Positions 1-51,709 of a stretch of 51,709 nucleotides of DNA are shown one piece after another. The notes under the pieces are model-generated. The model had not been told where the DNA came from. It worked only from the letters and a program-made list of their open reading frames with translations, and ran no database searches. Position 1 is the first letter of the stretch; the number at the start of each line of letters is the position of its first letter. The stretch is from Phlyctochytrium arcticum (Eukaryota; Chytridiomycota; Chytridiomycetes; Chytridiales; Chytridiaceae). The translations under genes were made by a program, and so were the position numbers. The DNA lies in NCBI GenBank assembly GCA_025602905.1, contig JAHLKI010000061.1, positions 1 through 51,709 on the forward strand. The letters run 5' to 3'.

Positions 1-2174
1 TGGCAATGGGACATGTGGTGATTTGGAACTTTTCTCCCTCTTCAGTGGGTATATCTTGTCGTTGGCGAAGTGCGCCCCGAAAGAGGGTATACTCCTTTGT
101 GATCGGACGGCATTGTGCTTCTTGGCGTTCACCTCCCTCGGTCCGGCTTTGGTGGAGTTCCTTGCATGGAAGAATGTCTGAATGGTTTGGGGACCTGCTG
201 GCTGCTCCGTTTGCACACCGTTCTCGTTAGATTGTCTGGGCTGGGCCACACCGTAGGGGAAGTTCCGGTCCGACACCAAGATAGTTGCTGGATCCTTGGA
301 TCTGGTGGCCTCGCCGGTCTCCTTGAGCTTGTTCAAGATGGTCAAGGCAAAGTCGAGTTGGGGCGTTGGCGCCAGCAGGTTGTTGGTCAGGAGGGGGAGC
401 TTGAGCAGTGCTAGAATATCCATTTGGTAGAGGTTCGGAATCCGGCTAACCAGCTGGCCAACTTCGATGTTCCTCGGAAGAAGAGGTGATTAAGTTAGCT
501 ATGTGATCTTGGAAGTGCGCAATAATATTTCTGGTAGATACTCACCGCAACAACAAAACAGTACAGAATCCGAACTGCCGACTTTGGTCCCATTTTGCGC
601 TTCGATAATTGAGAGAGGAGGTTGTTGGTGCTTTCCACCCCGCTGGAGTGCAAGAGTTTCCATTGGGTGTCTTGTTTGTAATGGAAATTGTTCCGGCTGT
701 CCATACTCACGAAGCCATTGGCGATGAGGAATGTCTTGTTCTTGACGGATCCTTGCCACTCCTTCCGGGCATCAGATCCTTGGTTCAGGTCGGCCCGGAC
801 CACCGTGTTGCAGGCAGCTTTGAAGTCTTTCGCCGCTTGGGTGTGTTCCTTTAGCTCGCCTTCGGTGTAGTAGAGTGCCTCCCTGAGCTTGTTTGATATG
901 GAACTGGTGACACCTTTGCCACTGATTTTCTCGTTGATTCTATACAGGGAGTCGTTAGTACCGCCTCAACAAGAGCATGAAGACAGGGCAAAGTGATAGC
1001 AGACCTTTGGAAGAGGTGGAAGGGATCCTGCTTCGGCTTGTAGTGCGGTCCCAAGACCTTGATGATGTTTTTGTCCCGGGTAACTTAGTCACATACCACA
1101 ATGATTGGCCCGGCTTCTACTCATCAAATTGTATGGGAGATTCAGACTTGCAACAACAGTGAATACAAGCAACACACACCTCTTGGTATGATCCCATGCG
1201 CTTCGCTGACGGTTTTGATTCTCTCCAATACGGGACCTCCGCACGCATGGCTCTCCTTTTCGAGAAGATCGCATGCCATGCTCTGTCCGACTTCGTTCTG
1301 CACGATGTTCACCAGCTTCAGTTCTTGGGGGGTGACGAGTGAGTGAGTTTCGGGATCTTTGGCGTGCATCTTGCCCGGATACTTTTGGCTGGCGTCATAC
1401 AGCACATGATGGCTTTGTTGGCTACCACCCTTTCCATCATGACCTTGGCAATGGCATGCATAGGGGATGTGAAGAAGAGCTAAGCATCTTGCATGGCGCG
1501 GGGATCGATTGACTCATGTTCCATCACGTATTGTTCAAAGGACCACAGTTGAGGCTTCTGTTCCGTATCGGCTAGCGCAAACTCTTTGTTGACGCGGGCG
1601 GTGTGTTCGACCCAAAGATCACCGTAGCGAGCCATGCGCTGGGTGTTGCCGGCTTTTGCGAGTCCGGCAATTCCTTTGGGCAACGTGGATGCCGCGAAAC
1701 AATTGACGGGTGATTGCGGTCTTGTGGGAGAAGTAGAACGGGCAGCGGTTCGCAATGGCAGGACCAACTTTCAGGAGGAAAGAGTCGGTGATGGTGGTAA
1801 ACTGAGTTCCTTTCAGTGGGCAAGTGTCGGCGATGTACAGGATGTCGATGCAGTAACTACAGTCTTGTCCAATACTGGACAAGTATTCCTTGACTGAAGA
1901 AACAAAAGACACCTTCAAGTTAGTTTTGGGACTGTTGGGAGCCTCTATGATAATACTTACTCTTTGGAACACAGTGGTCATGGTTGCATTGACGGCAGGG
2001 AGGGATCTTGTTTTTGAAGAAGAGCTCAGGGGTCCAAGGAAAGACAGGCCGGGTGAACAGTGAGTGGTTGGTGGTGAGGAATTTATTGTCTTCAGGGAAG
2101 ATGATGGCGGCCTGAAAGGTCTTGTTTGTGAGGGCCTGTTTGAAAGTCCCAGTGATGAGCTGTTGTTTGGACAT
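1..2174 (-). pseudogene. DUF6729-like transposon protein, copy A (runs off left edge)
   Basis: Read on the minus strand from an ATG at 2174 (MSKQQLITGTFKQ). The first exon has the layout I associate with fungal DUF6729 proteins: a phrase FTRPVFPWTPELFF, then Cys pairs (PPCRQCNHDHC). An intron with donor GTAAGTATT near 1965 and acceptor near 1895 leads to a cysteine/aromatic stretch (DCSYCIDILYIADTC) and CPFYFSHKTAITRQL. Farther on come LYDASQKYPGKMH (possible first catalytic Asp), VNIVQNEVGQ, YKPKQDPFHLFQR and GVESTNNLL (possible Glu). From about 481 to base 1 the frame is fully open with no stop (RNIEVGQLVSRIPNLYQ onward), so the gene continues outside the window. Several frame changes (near 1700, 1480 and 1060) make it a probable pseudogene unless some are unrecognised introns. 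No exonuclease domain is visible in this copy. The family assignment is from remembered layout only; a DDE-type transposase role is inference. Confidence 0.55.
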
Positions 2175-2379
2175 GGCGCGCAGAAATGAAGGTTTGGAAG
2201 CAGGGGAAGGGAGAAGACTGGAAGCAAGGGATTGTTGATGGTGAAGAATGGTGGGTGCCGGGGGGCAATGGCTCCCTTTTTAAAGGCACTGCGCTGAGCT
2301 CAGGCCAGCGTTGGAATTTGGATCTGGACTTTGCAGATATCTCTGCCGTTCCGTTTCATTTTGTTCCATGAGATATCAT

Positions 2380-2985
2380 ATTCCTTTTACCTTTCCATCT
2401 TGGCAAACAAACTCCGCCATGTTATATACCAATAATAACAATATTATTTACTTTACCGTGCCATTCCATCTTTTACATAACAGTCAAACGGCAGCGTTGT
2501 CTTTGCAATACCTTTCACCCATACGGTCTATCATTGGCATTAAAGATGAAAGTTTGATGACCATCGCGTCCATCTCTGATTTCCATGGGAGGATCAAGAC
2601 CACGACAAGGCACCGCACACGGTCAAGTCTTGAGGCATTTATTGTTATATACCTGCTGCATTTTGGAAGTTTATTGCAAACATCTGTGATGTTCCGAGAT
2701 CATATTCCGCCTTCCTCTTCGTCTCAACACACTTGAAATTTTCTTCACCCATATGGCACTAATCGAGTCAATCTTATTACTTTATCATACCATCCACCAT
2801 TACATATCGTGCATAACGGCAGAACAGCCGCTGTCTCTTTGCAATGCCCTATTCCAATATTGACATCATTGACAGGAAAGTTTGATGACCATTGCATCTA
2901 TCTTCAAAACTATGAACCGCAGATGTCCAAGTATGGAGGCTTCATTTGCTATCTACCTACAATAGTTTGAAAGGCTATTGCGTCC
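2380..2985. repeat. diverged tandem duplication (~300-bp unit)
   Basis: Two neighbouring AT-rich blocks share ordered phrases. TCTTTGCAATACC near 2500 matches TCTTTGCAATGCC near 2840. AAGTTTGATGACCATCGCGTC near 2552 matches AAGTTTGATGACCATTGCATC near 2879. Both blocks begin near CATATTCC. No convincing coding sequence lies here. It is probably the remnant of a duplicated noncoding element; its source is not recognisable. Confidence 0.5.
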
Positions 2986-3365
2986 TGGACTGGTGGCAGA
3001 GTGCCGCTTTCCTCTAATGCAACGATGATTGAAAGAGGGACCCGATCCACATGCATTTTGATCTATTTCCAATCCTTTTTATTGGACAAAAGGGAGTCTC
3101 AGAGACACGCAAACTCCGGCAACAGGTATCTAATTGAGCTATGGTTCAAGTCTGCTGCGCGTTCTAGAGTCCACCATGGCAAGTATAAAGAAAAACGCGA
3201 CATGTTGCACTCCAGACACCCCATGCAATTTGCGTTGCCCCCGCCTCACTGTTCCACACAAATAACACCTTTTCGGACAACGTTTTTTGTTGGTGTTCTC
3301 TTTGTACTGACAGTGGTGTACAATGAGCCTATGAACCATGTTTGTTTATGCTCATGCACTTTCAC

Positions 3366-4475
3366 AGAGACAAATGTAAACCAAACACAGAGGAAGTCTG
3401 CAAAAAAATGGCAGAGGTCCCATATACAGAATGCCCCTGGTCATACTCACCACTAATTCCATTGAGCGCTCCTCTAAAACCATGGCTATGTGCAAACCCC
3501 CCTCCCATCTTGGGTTGGCTTCGCAAATCAAGGCTGTGTGCAACACCCGCCCAGTCGACGCCATCCCACCATTGATGCTCGTTCCCTCCATCACTCGCAA
3601 ACGGCCATGCCAAGATGCCATCTGTTTTCCCATGCTCAGGCCATGCCAAGACGTAATCTGGCTTTGGGACTCGGCCTACGGCCTGAAGAATTTGCCCAGA
3701 GATTTCAACTCAAGGCCCTCCATCACTCACCAATTGCCATGCCAAGATGCAATGTGTTTTCTCACGCGCTTATATGTAGCAAACTTGGCATTGGGACTCG
3801 GCCTATGGCCTCAACGCAAGGGGTGGACGGGTGTCCGAACAGGTCACTTGGGGCACGTGTTCTTTTTTGGACATTGCTATTTTACTATATAGACGAGGAT
3901 ATGCCAGTTATGGGGCTAAGCCCAATACAGAGACGAATGTAAACCAAACACAGAGGAAGTCTGCAAAAAAATGGCAGAGGTTCCATATACAGAATGCCCC
4001 TGGTCATTCTCACTGCCTATTCCATTGAGCGCTCCTCTAAAACCATGGCTGCCAATCCCCCTCCCATCTTGGGTTGGCTTTGGAAATCAAGGCTGTGTGC
4101 AATACCCGCCCAGGCAACGCCATCCCATCATGAATACTTGTTCCCTCCATCACTCCCAAACGGCCATGCCAAGATGCCATCTTTTCTCCCTCGCTCAGGC
4201 CATGCCAAGATTGAATATGGCATTGAGAGTCGGCCTATGGCCTCGAGAATTTGCCCAGAGATTTCAACTCAAGGCCCTCCATCACTTACCAACTGCTGCA
4301 ATGTGTTTCCCCACGCTCATGATTAGCAAACTGGGCTTTGGGACTCGGCCTACGGCCTCGAGGATTTGCCCAAATATACCAAGTCGCGGGACTTGCGGCG
4401 GGAGCAACAGTGTCCGAACAGATCACGTGAGACACGTCATCTTTTTCGGACATTGCTATTATACTATATAGATTA
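3366..4475. repeat. direct tandem repeat, period about 563 bp, two copies
   Basis: The unit starting AGAGACAAATGTAAACC at 3366 recurs at 3929 as AGAGACGAATGTAAACC and is followed by nearly identical sequence for over 500 bp. Each unit ends in a segment with GGACATTGCTATT and ACTATATAGA (near 3890 and 4470). Inside each unit a shorter motif (CCATGCCAAGATGC) recurs two or three times near phrases such as CTTTGGGACTCGGCCTA. The open frames here are fragments in several phases. It is probably a duplicated noncoding transposon end; the TATA-like terminal motif could be promoter-like but nothing confirms this. Confidence 0.8.
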
Positions 4476-4584
4476 CCAGTCTGTCAGCACCTCAGAAAGA
4501 TACTTTACGGTTACGCCTGCAGGAATTTGACAGCACTTCATTCTATCGCTTTCTAGTTGTCAGGACAGTGAGCATACAGGAACT

Positions 4585-6020
4585 TTGAACGGCAAAGATT
4601 TCAAACATTTTGCCCAGATTGCACTATTTGTTCTTTTTGACTTGGTATTGGAAGATGTCTTCTCTTTGTGGGTTGCGACTGGCTACCTGGTTCGCGCCGT
4701 TTTCGCGAGAAGGCTGCAAGCCCAAAATGCGGTTCGGGAATTGCAACAAGTCATTGATGACTTTCTGTTCACCGTTCTTGGCTCAAACGCCCGATGGTTG
4801 AATAAAGCCAAATTTCACCTTTTGGTCCATATACCAAGATGTGTAGAACCATTTGAACCAGCAGTAACCCAGGGTACAGAAATGTGGGTTGTGCCACGCG
4901 TGCACCGCATGATTGATTGAAGTCTCATGTATCCCTTAGATTCGACAGCAACAACCATGTCATTAGAGACACCTCCGCTCTCACCAATCGGTTGGCCCCA
5001 TCACTTAATATTGCTAACGCGTTGGCCTTGTGGTATGTACACCGCCATGTGGCCGCTGGCGGTTGGTGGTGGGATGGAAGCAATGGGTACGGGGCGGAAA
5101 GGACCTTATTCAGTATGCTTCAATGCAGTCAATTCGCAACATTTTGGAACAAACTGATCAAGATGAGGAATCTGAACAGCTAGCAGCCGGCCAAGTGACC
5201 TGCCCATTCCGTAGCAAGCGACAAGACCACAAATTTGATTGGCATTTAAGCGAGTGCGAGACTGCTAAGGCCAACGGGTGGCTCCGGCAGCCAGTAGCAT
5301 CGTTGTATCAAGATGGAGGGCAGTTGGGACGCAATATGGAGAGCGCTGCAATGTCAGCAAGTTTGCACTTCTTGAGACTGGGGTGAGCTTCTCGAATATG
5401 CCTTTTTGATATATCAGACCTGACATCCTGACCTTAGGAGTTCTTCAGAATCACTGAAATAGTGACCCACCAGGGCAGCACACTTCAGAATCACTGAATA
5501 GTGACCCCAGGCAGCACATCTTCCCCAGAAGTATCTGGCCAAATCTTCGTTGTCACACGATGAAAAACCACTCCCCCGTTATTCAACTTGCAAATCCGCA
5601 AAGCAACTGTCTGGAGAGACTTGCGACCCCCAATCTTCTCGTTGGACCGGTTAACGTACAGCAACTATCCACCGCAGCCTGCACTGTAAACATGACCAGC
5701 GGCGGCCCCAGAAGACGCGTGGAACGAGAACGGCAACAAGGACCATCCTTGACAATCAGTCATCGTGAGCATGATGAGACATTCGCGGTCAACTTGTTCT
5801 GTTTGAGAACTTCATGGCTGGATTCAGTATACCCCTTGCCCGAATGCTTCCCGATGTGCCCGACTCTGTCAACGAGCGGCGAGTCTTACTTAATTCATCT
5901 TTGGAAAGATTTGAGGAGACCTGCTGGCAAGAGCAACGGCCACAACAGCAAGAAGAACAGCCAGAGCAGCCGAGGTCGGCCCCAACTCGCAACCAGATAG
6001 CATCTGGCACGCATCACTAG
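4585..6020 (+). pseudogene. 3' end of a fungal transposon-type gene (family unnamed)
   Basis: The frame from 4585 contains AKFHLLVHIPRCVEPFEP and then, after a shift near 4915, ESHVSLRFDSNNHVIRD, LTNRLAPSLNIANALA and AAGGWWWDG. This resembles a C-terminal module common in transposon-linked proteins of basidiomycetes (KFH-LLHLP, then an E--N--R block, then NR-APS, then GG-W-D). A later part (5560-6020) has cysteine- and arginine-rich text (AACTVNMTSGGPRRRVERE), then HDETFAVNLF and a Gln-rich tail (RPQQQEEQPEQ) ending near 6020. The frames change at about 4915, 5180 and 5810, so it is broken. The catalytic part is not present upstream, where the 563-bp repeats lie. I know the family only by pattern and give it no name. 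Confidence 0.45.
5445..5517. repeat. short tandem repeat, ~38-bp unit, two copies
   Basis: CTTCAGAATCACTGAAATAG with GTGACCC and GGCAGCACA is followed at once by a second slightly shorter copy beginning CTTCAGAATCACTGAATAG. It lies between the two coding blocks of the preceding broken gene and may be intron or duplicated sequence. Confidence 0.75.
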
Positions 6021-6245
6021 TCAGCATTATGTTTTGTATTGCCAGTATATCAATGAGAAAACATGTTTGGCGCTCTAAGGACATCTCGGAACATTCTTGA
6101 CCCAAAATGATATGGCAATAAGGTGTGAAAAGATGAGGTGTATTTGGAGTATAAAAGCTGGACACTGTTTGGTATTTCCCTGTCTTCCCAGTCCCTTTTT
6201 CAATCTTCTGCCATTTCCTTCTTTTACTCAAACTTTTTAGCCCCA

Positions 6246-7481
6246 ATGTTGTCTCTTCAATCACCATTTACCACACCCACCCGTGGAAGCACCAGCAACG
6301 ACAGAAACTCTCAAATGGATGATGTTCGCCACCGCGCCACGTTCCTAGCAGACGGTTTGGATGGGGGAGACGGCCGTCCAGGTGGTCCCTCATCCCCACC
6401 ACCAGGAAGCAGCGAGCCCAACCCAGGACAAATCCTCCATCCGTCGGTAGTCAGTTGCATGCGACTCGCAGTTGAAAAGTTGTCGGAGGGAGACAACAAT
6501 TTGAGGAACTTTTTACTTGACTACTGCGAGGTATGTGTTCGTGCTTCTTTACATTGTATTTTTTGCCTTTTTCTAACTTGTCAAATTTCATACAAATGTT
6601 CCTATAGGTTCCCCCTGCCGTCCAAGCAATTGTGGTCATGGCAAAGTTGGAGAAGCTGGAGAAGAAATTGGATGCCTTCATGGACCTGCATCTCGACAAT
6701 TACTATCTCAGAGGATCTTTTAAAGGCATCTGATCTCCGCTGCCAATGCCCGAGTCAACAACCCCTGCTGCAACTCGTACCAGCTAAAGGATTCTCTCGA
6801 CGTCATCATCAAGAGCTTGAAGGACGATGGCGCCATTCACGGCGGCCCAGGCCAGGTCCACCATGTTTGTTGACACAGTTGCCCCGAAGATCGGCAGGGC
6901 ATATTCAACAGCCAAAGGCAATATGATGAAGCGGGTGGATGGCAAATTCGCAAGTGCTGCCTTGGACAAATTTGCTGATTCTATGTTCAATGTGCGTGGG
7001 ACCAGGATTGAGGATGCCTATTGGCACAGGGCCGGGCTGATCCGACACTATTGGGGGAAAAATGGATCTAGGCCCAGGCTGAGAGAAATTTGAAGCCGTT
7101 TGTCCAAGACGTTGGATCCGGCAGGTACGCCCAACAGCGAGGCTGGTGAAGATGACGGCGAGGACGGCCACACGTTTTTGAAAATTCTTGACCTACTCGG
7201 TACAACAGCTGGATCAGTCGGCAGATGGGGGCCGGAGTGAGTGCAGATTGGTTTTGGAAGTGGATCGACGAACATTTGGCAGGGGTTCCACTGGGGGTTC
7301 CAACGAAATCGGACGAGCAACCCCTAGCAATGGTTTCACCGAATCAGGGGGTCAAGGCAAGGATGGAGCAGACAAGCCTGCAGCTGGGGGTGCAGGCGCA
7401 ACCTGGGTGAAGAGGAGGACACCCGCGGTTTGCATGTTTACGGCTACAACCCGGACTTGGGCTACTAGTACTAGGTAGATT
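6246..7481 (+). pseudogene. unrecognised gene with acidic/proline-rich start and coiled coil
   Basis: Starts at ATG 6246 (MLSLQSPFTTPTRGS), with a Gly/Pro/Ser-rich stretch (GGRPGGPSSPPPGSS), then ILHPSVVSCMRLAVEKLSEG. An intron at 6531-6607 (donor GTATGTGTTC, acceptor TTCCTATAG) joins DYCE to VPPAVQAIVVMAKLEKLEK, a likely coiled coil. After a frame break near 6735 the coding sense continues as AANARVNNPCCNSYQLKDS, SLDVIIKSLKDDGAIHGG, then GTRIEDAYWHRAGLIRHYWG (to 7090) and, in another frame, an acidic tail (EAGEDDGEDGHTFLKILD) and ADWFWKWIDEHLAG. I do not recognise the protein. Spliced frame continuity over the intron argues for a former gene; at least three indels argue that this copy is dead. 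It could be an accessory gene of a transposon. Confidence 0.4.
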
Positions 7482-7489
7482 TTTTGCAA

Positions 7490-8177
7490 ATAGATACTAG
7501 ATAGCTGGTCCTGCTTTTGGACAAATTTTGCGTGCACATTTTTATTTTCAAATTTTTCATTCATTTTCATTGGCGCAAATTCCAACGTGTTTACTCGAGT
7601 ATTTCAGAACACATAAATACACACTGATATAAATTGTGTATACACGAACCATACACCCGTGTAAAGTCGAAGTGGCCCCCAAATCGTATATCTGCTAGTT
7701 GGAACACGAGTAAACTTGCTCCACAAAATGACAGAACACGTGTTAACAGCAAGCAAACGACGTTGCCAACACGTCGTTTAACTTTGGGCGTGTCAGGCAG
7801 CTTCACCAAATGCTTCCAGTCCTTGTCAAACATCTTCCAGGTACATATACAGTACCTCAACTTCACCATCTTTCACCGTATTTGGGGTGCGTATTGGGCG
7901 CTGGAAAATTTGGTTGGATCCTACTTTTGTCCAGGTGTTCGGACTTTGAATCTGTGGTGAGGACCGTGAGTGCATCAACTGAATCAATTGATGTAATTGA
8001 GCAGCAACTACAATCAAAATTGAATTGCCAATAACTTCTCTTATCATCCACCAACCTTTCCAATAAAGCTAGTCATCTGTACTATTTTCTTCGGTATTTC
8101 ACATCTTGAATTATTGCATTATTCTTAGGATTTAATGTTAATCACTCTGCATGAATTTATGAATCATTTGACAGAAG
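7490..8177. other. AT-rich stretch without a supported gene
   Basis: No open frame here has recognisable content. It contains one end-like sequence (7888-7942) shared with the MULE remnant near 14.0 kb and otherwise nothing I can name. Confidence 0.6.
7888..7942 (+). repeat. ~55-bp segment also found inverted at 13998-14052
   Basis: Begins GGGGTGCGTATTGGGC and continues through CTGGAAAATTTGGTTGGATCC. The second copy, read on the minus strand, is nearly identical, and similarity stops abruptly on the GGGG side in both places. This is the behaviour of a mobile-element terminus. No partner end or target duplication was found. Confidence 0.7.
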
Positions 8178-9462
8178 ATGTCCCAACTACGCGCAGCTAA
8201 TGCGATTAAAGCACAGAATTCATCAATTTGGTACCGTCGACAGAGATTGTTCAATGCTGTCTCGTCGTTCCAAGTCCCTCTCAATGAGTTCGATACTGAA
8301 TGGAAGTTGGGTGATAACTTTCGGACGCAGCTCCACGTGTCTATAGCAAAACGATCCGGCATCAACAAAATCACATACAAATGCAAGTTCGGTAAGCACT
8401 GCAAGTCCAAAGGAAAGCGCAGCGACGACGAGGGGGAGCCTGAGAAAAAAAGGCGCGTCACAGCATTGATGAACGCACCGGGCAAGTCACAATACCGCAC
8501 AAGCCTGGATATGCGGAACATGGCAAAGGGCATGCTATTCATGTCGCCGATGATAGAAGCTATGCTCCCATGCCTCTGATTATGTCAAGGCAGAGGCCAG
8601 CTCTCCATATGCTCATGCAGACATTGCACACGCATTGCCGGAAATCATGGGTCGTGCGTCGTCCCCTTCTCGAATCAGTGCGCTTGGTTTAGACCGTATT
8701 TCTGCGCGTGTCGTCTACAATGCTGACAAGTGATGTGAGCCAGGCTATCCAATTGCTTTGAGAGGAAGGCTACATCGTTGTGAGACTTCTCAGCGGTAGT
8801 GGAGAACAAGCAGACGAGGGCTTTACGTTTGCCGTGGAACCAGGTCTGCGCTTGCTCTCGACCAATAGCTACCTTGTCCTCCTTGATTCGACCCGCAAGA
8901 CCAATCGTTTCGATTGGAGGCTTTTCACCTGTATGGTGCGGGATAACTTTGGTAGCTGGCTGCCCGCCGCACAATTTTTCGTGCGTACGGAGAATGCCGA
9001 CGCAGTTGCGAAAGGACTGCTGGAGCTGAGGAAGATGGTGCGAGAAGTGTGCAGTGTTGAATGGCAACCTAGAAACATGCAAATTGATCAATCCAATATT
9101 GAAAACAACGGAATCAGGCATGCTTTCCTTGGAATGGCTGCAGGCGAGGAGGAGATCAAGATTTGTTTTTGCAAGGTAAACCGTAATGCAGAATCCTGAC
9201 TCTCAAAATTTGTTGACTTGAGCAACCGCTAGGTCCATGTCGTACGCACGTTAATGCGACGAGTCGCGAGTCATCACAATGCATTTGCCAAAGTGCTGAT
9301 CGCGCTCAACAAAACAACATATGTGGGAGCCACAGCAGCCGTAGAAGAAGCAATGCAGGGGGCTCCCGCATTTATTGCTAATTACATCCAACGAAATTGG
9401 ACAAATCGCGAGGAAATGGAGTGTTGGACGATGGCCGCCCCGCAACATTCCCCGATCCTTCT
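8178..9462 (+). pseudogene. SWIM-finger MULE-like transposase, 5' part (split by transposon copy 1)
   Basis: The N-terminal block has a basic/Cys region (KITYKCKFGKHCKSKGK) followed by PGKSQYRTSLDMRNMAKG, as in the DNA-binding N-terminus of fungal MULE/SWIM proteins. After frame breaks near 8540 and 8735 the catalytic part reads YLVLLDSTRKTNRFDWRLF (first Asp), VRDNFGSWLPAAQFFV, and WQPRNMQIDQSNIENNGI (second Asp region), then HAFLGMAAGEEEIK. A 57-bp intron (9176-9232; GTAAAC to CGCTAG) joins FCK to VHVVRTLMRRV. The frame then runs WTNREEMECWTMAA-QHSPILL up to the 8-bp target duplication at 9455-9462, where the foreign element starts. The protein resumes exactly at 13031. Confidence 0.75.
9455..9462. 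repeat. target site duplication, left (ATCCTTCT)
   Basis: Perfect 8-bp direct repeat of 13023-13030, immediately outside the terminal inverted repeat. In the host frame it encodes part of PILL, and removing one copy plus the element restores the SWIM transposase reading frame. Confidence 0.93.
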
Positions 9463-9475
9463 CTCAGCGCAACCC
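9463..9475 (+). repeat. terminal inverted repeat of copy 1, gene-3' side
   Basis: CTCAGCGCAACCC. Together with the next ~40 bp inward it matches the right end of copy 2 (51237-51291), including the phrases GTCGGACATT and AAAATCT next to the TIR when read in gene orientation. Confidence 0.92.
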
Positions 9476-9873
9476 AAGATTTTGGCGCCAAAAATTTACA
9501 TAAGCAATGTCCGACAGCCCGAACCATTTCCGCGAGAATGAAGGGATACCTGAAGGTGACCCAATTTCACCCAAACTTGATATAAAATAACGAAACCGAG
9601 TAAACGAGAATGAAGGAAACATATCTAAGAGCTAAGGAAAACATGGCCGCTACCTCAGACTATATAAAGGATAGAGTTTGACCCGAAAACCAACAGTCTA
9701 AGCGCATCTAAGAATTTGATGGGGTACGTGAAATGCGTAAGCATGGTGAGATACACGAGCTACTGAGTTGATGTTGAAACTGATGATTCTAAATAGTGTT
9801 TGAAAGAAGGTTGTTAATCGCTCATAGCCGGGAAAAGGACGCAACTCGCGAGACACTGAGCGGTACCTCTGGC

Positions 9874-12767
9874 TTAATTACCTTCATCATCACGCACAAG
9901 TTCCTTGTCAATGTGTTTTGAAAAATGCTTCAGGGACTTGGTTGCAATCCACTGGTACATTGCTGTACATTGGCAGTTGAAGATCACGCAACCGCAAGCG
10001 GTCAGATCTTGCTTCAGCGAGTCTGATTTTAAGAAATCTCGCACTGTGACTTTTTTGGCCTTACTGGGAGATGGCCCATTCGTAATGTCAGCAAGAGGGG
10101 TCTTTGCGACCGGCATTGGAACACTTTGAAACCCTTCAACATCGATGTGGTTGCCGAGATTTACGAAGGGTTGACGGCGCAGCGGCAAAGGCAGAAGTGA
10201 CTCCCGGATGGTAGCTAAGACTACCACGGGATCTTTTCTGCGCTGGCTGGAGGGAGGTTTACCGTAGTGTTCTCCTTTGTTGGTTGTAGCTGACCCGGAA
10301 GAGAGTACAGGGTTGGTGACGGGTGGGGCTGGAGCTGGAGGGCGGAGAATCAGGTTGTAATGCGGCAGAGCAGGACGCATATGGAATCTATCATGTTGTC
10401 CAACGACGTCAAAAGTGAACTGAGAAAGGGTGGAGAACAGGTCCTTGAGATACGCAACCATCCTCGGGACGACATCATCGGCTGCCTTTTCTAGCGGGGA
10501 TAGGGCGGGAGTACGGGCCGGACCAGAGGTACCTGGCTCGACTTTGATTGGCGAAACTGGTTGTCCACGTAGCGCCAACTCCCTTTCTGTCATAGCCGCA
10601 AGCTGCTTGATGGCAGACTCACCCCTCATGGCGGTTATCAACATTGCCTTTCTTGAGACCTGCGCATTAGTATCTTGAAAGCGGATGGCGGCCCGGAGGA
10701 TGGAGTGAAATACTTCAAATCCTCACTTGAGAAAGTGGAGAAAAGGAAAGCCATTGCAACATCTTTTGGTAGGTGGGAGGGAAGCTTTTCTAAGAGACCA
10801 AGCTGGTAGAGGACAATGTTCACGTAGTTTTTCTTTCCCAAAAGAGTGAACAACGGGAACAGCCGCTTGAGGCACATCTTGATCTGTTCGAGATCCCCAC
10901 TACACAGTAAATACGGACAATCCACCGCAAGAGGAATGTGATCTTCGAAAAGCGAGATGATCGAATCCACCATCGCCTTGCGGACAGGTGTTGCCTTTAT
11001 ATTGCTGGATGCCGCCGCCTTGTAGGAACGCAAGACTTCCTTACGGCACTCTTGCCAAGCGGTCATAGAGAGGGCCAACATTGCCGTCCTGCGCTTTGGC
11101 CGCATGTTGATGGGAGCTGTGTTTTCCACGTCCGGATACCCGGCAACCCACAGCCGGTGTATGATTGTCCAACCATGGACAAGGACTGCCTCCTGTATGT
11201 TCAGGGCTATATGCATATTGTCCGGGACCGGTAGGACGTGAGGCCTGAGATTACTATACTTGGCTGATCGCAGCAATTTGCTAGCGTACAGTACATCCAA
11301 ACATAGTAATCGCCGGCCAAAACCACAGACTTACTAAATGAACCGTCTTTGTCAGGATAGTTGACTTTCGCCAAGAATGTCTCGATATTGTCCATCACTG
11401 GTTCCAAATCGAGAGCGGACTTCATAGGCTTGTTGTCGCTGCCGATAATGTGGAAATCCTCTTGCGATCCGGCCTTGGTAGCCATACTGTAGGCGTACAT
11501 TTTTTTGGACAAAACTTCACCGTTACGTAGTTCCGCATACGTCTGCGTTGCGGGAGCACACAGGACTGAGGGAATCCATGTTGTGTCCTGCAACACAGAA
11601 GCTAGAACATCGGTGATTGCAGGAGGAAGAGGTGGCAGTTCCTGTGAAGCTTTACCGCATAGTGGCGGTGGTCCTCGCACTCGGTAAACTTCCGGGTGCG
11701 TTTGCGGCATCTGGTACAGGGCGGACTTGACACCAATGGAAGTCATCAATGGTGACGACCAAGAGTGGGTCATTCTCCAAAATATCTTCACAAACGCGCT
11801 CGTGGGCCGTCATGATCATGTTGTTCATCCGCGTAATCGATTTTGACGGATGATAGCCCAGATTCACCCGTGAAAGAAGCCGTTGGTCTGTGTGGGATCC
11901 CGTGATGAAGACAGATCCGATATATCGTTTGACGTAATCAGTCTTCCGGTCCATACACTGTCCCTCATAGCATATGGCAAAGATCAAGTGCCGCTTCATT
12001 CGATCGTTGTAGAGAACAGAATACCGGCTTTCGTCATGTCTGACCATGAGTGACTTGAGCTCATATAGGCGGGGATACTGAGCGACAAATTCGTCCATCT
12101 CGACGAACGGATTTCCTCCGAACGGATGAGCAATGAAGTTGCGCATTTCTTGGTGAAAATCAGCAAGAGTCGCAGGAGATGGTCCTGATGTTTCAGAAAT
12201 ATCAACATCATCGCCTTCAGGTTCCGGAAGCTCGAAGTCCGTCATCAAGATGACACTGCCATTCGCAACCGCATCGACAACGTTGTCGTCACTGACTTGA
12301 GCGTTCACTGCTGCATCCACCACATTGTCGGTACTGATGCTGGCTTCCTGAATGGCCGCAACCTCATTGGGTTGAGCAGGGATGATGGGCCTGACGGCGG
12401 GCTGTCGAATGATCCCTGCTTTGTACCAGCGGGTTCGACACGCATTGCAAGCATACGGATCAGCAGCTCCTGGTCCAACCTGGGGCCTCAAACGTGCCGC
12501 CCGACGGCTGTCAAGTTCAGCCCAAATGAACTTGTGAAATCGGGTTGAGCTCTTGGTCCCGCAGCCGATGCATCCAGGGTTATAGCCATATTTGTTACCC
12601 CTCTTACCGGGTACCTGATCGTACCAGCTAAGTCCGTCTGAGACCTGGCGCTATAATGGTTGTAATAAGAAGAAGTAAAAGAATGAGTGAACTGACTCCT
12701 ACAGCCGGATAAAGGCTTGTTTTCGAGATCATGAAGATGCCCATCTCACCTTTCTTTTGGGCGGCAT
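9874..12767 (-). pseudogene. transposase-like gene of the 13-bp-TIR element, copy 1
   Basis: Starts at ATG 12767 with an 18-nt first exon (MPPKRK), a 99-bp intron (12749-12651; GTGAGATGGG to ATTATAG) and then RQVSDGLSWYDQVPGK. Order of conserved blocks: zinc-finger-like CIGCGTKSSTRFHKF plus YACNACRTRWYK; an acidic linker; DRMKRHLIFAICYE; VVTIDDFHWCQ (about 11.74 kb); ELRNGEVLSKKMYAYSMATK; VVLAGDYYVWMY; LPVPDNMHIALNIQEAVL; DCPYLLCSGDLEQIKMC; GKKNYVNIVLYQLG; and a C-terminal CGCVIFNCQC cluster ending at 9874. The conserved acidic residues (TIDD, AGD, SGD) suggest an RNase H-like transposase, which is inference. Compared with copy 2 it has two 1-bp deletions near 11.66 kb, a 5-bp duplication near 11.3 kb and a 1-bp deletion near 10.72 kb, so as read it is not translatable. 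Full length would be about 930 residues. Confidence 0.85.
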
Positions 12768-13009
12768 CCTGTCACTTGCGCGTCGTAATTCTAAAGATCC
12801 TGTGAGAGAGGTTCAGATAAAGTCACACAGCCTCCTTCTAATACCGGCTGAGGTGAGGTTTGAAAGTTTACTGGAGGTGTATAGTTGAAAAGATCGCGTG
12901 GAAATGGACAGATGGTGAACAAATGTTTTGCAATAACGTACAGTAAAACGGCGAGGTTGGATCTGCTTACTTAATGCCACAATGACTGTGCCTCCCTATA
13001 GTAAAAGTC

Positions 13010-13022
13010 GGGTTGCGCTGAG
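13010..13022 (+). repeat. terminal inverted repeat of copy 1, gene-5' side
   Basis: GGGTTGCGCTGAG, the exact inverse of 9463-9475. It is 243 bp upstream of the gene's ATG. Confidence 0.92.
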
Positions 13023-13030
13023 ATCCTTCT
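13023..13030. repeat. target site duplication, right (ATCCTTCT)
   Basis: Perfect copy of 9455-9462. Confidence 0.93.
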
Positions 13031-13714
13031 ACAGACCACATCGACCAATGCACTCGAATCATACCATTGGCTTGTGAAAGCCAACAAGAATGGTGGCAAA
13101 CATTCCGGTATCCTCAAGGCGTGTTGCGGTCTTCGCAAGGTAAACAAGCAGCGCCGCGTGGAGGCGGATCGCTCCGAAATCCTTTTCCGCGAAAAGACTG
13201 TGAAAAACCTCGAATCGTATCCCCAGGTTGCCAAATTCCCCCATCCAGCTCAACAGCTTCTAATTGAGCAGATTATGGCGGTGGAGCAACAGGTTGCGAA
13301 AGGAAAGGCAGTGCCTGCGTATAATACGCTCGAATGCCAATGTCTGTTCGCGCGAAAGTACCTGCTCCCATGTAAACACATTTTCCAGGCAAACAGTTTC
13401 AGAAGGAAAAAGTCTTGACAGAAGAAATCTGGGCAAATTTCGCGTTGATGTTTGAAGAGACACGATTTGAAATTTACGAGCAACAGGTCCACCAAGCAGC
13501 CATACTGGAACCCGTAAACCCCGTTGAGATTGCACGGAACCAGCAAAAAAGGAAGCTCAAGGCTGCAGCAGAAGAGCTTTCGAATTACTATTTCCAATTG
13601 GAAGACAAGGTTGCGGTAGGTGACCCTTTTGCCACTACTGAGCTACAAACTATCCTTCAAACACTTGAATCATTTGTCACATCCCAGTCGCAACGTAAAT
13701 GGACTTTCCACTGA
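13031..13714 (+). pseudogene. SWIM-finger MULE-like transposase, 3' part
   Basis: Continues the gene broken at 9462: QTTSTNALESYHWLVKANKN is the expected segment after HSPILL and holds the probable third catalytic acid (E in NALESYH). Then SEILFREKTVKNLESYP, and the SWIM zinc finger ECQCLFARKYLLPCKH (CxC...CxH) near 13340-13385. A frame shift near 13410 leads into EEIWANFALMFEETRFEIYEQQ, a helical tail with VEIARNQQKRKLKAAAEEL and a stop at 13714. With the insertion removed, the two halves make one gene of roughly 2 kb with one intron and several indels. Confidence 0.75.
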
Positions 13715-13803
13715 GTCAAAAACGAGTAGCTTTAACTGTAAAATATACTTGTTGTACACAAAACTTGACCGGATATTGACTCCCAACAAGTCGTGCCGCT
13801 CCT

Positions 13804-15190
13804 CTAGTATTGATGACGGTATCCATAACACGAGTCGCTATTTTCTTTGGCAGACTCCATAGCTACCGGGACGATCCGTTTCCGCTTTGCAGGTAACTTT
13901 CCTCGCTCAAATGTTCGGGCTGCTTGATCGAGCATCTGGCAAAGGACTCCTTCACGCAAGGGGAACCAACCGAACCAATTCGGGTGGCTGCGCACAATCC
14001 TGGACAAACGTGGATCCAACCAAATTTTCCAGTGCCCAATACGCACCCCATATTCGGATTTGTTGTCAAAGTACTTTGACAGTTCGATTGAATGTTCAGT
14101 AGGATATGCCACCGACAAAGCAGTCGTTTTGTCTGGGGCCAAACACCTTTGAGGGCACCAATGAGTGCTTTTGCCCAAGACTGGCGTTAACAGACGGAGA
14201 AACCACACGTAGTCGGCACATTTGTCTTGTTCAACAATGCCAAAGGCGATGGAAAAGGTGTGATTTGCTGCGCTGACGCCAACCGCCTGCATCATTGGCA
14301 TTTTGTACCTATTTGTTTGGTAGGTTGCGTCAATGATGACGACGTCAGCAAGACCAAAACAAACGACAAACGGTGCAATCTTCATTCAGCGTGAAATCAG
14401 GTACCAAATGTTTTTGTCTGATCTTTTGCAACAGTGCCTCCATCATGGTCATGGTCCCCAATTCGTTCCTCTGCATTTGGGGGATAATATTGGTGACATC
14501 TCGAGCGACAATGAGTTTTGGCCTGTCTGGATTGTTGTCGGAGAGCGATTGCACAATTTCTCCAGGGCTTTGGGCGTCCGCCAAGATGAGGCCATCCGCA
14601 AGGTTCTGAGTGGCTAGTCTCGCAGTGGGCAAGCTGGCGAGTTCGGTAGTGGTTCTCCTTGGGTGATTGATATGATGGTCATTCTTGTCCCCGTACTTTT
14701 GAATTTTCCATACTTCCCCAACCAACCCTAACCGCAATCTATAGGTGCACCCGACCTTCTTGCTCTCCATCTTTCTCATCGACGACGGCGCCTGCGCTGG
14801 GGGCGACCCACGCTGGCAACACTGAAAGACTACCTGATGAAAAAATTTTGGAGTGCCCCAGCTATTTTCTTTCTGTTCAGAAACGGCAAAACCCTGGCCA
14901 AGCACGTACTGCTTGACGCCGTCAATACCTTTCTGCATGGTGGCAAATTCCACATCCGCCCATCTTCAGGAGCCAATGGACCGTGGCAGGAGGCGGCTTG
15001 CGCTATGATAGCATTTTGCCATGGTGCATCAGTTGAAGTATCAGGAGGTCTGCTTGGGAGGTGGATGACTTGACCGACAGTGGACATCTCGGATTATTGT
15101 GTTTTGGTGTGGGGCAGGTTCTTTGCTTCAGAAGAATGGGGTGAACCTGAGTGGCAATTGGACAGCCGGAGCGGAGTTTTGTTTGCCAAA
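13804..15190 (-). pseudogene. truncated MULE transposase (MULE 1)
   Basis: Minus strand. The N-terminal MuDR/FAR1-like part (FATMQKGIDGVKQYVLGQGF, SKKVGCTYRLRLGLVG, HHINHPRR) is followed by VVIIDATYQTNRYKMPMM (first catalytic Asp), AANHTFSIAFGIVEQDKCADY and, after a frame shift, RLLCRWHILLNIQSNC (the C-x-WHI motif of MULEs). Similarity to MULE 2 ends just after the next phrase KYFDNKSEYG, exactly where the 55-bp segment shared with 7888-7942 begins. The final acidic residue and the SWIM finger are missing, so it is a dead 5' fragment. The exact start is uncertain (about 15190). Confidence 0.7.
13998..14052 (-). repeat. inverted copy of the 7888-7942 segment
   Basis: On the minus strand begins GGGGTGCGTATTGGGC and runs to GGATCC. 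It marks the breakpoint of MULE 1, so an element terminus or a rearrangement junction lies here. Confidence 0.7.
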
Positions 15191-15199
15191 AGTGCTCAG

Positions 15200-16123
15200 C
15201 CACATCTCGGACAAGCATTCGGACATGGTAATATCTCGCGCAGACGCCTTCTAACCTTTGTCTTTCAGGGCATCAAGTCGTCGGCGTTTACCATTAGTCT
15301 AGTTCCTTGTTTATTTTTCAATGGTTTTGAGTATCCATTAGTTTGATTTTTCTCAAAATTTTGCTGAGCATATCAATTAATACATTGGCTCCTTCCCTAT
15401 GCAAATGCTAGGCTCAACATCTATGCCCAACAGAAATTTTTCAACAGGATGTGTGTGCAAGGGTAGTGGCAAGATGCATGTGTAAACAATAGACAATGAT
15501 TGGACAAGTATAACCAAACATTATTAACAAAAAAAGTTGTTAAAAGGCAATGGCTGAAGATGAACACAAAAGATGCAATGGCTTTGAAGAAACTGTTTAC
15601 CTCCACTGAAATTGTGCAAGACAACCTAAACTGTACAGAGCTTTTGACTGAAATGCGGAGTGTCCCACTCATTTGGCCCTAAAAGGGTGTAATGCTTGCC
15701 CAAAGAGGTATCATTACCAAAACCACGACCCGGCGAGGTGGAACAGGCGTCCTCTTGAGCTGGGACATACCCAGTCTGGCGTGTTGGTTCTGGGAACCTT
15801 GGGACAGTGCTCGTGTATCAAAACAGAACCTTTTTTAAAAAAAAGTCCATAGGGAAAAGACTATCATCGCCACACATAAACAAGAGCAAGTCTGATTAAT
15901 AGTGATGAAAGTGAGGAAAAGAAAGGAGACAATAAATAAAACCGAGGGTCGAAAGATGAGAGAATTTAAAACCAGGTGAACAAGAAGATGATAGTCAGGA
16001 CATGATCGTTGCTATGCAACCGACAACATCAGGTACTGTAAGCTTTGCCCCTGGGACATAATGGGATTAGCTGACACTTTCCTGAAGCAAAGCAAGAGGC
16101 ATCATCAACTCACCACACTGACT
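15200..16123. other. no supported gene
   Basis: AT-rich sequence with only short open frames in conflicting phases. No repeats or motifs that I can support. Confidence 0.6.
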
Positions 16124-16402
16124 CTAGCCTTGCACACGACGTCTGCGACCGCGCTGACTGCCTCTTCCGCGGCGGTTTCCTCTGCCTGCTGCCTGTAAAG
16201 GAGTTGGAGCGGTCCGCGATCTTCCACATCGTTTGTTGACGTGGTTGTAGACGTGGTCCGACAATCTGCAGTTGGGACATTTCCTTTTGGTGGGTGGCTG
16301 GCTCCAATTTTCGACTGCACCTGAGGCAGTGTCAGACACTTTGCCACTATCGGCGGTTTCATCATCACCGTAGAAGCTACTGGTAAATCGCATCTCATTC
16401 AC
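16124..16402 (-). pseudogene. fragment with a Cys/His knuckle and RG-rich tail
   Basis: The 92-codon frame contains KRKCPNCRLSDHVYNHVNKRC, a CxxC...H...C pattern, followed by an Arg/Gly tail (GRGNRRGRGSQRGRRRR). Such tails close several SWIM/MULE transposases, so this is probably the orphan C-terminus of one. It has no catalytic part nearby on this strand except the truncated MULE 1 about 1 kb downstream, from which it is separated by unrelated sequence. Confidence 0.4.
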
Positions 16403-16776
16403 AGTTTCACAGCGCGTTCACAAGCCTAACACGTGTTTTTGGAATGGTTCAAAATTCATTCACAGCTATTCACAGTCTTGAGGTGTTTTATGGTTTTTAC
16501 AACTTTTACCTCAAGTTAAACCGAGGTAAAGGTTCATTTAGCCCAAACTGTTGCCCGTGGGGTGAAACTCGGCCAAAGATCCTGGCTAAGTTTGCAAAAC
16601 TCCGGCATTGGCATTGCATCCTTGCCCATTTCCCTAAACAAAACAGACAGACTTGACGATGGCTCTACAGCCCGTCCGTCCGTCTCTCTTCTCCCCTCTC
16701 CCATACATCCCCCCCCCACATATATATTCGGCTTTGGCAATAAGAAGTGAATTGTATAAACAAACTCTCGGCCGAA

Positions 16777-19425
16777 ATGGACTCAGACTCCGGTGCCGAG
16801 AACGCAGAGCGTGAAAGGGTACTTTTATTTGTTCAATCATCTTCCAGTGATATAATCTAAAGCTCTCTATGCTTAGACCCCCCGTCGCAGATGTATTCCT
16901 CCTTCCGGTTTGGCCCACCTGGTTGACAGCAACAAAGAAGAAGAGCAGCTGGATATAGATGTTTTGCCATTGGACAAGGCAGCCTTACCCTCAGGCTTAT
17001 AGGTGAAAACCCAGCAGAGGACAAGGAGGATTAGGAGACTCGTTTAGCGAGCTCATGCTGAAGCTGTAGCGCGTGCACTCGAGCTTGTGCAGGAGAGTAT
17101 GTCTGCCGCCATCGCCCATGCACGCCCGAAGTCAGGCAGCAATGGTTTGAAGAGCAGCAGGAATTTTCCAGACAAGTGGAGATCGCCCAGGAGGCTGCAG
17201 ATGCTCTCTTGTCCCCTGCGACCCTGGCCTCTTGCAAGTCCTGTCGCAAGCAATTCATCCAGTTCTGTGACAGGCAGGAGTTTTGAGACTCCTACTGCGT
17301 CAGTGAAGCCAAGTTGGTCATGTACCTTCACGAGCTCCTTGGAGAGACGCCCAAGATGCCCCACAACACTGTCTCTCAACATATAAAATTCGTTACAAAT
17401 CTCTGGAAGACCCAGACCTCCACACACCCGCCTATGCATAAGTAAGTTGGAAATGGTGACATACATGATCATCTGGTCCCTGACAAGTTTGGCGTTGGCC
17501 AGCTACGCGCACCTGCGCAAACGTGGAGGTGCCGTTGGTGGAATTTTGGAGGGGTCCAAAAGGCGTGGGTACGAGCGCTCCCTTCTTCAATATCGCGGGA
17601 ACAATACACCCATAGATACGTACAACCAGAAAGACAAGGTCGGTCTGTCCGACTACTTTTTCGATGATCCCACTGCCAGCATGGAGAACCGGCACCACAA
17701 CCGCATGTGCTACCTGGTACAGCAGGCCAGTATTGGGCGAAGTCAGCATATCCTTAATATGGAGTAAGGAGATATGTGGTTGCAGGAGCTTGACCGGCAG
17801 GCGGAGGGGCCTACCCCTGGTCATTTGATCTGTTTTACGTCCAGAAAATCCAAGCCGAACGTTCACGGAAGAGTCGAAATTAGCGGAGCAATGCGGCATG
17901 AGAATGTTTAGTTGTGTGTTCTCATCAGCGTCGGCAATTACTTCTTTTGGCTTTTCGAAGTCGAACAACCCCTCCCAACATGGTCACTGAAGAGTCTGGG
18001 TGGGCGGAAGTTCCCTTTGTCCGTGGAGAACGGGCTACAGTTGGCTCAAAGAAGAAGAGAAAGACGCGGGCCGATGGTACAACGATCTAGCCGAGATCGG
18101 AAGCGTTTTCGAAAGCATGTAAGTATAGCATAGCATACGATACTTCTTCGTGTAGTTAATCTTCCTGATCAGATCCGGGTCTCAATCTCCTTAGCTACGA
18201 CCAACATAACGCTTTGGTGAAGACGGTATTTTTCACGCTCCATATTATGACTTCCAGAGTTACGCACGCATTCCGTGCACGCGGCGCGCAGGAGGCTGAA
18301 AGATTAGGAGTAGACTCAGAGCAGTTGGCCAGATTGGCCGGATGGACCCTTGCGACAAAAAATGCTTGCTATACCACCAACTTACCCATGCAACCGATTC
18401 GCGCATTAGCTGGTTGGTCCAAAGACGGACGATCGTACTTTCGGCCCCGTGCAACTATCGAGCCCACCGAATCCTTACTAAAACAAATTTTTCTATTCAT
18501 TGAGGGACAGTTGGATGACATCCACCGCCTATTTATGGAGGAACAAAAAAGAATCATTGCAGGTAAAGACTTCCTAATCCTATTGAAGCATTTACGAACG
18601 GTCATCATACAAGACTCTGTCTTCCTGGTGGATACTCACGAAGATCATGGCATCTGGTTGCATGAGATTTTCCGCTCTGAAGAGTATCTGGCCTACGCGG
18701 AGGACTTGAAAGCAGCTGTTGCTGCATGCCCACCCAGTTCCCAATACTTTGAAGTCCAAATTCCGGTCATAGCAGATGCCATGACCGCTCTAGGAAACAA
18801 TCTTTCCACCAAAATCGACACACACATACAAGCGACAAACAAAATGCAGGAGACTGTCGACAAGCTGAAAAAATCCTTAGAAGACGCCGCCGAAGAACGT
18901 CGCATTGCCACGGAGCATAGGGCTCGACAGGACGAGCAGATGCTTGCCCTACATACTGCTCTTGCCCGACTCAATCTCCAGCGCGAACAAGCACCGTGTA
19001 CGGCAATGGACGAGGACTACCTTCAAATCCTTGGCAGAATGTCTAGCATTTTCCAAAGTCCTGCAGGCCAGCGCTTGGCGAATTGTTCGTCGGGCACAGC
19101 GGGGCCGGCCTTCCCTGCCACACCCCAACGTGGGCCGCCGCCACAGGACGATCCTCCACCTGTGATTGATGCTCTTGTCATGGATCGAAAGGTCAATACA
19201 ATTGCACATGTATGGGGCACCTAATACACTTCTTATGAATTAAAAATTCACCACAATTGCGTAGGTCTGGGAAGAGTTTGATGATGGCCGTAACGGCAAG
19301 CCTTCGGTGCGATTGATGCAGAAGCATCACCGCGAGGCATGGAGAAAAGCCCCAGCTCCCCGCAAATTTTTCAGCAATCGCAACTTCATTTGCAGAGCTA
19401 TCCGCAGAAAGTCCAGCACAATGTG
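16777..19425 (+). pseudogene. Crypton tyrosine recombinase with GCR1_C-like domain (Crypton B)
   Basis: Possible start ATG 16777 (MDSDSGAENAERER) with an intron at 16819-16876. The core-binding domain is read near 17130-17440 (ASCKSCRKQFIQFCDRQEF and VMYLHELLGETPKMPHNTV). The catalytic domain has GRSQHILNME (box I Arg region), EISGAMRHENV, FWLFEVEQPLP, then in the long frame from 18214 THAFRARGAQEAE (H-xx-R), LARLAGW and ACYTTNLPMQPIRALAGW (candidate nucleophilic Tyr). A long helical segment (18780-18960) follows. A 55-bp intron (GTATGGGG to GCGTAG, 19209-19263) joins NTIAH to VWEEFDDGRNGKPSV...FFSNR, a GCR1_C-like DNA-binding domain, ending at about 19425. Frame breaks before 18214 make it a pseudogene; the 3' half is intact. 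Neighbouring Crypton A is convergent and has the same domain order. Confidence 0.75.
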
Positions 19426-19429
19426 AGGT

Positions 19430-20789
19430 CTGTTCAGACTCGGAGCTCTATGCTTGCGGACCGTGTGGTAAGGTGATTACGAAAGCGCTGGATGCACAGC
19501 GCAGGCAGAGAGTCATGTCATGATCGGCGTGCCAGGATGAACTGAAGAAGCCGCAACCTACGGTTGGCCAAGTCGCGGTAATCTTTCCTAATGCACAATT
19601 GTGAATGATTGGCGTATTTGGCATTTTTTGGACCACCACATCCTGCCGAATTGGGTTCGTCTGCTAATCCTTGACATGCAACCACGTAGTGTTCCTCCTT
19701 TCTCTCAATCTCGCCTTGATCCAAGTATTTGTCTCTTCTTTCCCGAGTACTTCTTGTTCTACTTTTTTATCCACTTTTTCTTCAGTCTTCATCTATTTTT
19801 CTTTCTCATTTCCCTTCATTCACTCTTTGTTTGAATTCTAGTCATTTTTCAATTGCGTTTTGTTTTACTTCACGCATGGCACTATCTCTTGCTGATCTCG
19901 ATTTTAAGAGATACTGTATATTATGATAGCATATGAGTATTATGAGATGTACTAAATAATAGCATGCTCAACTCAGCTATGGGCAGCATCAAGCCAGGCA
20001 GAAATGCATATTAGCAATACGGATTGGGACATTGTATGCAATGAAACTCGTGGTTTCATGTCACAGACACTGTAAATCGAAAAAAAATAACCAAATGAAA
20101 GTACCCAGAAAGCTACAGAGATTCCTTGTCATTAAGTAGGCCATTCTTGATGGATTTCCATGTACTGAAAACGATTTTGGCACTGGTGTCTATATCAAGC
20201 TGTGAATCCTGTGAATGGGTGGCTGTGCTGTGAATGCGACTATGTTTTCAAATTTTTTGGCAGATGCTGGACTCCAGGACCCTGGTTATGTTATGGATAT
20301 TGACCCCTTTCTGTTTCACGTCGCGACCTGCTCGCTGCCTTGAGCGCAACGCATTCAAAATATGCTGGGTTGCCAGCTCACGGCTGGATTATGACTGTGC
20401 CTGAAAGAGAAGTGGCCCAGCCATTGAAATTTCTCCAACCCGCCTCGGTCCTTGGACCTTGGTCGCAACTCCTGAAGCTTGGAAGGACGCGTAGAACTTC
20501 CGGCCACTGAATTGAATCTACTTCCAAACCCCATACTACAATAAATCTTCTACATCTTCCGCCAAAATCCTTGCTATTACTGCTTTTGCCAAGATCCTAC
20601 TATCATCATACTACTGCCACGCTCGACGTCTTCCTCCGAGATTCCCTCATTATGCATGCAGTGGTGCCCTTGCAGTTTATTCAGAGTAGGGTGAGAGCAG
20701 CACTACTGTTACTGTATAATTCAGGAAGTATCATTATAGAAGAAAAGAGAATATAGGGACACTAATAAGAGAATTGGGGGTAAGATAAT
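19430..20789. other. gene-free AT-rich interval between convergent Cryptons
   Basis: Includes a pyrimidine-rich run (19690-19860). Near 20204-20240 GTGAATCCTGTGAATGGG and GCTGTGAATGCG occur. I see no gene, RNA or clear repeat. Confidence 0.6.
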
Positions 20790-22796
20790 CTACCAACTAT
20801 ACTGCAAAAAAACAACGAACGATGCTAAAACAAAATACTGTACTATCTGCGAATTGAATGCTATATGGAGAATGAATCGATACTCAGACCAGCCTTTCTG
20901 CTTGCGTATGTTGTCAAGCCAGAGCGCTGCACTTTCAGCACTGACTTGGTGAGGCTCCATCCTGGACGTGATAGCATCGACAAGGATCTTGCGTCGGTTG
21001 AAAAAGCGCCGTTCATTGCCCTGGCACCAGGTCGTGCGCCACTGTCTTTCTAGATCCTTGATCGCGGGCCTAAGAGCGAGACCAATGTCCCACTCCCGCC
21101 AGACATCTGGCACCGTATGAATGCCACGGCTCATCATATGGTGGGGAGCCCGGGGAGGCACGTGTTGCGGAGAGTTGTTGTTGTTGGCGGCTTGCTGATT
21201 GGTACCACGTTGGTTGGCAGGCTGCTGCTGCAGAGATGGCGCGCCCAAGGATCCAGTTGCAGAGGTCGGTGCACCATCATGAGGAGGACCAGCGGCGGCA
21301 CCAAGATTGAGAGGAGGGCCCGCTTGCATTGGGTCACTCATTACCTTGCATAAAGTCGACCGACGCGTGAAGACAAATGGGCGCTCTTCCGGTAAAAATA
21401 TCAGTCAGAACCTGCTGCAATCCATTCAATCTGAGGTCCGTAGATCAACTCGCTGCTTGCTGGGATACGTGCATGGTCTTTAGTGTTTCGTTCAGAGCAT
21501 CTAATTTATCGGACACAACCGGAATGGCGCGTTGTAGAACAAGATCGGTTGGCTCCTTCACCTCCTCCATCGACGCCCGCAAACTCAATATACAGTGGAT
21601 ATTGGAAGATCGGATGATGCCGGGTGGGATGGCACGTGAAGTGGACGCGCAGCTGAACTGAGTCTTGCAGGATAGTCAACCGCAATCTACGCAGAAGCTC
21701 CAGGAACCCGCCGGCCGCAATATTAGGCTCAGCGCCATCTCCCGTCGCTAGCCGTTCTATCCCAAGGTCCACATCAGGGAAAATGAGCTTCTGCAATTCC
21801 TCGGGGGGGTCCAGTGTTGCGCGCTTCAAAAAGTAGGTACCCCCTTCCACGCTGTGGCCCGAGTTTGAACGAAGGACCTCACGCGGCAATGCAGTCAAGT
21901 AGCAAGTTTCCATTGACTGTTTGTTCCACCAGCCCGCGCGGCATATATGAGCATCTGATGCTCCTCCTGGCCCCAGCACGTTGGCCGACATGAGTCTTGG
22001 CTTGCGACTCAAGTCCAATTGAAGCCAATGCGGGCATGATGCCGGCGTAGTGCATGTTATAGGTCATGGGTTTATGCAGATCCTTGCCACTCTTCAATGT
22101 CTTGATTAAATACCATGAGGGACTGTTGGCGAAGGACGGGAAACTCTTTTGCATAATATGCCAGCGCCAAAAAAAGTTGAGGCCAACGGCCGCCCATGGA
22201 CAGATCTGCACTTCCTTATTGCAAAGACATGCACTGATCTCCAATTGGTTATGTTGATTGGTTTTACCTTGACGCAGCGACGTGATCATAGCGTAGCACG
22301 GTTGGAAGCCTTCTCTTTCCAGTTCACAGCAGTTCATATCGGGTAACTCTAAATTCCGTGCAAATTCTCCACGCAAAAGGTCATAATGGGAGAGTAGGAA
22401 AGTTGCCCTAATATGTACAGCGTGCCTCTTGGTCTGGCGCCACCAGTAGGACCCAATCCCAATCATCTGCCCGACTGTCATGTATCCATCTAAATGAGTT
22501 CCTCGACCTCGATCCGTAAAGTTGGCTCTATCTGTCGCAGTCTGGGTAACTTGAGCATTTTTGGTCAGGGCATTAACCGTCTTGTCGCGGGGACGAGGGT
22601 TGGTATTCATTCCAAGATGTTTTTGCTGTTTGTATAGATCTACCAGCGCTGATGCATATGCTTCGACAGTCCCGAGGCCAATAATCTTCTCCGCAGCTCC
22701 GGGCTTTTGCCTTTTGCGAGACTTACAACCAACAACCTCCGTTTCCAGGAAAAAATGCAACGAAGTCCGGAGACAACTTGCAACTTTTTAAGCGTT
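20790..22796 (-). pseudogene. Crypton tyrosine recombinase with GCR1_C-like domain (Crypton A)
   Basis: Minus strand. The N-terminal part is truncated or interrupted near 22790 (LHFFLETEVVGCKSRKRQK), then LGTVEAYASALVDLYKQQ (core-binding helices) and RATFLLSHYDLLRGEFARN (box I Arg in LLRGE), EREGFQPCYAM, RQGKTNQHNQLEI, WAAVGLNFFWRWH, and AKTHVGQRAGARRS (H-xxx-R). In the next frame come HICRAGWWNKQSMETCYLTA with the candidate nucleophile Tyr, then LPREVLRSNSG and DPPEELQKLIFPDVD. A helical linker (IPVVSDKLDALNETLKTM) carries one TGA. The last exon (from 21341) has a Pro/Gln-rich stretch and the GCR1_C-like domain TVPDVWREWDIGLALRP...WCQGNERRFFNRRK. Frame breaks near 21950 and 21500 indicate decay. 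All catalytic residues are recognisable. Confidence 0.78.
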
Positions 22797-23735
22797 AACC
22801 AAAACTGCTTTATCGCGGCTTTGTCGGACTTTCAGTACCGGAGCTGAGCCAGTGTGAGCCGCACCCATGGTACGCGATTTTGCTTCAAATTTATTTTCTA
22901 ATTGCGACATTGCTTCAAATATGTGGACTTTTTTGAAGCCAAAAATCCAGAAAAGTGGACTTTTTTGGGGTGAGACGCGTTGCAACCAGCCACAGTGTCG
23001 TGACGCAGACAGGGAACAAGTCTCAGGGCGGGTGCCAAATCTCCAGGGGCCTTTTTGCCAAATTCACATCCCCTGTTCAATGTGACTCACGACCCCCTCT
23101 CATAAAGTGCATTCACAGCCACCTGGTTTGGACAAAAGTCCGACAAGTGTCCTCAAATACCTTTGTCCATCCAATGTACTGCCTAAACAGCTTACACTTA
23201 CCGTAGCCCGTCCCAAAAAACAAACCATTTCATCTGATAGTAACCGCTCAGAAGAAGCTTTAAAAGCCATGCAAGCAAATTTAGCAGCGCACCAAGAGGC
23301 AGCCCGACAGATGCAACAACAGCTGGCAGAGTTCATGTCTTTGACACCCGTCACGCCGACGTTGATGCAATCGGCTGCGCGAGCGGCATTACAACCTGCG
23401 GGTACCATGTCTATTGTCGTCCGGTCCGATGGTACAGTGACTACCAAAACTGTCTCAATGTTTTGTAAATTTTGAAGTATGCATGAATTTCTCTAGAAGT
23501 ACCTTGTAAAATTGGGGTCTTGCTTAGACCAAAAGTGTTGTGCAATATCAGAGGAAGATGTTTGATCAATAGTATTTTCTGTGATATGCAAATTTCAGGG
23601 AGCAGGGGCCATGTGTAGGTGGGTTGGTCATTGAGACAGTTTTGGAGCGCCTGCCCAAGATGTGCACGTTTTGCCATTGGCATGCAAAAACAAATGCCAC
23701 GTGAGATCACATGACGTGGCTTGGCCCCGCAGGAG

Positions 23736-23743
23736 TATTTAAA
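23736..23743 (+). promoter_or_regulatory. TATA-like box of the Tc1 transposase
   Basis: TATTTAAA lies 46 bp before the ATG at 23789, in a short leader rich in TTC/CCT (a pyrimidine-rich start region typical of fungal promoters). Assignment by position and sequence only. Confidence 0.5.
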
Positions 23744-23788
23744 CGCGCCCTGCCCTCACTTTCTCCCTCTTCATCTTTTTCCACCACC

Positions 23789-24805
23789 ATGAGACCAATT
23801 TCTCCAGACGCCAAAAACAGCATCCTGGTTCAGCTTTCCCATGGCCATTCTGCCCGACAAATTGCCTCTTCCCTGGGGATAGGCCATGCCACGGTGTCCC
23901 GCGTCAAGTCACAACATCTTCCGGATCTGCCTTCATTGTCGGGGGGACGCCCAAAGCTCTTGACACCTCGTACTATTTCTCGAGCTGTTTCTCTCATTAC
24001 ATCTGGTGAAGCTGAAACGGCCCCCAAAGTTGCTCAAGTTCTTCAGGATGTTACCAACAAGGCTATTTCACCTTCAACAGTTCGTCGGGGGCTGAAGCAG
24101 GCCGGTTTGAAGGCGGCAGTGAAGCAGAAAAAGGCTCGACTTTTACCTCGTCACAGGAAGGCAAGGATGGATTGGGCTGTTGCACACAAAAATTGGACTG
24201 TGGATGATTGGAAGCGTGTTGTCTGGTCTGACGAGACTAAAATCAATCGCCTTGGGTCGGATGGTCGCAGTTGGGTGTGGAAGAAGAAGGGGGAGGGGCT
24301 TAATGATCGCACGGTCGAAGGAACACTGAAATTTGGAGGTGGTTCAGTGATGGTTTGGGGTTGTATGACATGGGATGGGCCCGGCTACGCCGCAAAGATT
24401 GATGGACGGATGGATGCCCAACTATACTGTGAAATTTTGGAGGACGATTTGCTGGCTAGTCTGGATTTTTACGACATTTCTCCTGCGGACATTGAATTTC
24501 AGCAAGACAACGACCCCAAACATACTAGTAGACTTGCAAGGAGTTGGTTCCAAAGGCACAACATTCCACTCATGTGGTGGCCAGCCCAAAGCCCTGACCT
24601 CAATCCAATCGAACATCTCTGGTCCCACTTGAAAAAACAACTGGCAAAACACCCCAACCCACCCACTTCTATTCACGAACTCTGGGAACGTATTCAGACC
24701 GAGTGGGACGCCATACCCGCTGCAGTCTGTCGGAACCTGATTGAAAGCATGCCCAGGAGGGTTGAAGCTGTTCTCAAAGCACAAGGAGGGTACACAAAGT
24801 ACTGA
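23789..24805 (+). CDS. Tc1-type DDE transposase (DD34E), 338 aa
   Basis: Cuts and pastes its own element by recognising the inverted ends. Start chosen at MRPISPDAKNS because it follows the TATA-like box and short leader; an upstream alternative start at 23711 would only add a low-complexity leader. The N-terminal half has two helix-turn-helix motifs: GHSARQIASSLGIGHATVSR with a following GGRPKLLTPR (GRPR-like), and ISPSTVRRGLKQAGLKA. The catalytic domain has WSDETKINRLGSDG (Asp 1), FGGGSVMVWGCM, EFQQDNDPKHTS (Asp 2) and SPDLNPIEHLWSHLK (Glu), with 34 residues between Asp 2 and Glu, hence DD34E. Length is normal for the family. No stop or frameshift, so it may be active. Confidence 0.95.
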   Translation: MRPISPDAKNSILVQLSHGHSARQIASSLGIGHATVSRVKSQHLPDLPSLSGGRPKLLTPRTISRAVSLITSGEAETAPKVAQVLQDVTNKAISPSTVRRGLKQAGLKAAVKQKKARLLPRHRKARMDWAVAHKNWTVDDWKRVVWSDETKINRLGSDGRSWVWKKKGEGLNDRTVEGTLKFGGGSVMVWGCMTWDGPGYAAKIDGRMDAQLYCEILEDDLLASLDFYDISPADIEFQQDNDPKHTSRLARSWFQRHNIPLMWWPAQSPDLNPIEHLWSHLKKQLAKHPNPPTSIHELWERIQTEWDAIPAAVCRNLIESMPRRVEAVLKAQGGYTKY

Positions 24806-27800
24806 TTTTGACAAAATTCGAGGTAGGCTCCAAAATTGTCTCAATGACACCCACCCACTCTAAAATATATTCTCAGCTCAGGACATTCTCTAGTGGTTAG
24901 ACGTTATAACACGAATTGTTTTTTACATATTTCTTGTCGTTTTGTTATTATACATGACCATCATCTTCCTAATTACATTTTGCTAAAACATGCACATGTA
25001 GGCAAAAAGAGCAAACATTGAGACAGTTTTGGTAGTCACTGTATGTTGAACTCCCATATGAAAATCGTGTCCTATCAAAGGTCTAATTTGGCTACTGTTT
25101 GTTTACGTTTTCCAGATGTCCTTGCTTCAGACCGTGTGAACAGCACCAAAACTGCCATGCCAACTGATCTTCAGGAACACCCTCAAGGTATATTATGCCC
25201 CCAGACACCCCAATACAGAGAAATCAATTGATACATCCTGACCATCAGAAATTTGGATCGAGCGTCCTGAGGCAGACGGTGGCGATGTTGATGATGAGAC
25301 GACCGTAATCGGTGAACCTCACCAAGTGATGGCGCCTAACGATATGGCGATGCCTGAAAACACCCATGGTATGCTTTGAGCAAAGGGTGCAAGGTCTGCA
25401 GCACATTAATCTTATATGCGCAGCATGGACTCCTCCGTTGCCGCCTCCTGGACCGCTTGCTACTGCTACAGACGCCGACAATGCACTAAAACAGTTCGCA
25501 TTGGATAACGGCTTTGCGATTGCTAATCTCAGAACGGAACGCATCGCGGGACCGGGAACCCCTATTCACAAATATTGGCGGCGCTGCGCATGTGGCGGGG
25601 AATACAAGCCAAAGGACCAGGGAGTACCCCTGCTCAAGAGAAAGAGCAAAAAAACGGGCTGCAAATACATGGTCACTCTGAAGGGAGAGGTGAAGAATGG
25701 GCTCGTTGGGAGCTGGACAATCAAGTTGTGCGAGGGCAATGGAAAGGGAACTCACACAGGCCATCCGCAACTCTCAAGGGCAGCCTTGAGAACATTTTTC
25801 CAAGCCCGCTGTTTCACCCAAAATGTCTGTGTTAAAAGTGATATCAATAATATGATTGAAGCGGGCACCAAGCCGGAGAAATTCTAGCGACGATCAAGAA
25901 GCACCCGGCAGCTCCACTTATCATTGTCAAAGAAATTACGAACCAGAAAACGAAAAAAGTTGAAGACATTTTGCAGGGTCGTTCCCCCTTGGCAGCCCTG
26001 CTGGATCACTTGTCAAAATCGGTCAATCAGGGGGCCGTCACTGATGTCATACACAACGAAGAGAACGTCCTCACTCACCTATTTTTCCAAACTGACGTAC
26101 GTTTGATGGTTCATCAATCTTCCGTCCCTTGCTAAATTTAAAGGCGTAAAGCGAAAAATGGCTGAACTGTTGCGTAAATTTGGGGACGTCTTGATCTTGG
26201 ACTGTACCTATCGTACAAATCGCCATAAGCTCCCACTTCTCCATGTTGTCGGAATTACCAATACTGCGCATTCGTTCTCGGGAGCATTCATGCTCATGGC
26301 GCAGGAGACAACTGAAGATTATAAGATCGCACTCAATTGTTTAACGGCATCTCTGCCCAAACCACCCTCTCTTGTTGTCATCGATTGTGACAGCGCGTTC
26401 ATTGCAGCTGTTAAACAAGAATGGCCAACAACAAAGATCATTCTTTGCCGATAGCACCTTTGGCAGAACATTAAGAAAAATTGCCAGAAGTACTTCGTAG
26501 ATGAGAATGAGAAGTTCGATGCCAACGCATGGTCCGATTTCAAATTGTAGGTTTCACATTCCTTTCTGTAAAATGGAAATCCCTGAACGTGCTCCTTTAG
26601 ATCTTGGATGGAGCTTGAGGGGGCTACCACCGAGGAGGAATTTCAGGAGCGTTGGAAGCAGATAGAGATGGATGTTGATGAAAAAACCTTCGCGTATCTC
26701 GAGAAGAATAAATTGCCGCTGCGCCAACATTGGGCTAGCATTTATATCGACAAAGTCCAACACTTCAATACCACCGTAACTTCCAGGGTTGAGGGAAAGC
26801 ATTGGGCGGCCGTCAAAAAGAATGGATCCGCAAAATCAACAATCTTAACTTTGTACAAAACCATCTCTCGTAACTGTGCGCAGCAGATGGAAAATTTTGA
26901 AGATGCTGTTGTGGAGGATTTGACGGGCACACATCGTTTCCTGACCGAGGACAACCTACCAGAAAAACCCAAAAAAACAAAGCAGTGCCCAATCCCCGTG
27001 AAAATGAAGGCCTTCTATGCGGACATCCACAACCGCTTGCCTGTGCATATTCTGAAGATGGTTGACCAAGAAAGAATAAAGGCGGATCGCATTGTCAAAG
27101 CAAACAATCCCGACAACGTCCTGAGTGGAAGTACTATGGTGCTGAAGCCATGCTCGTCATGGCACAGAACAGTCATGGGGGTGCCATGTTCTCATGAGAT
27201 CCTAGCCATGCGACAGGAGAAGCGGGCACTCCGACTATCGGACTTTACGCCGAGATGGCATCTGCCGCTATGCAACCAAAGGTCGGAGGTGCAAGAACCC
27301 TCTATCCCTGGTCGTTTCAATGTACTTTCTTATCAGCGCGGGAACAAACGTTTGCGCACATCGGCAGAGCGCGCTGAGAGTCAGCTAATGGCCAGCCAGA
27401 GACATTGTGGATTATGTCAAACACGTGGTCATGACCGAAGCCAGTGTCCTTCGATTGCGCTTGCGGCGGCGCAAACAGCGGAGGACATGGCCCAGGATAT
27501 GAATGCGGGCCCTCAGTGGAGACTGCGCTGGACAGTGCCCTGGAGCCGCCGCGAAAAGTTCGTGCCAAGGCGCGTTGTACTGTTTGCGGGTCCACCAAAC
27601 ACACCTTCAAGAAATGCCCATCCAAATAACGCTCTTGGGCTGCGTGCTCTTTTGAGGTTTCCTTTCTCGCGTGCGTCTGTTCGACCCTATTGTGATGTTT
27701 ACATATGGCTTGAATATATGATTTGTGTGTATCTCTCTCATAACACTTGTGGCAGATTACTTTCGACATTTCACAGAAGCAAGCGTCTCCTACATGGGCT

Positions 27801-28424
27801 TACTTTGTCTTTCCGTTGGAGAAGCTTGCAGCCTTGCAATGCAATAAAGCGGAATGAGCGCAGGTGGCTGTGCATCACATTCATTGTCATACCAACAACT
27901 GACGTGACTCATGCGGGACGTGAATTTGGACAAGCACCCCTGGAGATTTGGCACCCGCCAAGTCTCAGTTCCAGGTCTGAGTCATCGCTTGTGCTGAGGG
28001 TTTACCCCAAAGTGTTGTCCCTGATTTTGGTCCACGCCAAAACCCTCAAATTAAATTGCGTACAGTCACCGCGCCAGGAATCTTCCGTAGCTACGCCTGA
28101 AATGTGCAGCTATATGTGACTCTTGTGTTGACTCATACATTGAAAATACAACCACCTGCCCCTTTGGATGCCGGCAATTTTCAAGGTGGGACCCAAGGGG
28201 GGAGCTTTTCTTGTCATGAGTCATGACTCGTTTGTTGACTCACCCATTATGCTGGGGCCTGTGCTGCACAACAAACCAACAGTGCTGAGGGTTTACTTAG
28301 CATATGTTAATGTCTATGAGTTTGTGGCAGAAACAGGCATAGCAATATGTATGTATTGAGGAAGATATTGAATTACAGGCAAACAACTATCATTTTAATT
28401 CCTTCCATCTCAGTGGTAACTTTT

Positions 28425-29640
28425 GATCTCTCCCTTGGGCACCTAGCATGTATTGGCTACCGTTTGAACCTACCAGGCCGCTAAACATCGCTTTAGTTCA
28501 TTCGATCGTTGGTCTAGTAAAACTACTGAACTCTCCATTGCAAGCCTGGTGTCTGAAAAGCTGTCAGCTATAGTTCAATTTCTTTCATTCTGTGCATGTA
28601 ACTTTAACCTTTGAACTCTCCCTTGCGCACCTGGCTTCCATTACTGTAGCTACCGTTTGAATCTAACAACAAGCTGAAAAACCATTGTTTCATTTCCTTC
28701 CATCTGATCTGTCCATCGCAAGCTGGTGTGCATTAGGTACCGTTTCAATCTAACAGGCAGCTAAGGTATTGTTTGAATTTTTCCATCTTTGAATTACAAC
28801 TAGGAGACACGCGCGGGGAAGCAGGCCCAGGAAGGATGAGTGCAAGGCCCTACGCCGTGAGATGTGAACAAAGTGTACTCAGATATGGCCATGATCATAG
28901 GAAATGTAACATGGTAGATGCTGACCTTATTGAATGTCAGAACACATGAGGCGGGGAAGACCCTTCAGAATTTCAGAAACTTCTCAAATGTCACTTGTTC
29001 CAGATTTGTCCGAAAACATTATTCATGAAACGAGGGAGACCCCCGCACCCCCCTTCAGAAAGTCGGAATCTCAAAAAACTTCACTTGGTCCGGTTTTGTT
29101 CAAAGTGATTACACATTAGGCGGGGGAGACCCCCGCACCTCCCTTCCCTGCCGGCGGCCCTCGTAGGGGCGCAAACAGTGAGGAAGATATGATATGCCAT
29201 GAAGCACGCCAGGAATCACCAATATGTATTCCGTTTCACATGAACAACCTATTGACTGTCCACTGCAGGCCTGGCGTGCAATTTACTTCTGACAAGCTGC
29301 CAATTATCATTTTGTTTCTTTACATCTCTGTTTTTTTCTTTTGAACTCTCCATTATATGTCTGGCATATTTCATTGTTGCTATCGGTTGAATCTAACAAC
29401 ATGCTAGCTACCATCTCATTTCTTTCCATCCTTGTCTTACTATAACTTTTGATTTCTCCATTGCACGCTGTTGTGCTTTAGCTGTGGTTTTAATCTCACA
29501 AGCAGCTTGGTATTGTTTTGTTATTTTTCCACCAGTGTATTAGTATAGCTTCTCATCTCTTCAGTGCAAGCATGGGTACCATTTGAACCTAGCAGGCCAC
29601 CCTTCCTGTCTTCTATAACTTTTGATCTCTCCATTGCACG
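28425..29640. repeat. degenerate ~90-105-bp tandem repeats
   Basis: Units recur with the order CTTTTGATCTCTCCATTGCA, CGCCTGG, TGTGC, TAGCTACCGTTTGAATCTAA, CA-CAAGCTG, TTTCATTTCTTTCCATC. Clear starts near 28425, 28526, 28608 and 28712, and again near 29255, 29335, 29450 and 29620. The series is interrupted by unrelated sequence at 28800-29230. It looks like an old tandem array in a non-autonomous element. Confidence 0.7.
28945..29160. repeat. ~88-bp tandem repeat, 2.3 copies
   Basis: Units begin with GGCGGGGAAGACCC / GAGGGAGACCCCCGCACC / GGCGGGGGAGACCCCCGCACC, each followed by CCTTCAGAA (or CCTTCC), with TCACTTGTTCC / TCACTTGGTCC in the middle. GC-rich and distinct from the surrounding AT-rich array, so probably a separate insertion. 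Confidence 0.7.
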
Positions 29641-30275
29641 CTGGCCTGACTCAATCCGACTCTATGTCCAGTGGTTCTTTCCCCGTGGGATGTGCGTGGC
29701 GGTCCAGTCTTTATCTTTGTTGCCGTGTGAAAATCCGGACCTTGACATTTGGGGTTCTGTCTTTCATTGTCATTTGTCCTTTTTCGTTGTCATTTGTCTT
29801 CATCCTCCATTGTCTTGCCTGGTCTTGTGCATGGTCATGGGCAGGTGGGCAGCAGCTAGGCCTTCCAGGGCAGGTTCGGGTGGCTGTGTTGTTAATGGGT
29901 GGGTCAACCGAAGAGTTATGATGAGATTCACAAGAAAAGGTCCCCCCCTTGAAAGGCCGTGGCTCAGGTCGCAGCTCCCTATGGGTGAGTGGCTGTGTTG
30001 CTAATGTATGAGTCAACGAAAGAGACAGTGAGACACATATGGCTGCGCGTTTCTGGCGCAGCCATGGAAGGGGCCTGGCACGGTGACTGTACGCGATTTG
30101 ATTTGAGGTTTTTGGCATGGTATGGAATTTTGGTACAACACTTTGGGGTAAACCCTCAGCATTAGGTCCATGACTCCGATTTATGTTCCTATTGATTGGG
30201 TTGGGCAGAGATATTGGTTGACAAAATAATCTCTCAGGCAAAAAAAAATACAAACCAGCCTTTACTGTTGTCGCA

Positions 30276-33200
30276 AATGGGTCGCGGTCGCCCAAAGGGC
30301 AAACAGAATGCACCTGGTCATCATGCAGGAAGGCCTACCTTCTACAACCAACACTTTCAAACTCGTGCATCAACCAGTAGTTCAAGATCGTCATCAGTGG
30401 AAGGGATCAAAGCCAGGGAACAACAGGAATCCAACACTGGCTGAACAAGCAGTGCGCATCAAGCTCCATTCTATCCGATATTCACAGTTGGGAAACCCCA
30501 CGGGAAACCCGCTGAGAGTAATGGTATGTTTGATTCAAACTCGCATTTTGTTTTTTTCTTTGAATTGAATTTTGTGTACCAGTCGAATCAAACTCCTTGG
30601 ATGCTGGGATGGCAATGATTGTAAAGGAGAACGACGTTAGTAGGGATGACCGAATGCAGATAGTTTCGGAATTGGGCGATATTACCGGAACTACCAGGAT
30701 GTCAGAAACCGCCGTGGTCAAAGTGGCAGAAGTTAGTAGCGACGATGAACTCCAATTGCCGACAACAACGGAGGTACAGTAGACATTGTCCTGAAGTTGC
30801 AATCTGCAACTGCAGTGGACCGTGTGGTGTGCGAGATGCTGGAGGACGAGGCTGAAGCTCTTAGAGCCGAACTTGAAGGTAACTTCTCTGGCTGGTTGCC
30901 TTCATGCGCAAGTGCGCCTTGTGTGAGTGATGGGTCTAATCAGAGTTACATATCAGATCGCGAGGTGGAGGAGCCTGAGACCACTGACAAAGACTTCGAG
31001 CCGGATACCCCGCACAACACATATCCAGAGTTCCTTACAGCAGAATAGCAAAGAATTCTTGACTCAACGGCACCGGGAGAAGTCCCAGATTGCGTCAAAT
31101 TTGGCGACGGGTTTGTGAGACGGCCGTCCATCCAGAATATTCTTAAGAGCCAGAAGAAGTTGGACCCGATTGAGCTGGCTTACCCCGATTTCTACCTACA
31201 TGTCCCACACCATTATGTAAACCTGAGATGTCCATGCGGCGGAAGTCTTTCTCCCAAAGGCTGGGGCAATATCTTTAGGAAGGTAGTGGACCTGACGCGG
31301 GTGTGGTATTTGCTATCAAGGGCATACCGCTGTGACAAGAGAGGCAAAGAACTGGATGCGGGAAAACATACGTAGGCCATACCAAGACAATTATGGATCA
31401 ACTACCGGAGAGCTTGCGCATGACATTCCTGGCCCACCTAACGAAGAGATTGGGAATCTCTCGTCTTCTTATTGATGCCATGCGACCCTTGTTCCAACAC
31501 CGCATGGGTCCATTTCCCTTATCAAAAATGTTAAGGGAACTCCAGACCAAAGAATACGATTCCAGGCGCCTGGCGTACTTGGAGGGGATTCGTTACAGAC
31601 TCAAGAACCCTCCAGCTTTTGGTGCCCAAGAAGAATTCTGGGCTTTTCCAGACTTTGATGGAGCGTATGGATCACACATACCCCACCCACATTACTTGTC
31701 CAGTATTTATAACACCGTTCAGCGTCAATTCCTGGAGCGCCGTTCTCAACACATGGGTATGCTTTCTGCCAATACTGTATTCTTTCGAGCGACTTTAGCC
31801 ACAACTTACCCAAGCGGGTTGCGCGTGTTGACGGGGTACCAGTGTATACGGCGGGGCACACATTCGGGAACCAGTAAGGAGGGATCCGTGGCCATACTTT
31901 GACGTTTTCAAAAAGTCTTAATGAGTTAGACTAGCCTATCAGTGCCATGTTAACATCACTTGCGCAGTACGGGCACGAACAGCCACAGCTTCTGTTCGTT
32001 GATGACATTCCAGGTAAAGTCAAATTTGTTTCTTCACAATGCATGCACCTTATCCAGCATTTGATATGATCAACCAAAAGGCGAAAGGGCATATTTCGAA
32101 AAACACATCCCATCCCTCAAAAAGAAAAAAGAATGTGCAAGCTACCGTTATCAACAAGTTCGCGCATCTCGAAGAGTATCAACGGCTTGAATCTGTACAG
32201 GTGCTGGTGATCAACACGGCTAAATCCTGTGATACCTTGATCAACTTGTACATCCTAAACAAGCTTCCAACCAAAGAGGGGGAAGTTTTCCTGACCGGAT
32301 TCGATTGTGAGTGGTGCCACAACCCGACCACGAATGTCTCTGGGGCAGTTGCTACCGTACAAATTGCAACCACCCAGGTTGTCCTCATCATTCAGCTTTT
32401 CCAAATAGGCTCAGTCCGGAAAAGTTTGCAGGACTTTATGAAAAATAGCCAAATACTCGAAATTGGCAAAAATGTCGGTGGAGACCTTGCGAAAATACTG
32501 CGGGACTACGAAGTAACGGTGCATGTACTCGGAAATATTGAGTTAGGAGCTCTGTGCAAGGAAAAGAAGGTGGTCGCTCGAGGAACAGCCGGTCTGGATG
32601 TGCTCTGTGCAGCAGTCTTACGACAAAAACTCCCGAAGCCTGATGCGGTGAGAATTAGTGAATCATGGGAGAACGAGCACCTCTCCAAAGCGGAAATCGA
32701 GTATGCTGCGAACGATGCCTATGTCGGCTTACAGATCTACCGGACCTTGCTTGCCATGAAACCTGCTGATGCGACTTCGCCTTTCGCAACTGCGGGACAG
32801 CGTGTGGAAATTCTTGCAGCTGACCGCAACAAAGCTGTTTTTAGCCATCGGGGTGATTGTTGCCGCAGATGTTGAGAAGTTGAACGGCGTTAATGTGACA
32901 AAAACCCGCCAAGTTGTGGAAGTGCACGAGGTGTTTGTTGCTGGTGCATTCATCCCAGCAAGTAAAGGTGATTGAGATCTTCACTTCTTATCGTTGCTGG
33001 TTTCTAATGTATGTTTTCCTTGAAATCAGTTGTAACGTTTGGCAGCTTGAATTTGCCTGATTCTGTTGCAGTGCCAATATCCCGCTTAAGAGTAGCCAAC
33101 CCAGGCCACAACCTGTGATTACTGCGCAAATCCCAGACCTTCCAAATTCAGGACCTTCACTGCACCACCATGCTTTGTTAGAGAATCTAGGGAGCAATCC

Positions 33201-33336
33201 ACCCACTGAGCCTGATGAGTGTGCCGCTGAAGTCGGCGATGAAACTGTCACTCTTGCCGAACAGCTTTCAGTATATTCAGAGGACCTCACTACAACGCCA
33301 CTAAACGATCATCTAATTGACACCAACATTCGTTGT
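30276..33336 (+). pseudogene. DUF6729-like transposon protein with 3'-5' exonuclease domain (copy B)
   Basis: ATG 30276 starts MGRGRPKGKQNAPG (AT-hook-like). An intron at about 30522-30582 is followed by an acidic linker (30600-31045). The DUF6729-like part reads YPDFYLHVPHHYVNLRCPCG, GWGNIFRKVVDLTRVWYLLS, AYRC, then LRMTFLAHLTKRLGISRLL, LRELQTKEYDSRRLAYLEG and, in another frame, SSDFSHNLPKRVARVDGVPV (possible catalytic Asp). The exonuclease (32290-32760) has FDCEW (D-x-E), VATVQIATTQVV, LEIGKNVGGDLAKIL (second Asp), GTAGLDVLCAAVLRQKLPK and YAANDAYVGLQIY (Y-xxx-D), the full DEDDy set of the WRN/RNase D family. A third segment, TKTRQVVEVHEVFVAGAFIP, follows. One in-frame TAG (about 31046) and indels near 31370, 31790 and 32860 break it. 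Expected downstream transposase-like half is missing: it ends at the junction with copy C. Confidence 0.7.
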
Positions 33337-34670
33337 TGATGGTGTACAAGCCAATGATAGGTCGATGCGATTGAGAACTGGTATCCCCTTGGCGGCACGA
33401 CCTTTCGTTTTCGCAGCCTCCTTGTGGGATCCATCCGCACCCCACACTTGGCCATCTATTAGTTGTTGATGACAGCGCATGTACTCTTCCAAAGTCCATT
33501 GCATTCCGTTAGGCTCCTACAATGGAATCATTTAGACGGATTCACTTCCAAACAACCTCCCGAAAACACGTACCACCAATACCACCATTTTGAAGAGTTG
33601 TGTGTATACTGTTGAGAGGTAGTGTTCTGAAGGGATAAATCCTTTGTATCTATTCTCGTCATAAAAATCACCAAAGTCCAAGTACTGTAAGTGCTCCTGA
33701 GCTCATTGTTTACCCTTGGAAGTATCTGTGCTTTGCCAGCTCGAAGAAAGTTTTCCTGAGCGGTATGAAGTCTGGCAACATAGACCAAAAGCAACGTTGT
33801 GTATCTCTCCATAGGGTTATGCATCAGGTGCTCTCGACAGGCTTTGACGCCCTTGCCATGCACAATATTATCGCGTAATTGATGCAGAATACGCTGAAGA
33901 AAAGCACTTCTCTGCGTGAGAACAATAGGAAATGACGCACAGCTGGATTAAGAAGATCAGTAACCTTTGAATCATAACCATGGAACGTCCCGCAAATATC
34001 ACTTTTAGCCCCTGACGATCTAATATCCTGTGCGATCCTCCAAAATAACTCGTCTAAGAGTTCTGGCGAATCCATCTCGTTTCACTGCGGAACTTTTTTT
34101 GCAAGACGGACAAGGAGGCTTGCCGTTTTCTAACATTCCTGGGAATTGCAGTTCAGGAACCCAAACAAACACAGGCTACATATGGCATTCTGCGTCAGCT
34201 GTGAGAATGCGAAACCTGTCAACGAAGATTACCTTCAAAAAGTATTGAGAAACTACCGGAAACTCCTCCAAAGGAGCCTCGTGACAGCCTAAAGCAGGAT
34301 TTATAGGATGAACCCAAAAATATTCGAATGGAAGGGGAACTTTTGCCTTGCTGCAGTATTCCACCACTTTTTTGATCCATGAGTGGAAACTATCCTGGTT
34401 TTGATAGCGCTGCTTCACAAGAAACGGAAGTTGTTCCAAGACACTCTTGGCGGCATCCGTCAGTCCGCTAGGCACTTGCATGGCCGTGGCAAACGGGGAT
34501 GGCTGTCTCGCAGCACCGGGACCTCTGGGGTGCTTGGGGTCTATGAGGGCCGTTGTGCTCGCTTGGGAGGTGGCATTTGCACCTGAGGCAGATACAGGTG
34601 TAGTGAATGTAGCGGGGATAGCTCCTGTATTTGCCGATGTATTAGCAGCTGTGTCATTGTTGTTGGACAT
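33290..34670 (-). pseudogene. DUF6729-like transposon protein, copy C (3' truncated)
   Basis: ATG 34670 (MSNNNDTAANTSANTGAIPA), a Ser/Thr/Ala-rich leader, then LPFEYFWVHPINPALGCHEA. An intron begins GTAATCTTCG near 34230. It continues VWVPELQFPGM, PPCPSCKKSSAVKRDGFART, RRVILEDRTGY, FHGYDSKVTDLLNPAVRH and, in the next frame, LHQLRDNIVHGKGVKACREH. Then MQWTLEEYMRCHQQLIDGQ, WGADGSHKEA (possible catalytic Asp) and GLYTINNE, the last recognisable phrase (about 33340). Sequence similarity to the family stops there, where copy B ends on the other strand. Several frame changes; a pseudogene. Confidence 0.62.
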
Positions 34671-34679
34671 GTCATTCCG

Positions 34680-35164
34680 CTGTTGAGATGGACGGAAGAA
34701 ACTTTAACGGTTTTTAAAAACATCACATGACCAGGCCGTATGTGATCGGCATGCAGAAGCGCGCCGAAAAGTCTTGGAGCTCCGGCCAGGCAGAAACCAC
34801 CCAGCGAGCTTCCTTAGCTAAAAAAATATTCAACAACATGTTTTCACACAATAAAGACAGCACAACCACTACTATAAGCAGGACATCTACGTTGCTGAAT
34901 TATTCTGCCAAGTCGGGGCTGATTGATGATCAAGAGAGCAGTGATGAGGTTTTCCAGTCTCAATTGTCACGAAGTGCATCTTCACCAGACTTCAACTGCA
35001 TGCACAAACCTGAAAACATTCACAAACAACAAAACACAAGTATATTGAAAACAAAAAATAAATAATTATATGCTATAGTAACTCAATCAAAAAATAAATA
35101 CGCCAGTAATCAAAATGCTAAGAATTACGCCAAAAGGTGATACGCAACAATGGAATACAATACA
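34680..35164. other. no supported gene
   Basis: One open plus-strand frame (34727-35065) is low-complexity (Ser/Thr/Lys/Asn-rich) and has no motif or neighbour to support it. Confidence 0.5.
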
Positions 35165-37529
35165 CTACCGCCATTGGATTTCCGCCAACCAATTACGCCG
35201 GGCCTCGTTGTCAGTCATCAGAATGAGATTCATAGCTTGCAGTGTTGCGCCTTTCTTCAACTTCTTCCCCTTACGATATTCCGCCAGCCGCTTGCTTTCA
35301 AGATGTGCTGCGACCTCCCTTTCGGGCAGGTTTTTCTCCACGGACAGACGGATGATGTTTCCGATGATGAACTTGCGCCTTTACCACGCCTTTGAGTTCT
35401 TGGCACCTACTGCCCCTCTTCCATGCCAATTGCGGGTAGGGTCCTGCTCCTTCAATCGCTCCAAGTCCTTGATAGCTAGGCCTCCTTGGAAACCATTATC
35501 CCATTCTGTCCACAAATCAACAACCAAATAGATCTCGTTTTTCATCAGATATTGGCCGGTGGGCTGGGTGGGTGTGGTTTGGGCGGCGTGTGCGGTCTGG
35601 GCGGAGGGGGTAGTTTGGGCGGAGGGGGTAGTCTGGGCGGAGGGTGCGGTTTGGGCAGTGGGGGTCGTTTGGGCAGGGGGGGCGGTTTGGGCAGGGGGAG
35701 CGGTCTGGGCGGTGGGGGTGGTTTGCTGCCATGAATGCTTATGGCAATATCGGAACAGCCAGCAGTCTGGCAGATACAAGCTGCCGATTTGCGAAAAGTG
35801 TGGGTAACCTTGCTCGTGTAGATGTCGTTTTCGGCGAGGATTTCCTTTACAAATTTGCCGTGGACATTGTAATTGCCCCCAAACAATGAGATCTTGTACC
35901 ATTTTTTGGGGTCGGAGATGTCGGGCCATGGCTGGTCTTGCATTGTGAATTTGTGGAATAAATAGCTGGCCAGAGCATTGGGCAGGCATGCTACGGGATT
36001 TAGCGCTCGCATTTGCTGACCCCACTTCGATGCGCCCTTCGTTGTTGGTTTTGGATGACTTAATGTTCAAAATAACCCCGGTCATTTTCATTGGTCTTTC
36101 TTCAGGGTACTATGAAGGAAATAAAAGATGTTAGACTCATGTCTCGTCCGCTTTTGTATATGCTTACTTTTTGTGTCATCAAATCAGCTATCATGGCGGA
36201 CACCACATCCTCTGATCGGCCCATAATCATATGAAGCATCATACAGACAGCCCTATGATAGTAAGGGTCTGCATTGGCTGCTGCAGCTCCCGTGGTCCTC
36301 AACATGAGGTTGTCACTGATGGTCAAGAATTCATCCTTGTCGTAACCGTCTTTGATACTTCCAAGCGCCTTGTCCTGATAAGTAGCAGCTGCCATTTACC
36401 CTTTGCTTCTCTTGAACTTTTTCTTGAAGGCTTTCAAGAATGCCCCTTTCTGTGGGTCTGGGAATGGGGATGTGTGACCAATATTCTGATCCCTCCACAG
36501 GTCCTCAGCAGCCTTGATGTCGGTGTTGATATTTTTGAATCCTTGGTTGGGGTTATTTCTCAGCGACTCAAATCTAGGTTATGCAAAATAGTGTTAAAAC
36601 TTTAAGTCTTTTGAATATCTCAAACCCGCAAGACCCTCTTCATTACCTGATCCATGTATGAATTTTTTGCTCACTAACGAGGACCGCGCGTTTGTAGAGT
36701 TTGTCCATCACTTCAGCACTTGTGTCTCGATCTTCTTCCGGAGTTTGTAAATAGACTTCATGGGCATAACGCAGCCAAAAGTGCTAAGTAAGTACCCAGT
36801 TAGCAACCCATGAAAGTAAATTAATTGAGTGCAATGATTAAACTTACCATGAAACGAGTCTGTCTGGCATTCCAGGCTTTGTTGGTGCCTTGGGCTCGAA
36901 CGCCGCGGCGATTGTTTGCAGCAAAATTCATAGTGTTCGTGAGAAGCGCTTGGGCATTCGGCGGTACAGCTCGGTCAACGGTCATAACAATCTTAGTGAA
37001 TCTTTCCAATACATTGTCTACAATAAATAAATTCAATTGTAATGAGTGCAAATTCATATGGGGATTATATGAAAAAATACATACCTGGAACATCCACTGC
37101 AGCCACTTGATTCATCGTGGTCAAAAGTGTCTCATCAACCGTTTCCATGAACCAAATTTGGATTTCTTCATTCGTCAAATGACTTTCAAGAGGATTCAAT
37201 GGGTCCGACTCTAAGCTGCCTGGTAGTAGGGCCTGGTTTCCAGCTTTAAAAACAAAGACATTTTCCGTGTAACTTCGCTCAAAACATGGCAGGAAACAAA
37301 TTTCTTGAAGATCACGGATCTTGGGGTTCTCGTCCATAACTACTTCCGGAGTTGTGGGGGTGGCTGCAACTTCCGCAAAAAATTCAGGCATGTCCCTTCT
37401 CCACTGATAGATGTTTGATCCTTGGATTCCGAGTTGTTTGGTGACTTTGGCAACCTTGCCATTTTTGACAGAGAGATACACAGCAGTTTGCTTGCGCTCT
37501 TTGTCGAATCGGCCTCTTCTGGGTCCCAT
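35165..37529 (-). pseudogene. Crypton tyrosine recombinase with GCR1_C-like domain (Crypton C)
   Basis: ATG 37529: MGPRRGRFDKERKQTAV, then KNGKVAKVTKQLGIQGSNIY, a helix-turn-helix-like segment absent from Cryptons A and B. Exons follow with VDNVLERFTKIVMTVDRAV, GTNKAWNARQTRFM (intron donor GTAAGTTTAATC) and HFWLRYAHEVYLQTP, the expected core-binding start. Catalytic part: RAVCMMLHMIMGRSEDVVS (box I Arg), intron donor GTAAGCATAT, NPVACLPNALASYLFHKF, THTFRKSAACI (H-xx-R) and ISIHGS (box III His). Then, where the catalytic-Tyr segment should be, there is a hexapeptide repeat (35560-35725), followed directly by LWTEWDNGFQGGLAIKDLER and RRKFIIGNII (GCR1_C-like). Ends EIQWR, stop at 35165. A TAA separates two blocks near 36395. 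Not functional as read. Confidence 0.72.
35560..35725 (-). repeat. 18-bp coding minisatellite ([T/A]P[T/P/S]AQT hexapeptide)
   Basis: About nine units of the form GTCTGGGCGGAGGGGGTA (plus strand), encoding TPTAQT / APPAQT / APSAQT / TPSAQT on the minus strand within Crypton C. Unit length is a multiple of three, so the frame is kept across the array. Confidence 0.88.
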
Positions 37530-37959
37530 AATGTTCAGGTTGATGTTGATGGGGCAGTGGTTGGTTGATGGAGTCGCGTCCAGAGCAGAGTCAGATGAAT
37601 GTGAAGGAAGACGAAACAGACGAAAGAGACAAACGAGACGGGGGGGATGCGGAAGAAAAATGATACTTGAATGCTTGGTAATGTGAAAGGTGGTTGCGAG
37701 GATAAAAAACAACACCGTTGGACATGAACGCCCTACCATCATTCCATATCTTACTCGGTGGATGAGTTTTCCGGGAAAAAGTCTTTGGACCACAATTTAC
37801 CACCACATCTGATTTTGAACAACATCGCACTATCTACAATTATCTTTTGCGCGAGGAACTAAAGGTTTGGTTTGGCCATGATTTTTTTTCTGGGGTGTCT
37901 GGGTTTTTTCCAGCCCAACAAACCAATGTCTGCCATGTTTTCCCAGCTCCAATTAGAAG

Positions 37960-38028
37960 CGAGGTTTTTAGGTTAAAAATCACTCTGGCCGCGTAGTTTT
38001 TACTAATTGATTAGGTTAAAAACCTCCG
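37960..38028. repeat. ~70-bp palindromic segment
   Basis: GAGGTTTTTAGGTTAAAAA at the left pairs with TTAGGTTAAAAACCTC at the right (GAGGTTTTTA against TAAAAACCTC); GGCCGCG occurs next to each arm. Could be a tiny MITE-like remnant. Confidence 0.55.
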
Positions 38029-38529
38029 GCCGCGAACTTCGGCCGCCGAGGGTTTGCATAGGAATGCGTCCGGCTTGCTTCGGCATTCCTCAAGAAACTG
38101 GCTATCGGCTGTTGCAAACCAGATCCCATAGTGGGAAAACTTCACCTTCTGGGTTCCAGTAGATGTGTAGATGACTATATGCAAGCACTTGATATGGCAG
38201 TACGATATATATATATATGGGAATGTGACAGTAAGGATCGGATCAATCAAAAACAAAAAAGAAAAAAATACTGGTCAGGGCTATGGCAATAATGGTGGAG
38301 ATGGCAGAGCTGCTTCTGAGCTGCTTATCAAAGGTCATTTTGCCTAATTTATTTGGAGCCAGTCCGCTGGGACCACTGATGTTTCGATGGATAGTTAGAT
38401 AGATGTACAGTATTACAAGTTCAGGCCATTAAAGTACATGAGTATCCCCAACAAGGAGGCTTAGCTCTGAGATCCATAAGCTCGGTAATCGGAGGACTCC
38501 GCATACCCAAAGGCTCAGTTCACTGACCA

Positions 38530-38690
38530 ACAACCACTGCCCAACCGGAGCCGCTCCACTGGGACCACTGCCCAGCTGGAGCCGTTTTGCTGGCACCACT
38601 GCCAAGCTGGAGCCGCTTTGCTGGGACCAATGTCCAGCTATTATTGCCTTTTCGAGCGCGGAGCCGTGCTGCTGGGACCAACGTCCGAAC
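38530..38690. repeat. 31-bp minisatellite, about 4 units
   Basis: Units such as GCCGCTCCACTGGGACCACT + GCCCAGCTGGA repeat with changes (GCCGTTTTGCTGGCACCACT, GCCGCTTTGCTGGGACCAAT, GCCGTGCTGCTGGGACCAAC). An isolated related unit lies near 38355. The array occupies the place where the left end of transposon copy 2 should be. Confidence 0.8.
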
Positions 38691-38889
38691 CCTAACGGCC
38701 AAAGTGTAGCCTACATTTTTGCAAAACAGTCATTCACCATCTGTCCATTTCCACACAATCTTTTGCACTACACACCTCCAGTAAACTCTCGAAACTACAG
38801 TACCTCAACCGGTATGGGAAGGAGACTCTGTGACTTTATCTGAACCTTTTCTGACAGGATCTTTAGTATTCCGACGCACAAGTGACAGC

Positions 38890-39588
38890 ATGCCACCGAA
38901 AAGGAAGGTGAGATGGGCATCTTGATCAACTTGAACATCAAGTGCCGCTACAGTCTACTGATCGTAATTCCTTCGTCATTTGCCTTTTTTCTTGAACCTC
39001 GGAAATCCTCAGGCTGTAGGCTCATGAGTTTGGTTCTATGAAGTGCCTGGAAGAAAGAACGGCAAGTGGTACTTTATACCCGGCTGTTTTGGTTGTGGGA
39101 CCAAGAACTCCTCCCGATTTTACAAGTTTGGATATGACGAGCTTGGTAAGCTGGCGATGAATGGTGTGAAGCCTCAGCTTGCGCGTAAGGCCGCTGCCCC
39201 GTATGCTTGCGAAGGGTGTCGATCTCGATGGTATAAATACGGATTCTTCCGACCTGTGGAAATTGTACCAGATGAATCGCCGGAAGCAGATGAGGATGAA
39301 GCCGTAGTCATGATGGTGGATCATGATGAGCCGGAGAACTTGTATCCCATCACCATTATCACTCCTTCGAAACCGGAGGAAGAGGATCCTGCAACGGTCA
39401 ATGACTTGAAAAGAGCCATGTTGGACTTTATCAAACGTCCTTTCGACGGGAATCCCTTTGTGGATGTCGATGGATTCATTGCGGCATACCCACATCTGTA
39501 CGCGCTCAAGGCCACCTCGATTGGCTTCAAGGACACACCGCTCCAATCCGTGCTCTACAGGGACCGCATGAAGAGAAAAATTATTTTT
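38890..39588 (+). pseudogene. transposase-like gene of copy 2, 5' part
   Basis: First exon 38890-38907 (MPPKRK), intron 38908-39012 (GTGAGATGGG to AATCCTCAG), exon 2 from 39013. As in copy 1, the tiny exon and the intron position are kept. Exon 2 has a TGA at its fifth codon, then VWFYEVPGRK, the finger CFGCGTKNSSRFYKF...YACEGCRSRWYKYGFF, an acidic linker (ESPEADEDEA), NPFVDVDGFIAAYPHLYALK and YRDRMKRKIIF, where the MULE is inserted. The 9-bp target duplication encodes IIF in frame. It continues at 48787. Confidence 0.85.
39580..39588. repeat. MULE target site duplication, left (ATTATTTTT)
   Basis: Perfect 9-bp match to 48787-48795, the duplication length usual for MULEs. Confidence 0.93.
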
Positions 39589-39685
39589 GAGAAAAAGTCT
39601 CATATGCCCCTGTTTTCATTCGAAATTTCTGTTATGCCCCTCTTTTTTAAAAAATCTCAAAATGCCCTTGTTTTTGGGGTGATAA
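39589..39685 (+). repeat. MULE 3 left terminal inverted repeat (97 bp)
   Basis: Starts GAGAAAAAGTCTCATATGCC. Contains three spaced copies of ATGCCCCT/ATGCCCTT followed by a T-rich run, each a few turns of helix apart; these may be repeated transposase-binding sites (inference). Confidence 0.92.
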
Positions 39686-39792
39686 CTCAGCTGGCGCAGT
39701 AGTTCATCTTGGTTGTGACTTTAGCCCAAGGATCAGGCCCAAGGATCTCCGTAAGGAGGATCAACATTCTGAACCACTTCCTTCCAGCAATC

Positions 39793-40330
39793 ATGATAGA
39801 AGTTGGTGCTTACTTTGATAATTTTGACGATGTGATACAAGCTGCCGCGGACCATCATTCCCTCAACGGATATTCATTCAGCGTAGACAAACGTGGCAAA
39901 AGCCGCCTTGTTCTTGCTTGCCGCGCGGAAGACTGTCCTTTTCACCTGCATGCAATCGTAGATCGGCACCAGGTTTGCAAGATTTCTCAACTGAACACCA
40001 CACATACGTGTGTGGGCAATTTGCAAGAGGGAAGAGGATCGCAAAATGCTAAAAAATGGGTTAGCCGAACGGTCCAAGCTGGAATGGTGGTCAATAGCAA
40101 GTCAACTCCCAAACAAATTCAAGATCATATGCGTCAGCAGCATGGAAGCGTCCCATCCTACTCAACCGCTTTACGCGTCAAAGAAGATCTCCTTTCCGAG
40201 TCCGCAGATGATCAGAGAGAGCAATTCAGGATGTTTCGATCCTATTGTGCAGCTTTGCAGGTGGCGGACCCGCAAACGACGGCCATTGTCAAAGCGAGCA
40301 ACGCTCGTCTTCCCACAATTCTGCCTGATT
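39793..40330 (+). pseudogene. MULE 3 transposase, 5' part
   Basis: Start at ATG 39793 (MIEVGAYFDNFDDVIQAAAD). MuDR-type N-terminal DNA-binding domain: GKSRLVLACRAEDCPFHLHA, then HQVCKISQLNTTHTCVGN (C...C...H-x-C). Next KKWVSRTVQAGMVVNSKSTP and VPSYSTALRVKEDLL, typical of the segment before the catalytic domain. The frame is open to the gypsy insertion (NARLPTILPD) and resumes at 47338. The intact frame here suggests a fairly young copy. Confidence 0.88.
40326..40330. repeat. gypsy target site duplication, left (TGATT)
   Basis: Identical to 47338-47342. Confidence 0.92.
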
Positions 40331-40618
40331 TGTGACGGGTTCTGGTTCTTTTATACTAGCGGCAGGCGGCCGAATGACATGTGTCATTGGTCCCTGAGAG
40401 CGGTAAGCAATCATTACTGCGCGAGCGGGCATGCGCCACACTCGTGACAGGTTTTCTTCCATCATAAAGTACTCTGATAGCATTAGACATAACTTTAAGT
40501 GTTTTTCGACCATTATACTACCCGAACTCTCGCAACCTGGGAAGTTGCATATAGCGTCCATTTTACTTTTCTTTGAGCCCCTTTCGTTGATCAGACCGAT
40601 CCCCCTGACCCCATTGCA
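40331..40618 (+). repeat. 5' LTR (288 bp)
   Basis: Begins TGTGACGGGTTCTGG; contains TTTTATACTAGC (TATA-like) close to the start. Ends at ...CCCATTGCA directly against the primer-binding site. Confidence 0.96.
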
Positions 40619-40632
40619 TGGTAGCACCACCT
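40619..40632 (+). promoter_or_regulatory. primer-binding site
   Basis: TGGTAGCACCACCT directly follows the 5' LTR; a tRNA 3' end reading GGTGCTACCA would pair with it. The tRNA is not identified. Confidence 0.7.
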
Positions 40633-40731
40633 TTGTGGTTTGATTGAAAACAAGGTCGGCTTTCCAATTTTGTTTTTGAAGTTTTTGAAGTTTACCCTTC
40701 TCTCACGTATCCGTTCTTTCTTTCCAGTATC

Positions 40732-42027
40732 ATGACTTCCAAGCCTTTGAAGACTCGCAAGGGGCAGAAGGGTGCCACCGACGGTGAAGCGTCGAAGCGT
40801 GACAAGAAGGAGGAGGCCGTCAGGAAGGCGAGACCGTCGATGACCTTATGGACGTCGAGGGTGGAGCTGACCCCTCTCCCCCTGCTGGGCAACCCCTCAC
40901 TGAGCAACGTCGTGGGTCGACTGGCGCAGCGCTTGGCGGAAGCCTTGCGGAGTTGAAGTTGACCGCGACTGATGCCAGGGACAAGGGTAAGGGCCCAATC
41001 CCCGAGACCGAGGCAGAGCTCTGTGCTCTCCATGACGAAGTAGTCCGGTTGAAGGGACAGCTCCGGGAGCAGGAAGCGCAGGTACCCGGAATGCCGGTGA
41101 ACCCTGGATCCACTCCCCAAGTAGGCAGCTCCTTCTTTGAAGTGAGCGAGCTGAAGTCCTTGCAGAAGTCGGCGAGCGAGGCTCGTTTTGCGGGAATTCG
41201 GGAGGATTGCACGGCCAAAAGGATCCGTGACTTCTTGGTACGTCATCACGACTGCAGTACATGGAGCGTCATCTGACGGGAGCCGCGAGATCGTGGTTGG
41301 ACTCACTTGGTCCATCTTGCCCCCGTTGCAGAACGGACTTTGAAGCGATGTTGGGGAGTCGCTTCATGGAACGTAACCCAAGACCTCGGGTTATTGCCCA
41401 ATTGAGAGGGTTGCAATGCAGCAACTACTCGGAGTACCTAGCGGTTTTTAACCGTCTGACCTCCCAACTGGCTGTAGGAGGAGAGCCACTGCCCGATTCC
41501 GAGGTTCGCGCCCTTTTCAGGGATGGGTTGAACCGAGGAGGGCATGTCTGGGCTTCTATGGGCAAAGACATTTTGCGTCATGCCCATTCAGTGAGGTCGG
41601 CCAATGCAGGTATCGCTCCAGCCACAGTGGCGGACCTGCAGCCCATTGGATCGGAGTTGTTGGAGATTTTCTCCCTCGACAACAACGGCAAGTACAGTAT
41701 GTCTATGCCGCCGGCGCACCCACTGAGGGTTCCGCGCCCACCGATCCCGCCAACCCTGGACCTTCCGGATCGTCTTCCAAGAGAGGGAAGGCGAGTGTAT
41801 CCGCGGTTCAGTCTCGCGATTCTCGCAAGGCGGCACCTTATCACAAACGTGGTAAGGGCAGTGGTCAGAACGGAGGGAGTTCTGGATCCGGCAACCGCAA
41901 AGAGGGCGGTTTGTCTGGGAACAGACCGCAAGGGGGGGCCCCGGCCTTCTTTTGTTTTGTCTGTGGGAGCACTGCGCACGTTGCCCGCATGTGCCCCAAC
42001 AAAGCCACTGGTCCTTCGGGAAACTAG
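40732..42027 (+). pseudogene. gypsy gag (capsid and nucleocapsid)
   Basis: ATG 40732 (MTSKPLKTRKGQKGATDG), Lys-rich; the sense shifts frame near 40820 into DVEGGADPSPPAGQ and a helical region (PETEAELCALHDEVVRLKGQ). A second shift near 41255 leads into the retrotransposon gag core: GAARSWLDSLGPS, FEAMLGSRFMERN, LRGLQCSNYSEYLAVFNRLT and LPDSEVRALFRDGL. A zinc knuckle [14 protein letters not shown] (CxxCx4Hx4C) is read in yet another frame at 41953-41994, ending at the TAG at 42025. Gag would form the particle and bind the RNA; this copy is broken. Confidence 0.85.
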
Positions 42028-42039
42028 AGGAGATGGGCG

Positions 42040-45000
42040 AAGACGGCACAGGCCGTCCATCCTTAGATGTTAGTGTTTCTTGTACTTTGACAAATACATT
42101 ATCATCTGTAAACTCTGTGTCTTTGCATCCGTTGGTACCGTCCGAAGGTTCATCCGAGAAAGGAGAAGCTACGCATACCGTAGGCAGTGAGCGACCGTCT
42201 GGCGTGGTTCGGGTTGCTCCTGCTGAGGTCGCGAAGGGTTCTTCCGCCACAAATGAAACTCCGAGGCGTTCACCACCAGGGATGATTGATCCTGCCATCT
42301 CACCATATGCCTTTGTGATCTATGGGAAGCTGAACGGCAAGATGGCCCGAATGCTCATTGATACGGGCTGTGACACGATGATGGTCAGTGACAAATGGGT
42401 TCGGAAACATGGTTTTCCAACCCATTCTCCTCCCACAACCATTGAGGTTGAGTGGGGTGACGACGGGGAAACATTCATGTCCACGCGTATGATGAAGGGT
42501 GACCTGGAGATCTACACGAACGCGGGCGAAAAGATCGGCTTCCAGGAAGCTCCGTTCATTGTGGCACCGCTCCGAGTTGATGTCATCTTGGGACTCCCCT
42601 TCATCCTGGACCTTGAATCCCTCCAAATCGACAAGGTCGATGATTACCCCCGTCTGTCCTTCACTAAGGAGTTGACTCGCCATTATTGTGAAGCGCGACC
42701 TGTGTCACGCAAGTGGTCGGGAAAGTTGAGCTGCAACGCCAGTTCTCTGCGTTACTTCGCTTGCAAACCGAGCTCCTCACGCCTGAAATCGCCGTCGGAG
42801 CTTCCTGGAGTGAAGCAGATTCCAGAGCTCCTTCGGGCAGACAGGTTTTTACGCGGTGTGCGGAAAAAGGAGTTTGTCTCGGTGTTTGCTGTACAAGTTG
42901 ACGTTGAGCGCTGGATTGAGGGGGGTGGCCGTGTGCGTGTCGCTCCTGCCTCCGCGCGGGTGAGTGCAGCCCGATCGCAAGCCCGGGAAACTGGAACTCA
43001 GGAGTTGAAGGTCCCTGACAGTGTCCCCGACCCGCTGGCTTCGATCCCTGCAGATCATCCGTTGCTGGCGATCTTACGCCCATATGCAAAGACTGTATTT
43101 GCGGAGTTGCAGACTCTACCACCTTCTCGAGGAGAAGATGATTTCAAGATTGAAATCGAAGGCAAGGAGGCGCCTGTGTCAGTATCTTTGCGGCCAATGG
43201 GTCCTGATGAGCTCGAGGAGCTCCAACAGCAAATTACCAAACTCTTGGCCAAGGGATGGATCCGCCATTCTTCAAGTCCGTGGGGCGCCGCTGTGCTATT
43301 TGCAAAAAAGAAGGATGGTACTCTTCGTTGCTGCATTGATTACCGTGGGTTGAATCGGCAGACAAAGAAGGACCGTACCCTTTGCCACATTTAGCCGAGT
43401 TGCGTCACCGTACGGTTGGCAAGAAGTGGTTTTCGCTGTTGGACATCAAGGACGCTTACCATTGTGTGCGCATCAGGGAAGGTGACATCCCAAAGACTGC
43501 ATTCAAAACCCGCTTTGGACATTTCGAGTACGCCGTGATGCCGTTTGGGCTAACGAACGCACCTGCGACTTTCCAACGGATTATGAACAAAGTCTTTGGA
43601 AGCATGTACGATGATTTCATTATCACGTACTTGGACGACATTCTCGTCTTCTCCGACACGCTGGAAGAGCATCAGCGCCATGTCGAGAGTGTGCTGAAGG
43701 CATTGGATGCCAGCGCACTGTATGTCAAACCGTCCAAATGCACTTGGGCTGTGCAGGAAGTTGAATTCTGTGGCCATATGATGGGTCAGACTGGCGTCCG
43801 CATCTCTGAGAGCAAGATTGCAGCCGTCCAGAGCTTTGCTGTTCCCCGGAACTACAAAGATATTCAATCCTTCCTGGGTTTGACCAACTACCTTTCATCG
43901 TATGTCGATAGGTATGCTGAGATCGCGCATCCGTTGTCTGAACTGCAGTCTGGCAACAAGCCCTGGCAGTGGACCGATGCGGAGATCAAAGCGTTTGAGA
44001 CGCTGAAGGAGAAGATTTCTACGGCTCCTGTGTTGACGCCGTACGATCCAGACAAGGAAGTCTACATGTTCACCGACGCGTCTGGCTTTGCCATAGGAGG
44101 ATGGCTTGCTCAACCAGCCAATGCAGATGACACTATGCCTTCGCCTTTGCCAACTACGGTTGCAGGGTTTAAGGATCTGCCCCGGCTGCGTCCCATCTTG
44201 TACTTCTCGAGGAAGATGCAAGATGCAGAGCCATGAGCAGGAGTTGCTTGCGCTTGTCAAGATGCTGAAGGCGAACCGACAGTTCCTCATGGGACGCCAT
44301 TTTCGCGCTTTCGTCGACCACAAATCTCTGATCTACTTGCAGGAACAGCAGCATTTGAGTCGTCGTCAGGCGAATTGGGTCGAATTTCTCCAACAGTTTG
44401 ACTTTGACATCGAGTACCTTCCTGGTGAATGGAACACCGTTGCCGATGTCCTTAGCCGTAACCCGTATTACGCGCCGCGTTGTGCGGATTGTGCGCAACG
44501 AGTTATGGTTAACGCTGTGACGGTTCAGGCAGCACACCTTTCCGAACATCGTGCGACGATCAAGGTTACGGTTAATGCCGCCCGCGCGAAGAAGCGCGCA
44601 AGGAAGCATATGGCACAGGCAGTCGGCCAGCTGGAAGATGTTCCTTCCGACCCCCTGCAGTGGGCCAAATTGCTTCGATCGGACGACTTTGCTATCCAAA
44701 TGCGGCAGAGTTTGGAGGCAAAGTCGAAAGCGCCGGAGACTATGTCAGTCCATGAGCGACGCTTTTCCGAAGAGGACCTCGGTATGCAGACCGACGACGG
44801 CAAGCCGGCTTCGTTGCTCCGCTACGAGGGTCGCCGCTATGTCCCCGACGCGTTACGCACTGCGCTGTTAACGCGTTATCACGATTCCCTGCTGATGGGC
44901 GGACACACCGGAAAGCATTCGACTTATGCTCGCTTGCTCCAGGAGTATTACTGGCCCGGTATGGAACGCGACGTTTCGGACTATGTTACCACATGCCCGC

Positions 45001-46234
45001 AATGTCAACGTTTCCGAACCACATCACCCGGTGTGGGGTTGCTCCGCTCATTACCTGTGCCTGACAAGCGTTGGCATACGATCGGTATGGACTTTGTGTC
45101 TTTGCCTCGTACGGAATCGTGGGGGGGAAGAATAGCCATAATGGCGATTATTACGATGCCGCACTCGTCATAGTGGATTACCTCTCCACTCGTGTGTATC
45201 TGATTCCATGTAACATGGAGATGGGGAGCCAAGAGATTGCATATCTCTTCACTTCGCACTTCTTCAAGAATGAAGGTGCACCGGAAGTGATTGTCAGCGA
45301 CAGAGACAGCCGCTTTTTATCCGAGTTTTGGGAGGCCTTTACGGTCGGCTTGGGCAATAAGCGGGAAGTCGCGACGGCTCGTCATCAACAGACTGATGGC
45401 AAGTGCGAGCGCAAGATCAAGTCTGTGAAAAGCATTTTGAGGGCTTTCATAGACCTTGACGGTAAGAATTGGGTGGACATCTTGCCGATGCTTGAGTTCC
45501 ATCACAATTTGACTCCGTCAAGCACGGGCTTCGCTCCGTTCATGATAGACAAGGGGCGTCTACCGCTGGTATTCGGGGAATTTACCACGCGGAAAGGTCT
45601 TCAACAGATCGCAACACCTACTGCGCAACAAGTTGCAAAGTTCGTTGATGCTCTGAGAGACACTGAACGGGTCGTGCAGCAGCGCCTACGTGATGCACAA
45701 GATGTGCAGGCGCGAAACCATGACCGCGGGCGTCGGACTCTGAAATTTGACAAGGGCGATCTCGTCTTGCTCAAACGTAAGGGGATCCACATCCCGGCCT
45801 TGGGAAAGCTGCCCGAGAAGCTTCGTCAGGATTGGATTGGTCCATTCAGTGTGGAGGACTTTGGACCTCATCCTGAAACATACTGGTTGAAGTTGCCACA
45901 TACTATGCGTATGGTTCATCCGACGTTTCATGTCAATATCTTGAAGACATGGGAGCCCCCGAACTCCGTAGCCTACAGGGCTTCAGTGGAAGCGCCTGAT
46001 CCTGTCCTTGTGAATGGAGAGGAACTTTGGCTAGTTGACCGCATCCTTGACGAGAAAGTCCGTCACAGGAAGCGGATGTACTTGGTACAATGGGAAGGGT
46101 TCGGACCTGAGGACGCGACTTGGGAGCCGCGAAAACACCTCGAGGGCACAGAAGCACTGGGCGCATGGGAAGTAGCAAATCCCCCAGTGGCAGACCGTAA
46201 CCCTCCGCTTTCGGCAAAGCGCAAAAAGGGCTGA
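42040..46234 (+). pseudogene. gypsy pol with chromodomain integrase
   Basis: Protease with [14 protein letters not shown] (42350) and DVILGLPFI. Reverse transcriptase from about 43020: [27 protein letters not shown], a one-base loss near 43378, LLDIKDAYHCVRI, MPFGLTNAPATFQRIM and YLDDILVFS (catalytic Asp pair). RNase H: YMFTDASGFAIGGWL and, after a small deletion at about 44225, SHEQELLALVKML. Integrase: H-H-C-C finger HDSLLMGGHTGKHSTY...CPQCQ, core WHTIGMDFVSLP, a frame change at a G run near 45120, VSDRDSRFLSEF and QQTDGKCERKIKS (DDE), then HNLTPSSTGFAPF. A chromodomain closes it (WLVDRILDEKVRHRKRMYL, WEGFGPEDATWEP), stop at 46234. Three frame breaks. Confidence 0.92.
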
Positions 46235-47050
46235 ACCACTTCCAAGGCAAGCACGGGCGATGTGCCCGCTGCCACTGCCAAACCAGCACGCAAGAGAGGA
46301 CGTCGATGAGTGATCGTCCGTGCTGAAGGGAAACTGATATGTCTGGTCGTGAGTGGATACGACAGAGCGTGGATGGCGAGCAATGTGGCTCCATCTTGAA
46401 CCGTGGGAAGGTTCAATACGTAAGACGCTGGTCCTTGGATGACCCAACCAGCGCCCATCCGGGCTCACTACTATGAGATGAATGGCCATCACCGCCTTCA
46501 GCATGCCTAGCAGTTGAAGTGCACCCACATCCAAGGTTGCACCTTGTCGACAATGCGGCCTCGCTTGTCGTTGCTCCGGTAGGTCTGATCAACCTGAGCT
46601 GAGCAGATGCGTCGTCTATGCATGGACTTCGAGGGACCCAGCCAAGAGGGCTTGTTTACATTACGCGTAACTTACAACAGTAAGGACCGCAAGCAGACAT
46701 ATACCATTCCCATCCCTACATGTGTGATATGTAGAAGCTTGCCAGAGTGACGGCAAGGAGAGTTTGACTCTACGCTGAAGAGGGGTTCAGCGTCCGCTTT
46801 CATTGAACATGTGCTTGAGTACAGACTGACAATGGTCAGTGTAACTCAGAGGAGCGAACATCTGGCGTTGTTCGGTTTGCTCTTCTGCACCGGAGGGTCT
46901 AGCATACATCTGGCGTTGTCAGGTATGTGGGATGCCGGTGAGGTTGTACTGATTACTGTCATCTATGCTCATTCGCCTGTTCGAGGAGAACCCTGTACTT
47001 GAGACTCGCTCATAGCTCCTTCATTCGCTCATAATCGAGTCTGAGGGGGG
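46235..47050 (+). other. gypsy 3' noncoding region and polypurine tract
   Basis: About 0.8 kb between the pol stop and the 3' LTR without supported coding. The repeated phrase ACATCTGGCGTTGTTCGG / ACATCTGGCGTTGTCAGG occurs near 46859 and 46910. GAGGGGGG (47043-47050) abuts the 3' LTR and fits a polypurine tract. Confidence 0.75.
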
Positions 47051-47337
47051 TGTGACGGGTTCTGGTTCTTTTATACTAGCGGCAGGCGGCCGAATGACAT
47101 GTGTCATTGGTCCCTGAGAGCGGTAGCAATCATTACTGCGCGAGCTGGCATGCGCCACACTCGTGACAGGTTTTCTTCCATCATAAAGTACTCTGATAGC
47201 ATTAGACATAACTTTAAGTGTTTTTCGACCATTACACTACCCGAACTCTCGCAACCTGGGAAGTTGCATATAGCGTCCATTTTAGTTTTCTTTGAGCCCC
47301 TTTCTTTCATCAGACCGATCCCCCTGACCCCATTGCA
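47051..47337 (+). repeat. 3' LTR (287 bp)
   Basis: Nearly identical to the 5' LTR; ends at 47337, followed by the duplication TGATT. Confidence 0.96.
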
Positions 47338-48572
47338 TGATTCTCCCCAAGTTTACAGACAGCACTTTCATAGCGTTATTATCTGTACCGGGAGTGCGAA
47401 GCATTTCTGGTTGAATAATCGACAATTTCTTGCGATGGACGGAACGTTCACAAAGAACCGTTTCATTCAGACCTTACTGCTTGCCTGCACCATGGATAGC
47501 GAGAATAAGTTGGTTGTCTTGGCTTGGGCGCTGGTTCCAAATGAATGTGAGGAGACGTGGAAGTGGTTCCTTGAGCATTTGTCCGCTGCATTGCCAACTT
47601 TGAATTGTGGTCAGACAACTAACATCAACGACGCCCTTGACATTCAAGTACCCGAAGCATACCCCGCTTGGTGCTGCTACCACATCGCGGCGAACGTCCA
47701 GAAGAACTAGGGCCTGAAGCTCAAACGCTTACTTTGGCGATGTGTATATGCTGGTAGGTTCACCTTGACCTTGAAATTGTGTTTATATGAAGCAACGTCC
47801 CGTGTAAAATGCATCGCTTTAGGCACGGAAGCAAAGTTTCTGGAAATTTTGGCAGAAATTCGCACAGCAAATACTTTGGCCGCTGATTATATTAACGACA
47901 TCCCCCACGAGCCTTGGGCTGCCTATGCAGTCACTGGCAGGCGATTCGGGCACGTCACCTCAAATTTGGCCGAGATTGCCAATGCCCTTTTGCGTGAAAT
48001 CCGGACGCTTCCTGCATTAGAAATGGTTCACGCCATTTACCTGCACCAAATGGGCAAATTTTATGATCGCGCCCAGGCATCCTTGGGGTGGCAGGGCCAG
48101 CTGACACCTTCGATTGAGGAAACGTTGCGAAGAAACGTGTTAGCCGCTCGGTCTTTTGTCCCACGACCAGCAACCAATACAGATGGAGTCGTGGTTTGCA
48201 GTAGGACGGCCAAGCAGTTCACGGTTTACCTTCCGACAGAGGAGAATGGTGAGGGGCGTTGCTCCTGCAGAGATTTTCAATTGTTGTGGGTACCATGCGA
48301 GCACGCTTGTGCGTTCGGTAATGCGGTCAGGAAGCCTCCCATCTCACTCGTCGCGACCATTTATTCTACCGATATGTACAAAGCGGCGTATGGACACCCG
48401 TATATCCCGGTTACTTTGGAAAATCTAGCGGCCTCGTGGACGCCCCAAGACCCGTCGCGTGGAGAGTGGCATGCAAGGTTCGTCCCAAGCAGCTACTCAG
48501 AACAACCAAGGGTGCCGCACCTGCGGGGAGCCGGGCCACAACCACCGTACCTGTCGTGAGGGTCACAGGTAA
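47338..48572 (+). pseudogene. MULE 3 transposase, 3' part
   Basis: Resumes as SPQVYRQHFHSVIICTGSAK, WLNNRQFLAMDGTFTKNRF (Asp 1), LVVLAWALVPNECEETWKWF, then YPAWCCYHIAANVQKN followed by an in-frame TAG (about 47708) and GLKLKRLLWRC. A 39-bp intron with donor GTAGGTTC (near 47754) fits. Then AAYAVTGRRFGHVTSNLAEI (candidate Glu region), a SWIM finger RCSCRDFQLLWVPCEHACAF (48250-48310) and, after a one-base shift near 48490, the zinc knuckle CRTCGEPGHNHRTC, stop at 48572. The normal second-Asp phrase is not clear (TTNINDALDIQ is a candidate). Confidence 0.82.
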
Positions 48573-48689
48573 TGGTTGTTTGCTATAGCTGTATTTAGGA
48601 AGTAGGAAGTAGTTTCATGTCTGTCTTTGATATGGAAAAATTATTCAATAGGAAAAGCTATTTGTTGATTTTATATCCCATATCTCTCA

Positions 48690-48786
48690 TTATCACTCCA
48701 AATACAAGGGCATTTTGGGATTCTTTAAAAAAGAGGGGCATAACAGAAATTTCGGGTGAAAACAGGGGCATATGAGACTTTTTCTC
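48690..48786 (+). repeat. MULE 3 right terminal inverted repeat (97 bp)
   Basis: Inverse of 39589-39685; ends in GACTTTTTCTC and is followed by ATTATTTTT. Confidence 0.92.
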
Positions 48787-48795
48787 ATTATTTTT
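48787..48795. repeat. MULE target site duplication, right (ATTATTTTT)
   Basis: Perfect copy of 39580-39588; reads IIF in the host frame and is followed by SICYEAHTMDRR, matching FAICYEGQCMDRK of copy 1. Confidence 0.93.
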
Positions 48796-50901
48796 TCCAT
48801 CTGCTATGAAGCCCATACCATGGATAGGAGGTGCGACTATATCAAGCAAGTCGTTGGAGGCAGATCATCGGTCAGTCATATACCCTGCAGTGATACTTTT
48901 CGAGAGTAGGGATCTGCTACAATCCATCAAAGTCGGTTGCCCGTTCAAACGATCTAATCCTGGAGTCGCAAGAAGCCGTGGTGAAGGACATTCTCCAAAC
49001 AAACCCCCTTCTTGTAGTCACGATTGACGATTTTCACTGGTGTCAGATTCGCGCCATACCGAGCACGGCTAATGCGCCAGGAAAGTTTACGAGCTCAAGA
49101 ACAACTGCCAACTATACAGTGAAGCTTCATCGAGACCTCAAACCCCTTCCCCCTGGTATTAGAAAGTTGAATGCCTCTCTCCTGCAGGACGTGTCGTGGA
49201 TCCCCCAGGTCATCGAAGGCCCCGGAAGCGAAAGCTATGCCAAGTTGCGCAATGGCGAAGTTCTCTCCAAGAAAATGTATGCTTATAGCATGGCAACAAA
49301 GGCGGCATCTTAAGAAGACTTCCATATTATCGGGAGCGATAATAATCCCATGAAGTCAGCTGATGACCTTGCCCGTCATGGACAACATAGAGGCTTTTCT
49401 GTCCGAAGTAGGCTATCCTGGCGAGGATATTGCACACAAACAGTCCTTTGTGCTGGCCGGGGATTTTTACGTATGGATGTACGTCAACAAGCTGCTCAGG
49501 TCCCCCAAGTACCAGGCTTTACAACCACATGTACTGGCAGTTCCCGACTTGATGCATGTATCACTCAACTCTCAGGAGGCCGTCCTCATACATGCTTGGA
49601 CGCTGATTCATCCCCTCTGGATTGCTGGGTACCCGGAAATTGAGAACACCACGCCAATCAAGATGTGACCTACATCAAATGCAGAACAGCTATGCTGGCC
49701 CTTGCCATGACCGCATGGCAAGAATGTCAAGAGGAAATTCTAAAAACCTACCCAATCATCCTGACGCTACATCCGTCCGCAAGGCTATGATCGATGCCGT
49801 CATGTGGGTTTTTGAGGAGGCTATTCCTCTTTCCGTGGACTGCCCATACTTGTTAGCCAGCGGTGATCTTGGTCAGATCAAGATGTGTGCAGCGCCTCTT
49901 CCCATTGTTCACCTGTCTGGAGAAGAAGAATTATGTGAACATTATCCTATTGCAGCTCGCCCTTTGGAGAAATTGCCGGCTCACCTCCCACAGGATGTCC
50001 TCGTCTCTGTCCTATTCTCCACGTTTTCCAGCGAAGACCAAGAGGTCTTTCATTCCATCCTTCGCGCTGCTATCCGCTTTTATGATACCAACAATCAAGT
50101 GACCCGGAAAGCGTTCCTTATCACAGCTATGAGGGGGGAATCTGCCCTCAAGCAGCTGGCACAGATGACTGAACGCGAATTCCAGCTTCGCCGACTTCCG
50201 ATCCCGACGGATGATGACAATGATGAAGAAGATGATGATGAGAAGTCCGGTGCACCGCTTCCCTTGGAGAAGGCGATGGACGATGTTGTTCCAGAATGGT
50301 TGTTCATCTGAAAAATCTTTTTTCTACCCTTCTATCCTTCTGTTTGACCTAAAAGGAAAACTGGAAAGTTGTTTGTGTTGGTCCAATTTGCCCCACTAGA
50401 ACCTTGTGGTAAGGCCTCCCTCTCCACCCAGCCCAAATTTCCTCTTCCATCCCCATCAAGTCCTCCAGTTCAATCCCCTCCTTCTTCATTGTTACCAACA
50501 CCAGGGTCCAGTCCAGCAAGAAATGCAAACAACAAAAATCCGACGAGATCATTGTTTACCATTCGAGAAAGCTTGGGCTTGGTTGCAATCCCTCTGAAGC
50601 GTCAGACATATGTTAATCTTGGAAAGCACGTCAATATTGTCGATTATCAATCTGTGCCAAAGCCATCGTCTAAATCCCCTCATGGCGACATCACCAATGG
50701 GCCAGCGAAGCCATCAGCCAAAGCCCAGAAGACGCGGGATTTCTTGAACACGAATTCGTGACAGGAGGTCGTGCAGGCTGCGGATGCCTAACAGACAATT
50801 GCAAGTGCCCCAGCATGTTTCAGTGGATTGCCAAGCAATTGCGGACCAACTTTTGGAAGAACATTGACAAGGTTCCAGCACGTGTTGTTGAAGGTGCGTA
50901 A
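48796..50901 (+). pseudogene. transposase-like gene of copy 2, 3' part
   Basis: Continues the gene after the MULE: SICYEAHTMDRRCDYIKQVV, a stop near 48905, then VVTIDDFHWCQIRAIPS, ANYTVKLHRDLKPLPPG, ESYAKLRNGEVLSKKMYAYS, a TAA at 49311, EDFHIIGSDNNPMKSAD, VLAGDFYVWMYVNKLLRS, LAVPDLMHVSLNSQEAVL, IHPLWIAGYPEIEN, DCPYLLASGDLGQIKM and EKKNYVNI. The Asp/Glu-rich linker (DDDNDEEDDDEK) is more acidic than in copy 1. A shift near 50760 leads to the C-terminal cluster CGCLTDNCKC and QWIAKQLRTNFWKNIDK, stop at 50901. Motif order is identical to copy 1. At least two nonsense codons and three shifts make it dead. Confidence 0.85.
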
Positions 50902-51278
50902 AGACAGGGTACTCGCCTGCCCCTCAGGCGCTGGTTGCGCCGCTACACCATGAACAATACTCACTTTCTTACATACAATGTCTAGATTGAGATATCTCAG
51001 CCTCACATCGATGCGTTCTGCGTTTGACGTTTGGGGTCCATTTCCATACCCCATGACAATCTCACGCTGTCGGTTTTTAGGGTCTAGTTTGCACCTATAC
51101 ACAGTTTGGCATGGTGAACATCCCCCCACTTATATTTAGCATATGTTTGATCATTTCATTCACTTCGTAGCACTCTTTTACATTAGAATTTACATCAGTA
51201 TACAGTAGCACCTATCAGTTGTTGGGAAATTGTTTGGAGTCGGACATTATTTACGTACATTTTTGACGGGAAAATCTC
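50902..51278 (+). other. noncoding 3' region of transposon copy 2
   Basis: About 380 bp between the stop and the right TIR, comparable to the ~400 bp of copy 1. No gene. CTCAGGCGCTGGTTGCGCC near 50925 resembles the TIR core and could be a degenerate internal repeat. Confidence 0.7.
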
Positions 51279-51291
51279 GGGTTGCACTGAG
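51279..51291 (+). repeat. right terminal inverted repeat of copy 2
   Basis: GGGTTGCACTGAG: one change from copy 1 (GGGTTGCGCTGAG). The next eight bases GGGCCGGG would be the target duplication, but the left partner was not found. Confidence 0.85.
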
Positions 51292-51709
51292 GGGCCGGGG
51301 CCGGGCCTGGCCAAAAACCTACAGTAACTAATCTTACAACATAACTGTGCCATGCTGCTTCCATGCCTTTGCCCCCAAAAAGCCTTCAATTAATTGCCAA
51401 ATTCCTGACTCATACAACATCCTCTGATTGGTGGCAAAATTAGCGCAAACCACCCGCATCCGAGGTCTTTCTGTTTAGCGTGACAGATTTTTGGGCAAGT
51501 GACAGACTGCGCTGTCACTCCCAGTGACACCGCGCCACGCGCTCAGCACCAAAAAACCTCGATTTCAACTAGAGCAGTGGGCTCAACTCTGAAAAAACCT
51601 CGGGTTTTCTGGGTTGAGTCTGTCACTGAGGTTTTTGCAGGGTTGAGCGCGCTATATCCAGACTCGCGGTCGGCCTCAACTCCGAAATCGCGTTCACATT
51701 TCCAGATCA
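51292..51709. other. flank of transposon copy 2 with short repeated motifs
   Basis: No gene. TGACAGA / CTGTCACT motifs recur (51481-51530 and 51640) and AAAACCTCG occurs twice with GGGTTGAG / GGGTTGAGC between. Probably the edge of another repeat, cut by the window end. Confidence 0.5.

Follow-up and report, generated by a model that had tools for sequence, protein, structure and literature searches.

The P superfamily, which includes the Drosophila P element, THAP9 and zebrafish Pdre2, duplicates 8 bp of target DNA, has a THAP DNA-binding domain and transposes in a GTP-dependent manner. Its defining catalytic signature consists of a D230/D303/E531 triad on strands β1 and β4 and helix α4, a [C/D](2)H motif that invariably follows β5 directly, and an insertion domain at residues 339-528 (PMC8230255). 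The KDZ group (Kyakuja, Dileera and Zisupton) is known from fungi, produces 8-bp target site duplications (TSDs) and may include a CxC domain that chelates zinc; KDZ1 of C. neoformans spans about 11 kb, with terminal inverted repeats (TIRs) of 241 bp (PMC12730594, PMC12810828). Our comparisons draw also on PMC7776569 and PMC3985635. In the open-licence literature, no paper naming the Pfam family DUF6589 (PF20231) was found, and those matching the accession were unrelated by title; nor did titles and the beginnings of abstracts yield a transposon paper on Phlyctochytrium arcticum, a search that would miss a description in a subscription journal or in Repbase only.

The window analysed here is the entire 51,709-bp contig C61 of the P. 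arcticum assembly (31.48 Mb), and it holds an element (Table 1) that is very likely a recently mobile cut-and-paste DNA transposon, resembling the P element and hAT in fold and signature and belonging to a clade of its own that most likely includes DUF6589. The exact borders called in the first-pass annotation, with perfect 13-bp TIRs and an 8-bp duplication of ATCCTTCT, are upheld by an empty site, since a copy of the host locus (L059, C3:624565) crosses the junction with a single ATCCTTCT and is 94% identical over 802 columns. Eleven near full-length copies beside the window element, 97.9-99.6% identical, are present among the fetched copies. One of the insertions, L031 (C3:1318074), has the same TSD as the window copy and a 100% identical flank, so the two represent a single event copied together with its surroundings.

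Table 1. Features of the two elements in the window.
Feature	Position	Strand	Basis
Transposon, 3560 bp	9463..13022	coding strand (-)	TIR and TSD; empty site L059
Left TSD ATCCTTCT	9455..9462	.	single at empty site
Right TSD ATCCTTCT	13023..13030	.	duplicate of left TSD
TIR CTCAGCGCAACCC	9463..9475	+	perfect, 13 bp
TIR CTCAGCGCAACCC	13010..13022	-	perfect, 13 bp
Predicted first exon, MPPKRK (basic, NLS-like)	12750..12767	-	read from sequence; MPPKRK also opens P0006 and P0009, public gene models from relatives; splicing inferred
Predicted intron, GTGAGA...ATTATAG	12651..12749	-	read from sequence, inferred
Transposase main exon, frameshifted in window copy	9874..12650	-	intact in relatives (L040, 924 aa, P0001)
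Degraded relative	48978..51291	+	left end not found; public gene model P0018
Right TIR CTCAGTGCAACCC of degraded relative	51279..51291	-	end-motif search

The abundance of the ends in the genome exceeds chance: the end motif CTCAGYGCAACCC is matched exactly 56 times in forward and 58 times in reverse orientation (114 in total), whereas the reversed-pattern control is matched once in each. From 100 of the 114 motif places, 30 plus/minus end pairs (L021-L050) were sampled with lone ends left out. Adding the window copy plus four members of two further subgroups gives a set of 35, in which unlisted contigs are represented only by the window and by L081, the latter found differently. Perfect 8-bp TSDs flank 29 of these copies, as the proposed search for paired ends had anticipated; three more have one mismatch, and in L045, L047 and L050 the flanking 8-mers do not match. 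For L047, with its span of 6297 bp, the wrong ends have probably been paired. For L034, which allows three motif pairings, the one with a matching TSD (3613-7134) was counted, and the additionally fetched L051 and L052 gave no usable end pair. With the window copy and L031 taken as one event, 28 TSDs are distinct, which rules out that the repeats arose in general by segmental duplication, the window/C3:1318074 pair excepted.

Pooled with their reverse complements, the TSDs display a weak nnGnnCnn preference (G at position 3 in 27 of 56, mirrored at position 6). The TSDs of hAT elements prefer nTnnnnAn, but here T occupies position 2 in just 13 of the 56. The idea of a divergent hAT element is further weakened by the hAT dimerisation domain PF05699, which matches the genome 18 times, 16 of them over the cut-off, yet at none of the listed family places and in none of the family proteins scanned. 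The chytrid proteins also have D(2)H where the hAT form of the motif is C(2)H, and we consider a hAT origin improbable, the close fold match to Hermes described below notwithstanding.

L035 (G000:C6:761139-763386) is a 2248-bp copy with an internal deletion and a perfect TSD TGCTGTGG, likely a non-autonomous derivative. At G000:C10:622718-622764, 21 bp separate a right-end motif from the left-end motif behind it, which probably reflects two adjacent insertions. Short derivatives with the motifs 150-180 bp apart were looked for, and none turned up in that length range. No inverted repeats were found inside each end region taken alone, and the folding of the ends is ordinary (z 0.42 and 0.61).

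The single long protein that had been proposed exists in intact relatives as a single uninterrupted reading frame of about 890-930 aa in one long exon, but not in the window copy, where frameshifts break the frame into four overlapping pieces. The first-pass annotation missed these frameshifts as well as the long single exon of intact copies; tblastn against the genome places the window gene at C61:11658-12650 and 10704-11291, and a stop is present in some near-identical copies. Of the 10 pairs that five subfamily copies form, 6 were computable and give a dN/dS of 0.09-0.14, although these values are rough because dS, at 1.6-2.6, is near saturation. The blocks recognised earlier are all present in the encoded protein, namely the N-terminal CxxC..CxxC finger, TIDDFHWCQ, AGDYYVWMY, VPDNMH, SGDLEQIK, KKNYVNI and the C-terminal CGC..CxC cluster. 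Scanned piece by piece against Pfam, the window copy yielded nothing informative, the sole match being Zn_ribbon_Dof at E 0.09, under the cut-off, and two sequence searches of the PDB returned one non-significant match each (E 2 and 1.3). The claim of a mobile DNA transposon that no Pfam profile of a named superfamily matches, and whose ends and duplication are just as first described, holds.

The cysteine-rich zinc domains, the 8-bp TSDs and the fungal host would all suit a member of the KDZ group (PMC12730594, PMC12810828). Against this, the chytrid element and its TIRs are far shorter than C. neoformans KDZ1-3, and the KDZ profile PF18758 matches neither the family proteins scanned nor the genome, a silence shared by the genome control; we regard membership in KDZ as very improbable.

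Relatives were sought in three protein searches, each scoring roughly 8,000 candidates with the most shared words. Only P. arcticum proteins and two metagenome proteins (P0013 and P0034) were returned, so the family looks narrow at that sensitivity. P0013 is 36% identical to P0001, and P0034 aligns with 27% of P0016 at 41% identity; judged by these alignments, relatives exist beyond the P. arcticum assembly. In IMG/VR, a peptide pattern picked out 40 stretches, of which none could be confirmed to be related. Within the genome, L081 and L082 share about 70% identity with P0001, and their TSDs are ACACATGG and AGCATCAG. A second group, with 24-28% identity to P0001 across the alignment, is itself mobile, its copies L079 and L080 being 4031 bp long with TIR CCCAGCGCACGGGTCCCATTT and TSDs GTTGCGTG and CGTGACAA. 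A third group is represented by a single P0028-like copy at C17:179611-183594, outside the 35, which has TIR CCCAGGGCGGACCTCCCAG with one mismatch in 19 and TSD AGATGCCG; its ends were missed by a seed-7 exact scan and found with mismatches allowed (18 of 19 matching, perfect TSD), and the second match of that scan (four mismatches in 12) was rejected as chance. Ends of the form C[TC]CAG and TSDs of 8 bp are common to all groups examined.

The putative catalytic residues are conserved. In an alignment of 24 family proteins (A3), from which near-duplicates and short proteins were omitted (e.g. P0003, P0004, P0007, P0008, P0010, P0018-P0020 and P0033), and counting only rows with a letter, D302 is found in 18 of 18, D303 in 16 of 18, D448 in 21 of 22, D476 in 19 of 22, H479 in 23 of 24, and E642 and E645 each in 21 of 21 (P0001 numbering). 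The order D, D, D(2)H right after β5, E is the arrangement of the P-superfamily signature, and a SEDLEVFHSxLR block may be akin to the C-terminal block of the P element (QDxxExxF). The P element is also the best fold match of the predicted structure. Structure prediction had been proposed as a check in the first-pass annotation, which did not foresee a P-like fold; the model suggests just such a fold with the conserved D/D/E. An earlier model of the full protein from eight sequences was poor (pLDDT 54.6), and its matches serve as a hint only.

The fold, the signature and the TSD length would also fit a strongly diverged P-superfamily element (P/THAP9/Galileo), and such an assignment is a serious though less favoured possibility. 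It is at odds with the Pfam searches, in which P0001 and P0002 have no THAP or TNP-like match at E≤10, and the genome contains a single weak match to each of PF21787 and PF21789, both away from the listed family places. In the fold comparison, moreover, Hermes is less than 2 Z units behind. The chytrid family also differs from P in its C2C2 GATA-like finger, its C-terminal cysteine cluster and its C[TC]CAG ends. With the predicted P fold and the signature present and THAP not found, we describe the family as a P-like clade of its own, and since the sequence tests for P, hAT, KDZ and DUF6589 failed or were indecisive, the element is filed under none of them; we place it in a new clade of DDE cut-and-paste transposons of the P/hAT type, probably related to DUF6589. 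In such a transposon, the finger and the N-terminal helices would bind the element ends, and D302 (or D303), D448 and E645, as the fold and conservation suggest, would cut the C[TC]CAG ends. Joining of the two ends to target DNA 8 bp apart would then produce the observed 8-bp duplications. The family would add to the known systems a fungal P-element-like clade with intact, near-identical and assayable copies, and would extend the P/hAT/RAG type of insertion-domain transposase.

DUF6589 is the only Pfam family that the chytrid family members match repeatedly, although their scores stay under the curated cut-off. The genome search (E≤10) gave 18 matches, the best at 1.6e-4 and 23.7 bits, and the 27-bit cut-off is never exceeded. 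Every one of the 18 falls within a gene of the two distant subgroups, and none in the window's own. Among the proteins, 11 of the 24 family members match at E≤1 (best 5e-5), whereas the next family is matched by 2 of the 24, and the best score is 22.6 bits against a gathering score of 27. The P0001 core reaches 10.7 bits (E 0.21), and full-length P0001 has no PF20231 match in the Pfam scan.

The likeness might be a chance match of one helical stretch in an otherwise correctly described transposon, as the matches are below the cut-off, cover one stretch of about 45-95 profile positions (about 234-325 of 410 only), and leave the window's own subgroup silent except for the E of 0.21. The 14 control genomes, moreover, have no PF20231 match at all and hence do not calibrate it. 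Chance is nevertheless an unlikely explanation, since the same model is hit in all 18 genome matches and by 11 of the 24 members, and the P0028 and L053-L055 loci lengthen the match to profile position 233-234. On sequence grounds, the data are consistent with remote homology rather than membership, and of the originally suggested DUF6589 link, a relation through distant relatives stands and membership is unproven; the accompanying Pfam check yielded these sub-cut-off matches but, in the proteins scanned, none to KDZ or hAT dimerisation profiles. Returning to a true relation, we lean towards the view that DUF6589 and the chytrid group together form an undescribed DDE transposon superfamily, sister to P and hAT, with C[TC]CAG ends, 8-bp TSDs, a GATA-like finger and a P-type insertion domain, and that many unnamed fungal DUF6589 proteins would thus be transposases or their domesticated descendants. 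A family of function unknown would thereby gain a testable role, and with the end motifs and TSD length such elements could be recognised in other genomes rather than mistaken for host genes.

The surroundings of the element are themselves rich in mobile sequences, the window being a nest of transposons. The ORF directly upstream of the element matches PF10551 (E 1.2e-5, 26.1 bits, cut-off 27.6), a SWIM finger matches weakly directly downstream (E 0.07), and the element looks to be seated in a MULE-like host gene. L061-L068 and other loci are about 67% identical to the host-gene flank at 9063-9462, and as eight loci score alike, a second MULE-like family looks recently amplified. Further MULE-type transposase genes lie at 47099-48559 (+) and 13804-14953 (-) (MULE 5.8e-14, SWIM 5.4e-5, MULE 1.8e-15), and an ORF at 45071-46234 (+) resembles, by eye, a Ty3-type integrase with a C-terminal chromodomain. 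The second, degraded copy of the family begins at about 48.9 kb and adjoins the CTCAGTGCAACCC end.
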